NCBI GenBank assembly: GCA_027081355.1
Contig: JALWKP010000161.1
Span: forward strand, 1-33,466
Direction: 5' to 3'
Source: Campylobacteraceae bacterium
GTDB taxonomy: Bacteria; Campylobacterota; Campylobacteria; Campylobacterales; Sulfurovaceae
Length of the DNA: 33,466 bases
Below the pieces are notes generated by a model that saw nothing but the letters and a program-made list of their open reading frames with translations, did no database searches and was not told the DNA's origin. Position numbers and translations under genes: made by a program. Position 1 is the stretch's first letter. Every line of letters starts with the position of its first letter. Below, piece after piece: positions 1-33,466 of the stretch.

Positions 1-1220
1 ATAAATTCGCTCAAATCTTTGATTGCATCGGCAAAATACTCTTTAAAATTAATGCCAAGCTCGCTTTCTGCCCTTTTAATATCGATAGAGAAGTTTGCCA
101 TAAGCTCCATAATTATCTGTTTTCTTATATAATCATCATCGCTTAGTTCCACACCGCGCTCAAACGGCAGTCTGCCGCTCTCTATTGCGCTTTCGTAATT
201 TTTCATATCTTTGGTGTTTTGGGCGTAATATCTTGCCCCTTCGCCGATGCTTGTTAAGCCTATTCCTATTAAATTCGCCCCGCCTTTTGTTGTGTAGCCT
301 TGGAAATTACGGTGCAATTCACCCTTTTCAATTGCGCCAAAGAGCTCATCTTCGGGCTTTGCAAAGTGGTCCATCCCAATCATTTTATAGCCGTTGCCGG
401 TTAAAAAGTCGATTGTGTATTGAAAAATCGCCAATTTAACCGCAGGGCTTGGGATTGTTGTTTCGTCAAATTTGCGCATTGTCTTTTTTAGCCACGGAAC
501 ATGGGCATAATTAAATACTGCCAATCTGTCGGGGTTTAGCGTTAAGACTTTATCCAAAGTGGCTTTAAAACTCTCTAAATTCTGATACGGCAAGCCGTAA
601 ATTAAATCGACATTAATACTGTTAATCCCGTAACTTCTTGCTAAATCAACCGCCGCTTTTGTTAAATCGTAAGGCTGGTTTCTGTGCACCGCTTCTTGCA
701 CTCTAGCATCGAAATCTTGCACCCCAAAGCTTATTCGGTTAAAGCCGTGCTTTTTAAATACTTTCATCTGCTCTTCGTTAAAAAAGCGCGGGTCAATCTC
801 TACGCTTATTTCTGCTTCGGAGCTGAAGTTTGGAAAAACCTTTTTAATGTAAGCTATAATTTCATCTAGCTCGAAAGCGCTGTAATATGTCGGGGTTCCG
901 CCGCCAAAATGAAACTGTATAACTTCGCGCGAAGTGTCTAAATGTTTTGCCAAAATATCTATCTCTTTTTTCAAATACTCCACATAACGGCTTAATTTAT
1001 TCTCTTTAGAGGTAAATACGACATTGCAGCCGCAAAAGTAGCATGCACTTCTGCAAAACGGCAAATGCACATATAAAGAGAGCTTCTCTTTGCCCTCTTG
1101 CAGATACTTAATGTAACTTTCATATTTAAAATCTTCGCTAAACTCCAGCGCTGTGGGGTAACTTGTATAGCGCGGCCCCGGTTTTGAATATTTGCTATAT
1201 TGTTCTAAATCTATACTCAT
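1..1220 (-). CDS. hemN: Oxygen-independent coproporphyrinogen III oxidase (HemN), 3' end cut by the window
   Basis: A radical SAM enzyme that would decarboxylate coproporphyrinogen III to protoporphyrinogen IX without oxygen, in the cytoplasm. Reading from ATG at 1220 gives [20 protein letters not shown]. Near residue 60 comes [10 protein letters not shown], the CX3CX2C 4Fe-4S/SAM motif with the extra cysteine typical of HemN, and then the glycine-rich HFGGGTPTY. The frame stays open to position 1, about 406 codons, ending LGINFKEYF..., so only a short C-terminus is missing compared with the usual roughly 450 residues. The start overlaps the argF stop by four bases (ATGA, 1217-1220), which indicates coupled translation in an argF-hemN operon. 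An anaerobic haem enzyme fits a microaerobe with a cbb3 oxidase. Confidence 0.95.
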
Positions 1221-2146
1221 TTTTTGCCTCTTTTGCTATCTAGCCAAACCATTATGCCCTTTTGTGCGTGCAGGCGGTTTTCGGCTTCTGTAAATACAAC
1301 ATCTGCGTGTTTTTCTAACACCTCTTCGCTAACTTCATACCCTCTGTATGCCGGCAGACAGTGCAGGAAAATGGTATCGGCTTTTGCCAGCGCCATCAAA
1401 TCGGAATCTACCATAAAACCGGCAAAATCTTTAATTCTTTTCTCTTTTTCATCCTCTTGACCCATCGAAACCCAAGTATCGGTTGTTACGACATCTGCAT
1501 CTTTTACCGCCTCTTTTGGGTCGTTGCTAAAAGTGATTTTTGCGCCGCTTTTTTGAGCCATTTCCAAAGCGCGTTTTACCACCGCTTCGTCGCACTCATA
1601 CCCTTTGGGGGTTGCGACTCTTAACTCAAATCCCAAAATCGCTGCCAGATTAAGCCATGAGTGCGCCATATTGTTGCCGTCTCCCACATATGCAGCCACG
1701 GGGTTGCCGGCTTTGCCAAACTCTAGCATAGTAAGATAATCTGTCATTAGCTGCACAGGGTGGTAGCTGTCTGTTAAACCGTTAATTACAGGGACTTTGG
1801 AGTATGCGGCAAACTCTTCCAAATCTTTTTGAGCATAAGTTCGAATCATAACCATATCGACCATTGAACTAATTACCCTAGCCGTATCTTTAAGAGGCTC
1901 GCCGCGCCCCAGTTGCAAATCGTTGCTGGATAAAAAAAGCCCCACTCCCCCAAGCTGGTAAATCCCGACTTCAAAACTAACCCGTGTTCTAGTTGAGCTT
2001 TTTTCAAAAATCATCCCTAGAGTCTGTTTCTCTAAATATGGCACAAACTCCCTATTTTTGGTCTGCTCTTTTATTTTTACAGCTAAATCTATCATCTCTA
2101 ACAGCTCTTCTTTGCTAAAGTCTGTTAAAGTCAAAAAGTGTCTCAT
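1217..2146 (-). CDS. argF: Ornithine carbamoyltransferase
   Basis: Transfers the carbamoyl group from carbamoyl phosphate to ornithine, giving citrulline (arginine pathway, cytoplasm). The 309-residue length is normal. Visible motifs are the carbamoyl-phosphate loop SSTRTR (residues 50-55), HPVQ (129-132), the ornithine-side DTWVSMGQE (223-231) and HCLP (262-265) with the catalytic Cys. The ornithine-specific SMGQE separates it from aspartate carbamoyltransferase. An AGGGA-like ribosome site lies just upstream, and a TAAAAT -10 candidate sits at 2183-2178. The gene overlaps hemN by four bases. Its substrate would come from CarA, encoded at 8.2 kb, with a CarB that is not in the window. Confidence 0.97.
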
Positions 2147-2177
2147 GGCTTTTCCCTATATAGAAATTAAGAGGGAT

Positions 2178-2183
2178 ATTTTA
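2178..2183 (-). promoter_or_regulatory. Possible -10 box for argF-hemN
   Basis: TAAAAT on the minus strand, about 32 bases before the argF ATG, in an AT-rich stretch. No good -35 is visible, which is common in Campylobacterota sigma-70 promoters. Weak on its own. Confidence 0.35.
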
Positions 2184-2338
2184 CCATAAATAATTAAAGA
2201 TACAATTCATATATTTAAATATGTCAATAAAATGTTAAGCTTGCCTTGATATAGCAGCTTAATATGGGAATAAGGGTGAAATAATGAAAAGATATTGTTT
2301 CTTGTAACAGATACTGTCATTACTAATGTAAAAGTAAT

Positions 2339-2362
2339 CTTGAACGGGCAGTGCCGTTCAAG
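2339..2362. other. Perfect 9-bp hairpin between argF and the ydcH-like gene
   Basis: CTTGAACGG and CCGTTCAAG pair perfectly around the loop GCAGTG. The region from 2147 to 2389 carries no gene. The hairpin could terminate the minus-strand ydcH-like transcript, whose stop is at 2390, but neither side has a clear T-run, so factor-independent termination is doubtful. The following GTGCGGCGG faintly recalls the GC-rich cores of the repeat elements elsewhere in the window. Confidence 0.5.
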
Positions 2363-2389
2363 GTGCGGCGGTAATTAGCGGAGTAAAAT

Positions 2390-2623
2390 TTAGGCAGTAG
2401 CTTCTTTCTCTTTTTTGTATGCTAAAATTAAAGCTAAAGCTTCATCTTTTAACTTTAATTTCTCTTTTTTAATTTCTGCTAATTCTGTGTCTGTTAAATA
2501 GAGACGCCCTTCATCTGCATCTTTAGCTTTTTGGTCAAGCTCATTATGTTTTTCAAAAATTTTGGCAAAATGAGCATTTTTCACCTTTAGCTCGCTAATT
2601 TCATTTCTATACTCATGTAACAT
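2390..2623 (-). CDS. YdcH/DUF465 family small coiled-coil protein
   Basis: A 77-residue protein, rich in Glu and Lys, likely one helical hairpin. It begins MLHEYRNEISELK and contains the block NAHFAKIFEKHNELD, the signature I associate with the YdcH (DUF465) family, whose molecular role is unknown. There is no signal peptide or membrane segment. AAAAGGA lies just upstream of the ATG, and a TATAAT box at 2657-2652 suits it. It stands alone, with gaps on both sides, and is probably its own transcription unit. Confidence 0.85.
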   Translation of the reverse strand: MLHEYRNEISELKVKNAHFAKIFEKHNELDQKAKDADEGRLYLTDTELAEIKKEKLKLKDEALALILAYKKEKEATA

Positions 2624-2651
2624 ACACTATCCTTTTAATTAAGATAAATAA

Positions 2652-2657
2652 ATTATA
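2652..2657 (-). promoter_or_regulatory. -10 box (TATAAT) for the ydcH-like gene
   Basis: Consensus TATAAT on the minus strand, 29 bases upstream of the ATG, preceded by a T-rich tract. This predicts a leader of about 20 bases containing the AAAAGGA ribosome site. Confidence 0.6.
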
Positions 2658-2764
2658 CCACTATTTATACATTAAAGCTCAAAAAATAACAACTTTTAGC
2701 AATTTAATTTTATAGATATGAAACTTTTACACATAATAAACTATTTATTTCCAAACAATGGTTG

Positions 2765-3955
2765 TTAAGTTCTATATTCTGCATTAATTTTCACATATTC
2801 GTAACTCAAATCGCAGCCGTAAGCTGTGTATCTGCCATCACCCAAGCCTAAATCGCAGCGGATTTTAAAGCTGTCTTGCTGCATTATTTTATACGCTTTC
2901 TCTTCGCGTTCGCTGTCAAGTTCGGGGTATTCGCTGCTGTATATTATTAAATCGTCATAATAGATTTTAAGCTTCTCTTCGTCGCACTCAATTTTGCTTG
3001 CGCCTATTGTAGATGCAATTCTTCCCCAGTTTGGGTCTGCTCCAAAAAGCGCGGTTTTAACTAATAGTGAGTTGCTTAAATTAATTGCGGCAATTTTTGC
3101 CTCTTGGTCGTTCTTTGCGCCGACAACTTCAAAAGCAACAACCTTATTGCTCCCCTCGCCGTCTTTTAAAATCATCATAGCAAGTTCAAAAAGTATTCTC
3201 TTAAGCGCAATTTTAAACGCCTCTTTATTGTAAGCGCCGCTTTTGCCGTTGCTCATTAAAAGCACAGTATCGTTTGTAGAGGTGTCGCCATCAACGCTGA
3301 TTTTATTAAACGACTCATCAACCGCCTCTTTTAAAAGCTCTTGCATATCCTCTTTTGGCATGGCGGCATCTGTTGCAACAAAGCAGAGCATTGTCGCCAT
3401 TGCAGGGTTAATCATTCCCGCACCCTTTGCAACTGCTGCAATTGTAAAAGAGCTTCCGTCTTCTAGCTTGACTTTAAAGCAGAGCTCTTTTTTGAAGCTG
3501 TCGGTTGTAAGAATTGCATTTGCCAATTTATCGGAATTTTTGGCATTGAAATCAAGCTTGTCTAAACCGCTTATAATTTTTTCTTTTGGCAGTCTGTAAC
3601 CGATAACGCCGGTTGAGCTCATTACAGGATTTTTAATATTCAGTCCGCTTGGCAAATTGCTTAAAATCTCTTCTATGTCCTCAATACCCTTTTGCCCCGT
3701 CATCGCATTTGCATTTTTAGCATTGATTAAAACAAAATTTCCCTCAAAAAGCTTGCCGTATCTTAAAGCGTGTTTTATAGGCGCTGCGCAAAATCTGTTT
3801 GTGGTATAAACTGCAGCGATATTGCACGCCTTATTGCTTCTTATAAAAGCCAAATCCCCCTGCTCGGTTCCCGGACGAAGACCGCAATTAACTGCGTCGC
3901 AATAAAATCCTTCAACATTTGCTATGCCGTTTTTTAAAGATAGAATTTCAAACAT
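2765..3955 (-). CDS. argJ: Glutamate N-acetyltransferase / amino-acid acetyltransferase (ArgJ)
   Basis: Moves the acetyl group from N-acetylornithine to glutamate, recycling it in the cyclic arginine pathway; some family members also use acetyl-CoA. The 396-residue protein has the oxyanion-hole STG (114-116), KGAGMINPAMATML with the self-cleavage point before Thr188, the loop SVDGDTSTND (220-229) and KDGEGSNK (264-271). Cleavage before T188 would give alpha and beta chains, as in the family. Sequence alone does not show whether it is mono- or bifunctional. AAAAGG lies six bases before the ATG and a TATAAT box is at 3993-3988. It is next to rpmB but separated by about 90 bases. Confidence 0.96.
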   Translation of the reverse strand: MFEILSLKNGIANVEGFYCDAVNCGLRPGTEQGDLAFIRSNKACNIAAVYTTNRFCAAPIKHALRYGKLFEGNFVLINAKNANAMTGQKGIEDIEEILSNLPSGLNIKNPVMSSTGVIGYRLPKEKIISGLDKLDFNAKNSDKLANAILTTDSFKKELCFKVKLEDGSSFTIAAVAKGAGMINPAMATMLCFVATDAAMPKEDMQELLKEAVDESFNKISVDGDTSTNDTVLLMSNGKSGAYNKEAFKIALKRILFELAMMILKDGEGSNKVVAFEVVGAKNDQEAKIAAINLSNSLLVKTALFGADPNWGRIASTIGASKIECDEEKLKIYYDDLIIYSSEYPELDSEREEKAYKIMQQDSFKIRCDLGLGDGRYTAYGCDLSYEYVKINAEYRT

Positions 3956-3987
3956 AAAAAGCCTTTTAAGTAAAAAAAATTATTGGT

Positions 3988-3993
3988 ATTATA
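3988..3993 (-). promoter_or_regulatory. -10 box (TATAAT) for argJ
   Basis: Consensus TATAAT on the minus strand, 32 bases before the argJ ATG, preceded by a T-rich run (4000-4015). It lies between rpmB and argJ, so argJ can be transcribed independently. Confidence 0.6.
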
Positions 3994-4048
3994 CTAAAAA
4001 AGAGGAAAAAAGAGATTTTAAAAGCGCCCAAAAGGGCAAAAGAGTAAA

Positions 4049-4252
4049 TTAAGCTTGAGCTTTAGCAGCTTTTTTTCTCATAGTTCTTAAAGTAGAAGCT
4101 GCAACTTTAATTTTCTTTCTTGTGCCGTCTTCTAAAGTAACTCTTACAGTTCTTAAGTTAGGAAGCTGGCGTTTTTTTGTTTTATTGTGGGCATGCGATA
4201 CATTGTATCCAACAAGCGGACCTTTACCCGTTACTTGACATCTTCTAGCCAT
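4049..4252 (-). CDS. rpmB: 50S ribosomal protein L28
   Basis: A basic 67-residue ribosomal protein of the large subunit. The N-terminus [20 protein letters not shown] is the L28 signature, followed by [13 protein letters not shown] and the basic C-terminal helix [14 protein letters not shown]. Only one cysteine (C5) is present, so this is the form without zinc-binding Cys pairs. An AAAGG-type ribosome site precedes the ATG. It is divergent from the aminotransferase gene across a 198-base gap. A weak GCCC/GGGC hairpin at about 4024-4034 lies after the stop. Confidence 0.97.
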
Positions 4253-4276
4253 TTGTTTGCCTTTATCTGAATTTGG

Positions 4277-4297
4277 TTTCTAGCTGCTTACTAGAAA
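4277..4297 (-). other. 7-bp hairpin in the predicted rpmB leader
   Basis: TTTCTAG and CTAGAAA pair around a 7-base loop, 25-45 bases before the rpmB start. A TAAAAT box at 4312-4307 would place it at the very 5' end of the rpmB mRNA. It could be an RNA stabiliser, a control hairpin or chance. Confidence 0.4.
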
Positions 4298-4416
4298 AGT
4301 TTTGGGATTTTACAAAAAAAATACTTAAATGCTAGTTAATTAAAGAGTATAAATTAAAATTTAATTAATGAAAATATTTTTTATGCGGTGCAAACTGCTC
4401 CTAATAGAATTTTAGA

Positions 4417-4422
4417 TATAAT
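4417..4422 (+). promoter_or_regulatory. -10 box (TATAAT) for the aminotransferase-hisZ-purA-DUF507-carA run
   Basis: Consensus TATAAT, 29 bases before the ATG at 4451, with AAGGA at 4440-4444 as ribosome site. The next five genes have gaps of 0-8 bases, so this is the likely promoter of the whole run. Confidence 0.6.
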
Positions 4423-4450
4423 CGGTCGATTTTTATTTTAAGGATATAAG

Positions 4451-5563
4451 ATGTTGCTTTTTACTCCCGGACCTACACCGGTTCCTGAAGCTGTCAGAAT
4501 GGCTATGGCAGAGCCGACTATTCATCATAGAACACCGGAATTTCAAGAGATTTTTGCAAAAGCAAGAGGGTCTCTTTTGAAGCTTTTTGGTATGGACGAA
4601 GCGGTTATGATAGCAAGTTCGGGCACCGGAGCTATGGAGGCTGCCGTAATAAATTTGTGCAAAAATAAAATTTTAACTGTAAATGCGGGAAAATTTGGAG
4701 ATAGATTTGGCAAAATAGCTAAAGCGCACAGCAAAGAGCTTGTTGAATTAAAGTATGAGTGGAATACCCCTGCAAATGCAGAAGATGTTAAAAAAGCTTT
4801 GAGCGAAAATAGCGATATAGATACAATTGCTATTCAGATATGTGAAAGTGCGGGCGGTTTAAGACATCCGGTTGAAGAAATTGCAAAAGCTGCAAAAGAG
4901 ATAAATCCGCAAATTATGGTAATTGCAGACGGAATTACCGCTGTGGGCGTTGAACCGGTTGATACTGCAAATATAGATGCTTTGATAGCGGGCAGCCAAA
5001 AGGCGCTGATGCTTCCTCCGGGGCTTGCAATGGTCGGTTTAAGCGCGGCTGCGGTTGAGAGAATCGGCAAGGGCGCGGGTTATTATCTAAATTTAGCAAG
5101 CGAAATTGCAAAACAGCAAAAAAATACAACAGCTTACACTGCGCCTACTACTTTAATTATAGGTTTAAATAAAATTTTTGAACTTATCGAAGAGTTTGGC
5201 GGCAAAGAAGAGCTTTATAAGGTTACAAAAGCTAGAAGCAAAGCCCTTTTAGAAGCCCTTAAAGCGCTTGGTTTAACGATTTATCCTAAATCGCCTGCGC
5301 TTGCAATGGCGACGGTTATCGATAAAAATGCAGAGGATATAAGAGGGCTTTTAAAAAGTAAATATAAGGTAAATGTTGCAGGCGGGCAAGACCATCTTAA
5401 GGGTAAAATTTTTAGAATTAACAATATGGGGCTTATTGAAACAAGCGATATGCTTTGGGTTGTAAATGCCGTAGAGAGTGCGCTTGCAGATTTAGGCAGA
5501 TTGGAGTTTAGCGGAGTCGGGGCTAAAAAGTTTAGCGAAGTTTTTGCGTCGGAGTTAGCGTAA
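4451..5563 (+). CDS. Class V PLP aminotransferase (alanine/serine-glyoxylate or SerC-like family)
   Basis: A fold-type I PLP enzyme of 370 residues. It opens with LLFTPGPTPVPEAV, the glycine/proline loop of the alanine-glyoxylate/serine-pyruvate aminotransferase group. It has SSGTGAMEAA (57-66) for the phosphate, D160 (IADGITAVG) for the PLP ring nitrogen, and GSQKALMLPPG with the Schiff-base lysine K184. The substrate cannot be read from sequence; in Campylobacterota such genes are often labelled as aspartate, alanine-glyoxylate or phosphoserine aminotransferases. It is first in a tight run with hisZ and purA (the next ATG follows its stop directly), and serB is also in the window, so an amino-acid role is likely. 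Confidence 0.9.
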   Translation: MLLFTPGPTPVPEAVRMAMAEPTIHHRTPEFQEIFAKARGSLLKLFGMDEAVMIASSGTGAMEAAVINLCKNKILTVNAGKFGDRFGKIAKAHSKELVELKYEWNTPANAEDVKKALSENSDIDTIAIQICESAGGLRHPVEEIAKAAKEINPQIMVIADGITAVGVEPVDTANIDALIAGSQKALMLPPGLAMVGLSAAAVERIGKGAGYYLNLASEIAKQQKNTTAYTAPTTLIIGLNKIFELIEEFGGKEELYKVTKARSKALLEALKALGLTIYPKSPALAMATVIDKNAEDIRGLLKSKYKVNVAGGQDHLKGKIFRINNMGLIETSDMLWVVNAVESALADLGRLEFSGVGAKKFSEVFASELA

Positions 5564-6409
5564 ATGATTTTTGAACACGAAATTCCAGGCAGCAGCCGGC
5601 TCTATTTTGGCAAAAGCGCTAAAATAAAGCGCCAAATTGAGCAAAAGTGCGCAATGCTGCTTGAAGAAAAAGGGTATAGCGAAATAGTAACACCGCTTTT
5701 TTCTTACCATCAGCACAGCACTTTTGATGATGCAAGTTTGCTAATTAGGGTAAACGACAGCGAAAATTCGCAAGTAACCTTAAGAGCAGATTCTACGGTT
5801 GATGTTGTGCGTATTGTAACAAAGAGGCTGAGCCGAAGTGAAAATAAGAAAAAATGGTTTTATATTCAACCGATTTTCTCATATCCGACAAGCGAAACAT
5901 ATCAAATTGGGGCAGAAATTATAGACGGCTCTTTACATGAGAGCGCAAGTTGCGCGCTGGAGCTTTTGAACGGCTTGGAGATTAATTGCAATTTTCAATT
6001 TGCTAATATTGCAATTGCCCATATTTTGGTGGAAAATTACGGATTTGATTTGGAAGATATAAAAGCTATCCGACTTGAGAAAATTTTAAATTCTAAATAT
6101 GAGTGGATTAAAGATTTAGTAAATATTAGCGAAATTAGCGACTTAAACGATTTAAGTCTCTTTCCAAACGATATAAAAGAGCAGCTTGAGCTTTTAAAGA
6201 GCGCAGCACTTGAAATCGGGCACAAAGACGCTTTGGTTTCGCCTCTGTTTTATGCGCCGATGAGATATTACAACTCGCTGGTGTTTAGGGCGTTTGAGGG
6301 CGAGCGGCTTTATGTGACGGGCGGAATTTATAATGTTAATGGAATTAGCGGCAGCGGTTTTGCAATTTATACCGATGCTGTGATAGCAAAAAAGATGCAA
6401 AGGGATTAA
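5564..6409 (+). CDS. hisZ: ATP phosphoribosyltransferase regulatory subunit-like protein (HisZ family)
   Basis: A paralogue of the class II aminoacyl-tRNA synthetase core that, in other bacteria, activates the short form of HisG in histidine synthesis. The 281 residues include LRADSTVDVVRI (73-84), a motif-2-like KWFYIQPIFSYP (97-108), QIGAEIIDG (114-122) and a C-terminal VTGGIYN, all as in HisZ/HisRS. No anticodon-binding domain follows, which excludes a full HisRS. The ATG comes directly after the upstream stop, and its own TAA is followed directly by the purA ATG, so translation is probably coupled. HisG is not in the window, so the regulatory role is inferred from family. Confidence 0.8.
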   Translation: MIFEHEIPGSSRLYFGKSAKIKRQIEQKCAMLLEEKGYSEIVTPLFSYHQHSTFDDASLLIRVNDSENSQVTLRADSTVDVVRIVTKRLSRSENKKKWFYIQPIFSYPTSETYQIGAEIIDGSLHESASCALELLNGLEINCNFQFANIAIAHILVENYGFDLEDIKAIRLEKILNSKYEWIKDLVNISEISDLNDLSLFPNDIKEQLELLKSAALEIGHKDALVSPLFYAPMRYYNSLVFRAFEGERLYVTGGIYNVNGISGSGFAIYTDAVIAKKMQRD

Positions 6410-7663
6410 ATGCAAAAAGCGGATTTAATTGTCGGCCTGCAGTGGGGCGATGAAGGAAAAGGTAAAATTGTTGATAATTTAGCGCAAAAATATGATTATG
6501 TCTGCCGTTTTGCAGGCGGGCATAATGCGGGGCATACAATTGTAACAGAAGGCAAAAAGTATGCTCTTCATCTTGTGCCTTCGGGTGTGCTTAATAAAGA
6601 TGCTATTAATATAGTAGGCAACGGGGTTGTGCTTTCGCCTAAAGATTTTATAAAAGAGTTAGAGCAGTTTGACGATATAGAGGGCAGAATTTATATTTCG
6701 GATAAAGCGCATCTGCTGCTTCCTTACCATGCGCAAATCGACCAGGCAAAAGAGCGGCTTAAAGGCGATAAGGCAATTGGAACGACAGGCAAAGGAATAG
6801 GTCCGGCTTATGGGGATAAAATAACAAGAGTAGGGCACAGGGTAGGGGAGTTGCATAACCCTAAAAAACTTTGCGAAGATATTTTAAGTTACTTTGAAAT
6901 TAATAAGCCGATTTTTGATGCAATGGGCGTAGAGGTGCCAGACGGCGGCGAACTTTTAAAAGAGCTGGAATTTTACAGCCAAAAGCTAAGCCCGTTTATT
7001 ACCGATACCACATTAATGGTTTGGGATGCGCTAGATGGCGAGAAAAGAGTGCTTTTAGAGGGTGCGCAAGGCACAATGCTTGATATCGACCACGGAACAT
7101 ACCCTTATGTTACAAGTTCTACAACAATAAGCGCGGGGGCTTGCAGCGGTTTGGGCATTGCGCCGCATACAATCGGCGAAGTGATAGGCATTGCAAAAGC
7201 TTACTGCACACGCGTAGGCAACGGTCCTTTTCCTAGCGAAGATTTTGGGAAAGAGGGAGAGTATTTGCGCAAAAAAGGTAAAGAGTTCGGCACGACTACC
7301 GGCAGACCTAGAAGATGCGGATGGTTTGATGCCGTGGCAATGAAGCACGCAGTAAGGCTTAACGGTGTCAGCAATATCTCATTGATGAAGCTGGATGTGC
7401 TTGACGGATTAGAAGAGATTAAAGTTTGTGTTGCGTATGAAATTGACGGCAAAGAGATAGATTATGTTCCTTATACTTTAGAGGGGGCAAAACCTGTTTA
7501 TAAAAGCTTTAAAGGGTGGCAAAAAACGGAAGGTGTCCGGGAATTTGCCAACTTGCCTCAAGAGGCGCAGGATTATATTTTGGAATTAGAAAAGCTTTGC
7601 GGAGCAAAAATCGGTATAATATCAACATCGCCGGACAGGGATGATACTATAATAAGGAGTTAA
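6410..7663 (+). CDS. purA: Adenylosuccinate synthetase
   Basis: Joins IMP and aspartate with GTP to make adenylosuccinate, the first step from IMP to AMP. The length of 417 residues is normal. Motifs include the GTP/catalytic loop QWGDEGKGK (11-19) with D14, NAGHT with H42, [11 protein letters not shown] (from about 124), [20 protein letters not shown], the aspartate loop [12 protein letters not shown] and the C-terminal [10 protein letters not shown]. The reading frame starts directly after hisZ. The pair with DUF507 and carA downstream matches the order seen in other Campylobacterota. Confidence 0.98.
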
Positions 7664-7664
7664 A

Positions 7665-8216
7665 ATGAGATTAAAGCCAAACCAGAGCGAGTTTGTAGCA
7701 AGAAAAATTGCAATAGATTTAATTAATGCTCCTTTTGTCAGACTGCTAAAGGGCAAAGATGACGTAGCAGCGGCAGCTAAAAAGATTATCGATGAGAATT
7801 TAGAGCTCGAAAAAGAGTTAGATGGAAAGGTTCGGGAGCTTATTGATGAAAATTATGACGAAATAGAGATTCAGCAAGCCGATGAACGCCAGCTTTTTTT
7901 TATGATAAAAAAGAGATTAGCGCCAGAATACGGTGTTATTATGAATTACGATGACAGATACAGCGATATTTCTCATAAAATTTTAGATGAACTTTACGAA
8001 GAGTATTTAATAGAGTATGAAGTTAATGACAATCAAGTAAAAAATGTGATATTTAAAGCATTTAAAGATTTTGCAAAAAGTTATGAAGAGATAGACGATG
8101 TTGTATATAATAAAATAAGAAGCTTAGAAAAAGAGGTAATGCCAGGAAGCGAAGAATATGATATTCTTTACGAGAGATATTTTAAAGAAGAACTTGTCCG
8201 CCGCGGAATGATGTAG
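7665..8216 (+). CDS. DUF507 family protein
   Basis: A 183-residue acidic, helical protein of unknown function with no signal peptide, membrane segment or cysteine motif. The start MRLKPNQSEFVARKIAIDL and a repeated arrangement (residues 1-95 and about 96-183, each ending in a helical block such as DERQLFFMIKKRLA and YDILYERYFKEELVRRGMM) fit the DUF507 family as I know it. It lies one base after purA and eight bases before carA. The ribosome site AAGGAG (7654-7659) is inside the end of purA. The constant position between purA and carA suggests a housekeeping role, possibly linked to nucleotide supply; that is inference only. Confidence 0.8.
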   Translation: MRLKPNQSEFVARKIAIDLINAPFVRLLKGKDDVAAAAKKIIDENLELEKELDGKVRELIDENYDEIEIQQADERQLFFMIKKRLAPEYGVIMNYDDRYSDISHKILDELYEEYLIEYEVNDNQVKNVIFKAFKDFAKSYEEIDDVVYNKIRSLEKEVMPGSEEYDILYERYFKEELVRRGMM

Positions 8217-8224
8217 GAGTAAAT

Positions 8225-9349
8225 ATGCAAAAAATTTGGCTCTATTTTGAAAACGGTTTATTTATAGAGGCTGAAAGTTTCGGAGCCCAGGGCACCGCTT
8301 TTGGCGAAGTTGTTTTTAATACCTCTTTAACAGGGTATCAAGAAATTATTACAGACCCAAGTTATGCAGGGCAGTTTATCACTTTTACAATGCCTGAAAT
8401 CGGTAATGTAGGAATAAACGGCGAAGATTTTGAAAACTTGCAGGAGAGGGCTTTTTGCAAGGGTGTAATAGTTAGAAATTATCAGGATAGACACTCTAAT
8501 TTTAGAAGCGAAGAGAGTTTAAGTTCTCTTTTGAAAAAGAACGGTGTTTTGGGAATTTGCAATATCGACACCCGTTACATTACAAAAATGCTTCGGGATG
8601 AAGGCGCAATGGAGATGGTTGCATCTACTGAAATCAGCGATAAAGAAGAGTTGGCAAAAATTTTAAGCGCCAGCCCAAAAATCGGCGAGATAAATTATAT
8701 AAAAGAGGTTACGACTAAAGAACCTTATATCCATAATACCGGCAAATATGATGCAAGCAAATTTGAATATACTAAACCGCTTACCTCTAAAAGGGTCATT
8801 GCTTACGATTTTGGAATTAAAAGAAATATTTTAAATGAGCTTGTAACTGCGGGATTAGAGGTTGAAGTTGTGCCGGCAAGCACTCCTGCAAGCGAAGTTA
8901 TTGCCAAATTTGAAAAGGGCGAAATAGGCGGGGTGTTTTTATCTAACGGTCCGGGAGACCCGCTTGTTTTGCAAGAGCAAAAAGAGATTGTAAAAGAGTT
9001 GCTGGATGCCAATATCCCGATGTTTGCAATTTGTCTTGGGCACCAGATGCTCTCTATCGCGCACGGTTACGATACTTACAAATTAAAATTTGGACACCAC
9101 GGCGGCAACCACCCTGTTAAAAACAGTGAAGGCAGAGTAGAAATTACGGCGCAAAACCATAATTATAATGTGCCCGAAAATATTACTGAAATTGCCGAAA
9201 TTACCCATACAAACCTTTTTGACAATACAATAGAGGGAATTAAATACAAAAACAAAGAGGTCTTTTCCGTTCAACACCACCCTGAAGCAAGCCCGGGACC
9301 GCATGAGAGCGCGTATGTATTTAGGGAGTTTGCAAATAGGGTTAAGTAA
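8225..9349 (+). CDS. carA: Carbamoyl-phosphate synthase small (glutaminase) subunit
   Basis: Hydrolyses glutamine and passes ammonia to CarB, making carbamoyl phosphate for arginine (ArgF) and pyrimidines. The 374 residues have the CarA-specific N-terminal half (GEVVFNTSLTGYQEIITDPSY, 27-47) and a class I glutamine amidotransferase domain: SNGPGDP (240-246), nucleophile C270 in FAICLGHQ, and H352/E354 in HHPEASPGPH. All catalytic residues are present. AGGAG at 8214-8218 is the ribosome site. CarB is not in the window. The stop codon is followed four bases later by the first repeat-element core. Confidence 0.98.
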   Translation: MQKIWLYFENGLFIEAESFGAQGTAFGEVVFNTSLTGYQEIITDPSYAGQFITFTMPEIGNVGINGEDFENLQERAFCKGVIVRNYQDRHSNFRSEESLSSLLKKNGVLGICNIDTRYITKMLRDEGAMEMVASTEISDKEELAKILSASPKIGEINYIKEVTTKEPYIHNTGKYDASKFEYTKPLTSKRVIAYDFGIKRNILNELVTAGLEVEVVPASTPASEVIAKFEKGEIGGVFLSNGPGDPLVLQEQKEIVKELLDANIPMFAICLGHQMLSIAHGYDTYKLKFGHHGGNHPVKNSEGRVEITAQNHNYNVPENITEIAEITHTNLFDNTIEGIKYKNKEVFSVQHHPEASPGPHESAYVFREFANRVK

Positions 9350-9352
9350 AAT

Positions 9353-9475
9353 GTAGGTGCGGCCGTGCCGCACAATCTGGTTAATTGGTTATTTGTTATT
9401 GGTATATTGGAAAATATATAAGAAATCTGTTTTTCCAATACACTAATAACAAATATACTAATATACAAAATACCG
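9353..9475. repeat. Heptad-hairpin element A (carA-ddl gap)
   Basis: Starts four bases after the carA stop with a GC hairpin, GTGCGGC (9357-9363) and GCCGCAC (9367-9373), including the shared 10-mer GCCGCACAAT (9367-9376). Two long arms follow, about 9391-9414 and 9431-9454, which match as an inverted repeat at about 22 of 24 positions around a 16-base loop. Both arms drift with a 7-base period (TTGGTTA, TTTGTTA, TTGGTAT). The rest of the gap to 9532 holds AGGCCGAGATGACGGCAC-like remnants and the ddl ribosome site; I see no gene in it. Confidence 0.75.
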
Positions 9476-9532
9476 TATATTCCTGGTTAGGCCGAGATGA
9501 CGGCACTAGAAAATCGTATATAAAGGTTAAAA

Positions 9533-10576
9533 ATGAAAATAGCAATAATTTTTGGCGGGTCTAGTTATGAGCATGAGATTAGCATTGTCAGTGCGATTAC
9601 GGTAAAAGGCGTTTTAAAGCAGCATACGCCTGTTTTTATTTTTGTTGACAGCAACCGCGATTTCTATTTAATAGATAGCGACAATATGAAATCTAAATTT
9701 TTCAGCTCTAAAGATTACTTAAAAAAGGGTAAAAAGCTTAATTTAGTTAAAGGGGGCTTTGAAGCGCCGGGGATGTTTGGGGCTAAAAAGATAGATTTTG
9801 ATGCAGCGCTCAATTTAATTCACGGCAGAGACGGCGAAGACGGGAAAATGGCAGCGCTTTTGGAGTTTTTTGATATTAAATACATTTCGCCAAGAGTAGA
9901 AGCTTCGGTTTTAAGCTATAATAAACTTTATACAAAACTGCTAGCTGAGAGTTTAAATATTAAAACCATCCCTTACGAAGTTTTAAATAGGGGAGAGGGC
10001 AGAGAAATTACGCTAGATTTCCCTGTAATTATTAAGCCGGTGCGCCTTGGCAGCTCCATCGGAGTTAGTGTTGTTAAAAGCAAAGATGAACTTGATTACG
10101 CGCTTGATGTCGCTTTTGAATTTGACGACCAGGTTTTGGTGGAATCTTTTATAGAAGGCATCAAAGAGTATAATCAAGCCGGCGCTTTGGGAAAAGATTG
10201 GATTTTATCTATTGTTGAAGAGCCGCAAAAAGAGGAGTTTTTGGATTTTGACAAAAAATATATGGATTTTGCAAGAGATTCAAGAGTAAGCGAAGCTAAT
10301 ATCAGCGAAGAGTTAAAAAATAAAATTCAAGAAAGCTTTAAGAAAATATATAATCCTCTGTTTAAAGGCGCAATTATAAGATGCGACTTTTTTGTTTTAG
10401 ATAATGAGATCTATTTAAACGAGATAAACCCGATTCCAGGCTCGATGGCTAACTATCTGTTTGAGGATTTTAACACACTATTAACAGAAGTTGCTACAAA
10501 TTTACCCAAAGAGAAAAAAATTAATATTGATTATCTTTATATTAACAATATTCAAAAAGCTAAAGGCAAAGCGTAA
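9533..10576 (+). CDS. ddl: D-alanine--D-alanine ligase
   Basis: An ATP-grasp enzyme that makes the D-Ala-D-Ala dipeptide for peptidoglycan precursors in the cytoplasm. The 347 residues begin with KIAIIFGGSSYEHEISIVSA (2-21), the Ddl N-terminal signature, and continue with NLIHGRDGEDG, the grasp loop KPVRLGSSIGVSV, and the metal-binding end EINPIPGSMANYLFED. The Gly-Ser of the omega-loop region and the D-Ala signature argue against VanA-type D-Ala-D-Lac ligases, though this is not proof. AAAGG lies before the ATG. It is isolated: element A lies upstream and the cco promoter region downstream. Confidence 0.96.
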   Translation: MKIAIIFGGSSYEHEISIVSAITVKGVLKQHTPVFIFVDSNRDFYLIDSDNMKSKFFSSKDYLKKGKKLNLVKGGFEAPGMFGAKKIDFDAALNLIHGRDGEDGKMAALLEFFDIKYISPRVEASVLSYNKLYTKLLAESLNIKTIPYEVLNRGEGREITLDFPVIIKPVRLGSSIGVSVVKSKDELDYALDVAFEFDDQVLVESFIEGIKEYNQAGALGKDWILSIVEEPQKEEFLDFDKKYMDFARDSRVSEANISEELKNKIQESFKKIYNPLFKGAIIRCDFFVLDNEIYLNEINPIPGSMANYLFEDFNTLLTEVATNLPKEKKINIDYLYINNIQKAKGKA

Positions 10577-10737
10577 TTAATTTTTTAGCAAAGCCCCTTA
10601 AACAGGGCATAAATTGCTTGCACTTATTAAAACATATCTTTATCATATATTTAGCTTATATATTTCTTAATTCAATCTTAAAAAAAAATATTAAAAATTT
10701 CTTTATGTTTTTAAGTTAAATTATATCAATTGTAGCA

Positions 10738-10743
10738 TATAAT
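10738..10743 (+). promoter_or_regulatory. -10 box (TATAAT) for the cco operon
   Basis: TATAAT preceded by an AT-rich tract in the 218-base ddl-ccoN gap, 52 bases before the ccoN ATG. It predicts a start near 10750, inside the inverted repeat described next. The gap also holds a weak GCCC/GGGC hairpin near 10593-10608, which may end the ddl transcript. Confidence 0.6.
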
Positions 10744-10747
10744 CAAA

Positions 10748-10770
10748 TTGTTACTGTTACTCTGTAACAA
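10748..10770 (+). promoter_or_regulatory. Operator-like inverted repeat at the predicted cco start site
   Basis: TTGTTAC (10748-10754) and GTAACAA (10764-10770) are perfect 7-bp arms spaced by nine bases, about one helical turn from the start of one arm to the start of the next. A third TGTTAC copy lies inside the spacer (10755-10760). It sits directly after the TATAAT box, so a bound protein would block transcription start. It could also form an mRNA 5' hairpin. The AGGAGG ribosome site follows at 10784-10789. Confidence 0.5.
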
Positions 10771-10794
10771 ATTATTTTTAATTAGGAGGGCTAA

Positions 10795-12261
10795 ATGCAG
10801 TCTAATGCAACTTTGGAATATGATTATTCCATAGTAAAGCTGTACATGTGGACAGCTGTGATTTTTGGTATTGTAGGTATGACAATTGGTGTTCTTATAG
10901 CATCTCAATTGGCATTTCCGAGCTTAAACTACTTATTGGGCGAATACGGCACATTCAGTAGGTTAAGACCTTTACATACCAATGTGGTTATTTATGGATT
11001 TACCGTAAGCGGTATTTTTGCTACTTTTTATTATGTAGGACAAAGAGTTCTAAAAGTTTCGCTTGCTGAATCTAAATTTTTGCAAGCTTTAACTAAATTA
11101 CAGTTTGGTTTATATCTAATTGCTGCTACCGGTTTGGTAATAAGCCTTGGTATGGGTATTACTGCGAGTAAAGAGTATGCTCAAATGGAGTGGCCTTTAG
11201 ATGCATTGATTGTTGTAATTTGGGTTATTTGGGGTATTGTAATGTTTGGTCTTATCGGTTTACGCCGTGAAAAAACATTATATATTTCTATGTGGTATTA
11301 TATTGCAACATTCTTGGGTGTTGCTATGCTTTATTTGTTTAACAATGCAGAAGTTCCTACTATTTTCTTTTCTGGCGGACTTGGCGCTTGGTATCACTCT
11401 GTATCTATGTATGCAGGAACAAACGATGCGCTTGTTCAATGGTGGTGGGGACACAATGCGGTTGCATTCGTTTTCACAGTTCCAATTATCGCAATGATTT
11501 ATTACTATCTTCCAAAAGAGTCTGGACAGGCGGTTTATTCTTATAAATTGTCACTTCTTTCTTTCTGGGGATTAATGTTTATTTATCTTTGGGCAGGAAG
11601 CCACCACTTGTTATGGTCAACTGTTCCAGATTGGATGCAGACTATGGGTTCAGTATTCTCTGTTGTTTTAATTTTACCTTCTTGGGGAAGTGCTATCAAC
11701 ATGCTTCTTACAATGAAAGGTGAATGGAATCAATTAACAGAAAACCCATTAATTAAATTTATGGTTTTAGCATCTACATTCTATATGCTATCTACACTTG
11801 AAGGTCCAATTCAGGCTGTTAAATCAGTAAATGCAATTGCACACTTTACAGATTGGATTCCAGGTCACGTTCATGACGGTGTTCTTGGCTGGGTTGCATT
11901 TATGATTATGTCAGGTATTATGCATATGTCTCCAAGAGTATTTAAAAGAGAAATTTACTCTAAATCTTTACTTGAATCTCAATTCTGGATTCAAACAATA
12001 GGTGTTGTTCTTTACTTTACATCTATGTGGATTGCAGGTATTACTCAAGGTATGATGTGGAGAGCGGTTGATGAGTATGGTAACTTAGTTTACAGCTTTA
12101 TTGATACAGTATCTGTATTACACCCATACTATACAATTAGAGCGGTTGGTGGTTTATTATACCTAACAGGTGTATTTATGTTTGCATTTAACGTCTTTAA
12201 AACTGCAACAGCAGGTAGAAGACTTGAGCAAGAACCTAGATACAGATCACCTATGGCGTAA
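10795..12261 (+). CDS. ccoN: Cytochrome c oxidase, cbb3-type, subunit I
   Basis: The catalytic membrane subunit of the high-affinity cbb3 oxidase: it reduces O2 to water and pumps protons across the inner membrane. Its 488 residues form about 12 membrane helices. Ligands visible are H61 in LRPLHTN and H360 (low-spin haem b), H220 in WWWGHN plus H270/H271 in SHH (CuB), H358 in GHVHDG (haem b3), and Y264 in the same helix as the CuB pair, consistent with the helix-VII tyrosine of cbb3 enzymes. The A-family helix-VI tyrosine is absent. Strong AGGAGG; first gene of the ccoNOQP operon. Confidence 0.98.
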   Translation: MQSNATLEYDYSIVKLYMWTAVIFGIVGMTIGVLIASQLAFPSLNYLLGEYGTFSRLRPLHTNVVIYGFTVSGIFATFYYVGQRVLKVSLAESKFLQALTKLQFGLYLIAATGLVISLGMGITASKEYAQMEWPLDALIVVIWVIWGIVMFGLIGLRREKTLYISMWYYIATFLGVAMLYLFNNAEVPTIFFSGGLGAWYHSVSMYAGTNDALVQWWWGHNAVAFVFTVPIIAMIYYYLPKESGQAVYSYKLSLLSFWGLMFIYLWAGSHHLLWSTVPDWMQTMGSVFSVVLILPSWGSAINMLLTMKGEWNQLTENPLIKFMVLASTFYMLSTLEGPIQAVKSVNAIAHFTDWIPGHVHDGVLGWVAFMIMSGIMHMSPRVFKREIYSKSLLESQFWIQTIGVVLYFTSMWIAGITQGMMWRAVDEYGNLVYSFIDTVSVLHPYYTIRAVGGLLYLTGVFMFAFNVFKTATAGRRLEQEPRYRSPMA

Positions 12262-12272
12262 GGAGGTAGGAA

Positions 12273-12941
12273 ATGTTTCATTGGTTAGAAAAGAACCCAT
12301 TCTTCTTTGCAGTGGGTGTATTTGTAGTAATTGCGTATGCAGGTGTTATTGAGATTTTACCAAACTTTGCAGAAAAAGCTCGCCCGGTTAAAGGGCTTAA
12401 ACCATATACTGTATTGCAATTGGCAGGTAAAGAAGTCTATAAAAAAGACAACTGTATTGCTTGTCATTCTCAGTTAATCAGACCGTTTAAATCTGAAACA
12501 GACAGATACGGACACTATTCTCTATCTGGTGAGTATGCTTATGACAGACCGTTCCTTTGGGGAAGTAAGAGAACAGGTCCGGATTTACACCGTGTAGGAA
12601 ATTACAGAACTCCAGATTGGCATGCAAACCATATGTGGAATCCTAAATCTGTTGTTCCAGATTCTATTATGCCGGCGTATAAACATCAATTTACCAATGT
12701 TGCGGATTTAGAAACCGCTTATGCAGAAGCTGTAACTGTAAAAAAAGTCTTTGGCACACCTTATGGACCAGATATAGCACCTGGTAAAGCAGCTTATGAA
12801 AAAGAGCTTAAAACTAAAATTTTACCAGAAGCTTTAAAAATTGCTAAAAGAATGAAAAGAGACGATTTGGTAAAAATGGTGGAAGCTGGCAAAGTTCCTG
12901 AAGTTGTAGCGTTAGTTGCATATTTAGAAAAATTAAAATAA
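12273..12941 (+). CDS. ccoO: Cytochrome c oxidase, cbb3-type, subunit II (mono-haem c)
   Basis: A membrane-anchored c-type cytochrome that passes electrons to CcoN. The 222 residues have one N-terminal membrane helix (about 10-29), then the haem c site CIACH (61-65) followed by the family block SQLIRPFKSETDRYGHYS, and GPDLHRVG and DSIMPAYKH with the likely methionine ligand. The helix acts as a membrane anchor that leaves the haem domain in the periplasm. AAGGAGG overlaps the ccoN stop. The C-terminal part after about 145 is long and charged, typical of this subunit. Confidence 0.97.
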   Translation: MFHWLEKNPFFFAVGVFVVIAYAGVIEILPNFAEKARPVKGLKPYTVLQLAGKEVYKKDNCIACHSQLIRPFKSETDRYGHYSLSGEYAYDRPFLWGSKRTGPDLHRVGNYRTPDWHANHMWNPKSVVPDSIMPAYKHQFTNVADLETAYAEAVTVKKVFGTPYGPDIAPGKAAYEKELKTKILPEALKIAKRMKRDDLVKMVEAGKVPEVVALVAYLEKLK

Positions 12942-12950
12942 GGATGAGCG

Positions 12951-13169
12951 GTGACATCGGTAGAGATTGAACAATTAAGAGTTTACCTTTATGTTATTGG
13001 TGCAGGAGTTGTAACGGTAATTTTTTACTATTATATTATTTATCTCTACCGGAGTGAGAAAAAGGGTGAAAAAGATTATGAAAAGTATGGGAAACTGGCT
13101 TTGGATGATGAGCTAGACAGTGAGATACTTGAAAAAAACCCTAAACTAGAGAATGATAAAAAGGAGTAG
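12951..13169 (+). CDS. ccoQ: Cytochrome c oxidase, cbb3-type, CcoQ subunit
   Basis: A small one-helix accessory subunit that helps stabilise the oxidase. The start is GTG at 12951, with AGGA at 12941-12944; the nearby ATG at 12944 is in another frame. The 72 residues have a membrane segment (about 11-33: YLYVIGAGVVTVIFYYYIIYLY) and an acidic tail containing EKKGEKDYEKYGKLALDDEL, seen in CcoQ of this phylum. It sits in the usual place between ccoO and ccoP. Confidence 0.88.
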   Translation: MTSVEIEQLRVYLYVIGAGVVTVIFYYYIIYLYRSEKKGEKDYEKYGKLALDDELDSEILEKNPKLENDKKE

Positions 13170-13173
13170 ATTT

Positions 13174-14067
13174 ATGAATGCTATGATAGCTAAAGCTCTA
13201 GTTATGGCAGGTGTGCTTATAATAGCTACATTTGTTGTAATTAAGCAAATGCATATCGATTTAAGTGACCCTATTAACTTAATCACTTTTTTAGGTGCAA
13301 TTGCAATTGCAGTATTAACATTCGGTGTTTCTGCAAAATATATGCAACAAATGAAAACAGACACTGCTACAGGAGAGCTTGCAGAGGATAACTGGGATGG
13401 TATCGGTGAATATAAAAATGAGTTGCCAGCTGGCTGGTCTTGGTCTTATGTGGGAACATTAATTTGGGCTATATGGTATTTTTTATGGGGATACCCTTTA
13501 AATGCATACAGCCAAATAGGTGCTTGGAATGCAGAAACAAAAGCTTATAATAAAAAGTTCCAAGCAAAATATAAAAATGCTGATGAAAAAACTTTAAAGG
13601 CAATGGGTGAATCGATTTTCTTGGTTCAGTGTGCTCCGTGCCATGGAGATACAGGAGACGGACTTTCTGGTAAAGCACATGACTTGACTCACAGAATCAG
13701 CAAAGCTCAAGTTTTATATGTTATTAAAAACGGTTCTCATTACTTTAAATATCCTATGGGCGCTATGCCTCCTAATATGGCTCAGGGTAAAGCAGCAGAA
13801 GATGTTGCAGCTTATGTTGCAGGCGGTTTAAAAGGTAAAGCACCGGCAGCTTGGGCAACTTGTGCTGGATGTCATGGACAAGATGGAACAGGAAACGGAG
13901 GACAAGCTCCTAACTTAAAAGCATTTGATGATACATTAATCCATAATGTATTGACTCATGGTAAACACGGAAGCATTGGACAAATGCCGTCATTTGTTAA
14001 TAGATTTACTCCTGTTCAAGATAAAGCTCTTGCAGAGTTTATAAAAACATTAAGCAGCGGAAACTAA
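13174..14067 (+). CDS. ccoP: Cytochrome c oxidase, cbb3-type, subunit III (di-haem c)
   Basis: The di-haem subunit that takes electrons from soluble cytochrome c. I start it at ATG 13174, preceded by AAGGAG (13161-13166); the open frame reaches 13153, but those codons lie inside the ccoQ end. The 297 residues have hydrophobic segments near 5-25, 36-55 and 92-108, then CAPCH (153-157) and CAGCH (230-234), with candidate Met ligands M198 (GAMPP) and M271 (GQMPSF). The extra N-terminal helices compared with one-helix CcoP are seen in other Campylobacterota. Confidence 0.96.
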   Translation: MNAMIAKALVMAGVLIIATFVVIKQMHIDLSDPINLITFLGAIAIAVLTFGVSAKYMQQMKTDTATGELAEDNWDGIGEYKNELPAGWSWSYVGTLIWAIWYFLWGYPLNAYSQIGAWNAETKAYNKKFQAKYKNADEKTLKAMGESIFLVQCAPCHGDTGDGLSGKAHDLTHRISKAQVLYVIKNGSHYFKYPMGAMPPNMAQGKAAEDVAAYVAGGLKGKAPAAWATCAGCHGQDGTGNGGQAPNLKAFDDTLIHNVLTHGKHGSIGQMPSFVNRFTPVQDKALAEFIKTLSSGN

Positions 14068-14077
14068 GGAGTAGAAA

Positions 14078-14305
14078 ATGGCAGAAAATACACGCAGAGG
14101 TTTATTTACATTAAATGGAATTACCGGCATGCTAATTGCTACATTGTTATTGCTAAGTATATTAGCGTTTTTAACAACAGAAGCAATTAAGGTGGAAAGA
14201 GTCAGCATTACTAAACCTTATGATCCAGCTCCGATTGTAAATAGTTTAGATAATGTTAAAGAGAATAGCAAAGCAAATGCTAAGTATGATATTTCTAAGC
14301 TGTAA
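14078..14305 (+). CDS. DUF4006 family small membrane protein
   Basis: A 75-residue protein with one membrane helix (about 12-36, LNGITGMLIATLLLLSILAFL) and a short hydrophilic tail. The NGITGMLIA block and the place directly after ccoP identify DUF4006, which accompanies the cbb3 genes in this phylum. Its function is unknown; a role in assembly or as an extra small subunit is inferred from position. AAGGAG precedes the ATG. Confidence 0.85.
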   Translation: MAENTRRGLFTLNGITGMLIATLLLLSILAFLTTEAIKVERVSITKPYDPAPIVNSLDNVKENSKANAKYDISKL

Positions 14306-14316
14306 GGAGGCGTGAA

Positions 14317-14406
14317 ATGGATAAATTAATTACCTTTTTGATGGTGGTGACAGCTATTATTACAGCTTGGTCTGTTTTAACACCTAATCACTTGTTTGTA
14401 GGTTAA
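14317..14406 (+). CDS. 29-residue single-helix membrane peptide in the cco operon
   Basis: Too short for usual gene calls. It starts at ATG 14317 after a strong AAGGAGG (14304-14310) and ends at TAA 14404-14406, one base before the next ATG. It begins MDKLITFL, has one hydrophobic stretch (about 4-21), and ends TPNHLFVG. The strong ribosome site, tight spacing on both sides and hydrophobic composition argue for a real gene. It is not obviously CcoS or CcoM. A role as a small cbb3 subunit or assembly factor is a guess from context. Confidence 0.7.
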   Translation: MDKLITFLMVVTAIITAWSVLTPNHLFVG

Positions 14407-14407
14407 T

Positions 14408-14995
14408 ATGAAAGCAAAAGCAAGGTTAGCCTTGCTTATGCTGCTTCTTTTAAATTTCTTAAATGCTAAATTTCTTTTTAATGATCATCTTATTTCGCCA
14501 AAAGCATCAGATTATATCGAAAAAATGGGTAGCGAACTTAAAGCAAAAGCAGGAATTAATGCTTATTTAATTACTACCAATGATGAATTAAAAAGAGGTG
14601 TTAGTGTTTATGATTTTTTAAAAAACTATAAAGACAGCATAAGCAAGCCATATGCAGCGATAGTGTTTGCTCCTAATTCTAAAAGAATACATATCGTAGC
14701 TTCTAATAAAGAATTAGAGGGTAAAATTGATAAGTCAAAAGTTTTGGATTATGCAATTAAAATTATTGCAAGTAAAGATAAAAACTCTTTGCAAAGTAAA
14801 TATGATGCCGGTTTAATACAAGCTTATTCCGAGCTGGCTGACGAGTTAGCTAAAACAAAGGGTGTAAAATTAAAAAGCACAATTAAGAATTCAGGTTTAT
14901 GGGTGCTTAAAATTGTAAACGGTTTAATAATTTTAGGTTCTGTAATAGTAATTTGGATATACTTTATTGCGCCAATTTTTAGAAAAAGGAAATAG
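14408..14995 (+). CDS. TPM-domain-like membrane-anchored protein
   Basis: A 195-residue protein with an N-terminal signal-like segment (about 5-20, ARLALLMLLLLNFLNA), a middle domain beginning LISPKASDYIEKMGSELKAK, and a C-terminal membrane helix (about 166-190) ending in RKRK. The middle domain (residues 28-145, with NAYLITTNDELKRG and YAAIVFAPNSKRIHIVAS) resembles the TPM fold, and the topology (export, then tail anchor) matches TPM proteins. No catalytic residues can be named. It lies inside the cco operon just before fixH, so it may act in oxidase assembly or quality control; that is inference. Confidence 0.65.
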   Translation: MKAKARLALLMLLLLNFLNAKFLFNDHLISPKASDYIEKMGSELKAKAGINAYLITTNDELKRGVSVYDFLKNYKDSISKPYAAIVFAPNSKRIHIVASNKELEGKIDKSKVLDYAIKIIASKDKNSLQSKYDAGLIQAYSELADELAKTKGVKLKSTIKNSGLWVLKIVNGLIILGSVIVIWIYFIAPIFRKRK

Positions 14996-14996
14996 A

Positions 14997-15551
14997 GTGA
15001 GTCAAAACAGTGACAAAGGCAAATATTGGCCTTATATGATATTGGGATTTTTGGCAATTGGTATTACTTTAGGGTATTGGACGATTAAAAATACTATTTC
15101 TCTGCCGGTAAGAGAGTCAAATGAATATATGATGAAATACCAAAAAGCAGAACAGGATATTAATAGTATTACAAAAGAAGAAGCTCTTTTTGACAGTAAA
15201 TATAATTTAAATTTTAGCGGTTTAGAAAAAAGCGATTTTAAACCGAAAAATTTAAAAAGAAAGCCTCATCAATATTGGACACTAAAGCAAAGTAATAAAA
15301 TTATTTATACCGTAAAGGAAAAAGACGGCACTGCAATAAATGATGCAAATGTAACTTTGCTTTTAACCCGCCCGAGTACAAATGTTGATGATAAAATGTT
15401 TAAAAATATTAAAAGTGACGGCAATGGCAATTATATTATAGAAAATTTAACGATAAACAAACCGGGCAGGTATATTTTAAGAGTCCGTATTCAAAAGGGC
15501 AAAGCTGCTAAATTTGCAGATACTTACTGTTTTGCTCCAAAAAACAAGTAA
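14997..15551 (+). CDS. FixH/CcoH-like cbb3 oxidase assembly protein
   Basis: A 184-residue protein that I start at GTG 14997, preceded by AAAGGA (14986-14991); an upstream in-frame extension would run into the preceding gene. It has a membrane helix (about 13-31, YMILGFLAIGITLGYWTI) followed by a periplasmic domain of beta-rich type (TVKEKDGTAINDANVTLLLTR, then NKPGRYILRVRIQ), as in FixH, which aids cbb3 maturation. The stop overlaps the addB start by one base (TAATG). Confidence 0.78.
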   Translation: MSQNSDKGKYWPYMILGFLAIGITLGYWTIKNTISLPVRESNEYMMKYQKAEQDINSITKEEALFDSKYNLNFSGLEKSDFKPKNLKRKPHQYWTLKQSNKIIYTVKEKDGTAINDANVTLLLTRPSTNVDDKMFKNIKSDGNGNYIIENLTINKPGRYILRVRIQKGKAAKFADTYCFAPKNK

Positions 15552-17893
15552 TGGCTTACCATAATTTTTTGCATATATTTGCTACAAGCAGGGCGATAAG
15601 AGCGCAAAAGGAGTGCTTTTTAGAGCAAAATGCGCTTTTGCCCAAAATGGTTACTGTTGCAGAGTTTGAAAACAGGGCGGTGCTTGTTGGCAAAAAGGCT
15701 ATAATAGATAATCTGCAGCGTGTTATACTGCTTAAAGAGGCTTCCAGTTTTGAAAATTTTCACCTTTTAAAAAAAGATATTAATTTAGTTAAATTTTACG
15801 CCCAAGCGGATGATTTTTTTAACTTTTTCCAAGAGTTGATTGCCGAAGGGGTAAGCGTAGATGAGTTATATATCGCAGACTCTTACGCAGAATTCGATAA
15901 AGATTTGGCGATTTTAAAACAGTTGCTGCAAAATTATAAAGCGCTTTTAGATAAGCAGGGCTTTAGCGACAAAATTTTTACTCCGCAAGAGTTTAAGTTA
16001 AATAAAAACTTTATTAACGGTTTTGAGGGTTTTGTTTTAGAGTTAGAGGGGTATTTGACAAATTTTGAACTTAAACTTTTTGAAGAAATCTCTAAAATAA
16101 AACCCTTTATTATCCGCATCCAAACAACCCCGTATAACCAAAAAATTGTAAAAAGCTTTCGGCAATTTGGCATAGAGCTGCCGCAAAACAGTTTTGTAGA
16201 GTTTAATTTAAGCACAAAAGAGATTTTGCGCCAAAATCCGGCACCTTTAAAAATAGAGAGTGAAGTTATAGAAACTTCTCAATATATCGAACAAATCGCT
16301 GCAGCCTTTGCAAAAATAGAAGAGTTTGTCAAAAGCGGCATTGCGCCTGAAAATATTGCGCTAATAGTGCCCGACGAATCGATTGTGCCGCTGCTTAGGC
16401 TTTTTGACAGGGCGAAAAATTTAAACTTTGCAATGGGGCGAAGTTACAGAGAGTATAAAAGTTACAAATTTTTAGAGCAGCTTGATTTGTATTTAAAGCA
16501 GGAAAAGAGTGCAAAAGAGTTTTTTAAGCACAACGGCGCAGTAATAGGGCGGCTGCCAAGCGGAGAGATTGATAGCGCGCAGTTTTTTAAAACTTTAAAA
16601 GAGCTCGATTTTCCGCTATATAACCAAGAGGAGCTTTTAAACGAACTGGATAAGCTTAATCTTTTGCAGAAATTTTACAACTTTAACAAAGCGTTTGAGG
16701 GGTATAAATTTAGCTTTAAAGAGTGGCTTTACTTGTGGCTTAGCGAAATTAAAGAACACTCTATAGATGATGTAGAAGGCGGCAAAGTTACGGTTATGGG
16801 GGTGCTGGAGAGCCGCGGGATTGCTTTTGAGGGGGTCGTGATTATAGATTTTAACGACTCTGTTGTGCCGGCGGTGTCTAATAAAGACCGCTTTTTAAAC
16901 AGCGCCGTGCGCGCCAATGCCGGCTTGCCGACAAAAAAAGACAGGGAAAACCTGCAAAAGCATTACTACGCCAAACTTTTAAGCTCTGCAAAAAAAAGCG
17001 CGGTAATTTACAGTGTAAGCGATGAGAGGGAGCCTTCTAAATTTATTTATGAACTTGGCTTAAGTGACAGGGTAAAACGGTATAAAATACCGCTTGATAT
17101 GCTGTTTGAAACCAAAAGCAGTTATGACGGCTCTGCCCACTTAAAAGATGAAGAGGCGGAATTTGACGCACAGAAATTTACCTGGTCTTCTTACTCTTTA
17201 GAGAGCTTTTTAAAGTGCAAAAGGCAGTTTTACTACCGCTACATAAAAGGGTTAAAAGAGCCAAAAAGCGGCGATTTAATAGACGGTCAGGCGCTGCACT
17301 CTATCTTAAGCCGCATTTTGAAACCGCAAGTTAAATTTGAAAGTAAAGAAGAGCTAAAAAAGGCGCTTTTTATCGAAATAGAGCGCTTTGAGGACGGCAG
17401 TTTTGAACTTTTATACAAAAAACCGCTCTGGCGAAAACTGCTAGAGGGATTTATAGAGTGGCAGACAGAGCAGTTTAAAAGCGGCTGGGAGATAACAGCG
17501 TGCGAAAAGCATGTAGAGGGCGAAATAGGGGGTTTGAAATTTGGCGGCCGCATAGACAGAATAGACAGGCGCGAAGAGAGATACCTGATAATCGATTACA
17601 AAAGCGGCAAAAACGAGAGTTACAACATAAAAGATGCAGACAAAACGCACGATTTCCAAATGCCAATTTATGCTAAATTGCTTGATTTACCTAAATACGA
17701 TGTGTTATACTATAAAATCTTAGAGGGTAAAGCAATGGGGCTAGAGAGTCAGGAAGAGAAAGAAGAGAAGCTTTTAGAGCATATAGATTATATTAAAAAT
17801 TTAAAATCTATAAAAACAGAGCGAACCCAAAACCTCCAAGAGTGCCGCTTCTGCCCATATCAGCTGCTTTGCCATAGGGGAGATTATCTTTAA
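15551..17893 (+). CDS. addB: AddB-like PD-(D/E)XK nuclease with iron-sulfur cysteines
   Basis: Partner of the AddA helicase-nuclease in processing double-strand breaks for recombination. The 780 residues lack a Walker A motif, so it is not an active helicase. The middle keeps UvrD-like traces (GKVTVMGVLESRGIAFEGVVIIDFND). The C-terminal nuclease has D669 (GGRIDRID), D682 and K684 (IIDYKSGK). Four cysteines, C556 in LKCKRQF and C765/C768/C774 in CRFCPYQLLC, are the AddB 4Fe-4S staple. It starts within the fixH stop (TAATG), and a 10-bp hairpin (17887-17910) covers its own stop. addA follows about 710 bases later, after repeats and a toxin-antitoxin remnant. Confidence 0.9.
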   Translation: MAYHNFLHIFATSRAIRAQKECFLEQNALLPKMVTVAEFENRAVLVGKKAIIDNLQRVILLKEASSFENFHLLKKDINLVKFYAQADDFFNFFQELIAEGVSVDELYIADSYAEFDKDLAILKQLLQNYKALLDKQGFSDKIFTPQEFKLNKNFINGFEGFVLELEGYLTNFELKLFEEISKIKPFIIRIQTTPYNQKIVKSFRQFGIELPQNSFVEFNLSTKEILRQNPAPLKIESEVIETSQYIEQIAAAFAKIEEFVKSGIAPENIALIVPDESIVPLLRLFDRAKNLNFAMGRSYREYKSYKFLEQLDLYLKQEKSAKEFFKHNGAVIGRLPSGEIDSAQFFKTLKELDFPLYNQEELLNELDKLNLLQKFYNFNKAFEGYKFSFKEWLYLWLSEIKEHSIDDVEGGKVTVMGVLESRGIAFEGVVIIDFNDSVVPAVSNKDRFLNSAVRANAGLPTKKDRENLQKHYYAKLLSSAKKSAVIYSVSDEREPSKFIYELGLSDRVKRYKIPLDMLFETKSSYDGSAHLKDEEAEFDAQKFTWSSYSLESFLKCKRQFYYRYIKGLKEPKSGDLIDGQALHSILSRILKPQVKFESKEELKKALFIEIERFEDGSFELLYKKPLWRKLLEGFIEWQTEQFKSGWEITACEKHVEGEIGGLKFGGRIDRIDRREERYLIIDYKSGKNESYNIKDADKTHDFQMPIYAKLLDLPKYDVLYYKILEGKAMGLESQEEKEEKLLEHIDYIKNLKSIKTERTQNLQECRFCPYQLLCHRGDYL

Positions 17894-18045
17894 TGCTTGC
17901 GCATTAAAGAGCTTAGAGCTTAGGGCTCAGAGCGCAGAGCTAACAAGGTGGCTTCGCATACTGAAAACGGATAATGGAAAACAGACAACAGAATTTATCC
18001 GTTTTCTGTTTTCAGATTTCTGTTTTCCGAATGAAGCCGCACAAT
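17887..18045. repeat. Heptad-hairpin element B (addB-antitoxin gap)
   Basis: A perfect 10-bp hairpin covers the addB stop (17887-17896 and 17901-17910). Five in-phase heptads follow: GCTTAGA, GCTTAGG, GCTCAGA, GCGCAGA, GCTAACA (17911-17945), and then the core AGGTGGCTTCG. Next come GAAAACA-type arms: 17963-17974 pairs with 17995-18006 (12 bp), and 17976-17985 pairs with 18019-18028 (10 bp) as an alternative fold. It closes with GAAGCC and the shared 10-mer GCCGCACAAT (18036-18045). Confidence 0.8.
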
Positions 18046-18075
18046 CTATGTTAAAATCTGTTTATAATTTTATGA

Positions 18076-18081
18076 TATAAT
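18076..18081 (+). promoter_or_regulatory. Extended -10 (TGATATAAT) before the antitoxin-like gene
   Basis: TATAAT with an upstream TG one base away, 27 bases before ATG 18109, with AAGGA at 18098-18102 as ribosome site. It gives the toxin-antitoxin remnant its own promoter downstream of element B. Confidence 0.6.
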
Positions 18082-18108
18082 AATGTAAATCTGTATGAAG
18101 GATAAAGT

Positions 18109-18345
18109 ATGCAAGTAGTGGTTGATTTATCGGTAGATGAGTTAATAAAAACAATTTCAAATATGAATTTACAGGATGTAGAAAAAATAAAAAAAAGTTT
18201 AATTGAACGGGAGCTCTATTTTAAACCGTTTATAAAAGATGATATTGAAGATATTATTAGCGATTTTGAAAAAGAGGGTTATTCAGATGATTTTTTAAAA
18301 GATTTAGAAGAAGGGTTAAAAAAGAGTTCTGTTTATGAAAATTAA
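18109..18345 (+). CDS. Probable antitoxin of a type II toxin-antitoxin pair
   Basis: A 78-residue acidic protein with no cysteine motif or membrane segment. The end EGYSDDFLKDLEEGLKKSSVYEN is like the flexible toxin-wrapping C-termini of small antitoxins, and the four bases overlapping the next start region (toxin-like ATG at 18335, inside this gene's last codons) are typical of such pairs. It has its own promoter and a good ribosome site. I could not assign a named DNA-binding fold; the N-terminus (VVVDLSVDELIKTISNM) is short and could be a dimerisation arm. The function is inferred mainly from the partner. Confidence 0.6.
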   Translation: MQVVVDLSVDELIKTISNMNLQDVEKIKKSLIERELYFKPFIKDDIEDIISDFEKEGYSDDFLKDLEEGLKKSSVYEN

Positions 18346-18439
18346 AGAATTAAGAGATGATTTAAAAGAGTATTTAAAAAAGCATAATTTAGAAAAAAAA
18401 TATAAAAAAGCTAAAAAACTTTTTGAAACCGACCCTTAA
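18335..18439 (+). pseudogene. Truncated RelE/ParE-like toxin (first 34 residues only)
   Basis: Starts at ATG 18335, overlapping the antitoxin-like gene by 11 bases, and stops at TAA 18437. The text KKYKKAKKLFETDP is the N-terminal helix pattern of RelE/StbE-type toxins, which continue with a block beginning HPSL and reach about 85-95 residues with a beta-sheet and catalytic basic residues. None of that is present. The stop comes six bases before a REP-like hairpin, and the following bases are repeat sequence in all frames. The toxin core appears to have been deleted or replaced by repeat DNA, so this copy cannot make an active toxin. Confidence 0.65.
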
Positions 18440-18444
18440 TCTCG

Positions 18445-18466
18445 TCCCAAAGCTCCAGCTTTGGGA
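18445..18466. repeat. REP-like palindromic hairpin
   Basis: TCCCAAAGCT and AGCTTTGGGA form a perfect 10-bp stem around the loop CC. The form (TCCCA-N-GCTCC-AGC-N-TGGGA) resembles REP hairpins associated with RAYT transposases in other bacteria. It begins six bases after the truncated toxin. No RAYT gene is in the window. Confidence 0.7.
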
Positions 18467-18492
18467 TACATATCAGAATTTTGGATTACAAA

Positions 18493-18590
18493 GCCGCACA
18501 ATAAGCTCTAAGCTCTCAGCTTTTGACAAACCGCGGCGTTAGCCACACCAATAGCTTTATGCTTTATGCTTTCAGCTTTAAGCTTCACCA
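18493..18590. repeat. Heptad-hairpin element C (upstream of addA)
   Basis: The 10-mer GCCGCACAAT (18493-18502) leads into heptads AATAAGC, TCTAAGC, TCTCAGC, TTTTGAC (18500-18527). Then comes a core CCGCGGCGTTAGCCACACC and a second array CAATAGC, TTTATGC, TTTATGC, TTTCAGC, TTTAAGC (18549-18583). Read on the minus strand it gives heptads ending in GTGTGGCTAACGCCGCGG, the same order as GTGCGGCTAACGCCGCG in element F. Only right-hand arms are visible, so it looks like two partial units. It ends about 13 bases before the addA ATG. Confidence 0.75.
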
Positions 18591-18602
18591 ATTGGGGGAA
18601 AA

Positions 18603-21332
18603 ATGAAAGAGAAACAGTTTTTTGCATATTCAGCTTCGGCAGGGAGCGGGAAGACTTATGCTCTTGCGCTTCGTTACATTGCTCTGCTGTTTTTAAACCA
18701 GAGTCCTAGTGAAATTTTGGCAGCCACATTTACTAAAAAAGCGGCAAATGAGATGCGCCAAAGGGTTTTAAGGCTGCTAAAAAACATAAAAAACGAGCCG
18801 GAATTTGTTAATAATCTCTGCTCTCAATACGGTTTGGATAAAGAGGAGGTTTTAAGCCAAAAAGATGCGGTGCTTAAGCGCTTTTTAACAGAGCCAAACT
18901 ATATTATGACAATAGACAGCTTTTTTAACTCCATTTTGCGCTCTTGCGCTTTGCAAATAGGTTTGGAGCCCGATTTCAAAATTAAAAACGCCAGCGAAGA
19001 GGAGTTTGCCGAATATTTTATAAAAAATGTAGAGCATAGCGGCAAAATGAATAGTTTTGTCTCTTTGGCGCTAAATTTAAACAAACGCAAAAGCAGCGAT
19101 TTAACCGACCTTTTAGAAGCGCTTTTTAATCTTGATGCCCTTTTGCCAAATGTAAGTTACAGCGCAAGCAATCTGCAAGCGCTTGAGGAACAGATAGAAA
19201 AAGAGCGCGAAATTATGCATCAAATGGTAATAGAGAGCGGAGCGAGCCCGACGGCGGTTAAAAATTTTGCTCCGGGCGATTTTAAAAAATTTATAAGCAA
19301 AACCGTTTTTGAAAAGAGTTCATTGCAAGAGCATAGAAATTACAAAAAATATTTGAAAAATGTGCCCCAAATGGAAGGGCAGTTTTTAAAATTAAAAGAG
19401 TTAATTGCGCAATATCACCAAAACTTGGAAAGCACGATACTGCACTACCTTTTTGAAATTTACAACAGTTACAAAAATAGCCGCATAGAGCTGGCAAAAG
19501 CCAGGGGTGAGCTTAATTTTAACGATATTTTATACTTTACCCACCGCCTTTTAAGCAATGAAATTACCAAAGATTTTTTATATTTTAAACTTGATACCAA
19601 ATTTAAGCACATTTTGCTAGATGAGTTCCAAGACACTTCGGCGTTGCAGTTTCTGATTTTAGAGCCGCTGATAGATGAAATTTTCGCAGGGCAGGGGCAG
19701 AGCGATTTTAGAACATTTTTTTATGTGGGCGATGTTAAGCAGTCGCTCTACCGCTTCCGCGGCGGGGTAGAGGAGCTTTTTGGGTATGTTGCCAAAAAAT
19801 ACGGCATAGAGCTTGCAAATTTGGATACAAATTACCGCAGCAGTTATCTTATTGTGCAAAAGACAAACGAGTGGTTTAAAGATAAAATAGAGGGATTTAC
19901 CGAGCAAAAAGCTATTAGCCAAACAGAGGGTTATGTAGAGGTTGCAACAAGCGAAAATTTAATAGAAGAGGCGATAAATCGGGTGGAGTTTTTGCAAAAA
20001 AGCGGCGTAAAGCTAGAAAACATTGCAGCGCTGGTGTTTAAAAACAAAGATGCAATCGCCCTGCAGGAAGAGCTGAAACTTAAAGGGTTCGAAGCTGTTT
20101 TACAAACTGCAAGTTCGCTTAAAAATAACCAAAAAATCGCTGCGCTTGTTTCGGTTTTAAAATATTTGACAAGCGGCGCGCCTCTCTTTTTAGAGCCATT
20201 TAAGCAAAAGCTTAATTTGGGGCAAAACCCTGATTTTAGCTGGTTTAAGCCACATATGGCACCGCTTGAGGTTTTAGAGCGGCTTGTAAGAGAGTATAGC
20301 TATTTTGCGGGCGATTTAAATGTGCTCAAACTGCTAGATTTTGCAAAAAATTTCAGCACTATCGAAGAGTTTTTGCAAGAGTTTGAGTTAAGCGATATAG
20401 ATTTAGCCCAAAACAGCGCCAAAGGGGTGCAGATAATGACGGTTCACGGCTCTAAAGGGCTTGAGTTTGATTATGTTATAGCGCTTGATAATTTTGGCAG
20501 ACCGCAAAACCGCGGAAATATGCTGATATTTAAAGATAAAAGCCCCGTTGAGATAGAAAAAATCTTTTACCGTTTTAGCACAAGAGAGAATTTTGACAAA
20601 GAGTATGCCGCCGCAGTTGAGCAAGAGAAAATTTACAGTGCCAAAGACCGTTTAAACAGGCTTTATGTGGCTTTAACGCGCCCAAAACTCGGGCTTATAG
20701 TTTTGCAAAAGCTAAAATACAGCGAATATGAGGTATTGGGCTTGGAAGATATTAAAATCGGCAAAGTAGTGCCAAGCAAAGAGGAGCCTGCCAAAGAGTT
20801 AGAGCCGTTAAGCCCTAAAATAAGCAGTTACGGCCGTCAAGAGATAGCATCCGCGCAAGATGAAGAGCCCGCCCCGTTAGATTACGACGCCCTTACATTT
20901 GGCGAAGCGCTCCACTACTGCCTGGAGATGCTAAATTTCAATAACCCAGAGAGCCTGGATTTAGCCATAGAAGCCGCCCAAAACCACTACGGCGCAAAAC
21001 TGGCGAAAAAAGAGCTGGAAAACATCCGCCAAAGAGCCCAAAACCTTTTGCAAGATGAAAAATTCAAAGCGCTAATAGACGGCAAAAAGCTGCTAAAAGA
21101 GCAGCCGATAGTCTATAAAGAAAACTTTTACCAAATCGATCTGCTAGCAAAAGGCAAAGAGAATATAATTTTCGACTACAAAAGCTCAAAACACCAAATG
21201 CCAAAACACAAAACCCAAATCCAAAACTACATAAACGCCCTAAAAACCATAGAAAACAAACCAACTTACGGATATATTCTGTATGTGCTAAAAGATGGGG
21301 TAGAGATTGAGAGCGTTGGAAAGGATAATTGA
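18603..21332 (+). CDS. addA: AddA/RecB-like UvrD-family helicase-nuclease
   Basis: An SF1A helicase with a C-terminal nuclease that would unwind and cut broken DNA ends with AddB. Its 909 residues show Walker A ASAGSGKT (11-18, K17), motif Ia TFTKKAANEMRQRV, motif II LLDEFQDT (D340, E341), YVGDVKQSLYRFRGG (motif III), TVHGSKGLEFDYV (from T613), RLYVALTRPK (motif VI), and nuclease residues D846 (QIDLLA), D858 and K860 (FDYKSS). It is shorter than typical AddA (about 1,200 residues), as in this phylum. GGGGGAAAA precedes the ATG. It is probably separated from addB by later insertions. Confidence 0.92.
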   Translation: MKEKQFFAYSASAGSGKTYALALRYIALLFLNQSPSEILAATFTKKAANEMRQRVLRLLKNIKNEPEFVNNLCSQYGLDKEEVLSQKDAVLKRFLTEPNYIMTIDSFFNSILRSCALQIGLEPDFKIKNASEEEFAEYFIKNVEHSGKMNSFVSLALNLNKRKSSDLTDLLEALFNLDALLPNVSYSASNLQALEEQIEKEREIMHQMVIESGASPTAVKNFAPGDFKKFISKTVFEKSSLQEHRNYKKYLKNVPQMEGQFLKLKELIAQYHQNLESTILHYLFEIYNSYKNSRIELAKARGELNFNDILYFTHRLLSNEITKDFLYFKLDTKFKHILLDEFQDTSALQFLILEPLIDEIFAGQGQSDFRTFFYVGDVKQSLYRFRGGVEELFGYVAKKYGIELANLDTNYRSSYLIVQKTNEWFKDKIEGFTEQKAISQTEGYVEVATSENLIEEAINRVEFLQKSGVKLENIAALVFKNKDAIALQEELKLKGFEAVLQTASSLKNNQKIAALVSVLKYLTSGAPLFLEPFKQKLNLGQNPDFSWFKPHMAPLEVLERLVREYSYFAGDLNVLKLLDFAKNFSTIEEFLQEFELSDIDLAQNSAKGVQIMTVHGSKGLEFDYVIALDNFGRPQNRGNMLIFKDKSPVEIEKIFYRFSTRENFDKEYAAAVEQEKIYSAKDRLNRLYVALTRPKLGLIVLQKLKYSEYEVLGLEDIKIGKVVPSKEEPAKELEPLSPKISSYGRQEIASAQDEEPAPLDYDALTFGEALHYCLEMLNFNNPESLDLAIEAAQNHYGAKLAKKELENIRQRAQNLLQDEKFKALIDGKKLLKEQPIVYKENFYQIDLLAKGKENIIFDYKSSKHQMPKHKTQIQNYINALKTIENKPTYGYILYVLKDGVEIESVGKDN

Positions 21333-21446
21333 TGATTTAGAGTTAGGATTGATGGGATTTAGGGGCAGGATTTTTTGTAATCAAAATTTTTGGATGTCTT
21401 GCTATTTTGTTTATTAAAACTGTAAATTCCTTGTTAAGTCATTAAT

Positions 21447-21610
21447 GAGACCACTGCACAATAGTAAGCCCAAATTACGGCACTAATAAAATATCATAAA
21501 TCAAAAAAATTCCTCTGGGCTTAGCTTTGGCTAGGCTTTCGAGTAATTTTATTTAATTTCTGATACTTTCTAGCACCATACTTTGGAATTAACTATTGTG
21601 CAGTGCTCTC
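21447..21610. mobile_element. MITE-like element, 164 bp, with TTAAT target duplication
   Basis: The ends match as inverted repeats at 18 of 19 positions (21447-21465 and 21592-21610); the inner 14 bases, CACTGCACAATAGT (21452-21465) and its complement (21592-21605), are perfect. TTAAT stands directly outside both ends (21442-21446 and 21611-21615). No transposase-sized frame fits inside. An inner pair TAAGCCCA/TGGGCTTA (21465-21472, 21516-21523) adds symmetry. The stretch 21333-21441 before it holds no gene that I can see. Confidence 0.7.
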
Positions 21611-21650
21611 TTAATGGGTATTGGACGGCAGGGATATTGCTATTAAAATG

Positions 21651-21791
21651 CACAAAGCTTAAAGCCAAAAGCAGTTTAGATTAGAAATTAGAATATTTGT
21701 AATCCGCATTTCGTATTCCGAATGGATGACAGGATGCAAACAACTTTTTGCTTTCTACTTTTAGCTTTAAGCTTTGTGCCAATAAATGGGT
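21651..21791. repeat. Heptad-hairpin element D (addA-metF gap)
   Basis: Arms 21651-21674 and 21755-21778 form a 24-bp inverted repeat with two mismatches, built on an AAAGCTT/AAAGCCA 7-base period. Inside lies a second 7-periodic tract (about 21675-21720; in reverse ATTCGGA, ATACGAA, ATGCGGA, TTACAAA). The 47 bases at 21745-21791 match 23748-23794 in element E at 44 positions. The rest of the gap up to metF (21792-21854) has no recognisable gene. Confidence 0.78.
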
Positions 21792-21854
21792 GTTTTGTAT
21801 TATACGATGGTAATGAAGGGCAGGGGTGTAAGTTAGATTTTAATTTTGTCTGTT

Positions 21855-22781
21855 TTAGCCGGTGCTTTCGATTAGTTTGGCGCAAAGGTTAAAGCGGTTG
21901 TGGGTCATTAGGTGGATATTGGAATTTAATTTAAGCACTTTGTTTAAAATATTTTTAGATAATTCAAAGCCCACTTCGTTTTCTTTTTTACTACCATCCA
22001 TTGCGGCTAAATTCATTTCGTCTATTATCTCTTTTGGCACATGGATGCCCGGTACCTTATCGGCTATAAAGTTTACTGTTTTTGCTCTAATTACTGGGAA
22101 TTGCCCAAAAATCAGTTTGGCTTTTTTTGCAGTTTCGCGTATGCTCTCTTTTTTTGCCTCTTCAAAAATTTCTAACAGGGTTTTAGCATTTTGAGTATCG
22201 TAAATTGGCTGGGTTATTATGGCTCTTGCGCCGTAATTTAACTTTTTTAACATTCTTTTTTGTAAATTTTTATAATCTCTTGCATAAGAGTTGCTAACTG
22301 CAAAAGGAATTATCGGTTTTGGTTTTGGACTTAACTCTTTGTTTGAGTAATCTACTCCGTTATTCAGGCGGTAAATTATGCTTAGAAGCAGGGTTGAGTC
22401 GCGCTCTAGCACCCCTTTGACTTCGGGCTGGTCGCTAAGTTTTGCAGGGTCGCCGGTTAGAGCCAAAATCAGTCTTATGTCAAAATCGTTTGCGCCTAGC
22501 AGGCTTGATTGCAAAGAGAGTTTGTTTCTATCACGCATAGAAACGGTTGCAATTACCGGTTTGTTAAACTTTTGCTGCACTTTTATTGCGCTTAAAATCG
22601 AAGACATTTTAAGCTGCGCAAGCGGATTGTCGGTTACGCTGAATCCGTCTATTTTATCTGCAATATTGCTCTGCTCTATCTGTTCTAAAATATTATCCAT
22701 ACTAGCGCCGTGAGGCGGAGTTATTTCGACTGTAAAAAACGGTTTGCCGCTATATAGTTTTTCGCAAAATTTGTTAAACAT
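21855..22781 (-). CDS. metF: Methylenetetrahydrofolate reductase family protein
   Basis: A TIM-barrel flavoenzyme expected to reduce 5,10-methylene-THF to 5-methyl-THF for methionine synthesis. The 308 residues open with FFTVEITPPHGAS (15-27; E19 is in the position of the catalytic acid), followed by FSVTDNPLAQLKMS, ATVSMRDRNKLSLQSSLLGA, LALTGDP and ITQPIYD, a set shared by MetF proteins of many anaerobes and autotrophs. It is longer than the E. coli-type enzyme by a short C-terminal extension, but the electron donor cannot be told from sequence. AAAGG precedes its ATG; it is divergent from serB across 56 bases. Confidence 0.88.
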   Translation of the reverse strand: MFNKFCEKLYSGKPFFTVEITPPHGASMDNILEQIEQSNIADKIDGFSVTDNPLAQLKMSSILSAIKVQQKFNKPVIATVSMRDRNKLSLQSSLLGANDFDIRLILALTGDPAKLSDQPEVKGVLERDSTLLLSIIYRLNNGVDYSNKELSPKPKPIIPFAVSNSYARDYKNLQKRMLKKLNYGARAIITQPIYDTQNAKTLLEIFEEAKKESIRETAKKAKLIFGQFPVIRAKTVNFIADKVPGIHVPKEIIDEMNLAAMDGSKKENEVGFELSKNILNKVLKLNSNIHLMTHNRFNLCAKLIESTG

Positions 22782-22805
22782 ATATTACCTTTTTGGAACT
22801 TTAGG

Positions 22806-22811
22806 TATAAT
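22806..22811 (+). promoter_or_regulatory. -10 box (TATAAT) for serB
   Basis: TATAAT 26 bases before the serB ATG, inside the 56-base gap shared with divergent metF. TAAGG at 22827-22831 is the likely ribosome site. Confidence 0.55.
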
Positions 22812-22837
22812 TCTACCAAAAAATAGTAAGGTTTTAA

Positions 22838-23494
22838 ATGAAACTGGCGGTTTTTGATTTCGATTCTACGCTGATGGACGGCGAGACAATTGATTTTTTA
22901 GCAAAAGAGCTTGGGTTTGAAAAGAAAGTTGCAGCTGTTACAGAGCGTGCAATGGCTGGAGAGCTGGATTTTTTCGACTCTTTAGTAGAGAGGGTTGCGC
23001 TGCTTAAGGGGTTGGATGTTGGCAAAGTAAATAAAATTTGCCAAAAATTGCCTTTGATGCCCGGAGCCAAAGAGGCTGTAAGAGAGCTAAAAGCGATGGG
23101 TTACAGGGTTGTATGTTTTTCGGGCGGATTTAGAAATGCAACAGAACCTCTTGGTCGGAAACTTGGAATTGATGCCGATTTTTCTAATTATTTGCATGAA
23201 AAAGATGGTATTTTAACCGGGCTTGTCGGCGGAGAAATGATGTTTGGCGACTCTAAGGGCAAAATGCTTAAAAGGCTGCAAACACTGCTGGGTGTCAGCA
23301 AAGAAAATACCGTAGCAGTAGGCGACGGGGCAAATGATATAAGTATGTTTGAATACGCCGCCAGAGGCATAGCGTTTTGCGCTAAAGATGTGTTAAAAGA
23401 GGCTGCAACCGATATTGTGGATGAGAAAGATTTGAGGGCGGTTGTGGAAAAGTTGAAGGGTGAAGGATGTAGGCGCAGCCGTGCCGCGCGCTGA
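22838..23494 (+). CDS. serB: Phosphoserine phosphatase
   Basis: A HAD-family enzyme that makes serine from O-phosphoserine. In its 218 residues, D7 (nucleophile) and D9 lie in DFDSTLMDGE, S95 in CFSGGF, K140 in DSKGKM, and D163/D167 in GDGAND; every catalytic motif is present. There is no N-terminal ACT domain. The last eight residues (C211-R218, CRRSRAAR) are read from repeat DNA: the bases from 23468 match the GC core after carA (GTAGGTGCGGCCGTGCC), and the stop TGA lies in the first heptad. The natural C-terminus was probably close to residue 210. The enzyme core is unaffected. Confidence 0.94.
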   Translation: MKLAVFDFDSTLMDGETIDFLAKELGFEKKVAAVTERAMAGELDFFDSLVERVALLKGLDVGKVNKICQKLPLMPGAKEAVRELKAMGYRVVCFSGGFRNATEPLGRKLGIDADFSNYLHEKDGILTGLVGGEMMFGDSKGKMLKRLQTLLGVSKENTVAVGDGANDISMFEYAARGIAFCAKDVLKEAATDIVDEKDLRAVVEKLKGEGCRRSRAAR

Positions 23495-23820
23495 AAGCTC
23501 AGATCTGAGAACCTAGAGCTAGCAAGGTGGCTTCATTGCCATTAAATTAAGGATTTTATATCCATAAAATGCACAAAGTTTAAAGCTTAAAGCCAAAAGC
23601 TAACCGCCTCGTCATTCTGTGCGGAAAACAGAAAGCGGAAAACAGAAAACAGAAGTTTTGTTGTAATTCTAAATATCTAATAACCTTTTACAGTTTTTCG
23701 TTTTCTGTTGTCTGTTTTTGGCACGGGATAACAGGAGGCAGATAATTTTTTTGCTTTCTGCTTTTAGCTTTAAGCTTTTTGCCAATAAATTGGTAATTTG
23801 CTCTTTGCTCTAAGCTTTAC
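23468..23820. repeat. Heptad-hairpin element E (serB-ABC gap), triple nested
   Basis: Begins inside the serB end with a GC core, then heptads GCTGAAA, GCTCAGA, TCTGAGA, ACCTAGA, GCTAGCA (23490-23524) and core AGGTGGCTTC (23525-23534), the same order and phase as in element B. Second arms: CACAAAG...AAAGCC (23572-23600) against 23758-23781. Innermost: GAAAACA, GAAAGCG, GAAAACA, GAAAACA (23624-23651) against CGTTTTCTGTTGTCTG (23699-23714). The right outer arm TTTGCTCTTTGCTCTAAGC runs to 23815, next to the ribosome site of the ABC gene. No gene lies in the gap 23495-23841. Confidence 0.82.
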
Positions 23821-23841
23821 AAAAAGGATAAACAGAATAAA

Positions 23842-25590
23842 ATGTGCAAAATAAACAAATTGTTTAAAGAGATTTTAAATTATAAGAAAGAGTTATTGTT
23901 TGGGAATTTGTTTGCTGTTGCTTCTACGGTTTTAACGGTTACTATTCCTCTGTTTATTCCTATGCTTATAGATGAACTTTTGCTTCATAAAACGCCTAAA
24001 CTTACTGCCATAGTAGCGCACTATATTATGCCTATGAGTCTGGTCGGGTATGTTGTTTTCTTTTTGGTGCTATCTATTTTAATGCGTTTTGCCGGGATTA
24101 TTTTTGCAAACTTGCAAGTTGGGATGCTGCTTAGGGTATCTAAAGATATATCTTACAAATTGCGCCAAAGTGCGATTGAACATTTAAAAAAGGTTTCGCT
24201 AAAAGAGTATGAGCGCTTTAGCCCCGGAGCCATAACTTCAAAACTTGTAACCGATATAAATACAGTAGATGAGTTTATCGGCACTACTGTCGGCAAGCTT
24301 ATAATTTCGGTTTTAATTTTACTTTTTACTTCGGTAATACTGCTTATTATCAATTGGAAATTGGCAATTTTTATAATTTTTACAAATCCGGTTGTTGTCC
24401 TTTTTACCTCTAAGCTAGCAAGAAGAGTAGGCAGATTAAAAAGGGAAGAGAATAAAAGCGTAGAGCAGTTTCAAGAGAGTCTAAACGATTCACTCGAACT
24501 TTTTAATCAGATAAAAGCGGTAAATAAAGAAGATTACTTTTTTGGCAAAATTGTGCAAAAAGCAAAAAATTTAAAAGAAAAATCGGTGCAGTTTTCTTAT
24601 AAAAGCGACAGGGCGGTGAGAGTTTCATTTTTTACCTTTTTAAGCGGGTATGAGCTTTTCCGTTCTGTTTCGATTTTGACAGTTGCTTACAGCAATTTAT
24701 CTATCGGGCTGATGCTTGCGATTTTTGGGTATCTTTGGATAATGATGACCCCTACAAACGATATTATAAATTTTCAGTATGCACTCTCTAATGCCAAAAA
24801 TTCGTGCAAAAGGATTAACGATATTTTCAATTTAAAGCAAGAGCGCGAAGTTTTACAAGAGAAAAATCCGTTTGTAAAAGAGGTTGGAATTGAGTTTAAA
24901 GATTTAAGCTTTGCTTATAGCGGTTCTAAAATGATTTTGCAAGATTTAAGTTTTAAAATAGAGCCTTTAAGCAAAGTTGCAATTGTAGGTCCCAGCGGCA
25001 GCGGGAAAAGCACGCTGGCAAATCTGATTGCGGGCTTTTACGAAGCTGACAGCGGCGATATTTTATATAACGCAGTTAGTTTTAAAGAGATAAAACCTCA
25101 GACAATTCGGCAAAATATTTATCTGATTTTACAGCATCCTAAACTATTTAATGATACAATGCGTTTTAATTTAACCCTAGGGCGTAATTTTTCCGGCGAA
25201 GAGATTCAAAGAGCGCTAAAAATTGCGCAGCTTGAGGATGTTGTTTCTAATTTAGAGAACGGTTTAAATACGGTTGTCGGGAAAGACGGGGTTAAATTAA
25301 GCGGCGGGCAGAGACAGCGCGTAGCAATTGCAAGAATGGTTTTAGAAGACCCGAAAGTTGTGATTTTTGACGAATCCACTTCGGCGCTTGATATTCATAC
25401 CGAAGCAAATCTTTTTAGGGATTTGCAGGAATTTTTGCAAGATAAAACCGTTATTACAATTGCACACAGGCTTAGCACAATAGAACAGGCAGAAATGATT
25501 TTTGTGCTAGAAGATGGCAAATTAGCCGACAGCGGAACCCCAAAAGAACTTTTAGACAAAGAGAGCGGGTATTTTGCGGAAATGATTTAA
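23842..25590 (+). CDS. ABC exporter, half-transporter (MsbA/lipid or drug type)
   Basis: A fused permease-ATPase of 582 residues that works as a dimer in the inner membrane. The first 310 residues hold about six membrane helices; the ATPase domain has Walker A GPSGSGKS (383-390), signature LSGGQRQR (from 486), Walker B VVIFDESTSALD (D510, E511) and the H-loop H542 in AHRLST. The substrate cannot be inferred: no neighbouring biosynthetic genes point to one. AAGGA (23824-23828) is 13 bases from the ATG, longer than usual, so initiation may be weak. It stands alone between elements E and F. Confidence 0.9.
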   Translation: MCKINKLFKEILNYKKELLFGNLFAVASTVLTVTIPLFIPMLIDELLLHKTPKLTAIVAHYIMPMSLVGYVVFFLVLSILMRFAGIIFANLQVGMLLRVSKDISYKLRQSAIEHLKKVSLKEYERFSPGAITSKLVTDINTVDEFIGTTVGKLIISVLILLFTSVILLIINWKLAIFIIFTNPVVVLFTSKLARRVGRLKREENKSVEQFQESLNDSLELFNQIKAVNKEDYFFGKIVQKAKNLKEKSVQFSYKSDRAVRVSFFTFLSGYELFRSVSILTVAYSNLSIGLMLAIFGYLWIMMTPTNDIINFQYALSNAKNSCKRINDIFNLKQEREVLQEKNPFVKEVGIEFKDLSFAYSGSKMILQDLSFKIEPLSKVAIVGPSGSGKSTLANLIAGFYEADSGDILYNAVSFKEIKPQTIRQNIYLILQHPKLFNDTMRFNLTLGRNFSGEEIQRALKIAQLEDVVSNLENGLNTVVGKDGVKLSGGQRQRVAIARMVLEDPKVVIFDESTSALDIHTEANLFRDLQEFLQDKTVITIAHRLSTIEQAEMIFVLEDGKLADSGTPKELLDKESGYFAEMI

Positions 25591-25593
25591 GAA

Positions 25594-25789
25594 GCTGAAA
25601 GCGAAGAGCTTAGAGCTTAGAGCTGATTGTGCGGCTAACGCCGCGATTAAAAAAGCTTAGAGCAAAGAGCTTAGGGCTTAGAGCTAACAAGGCGGCTTCG
25701 CCTTTTTTTAAGCGGCGAAGCCGCAAATATTAAAAAGCGGCTTCAGCCGCACCTTGTTAGCTCTAAGCTCTCGGCTCTTAGCTCTAAGC
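25594..25789. repeat. Heptad-hairpin element F (ABC-helicase gap), most complete copy
   Basis: Left array GCTGAAA, GCGAAGA, GCTTAGA, GCTTAGA, GCTGATT (25594-25628) leads to GCGGC-TAAC-GCCGC (25631-25644); ATTGTGCGGC at 25626-25635 is the reverse of the shared 10-mer. A second array of five heptads (25655-25689) ends in AGG and a CG-rich hairpin group. Its mirror, TGTTAGC, TCTAAGC, TCTCGGC, TCTTAGC, TCTAAGC (25755-25789), pairs with it at 34 of 38 positions when the flanking CCT/AGG is included. It starts three bases after the ABC stop and ends just before the helicase ribosome site. Confidence 0.85.
25689..25709 (+). terminator. Terminator-like hairpin within element F
   Basis: AAGGCG and CGCCTT pair around GCTT and are followed by a T-run (seven Ts, 25703-25709). 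Both the position after the ABC gene and the form fit an intrinsic terminator. A competing 11-bp pairing of GCGGCTTCGCC with the downstream GGCGAAGCCGC (near 25714-25724) would disrupt it. Confidence 0.55.
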
Positions 25790-25805
25790 TTCCAAAAGGA
25801 TACAT

Positions 25806-27185
25806 GTGAGATTTACAGATTTTAATTTTCACCCCGATATTGCAAAAGGGGTTAAGATTGCGGGGTTTAGGGAGCCTAGCCCTATTCAGCAAGAGGCGAT
25901 TCCGCTTGTAATGGATGGAATCGATTTGGTTGCGCAAGCGCATACCGGAACGGGAAAAACGGCGGCTTTTGGTTTGCCGATTTTAGAAAAAATTGCAAAT
26001 GGCGAAATAGAAAAAGCTTTGGTAATTACACCAACAAGAGAGCTGGCTACGCAAGTTAGCGACGAGTTATACCATTTGGGGCGCTTTGGCGGTATTAGGA
26101 CGCTTGCGGTTTACGGCGGCGTGGGATACGGCAGGCAGATTGCGCTTATAAATAAAGGAGTGCAGATTGTCGTAGCAACGCCGGGGAGGCTTAAAGACCT
26201 TTACCAAAAAGGTAAAATCGACAGCTTTAACCCCGAAATCGTGGTGCTTGACGAAGCAGATGAAATGCTTGATATGGGCTTTTTAGAGAGTGTAAAAGAG
26301 ATTTTCAACTACATTCCGCAAAACCGCCAGACGCTTCTTTTTTCGGCAACAATGCCAGAACCCATAAAAGATTTGGCAGATACCCTGCTTTACAGACCGG
26401 AATTTATTTCAGTTGTCCGTGAAGAGGATGCAACAACAAATAATAAGATAAAACAGAGTTATTTTGTAATAGAAGAGGAACAAAGAGACGAAGTAATAGT
26501 TAATTTGCTTGATAAAGAGAAGTATAAAAAAGCTCTGGTTTTTTGCAGAACCAAAAAAGAGGTTGATAAGCTTGCCGAGCACTTAAAAGCTCAAGGATTT
26601 AATGCCGAGGGGCTTCACGGCGATATTGACCAAATGTTAAGAGATGAAATTGTGCGAAATTACCGCAGAGGGAATATCAGAATTTTAATTGCAACAGATG
26701 TGGCGGCGCGCGGGCTGGATATTAAAGATGTTACGCATGTATTTAATTACCATATACCGTTTGACCCGCAAAGCTATGTGCATAGAATCGGCAGAACCGG
26801 GCGTGCGGGCAAAGACGGCAAAGCGATAACCCTAGTAACCACAAAAGAGTTTAGGGAACTTGCCCGAATAAAAAAAGAAGTCGGCGCCGAAATGGAGCTG
26901 ACAACCATAAGCAGCGGCAAAAGCATATTAAATGATAATGATTTAGAGGCTATTGAAGATAAAATAAATTCTTTGGAAATTTTGCCGGAAATTGATAATG
27001 TCTTAAATTACTTAGATAAAATGGATAAAGAAACAGTGCTTAAAAAGCTGCTTTCTTATATTATTGCAAAAGAAAAATTCGGCAGCGCCAGCACTATTGG
27101 GTATGAGCAGGGCGAAGTTGATAAAATGTATAAAAATTACATTAAAGAAGAAAAAATCAAAAAGAGCAAAAAGAGAAGAAGGTAA
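25806..27185 (+). CDS. DEAD-box ATP-dependent RNA helicase
   Basis: Unwinds RNA duplexes, probably in ribosome assembly or mRNA decay. The start is GTG 25806; the ATG two bases earlier reads straight into TGA. AGGA lies at 25797-25800. The 459 residues show a Q motif FREPSPIQ (21-28), AHTGTGKT (45-52), PTRELATQV, DEAD (149-152), SAT (180-182), ILIATDVAARGLDI and HRIGRTGRAG (326-335). The C-terminal end is short and basic (KIKKSKKRRR), with no clear extra RNA domain, so the subtype (RhlE/CsdA/DbpA) cannot be fixed. The PycB-like gene begins three bases after its stop. Confidence 0.93.
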   Translation: MRFTDFNFHPDIAKGVKIAGFREPSPIQQEAIPLVMDGIDLVAQAHTGTGKTAAFGLPILEKIANGEIEKALVITPTRELATQVSDELYHLGRFGGIRTLAVYGGVGYGRQIALINKGVQIVVATPGRLKDLYQKGKIDSFNPEIVVLDEADEMLDMGFLESVKEIFNYIPQNRQTLLFSATMPEPIKDLADTLLYRPEFISVVREEDATTNNKIKQSYFVIEEEQRDEVIVNLLDKEKYKKALVFCRTKKEVDKLAEHLKAQGFNAEGLHGDIDQMLRDEIVRNYRRGNIRILIATDVAARGLDIKDVTHVFNYHIPFDPQSYVHRIGRTGRAGKDGKAITLVTTKEFRELARIKKEVGAEMELTTISSGKSILNDNDLEAIEDKINSLEILPEIDNVLNYLDKMDKETVLKKLLSYIIAKEKFGSASTIGYEQGEVDKMYKNYIKEEKIKKSKKRRR

Positions 27186-27188
27186 AAA

Positions 27189-28457
27189 GTGTCTATTAAA
27201 TATATCGATGTAATGGATACAAGTTTTTGCACGGGTGTTGATGCTATTTTTAACAATTCTGTAAATAAGGCTGTAATTTTGCCTCTTGCCGAAGCTGCAA
27301 AAGAGAGCGGTATTTCTAATTTTGAAATATCTTTGCCGCATAGATTTATTCAACAATTAAAAAAATTAAATGAAAATCCGTTTGAATTTATTAAAGAGTT
27401 CAGATGGGCAGTAGGCGAAGAGGCAAATTTACAAATTAGGGTAAATGGCTTGAATACAGTATTTAATAAACCTGTAAGCAGCGCTTTGCATAAACTTTTT
27501 ATTAAACTTTGTTTGCAAAACGGAGTGACTACGGTTGCTCCGTATTCTATTTTAAACGATATGAGAAATATTGATTTAATAAGTTATTTAAGCAAAGAGA
27601 ATTTACTTTTAAATGAACCGACGATAACTTTAATGAATGAAAGCGAAAGTAAAATTTTTAATACTGCATATTATAAAAATCTGATTATTAAAATGCTGGA
27701 TTTAGGCATAGAGTTTGACTCTTTGCTTTTTAGGGATGATTGGGGGGTAACTTCGCCGGCGCAAATTTATGAAATTGTTGCAATAGCAAAAGAGATACTT
27801 GGAAAAGAGTCTTTTATAAGGGTTAGCACACGTGATAGAGCCGGGTTTGGGGTATCGTTTTATTTAGCCGCATTAGAGGCGGGGGCAGATGGTTTGGATT
27901 TGGCATCTCAGCCTTTTAGCGGAGGTTTATCAACCCCTGATATGCTTACTATGATACAGATAACTAAAGGAATGGGATACAATTTCGGTGATTTAAAAGA
28001 AGAAGCTTTGATAGAGTATCAAAAATATTTAAAAGAGCAGTTAATTAAATATATTGGCATCAATTTAAATAGGGAAGTTAATACTTTAAACTATTATAAT
28101 CCTCTTTTATTAGATAATATCGATATAGATTTAAAAACGGTCAATGAAGTTATATTTGCAGGAGGGTATGCAAATTCTACACGGGAAATATCTGAAATTT
28201 ATTATAAACAGATAAAATTAAATAAAAAATTTGGAAAATGGAGTAAAATTGATAAATCTTTTGCTCTTTTACTTCTTGGGTATTTAGGCAAAACCCCTTT
28301 TGTTCCTGACCCTGATTTGGTTGAAATTGCCGAAGAACAATCGGGTAAAAAATTTATTACAAAAAATCCTTTGGAGATTGCCGATAAAGAATTTGAGAGA
28401 CTGGAAAAAAACATAATTAATGAAGAAGAGTTTTTGTGTTACCTTATGAAACAATAA
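27189..28457 (+). CDS. Degenerate PycB-like carboxyltransferase homologue lacking catalytic residues
   Basis: Starts at GTG 27189 with a weak ribosome site, three bases after the helicase stop. The 422 residues match the pyruvate/oxaloacetate carboxyltransferase (PycB/OadA) of this phylum along their length: YIDVMDTSF at the start, YLAALEAGADGLDLA (224-238) in the barrel, and LGYLGKTPFVPDPDLVEIA near the end. The key sites differ: RDG is CTG (C14-T15-G16), the carboxylated Lys is R182 (LFRDDWG), and the two metal histidines of HTHETAG are S213 and R215 (VSTRDRAG). No biotin-carrier domain follows. It stands next to pckA, where active PycB is found in relatives. Catalysis is unlikely; a structural or regulatory role, or decay, is possible. 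Confidence 0.75.
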   Translation: MSIKYIDVMDTSFCTGVDAIFNNSVNKAVILPLAEAAKESGISNFEISLPHRFIQQLKKLNENPFEFIKEFRWAVGEEANLQIRVNGLNTVFNKPVSSALHKLFIKLCLQNGVTTVAPYSILNDMRNIDLISYLSKENLLLNEPTITLMNESESKIFNTAYYKNLIIKMLDLGIEFDSLLFRDDWGVTSPAQIYEIVAIAKEILGKESFIRVSTRDRAGFGVSFYLAALEAGADGLDLASQPFSGGLSTPDMLTMIQITKGMGYNFGDLKEEALIEYQKYLKEQLIKYIGINLNREVNTLNYYNPLLLDNIDIDLKTVNEVIFAGGYANSTREISEIYYKQIKLNKKFGKWSKIDKSFALLLLGYLGKTPFVPDPDLVEIAEEQSGKKFITKNPLEIADKEFERLEKNIINEEEFLCYLMKQ

Positions 28458-28560
28458 AAACAATAGTGTGAATTTTAGAGACATTTCTATTTTGATTATG
28501 GATAAAAACATAAAATTATACTTTATTATAAGCTGTAAGCTGATACATTTTTAAGTATTT

Positions 28561-28605
28561 TTATTGCAATAGTAAACAGCTTAAAGCTGTTTACTATTGC
28601 AATAA
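28561..28605. repeat. Perfect 21-bp inverted repeat upstream of pckA
   Basis: Arms 28561-28581 and 28585-28605 are perfect complements with a three-base loop TAA. Each arm includes the palindrome ATTGCAAT (28563-28570 and 28596-28603), which recurs at the pckA promoter. It lies in the 229-base gap between the PycB-like gene and pckA. It may act as a terminator for the upstream gene, as an operator, or both; a short T-run (28614-28618) follows the stem on the plus strand. Confidence 0.85.
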
Positions 28606-28649
28606 TATGCCATTTTTATATATATTTATTGAGTGCAATTAAATAATGG

Positions 28650-28655
28650 TATCAT
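28650..28655 (+). promoter_or_regulatory. -10 candidate (TATCAT) for pckA, bracketed by TGCAAT/ATTGCAAT
   Basis: TATCAT 31 bases before the pckA ATG, with a weak TTGAGT at 28629-28634 (15-base spacing). TGCAAT (28634-28639) and ATTGCAAT (28654-28661) flank it as an inverted pair, the same motif as in the 21-bp repeat 50-90 bases upstream. Suggests control of pckA by a protein that binds ATTGCAAT. Confidence 0.45.
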
Positions 28656-28686
28656 TGCAATATATTTTTTAACAAATGAGGAAAAA

Positions 28687-30267
28687 ATGAGCAAGCTTCA
28701 ACCTAAAGATCTTGAAAAATACGGTTTGAAAGATGTGGTTAATATAATTTATAACCCGACTTACGACAAATTGGCAGAAGATGAAGCGGCTAAAGGCGAA
28801 TGCAGCTTTAGTGACAATAATACTGCTATGGTTGATACAGGCAAATTTACCGGCAGAAGCCCCAGAGATAAATACTTTGTTAAACAGCCTCCATCACAAG
28901 AGCATATCGCTTGGGGAGATATAAATCAGCCAATTTCAAAAGAGATTTACGAAGAGCTGTTTGAATTGACTGCAAGCCAGCTAAGCGGCAAAGAACTTTA
29001 TGTGATAGATGCATTTGCAGGCGCTAGCAAATCGAGCAGAAAATCTATCAGATTTATTACCGAAGTGGCTTGGCAGGCGCATTTTATAGAAAATATGTTT
29101 ATTATGCCGACTGAAGAAGAGTTAGAGAATTTTGAGCCCGACTTTGTGCTTTACAATGCTTGCAAAACTACTAATCCTAACTATAAAGAGCAAAATTTAA
29201 ATTCTGATGTTTATGTTGTATTTAATATAGAAGATAATGTTGCAATAATCGGCGGAACATGGTATGGCGGCGAAATTAAAAAAGGTATTTTTACCATGAT
29301 GAATTACTGGCTTCCGCTTGAAGGCAAGCTCTCTATGCACTGCTCTGCAAATGTCGGGAAAGAAGGTGATGTGTGTCTATTCTTCGGGCTTTCTGGCACA
29401 GGAAAAACTACTCTTTCTACCGACCCGAATCGCGCATTAATCGGAGATGACGAACACGGCTGGGATGACGAAGGCGTATTTAACTTTGAAGGCGGATGTT
29501 ATGCAAAGGTTATCGACTTAAGCAAAGAGAGCGAACCTGAAATTTATAACGCAATCCGCCCGGGCGCGCTTTTGGAAAATGTTGTAGCTGATAAAAACGG
29601 CAAAGTTGATTATTCGGATAAATCAAAAACCGAAAATACCAGAGTTAGTTATACTATTGAACATATCGAAAACCACGAACCTTCTTTAAGCGCAGGACAC
29701 CCTAAAAATATTATTTTCTTAAGTTACGATGCTTTCGGTGTTTTACCGCCGGTTAGCAAACTTACTAAAGAACAGGCTATGTATTATTTCTTAAGCGGAT
29801 ATACCGCTAAAGTTGCAGGAACAGAAAGAGGAATTATTGAACCTGTTACTACATTTAGCGCATGTTTTGGAGAAGCATTTTTGCCGTTGCACCCAACCGA
29901 TTATGCTAAGCTTTTAGGTGAAAAAATAGACAAACACGGGGTAAATGTTTATTTGGTAAATACTGGCTTAAACGGGCAGGGTAAAAGAATGAGCATTAAA
30001 GATACAAGAGCCTGCATTAACGGTATTTTAAACGGTTCTATTAACGATGCAGAATTTGAAACTTTAGAAGTATTTAATTTGCAATTCCCTAAAACATTAG
30101 AAGGAATTAAAGATAACTCTATTTTAAATCCTAAAAATACATGGGAGAGCGAAGAAGAATTTAATAAAACAGTAAGAGAGCTTGCAAAAGAGTTTATTAA
30201 AAATTTCGATAGATATAACAACAGCGGCAGCGAATTCGATTATTCCGCAGCAGGTCCAAAACTTTAA
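28687..30267 (+). CDS. pckA: Phosphoenolpyruvate carboxykinase (ATP)
   Basis: Interconverts oxaloacetate and PEP using ATP/ADP. I choose ATG 28687, with GAGGA at 28678-28682, over the longer in-frame GTG at 28633, which lies inside the promoter. The resulting 526 residues are standard length. Motifs: [12 protein letters not shown] (substrate loop), [12 protein letters not shown], the PEPCK P-loop GLSGTGKT (234-241, K240), IGDDEHGW with the metal Asp, and the C-terminal [10 protein letters not shown] region. All catalytic sites look intact. A terminator hairpin follows at 30273. Confidence 0.97.
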
Positions 30268-30272
30268 TATTG

Positions 30273-30300
30273 CGGCGTAAAACGCCGTTTCTTTCTTTTT
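30273..30300 (+). terminator. Intrinsic terminator after pckA
   Basis: CGGCGT and ACGCCG pair around AAA (30273-30287), followed by a T-rich run (TTTCTTTCTTTTT). It lies six bases past the pckA stop. Confidence 0.8.
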
Positions 30301-30312
30301 CTTTTCGTATGG

Positions 30313-30318
30313 TATAAT
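30313..30318 (+). promoter_or_regulatory. Extended -10 (TGGTATAAT) for the acylphosphatase gene
   Basis: TATAAT with TG one base upstream, 28 bases before the ATG at 30347 and right after the pckA terminator. Confidence 0.6.
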
Positions 30319-30346
30319 ATCGATAAAAACAGTATAGGTTATAGTT

Positions 30347-30625
30347 ATGAGTTGTGCAAAATTTATAGTTTCAGGAAAAGTTCAAAGAGTTTATTATAGA
30401 AAGCATATTACAAACGCTATGCGTGAAAACGGTTTTGTGGGTTATGTTAAAAATTTGAACAACGGCGATGTAGAAGTGGTTGTTAAAAACGAACCGGGGA
30501 TGAATATTGCCGATATTTTAAAAATATTAAACGAAGGTTCGCCAAAAAGCGAAGTAGAAGCGATAACAATGGGAGAATGCAGCGATGAAATTGTTTTTTC
30601 AAAAATTTTTGAAGTAAGGTATTAA
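30347..30625 (+). CDS. acyP: Acylphosphatase
   Basis: Hydrolyses acyl phosphates such as acetyl- and carbamoyl-phosphate. At 92 residues it has the family length and ferredoxin-like fold pattern: GKVQRVYYR (10-18) with catalytic R18, and VGYVKNLNNGDVEVVV (30-45) with catalytic N35. The family loop is normally GxVQGVxFR; here the second Gly is Arg (R14), a change in the phosphate-binding cradle that may alter activity. It is followed after one base by the small Cys-rich gene. Confidence 0.87.
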   Translation: MSCAKFIVSGKVQRVYYRKHITNAMRENGFVGYVKNLNNGDVEVVVKNEPGMNIADILKILNEGSPKSEVEAITMGECSDEIVFSKIFEVRY

Positions 30626-30626
30626 A

Positions 30627-30836
30627 ATGGCAAGCGGATGGGGATGCCAATATTCTACAATAAGCGAAGATGGAATCGCTGACTGGTGCAGAAAATTAAA
30701 ACACAAATGCGAACCCGGATGCAAAGGGTGCATAATTTACGGCTCAGAGTTTGCCACACCACAATTTTTATCTTTAAAAGAAGAGAAACCCAAAAAGGTA
30801 AAAAAACGAAGTGACAACCCTTTAGAGGGACGGTAA
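30627..30836 (+). CDS. Conserved small Cys-rich protein of unknown function
   Basis: A 69-residue protein starting MASGWGCQYS with cysteines at 7, 21, 28, 32 and 35 (CRKLKHKCEPGCKGC), then IIYGSEF, and a basic tail (KPKKVKKRS). The GWGCQ...C...CxPGxKGCxxYG layout is one I recall from hypothetical proteins of Campylobacterota; it could bind zinc or an Fe-S centre. No signal peptide. One base after acyP, so probably cotranscribed. The gap 30837-30925 beyond it has no gene and separates it from the convergent HIT gene. Confidence 0.72.
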   Translation: MASGWGCQYSTISEDGIADWCRKLKHKCEPGCKGCIIYGSEFATPQFLSLKEEKPKKVKKRSDNPLEGR

Positions 30837-30925
30837 ATATTTTGGATAAAAGGCATTGCGGGGTCGATTTAACATTAAGCAATTTAAAATATAGCATTTA
30901 TGTTCGGTAAACCGCCCCTATTTTT

Positions 30926-31279
30926 TTATATTGCTTTTTTCGGGTCGTTGTGGTAATGGTGCCATTTTAATTTGCCGCCGCCTAGAATATGGAAGTGTAA
31001 ATGCAGCACTTCTTGTCCGCCGTCTTTGCCATTGTTTGTTACTAAGCGGTAACCCGATTTGTCAATGCCAAGCTTTTGGGCAACCTCTTGGATAAACGGG
31101 GTCATTTTTGCCATTATTTCTCCATCAACTGAATGAAAATTTTCTATATGTTTTTTAGGAATAACCAAAACATGAATAGGGGCGCTTGGGTTTATATCGT
31201 GGAAGGCTAAAAAGTCATCGTTTTCTAAAACTTTATTGCTGGGAATTTCACCCTCTACTATTTTGCAAAATATACACAT
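30926..31279 (-). CDS. HIT family nucleotide hydrolase
   Basis: A histidine-triad protein of 117 residues, HINT-like, that hydrolyses nucleotide phosphoramidates or similar substrates. The triad HLHFH is at 93-97 in EVLHLHFHILGG; the start MCIFCKIVEGEIPS with C2 and C5 is the HINT/PKCI signature, and HVLVIPKKHIEN (36-47) is also typical. AAGGAG lies before the ATG. It is divergent from pheS, an order common in this phylum. Confidence 0.94.
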   Translation of the reverse strand: MCIFCKIVEGEIPSNKVLENDDFLAFHDINPSAPIHVLVIPKKHIENFHSVDGEIMAKMTPFIQEVAQKLGIDKSGYRLVTNNGKDGGQEVLHLHFHILGGGKLKWHHYHNDPKKAI

Positions 31280-31294
31280 TTCATACTCCTTAAA

Positions 31295-31306
31295 GACCTA
31301 TAGGTC
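31295..31306. promoter_or_regulatory. 12-bp palindrome GACCTATAGGTC in the HIT leader
   Basis: A perfect palindrome 16-27 bases before the HIT ATG and just downstream of an extended -10 (TGATATACT, TATACT at 31326-31321 on the minus strand). Placement suits a repressor operator; the plus-strand pheS promoter lies about 55 bases away. Confidence 0.45.
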
Positions 31307-31359
31307 AAAAATTTTTTAAAAGTATATCATATTTGATTACTCTCTAAAGTGGATTTCGC

Positions 31360-31365
31360 TACAAT
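31360..31365 (+). promoter_or_regulatory. -10 box (TACAAT) for pheS-pheT
   Basis: TACAAT 30 bases before the TTG start at 31396, with AGAGG at 31385-31389 as ribosome site. TTGATT at 31333-31338 is too far upstream (21 bases) to be a convincing -35. Confidence 0.5.
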
Positions 31366-31395
31366 TTGCAAATAATTTTCTTAAAGAGGTTCATT

Positions 31396-32388
31396 TTGGA
31401 AGAGTTAAAGAAAAAAATTGAAGAGATTAAAAGTTTAGAAGATTTAGAAAAAGTGCGTGTAGAAATTTTTGGCAAAAAGGGGATTTTGGCTGCGGAGTTT
31501 GCGAAGCTAAAAGATATTCCGCCGGCAGAGAAGAAAGATTTTGCCAAAGGTTTAAATGACAAAAAAGCAGCTTTGACAAAAATTTTTGAAGATATTAAGA
31601 ATCTTTTAGAGCAAGAAGCTTTAAATAAAAGATTAAAAAGCGAAGCTATCGATGTGTCACTTTATGGCTACGAGTTAAAAAAAGGCTCGCTGCACCCTGT
31701 AATGGAGACGATGGATAAAATAATCGATTACTTTGCAACGCTTAACTTTTCGGTTGAGAGCGGTCCTTTAGTAGAGGATGATTTTACAAATTTTGAAGCG
31801 CTGAACCTGCCAAAAAATCACCCGGCGCGCGATATGCAAGATACTTTTTTCTTTAAAGATAAAAACCTTTTAAGAACCCACACTTCTCCGGTGCAGATTA
31901 GAACTATGCTAAAGCAAAAGCCGCCAATTAGAATGATTGCCCCGGGTGCTGTGTTTAGAAGAGATTACGACTTAACCCACACGCCGATGTTCCATCAGGT
32001 AGAGGGGCTTGTTGTGGGCAAAAAGGGCGAAGTGAGCTTTGCCAATTTAAAATTTATTTTAGAAGACTTTTTACGCTATATGTTCGGCGATGTAAAGGTG
32101 CGCTTTAGACCCAGTTTCTTTCCGTTTACGGAACCTAGCACCGAAGTTGATATTAGCTGTATTTTCTGCGAAGGCAAAGGGTGCCGCGTTTGTTCGCACA
32201 CAGGCTGGCTGGAAGTTTTAGGCAGCGGTGTGGTTGATCCGAATGTCTTTAAAGCGGTAGGTTACGAAGATGTAAGCGGTTATGCGTTTGGTTTGGGTGT
32301 AGAGAGATTTGCTATGCTTTTACACAAAATTCCTGATTTGCGCTCGCTGTTTGAGGGCGATATTCGTTTATTGGAGCAGTTTAGATGA
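31396..32388 (+). CDS. pheS: Phenylalanyl-tRNA synthetase alpha subunit
   Basis: The catalytic subunit that charges tRNA-Phe as an alpha2-beta2 enzyme. I place the start at TTG 31396, where AGAGG is six bases upstream and the protein reads [20 protein letters not shown], like other PheS; the earlier in-frame TTG at 31366 would begin in the promoter. The 330 residues include motif 2 ([21 protein letters not shown]), the Cys cluster [12 protein letters not shown] of bacterial PheS, and motif 3 ([12 protein letters not shown]). It overlaps pheT by four bases. Confidence 0.97.
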
Positions 32389-33466
32389 TAGTTACAAGAA
32401 GTTGGTTGCAAGAGTATATAGATTTAAGCGATATAAGCAACGAAGAGTTATGTAAGAAATTTAACGAAATAGGTTTAGAAGTCGATTCTGTTACAGAGCA
32501 CAAAATCCCTGCCAAAGTTGTAGTGGGCGAAGTGCTAGAGTGCAAAAAGCACCCAGATGCCGACAAATTGAATGTCTGCCAAGTAAATATCGGCTCTGAA
32601 GTTGTGCAAATTGTCTGTGGCGCAGCAAATGTTGTAAATGCAAAATATGTTGCGGTTGCCACAATCGGCGCGGTGCTGCCTGGTGACTTTAAAATTAAAA
32701 AGGCAAAACTGCGCGGGGTTGAGAGTTTCGGTATGATATGCTCAAGCACCGAGCTTGGTTTGCCAAAGCTTGAAGACGGCATTATGATTTTAGATGAGAG
32801 TATCGGCAAGCTGGAAGTTGGCAAAGAGTTAAACGAGTATGAAAAAGTTGCCGATACGGTTATAGAGCTTGAACTTACCGCAAACAGGGGTGATTGCTTA
32901 AGTATTAGAGGGGTTGCAAGAGATTTGGCTAGTGCATTTAAAAAAGAGGTTTACCCTTATGATTATGAACCTAAAATAAAATCGTTTATAGGGATTGCAA
33001 AAGAGTTAAATGTGAGCCAAAAATGCGATTTTCCGGGAGTGTTGGAATATGCTCTTGTCTCATGTGATAAGTTTAGAAATAATTTTTTAAACAGGCTAAG
33101 ATGTGCATTTGCAGGGCTTGAGCCAAAAGATGGATTAGATGTTCTTTTAGCTTATTCAACACATGCTAGCGGAGTGCTTTTAAGGGCTTATGATTGCTCT
33201 AAATTGGACGATGCAGATAAAAAACTGCAAATTTCAATTGAAATGCCAAAAGATTTTGTTGTTGAGGTAAAGAATTGCGATAAAGTGCTTTCTGTTGTTG
33301 GGGTTAATCAAAATAAAGAGTATAAGGCTGATGAAAATTCTAATAAGGTCTTAATTGAAGCTAGCTATATAGCACCGGATTTTTTGGTAGAGGGTGTTGC
33401 AAGAAATAGATTAGAAACAGATGAACTTTACTATAAAAGCTCAAGAGGAAGCGAACCGCAAATTAC
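32385..33466 (+). CDS. pheT: Phenylalanyl-tRNA synthetase beta subunit, 3' part cut by the window
   Basis: Starts at ATG 32385 (ATGA overlap with the pheS stop) and stays open to the window end, about 360 of the usual 750-800 residues. It begins [18 protein letters not shown]. The tRNA-binding OB domain (about 39-150) contains [18 protein letters not shown] and ends [11 protein letters not shown]3/B4 region follows with [14 protein letters not shown] (about 163-176). The editing-core and anticodon-binding (FDX-ACB) ends are outside the window. Coupled translation with pheS is likely. Confidence 0.96.

Follow-up and report, generated by a model that had tools for sequence, protein, structure and literature searches.

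We consider it probable, at roughly 70%, that the gene at positions 27189 to 28457 (forward strand) of the 33,466-nucleotide stretch of Campylobacteraceae DNA analysed here (the window) encodes a selected pseudoenzyme, that is, the CT barrel of an OadA protein that was kept after its pump had been dismantled and that would now have a non-catalytic role. In the course of events that we favour, the Na+-pumping oxaloacetate decarboxylase would have been taken apart, with oadG, oadB, the biotin domain and the active site all gone, and the barrel and C-terminal helical domain would have stayed, under purifying selection, in five species. The folded protein, probably dimeric as in known CT domains, would have given up carboxyl transfer to become a binding or regulatory protein, and it is probably made together with the DEAD-box helicase encoded directly upstream. 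The host genus is related to Campylobacter, and several of its species have lost the pump genes except for a shortened copy of oadA. This would be a clean example from nature of a membrane pump being taken apart and one soluble subunit outliving its own chemistry. Intact and dead versions occur in one genus, and the non-catalytic roles of a metabolic enzyme subunit can thus be probed there. Annotation of the gene as ‘pyruvate carboxylase subunit B’, furthermore, would ascribe to these genomes an anaplerotic step of which this gene is very probably incapable.

The gene, its flanks and its family

The open reading frame has 422 codons and a GTG start, and its intactness, length and position are as the earlier note had described them; the product is a CT-only OadA homologue that is catalytically dead by sequence. 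The DEAD-box RNA helicase gene deaD (25806 to 27185, forward strand) has its stop 3 bp ahead of the start, and a plausible ribosome-binding site, AGAAGG, lies at the end of deaD. Downstream, an intact pckA, encoding phosphoenolpyruvate carboxykinase (ATP), occupies 28687 to 30267 on the same strand and does adjoin the gene, as had been remarked, at a spacing of 230 bp with a strong hairpin inside. This hairpin is a perfect 22-bp inverted repeat with a 1-nt loop (28561 to 28605, forward strand), the RNA of which is very stable (z −8.1) and which is perhaps a transcript end; its arm has no second copy in the window and is absent from the matching gaps of three other genomes of the genus (G008, G003 and G011). 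No convincing leftover of a biotin domain or of OadB was found downstream of the gene, and G008 has a weak 17-residue OadG-like match (E 0.003, in a tiny search space). In G011, a malic-enzyme-like gene (L037 7707-9044) separates the short OadA form from pckA.

Homology to the OadA/PycB/5S carboxyltransferases spans the whole protein in NCBIfam and PDB searches. The best NCBIfam match has an E value of 1.1e-28, yet stays far under every curated cut-off; the best PDB sequence match is the transcarboxylase 5S subunit (1rqb, E 1.2e-22); and Pfam places the protein below its cut-offs, with PYC_OADA (PF02436) at 21.5 bits versus a cut-off of 27. The CT (beta/alpha)8 barrel and the PYC_OADA C-terminal domain are both present, and the OadA metal site (RD, carbamyl-Lys, HxH) and the catalytic CT site and biotin carrier of PycB are missing. 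A biotin domain of the OadA C-terminal type with MKM is found neither by Pfam, which does detect it in full-length relatives, nor in the alignment, in agreement with the earlier note. That note had called the gene a PycB homologue, which holds for homology and fails for descent from a pycB-pckA pair: judged from sequence, the gene is best described as OadA-derived, not PycB-derived, because in members of the family the locus reads deaD-oadG-oadA-oadB-pckA, the genes of the Na+-pumping oxaloacetate decarboxylase, which points to OadA of that pump as the correct ancestor. A search of genome contigs for homologues returned one distant Syntrophomonas homologue only, and in the open literature we found no known dead OadA or PycB.

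A single-sequence structural model of the protein had a pLDDT of 45 and was useless. A better model, built from a two-row alignment of the protein with the Syntrophomonas homologue (L047), reached a pLDDT of 59 and a pTM of 0.56 and shows eight strands and helices in alternation, followed by a C-terminal part made of helices, and Foldseek matches it to 5S (E 1.7e-14), the Vibrio OadA CT and pyruvate carboxylases at a TM of about 0.6. Because the L047 row is an intact CT protein, this model supports the fold and says little on the pocket; at low confidence, it predicts a TIM barrel with a C-terminal helical domain. The barrel and C-terminal landmarks recognized earlier are thus borne out by the homology searches and by a low-confidence model.

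The locus across the genus

The genus sample comprised 12 genomes, including that of the window (G000), and in five of them, namely G000 (422 aa), G003 (429 aa), G008 (427 aa), G010 (450 aa) and G011 (467 aa), the protein is a short form that consists of the CT domain only and has a damaged active site. These forms end at the start of the biotin linker or shortly beyond, none of the five copies has an internal stop, and in every case the oadA slot sits directly after deaD, with a gap of 0 to 9 bp. By profile scores, neither OadB nor OadG is found in the five genomes, the assemblies of which are 95.6% (G000), 99% (G003), 80% (G008), 63% (G010) and 100% (G011) complete; six other genomes of the genus have OadB (PF03977) at 464 to 510 bits and OadG above its cut-off. 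A single biotin carboxylase gene is detectable per genome, with none in the 63% complete G010, and the one found in G000 may serve acetyl-CoA carboxylase or act as a PycA. Those apparent short forms in other genera that we examined are contig-edge or frameshifted cases, the parts seen keeping the active-site motifs. Outside the genus, among the best matches listed from 397 genomes of the order, frames of about 546 to 700 aa are full length or nearly so.

The earlier note had also suggested a regulator of the PEP/oxaloacetate node. Nothing tested supports such a role; the gene is packed against deaD in all five genomes, and its adjacency to pckA is weak evidence for a partnership, since it is inherited from an oadGAB-pckA operon.

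Loss of the active site

Alignment with a reference of 27 full-length OadA/PycB homologues places the loss of RD, of the lysine and of both metal histidines exactly at the residues named beforehand: the catalytic RD pair (substrate Arg, metal Asp) is C14-T15 (27228 to 27233), the carbamylated Lys is R182 (27732 to 27734) and the metal-binding HTH is S213-T214-R215 (27825 to 27833). The losses extend beyond those noted earlier, with D18 (27240 to 27242) at the active-site Gln position, N86 (27444 to 27446) at the substrate-binding Arg of RGxN, and N329-E333 (NSTRE, 28173 to 28187; all forward strand) at the TSVTP catalytic-Thr loop. For the roles of the R, the Q, the RGxN Arg and the T, we assume those of Rhizobium etli pyruvate carboxylase (R548, D549, Q552, R621, K718, T882). 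The alignment against the 27 intact homologues is clean, with no local shift, which rules out a shifted-residue artefact. The catalytic lysine, the Zn and the OAD architecture have been described (PMC2881705).

The damage is graded among the short forms. G010 keeps RD and HTH and has Ile for the Lys and Tyr for the RGxN Arg; G003 retains the Lys and, of the RD pair, the Asp, but neither the Arg nor HTH; in G008 the Lys survives, and RD and HTH are gone; in the window form and G011, nothing is left of RD, Lys, HTH or the RGxN Arg. Common to all five are the loss of the RGxN Arg and of the second Thr of the TSVTP loop, an acidic residue (D or E) at the catalytic-Gln position, and the new states F119Y, S221G and G328A at sites invariant in the 27 OadAs. 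Identity among the short forms is 30 to 57%, G011 being extremely diverged.

Number of origins

In the gene tree, the five short forms come out together (100/99), a grouping that is unsafe because of long branches; when only one short form at a time is included, it is placed within the genus, imprecisely. A species tree from deaD, pckA, serB, an ABC transporter, metF, gyrB and part of rpoBC, in which some rows are half empty, scatters the short-form genomes, and a tree constrained to keep the five as one group is rejected (AU p 6e-7). In this tree, G011 is sister to G002 (100/99), which has a complete oadGAB. A single origin, with the locus exchanged later, is about as likely as two to four origins in parallel, and under either, lineages without the pump have retained the dead protein. 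As a separate observation, PckA of G002 (L041 7647-9233) is 72 to 76% identical to genus members and 75 to 77% to other genera, gyrB and rpoBC place G002 inside the genus, and the pckA end of its locus may have been exchanged.

It is conceivable, if unlikely, that OadA always had a second, non-catalytic role, for example with the DEAD-box helicase or PckA, and that several species lost the pump independently of one another, the dead barrel being kept each time.

Selection on the short form

A gene that is simply dying, its pump lost and the alpha subunit decaying but still uninterrupted, would fit two observations: the substitution rate of the relic is far above that of its neighbours, and different catalytic residues are lost in each copy. 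Several lines of evidence speak against it. First of all, all five copies are open in species with gyrB only 83 to 92% identical (pairs with both found), and 20 to 26 stops would be expected under neutral drift to the observed divergence. Second, between the relics of G000 and G008, dN is 0.326 and omega = 1 is rejected (pairwise LRT 202). Because the relic's own dS is saturated (the fitted value of 22.9 is meaningless and omega thus approximate), its dN was compared with the dS of deaD (1.09), pckA (1.13) and gyrB (1.28) between the same genomes, which gives about 0.25 to 0.30; with omega at 0.11 for deaD, 0.05 for pckA and 0.03 for gyrB, the relic is clearly relaxed relative to all three. 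Third, a tree of ten sequences gives an omega of 0.075 for the short-form lineages and 0.027 for intact OadA, saturation affecting both, and fixing omega at 1 for the short forms lowers the fit by 247 lnL. Finally, residue retention is non-random: 43 of the 236 (near-)invariant OadA positions are kept in all five forms versus 4.0 expected under random retention per lineage (maximum of 13 in 5000 shuffles), and without the G008 sister the four remaining lineages still share 50 versus 9.6 expected, counts that are inflated in part by shared ancestry.

Neutral evolution of the relic is strongly rejected. The pairwise and tree tests, the open frames and the shared residues together argue for a selected pseudoenzyme and make a decaying gene improbable; as in other pseudoenzymes, catalytic residues are lost within a homologous fold that remains under purifying selection. 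The earlier proposal of a repurposed relic, which had set the intact frame against decay, finds good support in five open copies and in evolution far below the neutral rate, and neither of the outcomes named beforehand as speaking against it, a dN/dS near 1 or residues merely shifted, occurred.

We give still less credence to a protein that is still an enzyme but with changed chemistry, namely a DRE-TIM-like barrel that would do without the canonical metal site and possibly act on another acid. Such an enzyme would be in line with R52, N123, D124, D183, G186 and R211, which are kept in all five forms, several of them near the active end of the barrel, and with the RD and HTH of G010, but no catalytic set is common to the five: G010 lacks the Lys, and the other four, the window form included, have lost metal ligands. 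For the selected pseudoenzyme, we judge a protein partner likelier than an oxo-acid ligand, because in most copies the ligands for the substrate carboxylate and the metal are lost or scrambled.

A second, full-length copy in the window genome

An intact copy with a biotin carrier, which the earlier note had proposed to look for, does exist in G000, where contig C100 carries a full-length OadA/PycB with a biotin domain (608-aa ORF, L003 6861-8687) and without oadB or oadG; no second copy was found in G003 (99% complete) or G011 (100%), so being the helper of an intact copy cannot be the general role of the short form. The C100 copy groups with another family of the order (G054) in the gene tree and was probably acquired horizontally. 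Contamination is an unlikely source, since AroB, which is 80% identical to that of G005 and 73 to 80% to genus members versus 58 to 65% elsewhere, marks the contig as native to the genus. A prozyme-like heterodimer partner regulating the C100 protein is thus very improbable, for although the window genome does hold a full-length OadA/PycB and there are known cases of a dead paralogue activating a living partner (PMC5201418), G003 and G011 have the short form alone and the C100 copy is of foreign origin on a native contig.

Comparison with known systems

The closest likeness is to OadA at the same locus of the same genus, which shares the position between deaD and pckA and homology over the whole CT domain (41 to 43% identity for the window protein, 30 to 54% for the five short forms). 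The window protein, on the other hand, has no biotin domain, OadB/OadG or active site and is about 180 aa shorter. In Campylobacter, PycB (Cj0933c) and PckA (Cj0932c) are neighbours by locus tag, and the CT domain of Cj0933c is homologous (PMC4178425); Cj0933c, however, works with PycA in pyruvate carboxylase, whereas in the window protein neither the catalytic residues nor the biotin carrier is present. The 5S subunit (1rqb), the best PDB match in both sequence and fold, likewise has no fused biotin domain, but it retains the metal, lysine and substrate residues and uses a separate biotin subunit. The AdoMetDC prozyme of T. brucei is also a catalytically dead relative kept by selection (PMC5201418); there, a living partner exists, and in G003 and G011 none was found. 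Finally, among Sulfurospirillum species, S. multivorans has the OadB-like gene of this cluster whereas S. cavolei lacks it (PMC6242987), so that in the latter the membrane subunit is naturally absent beside an OadA/PycB-pckA pair. The S. cavolei OadA/PycB subunit, in contrast to the window protein, is reported in the proteome, with no dead version described (PMC6242987). Taken with the five genomes described here, absence of the membrane subunit therefore recurs in the epsilonproteobacteria.
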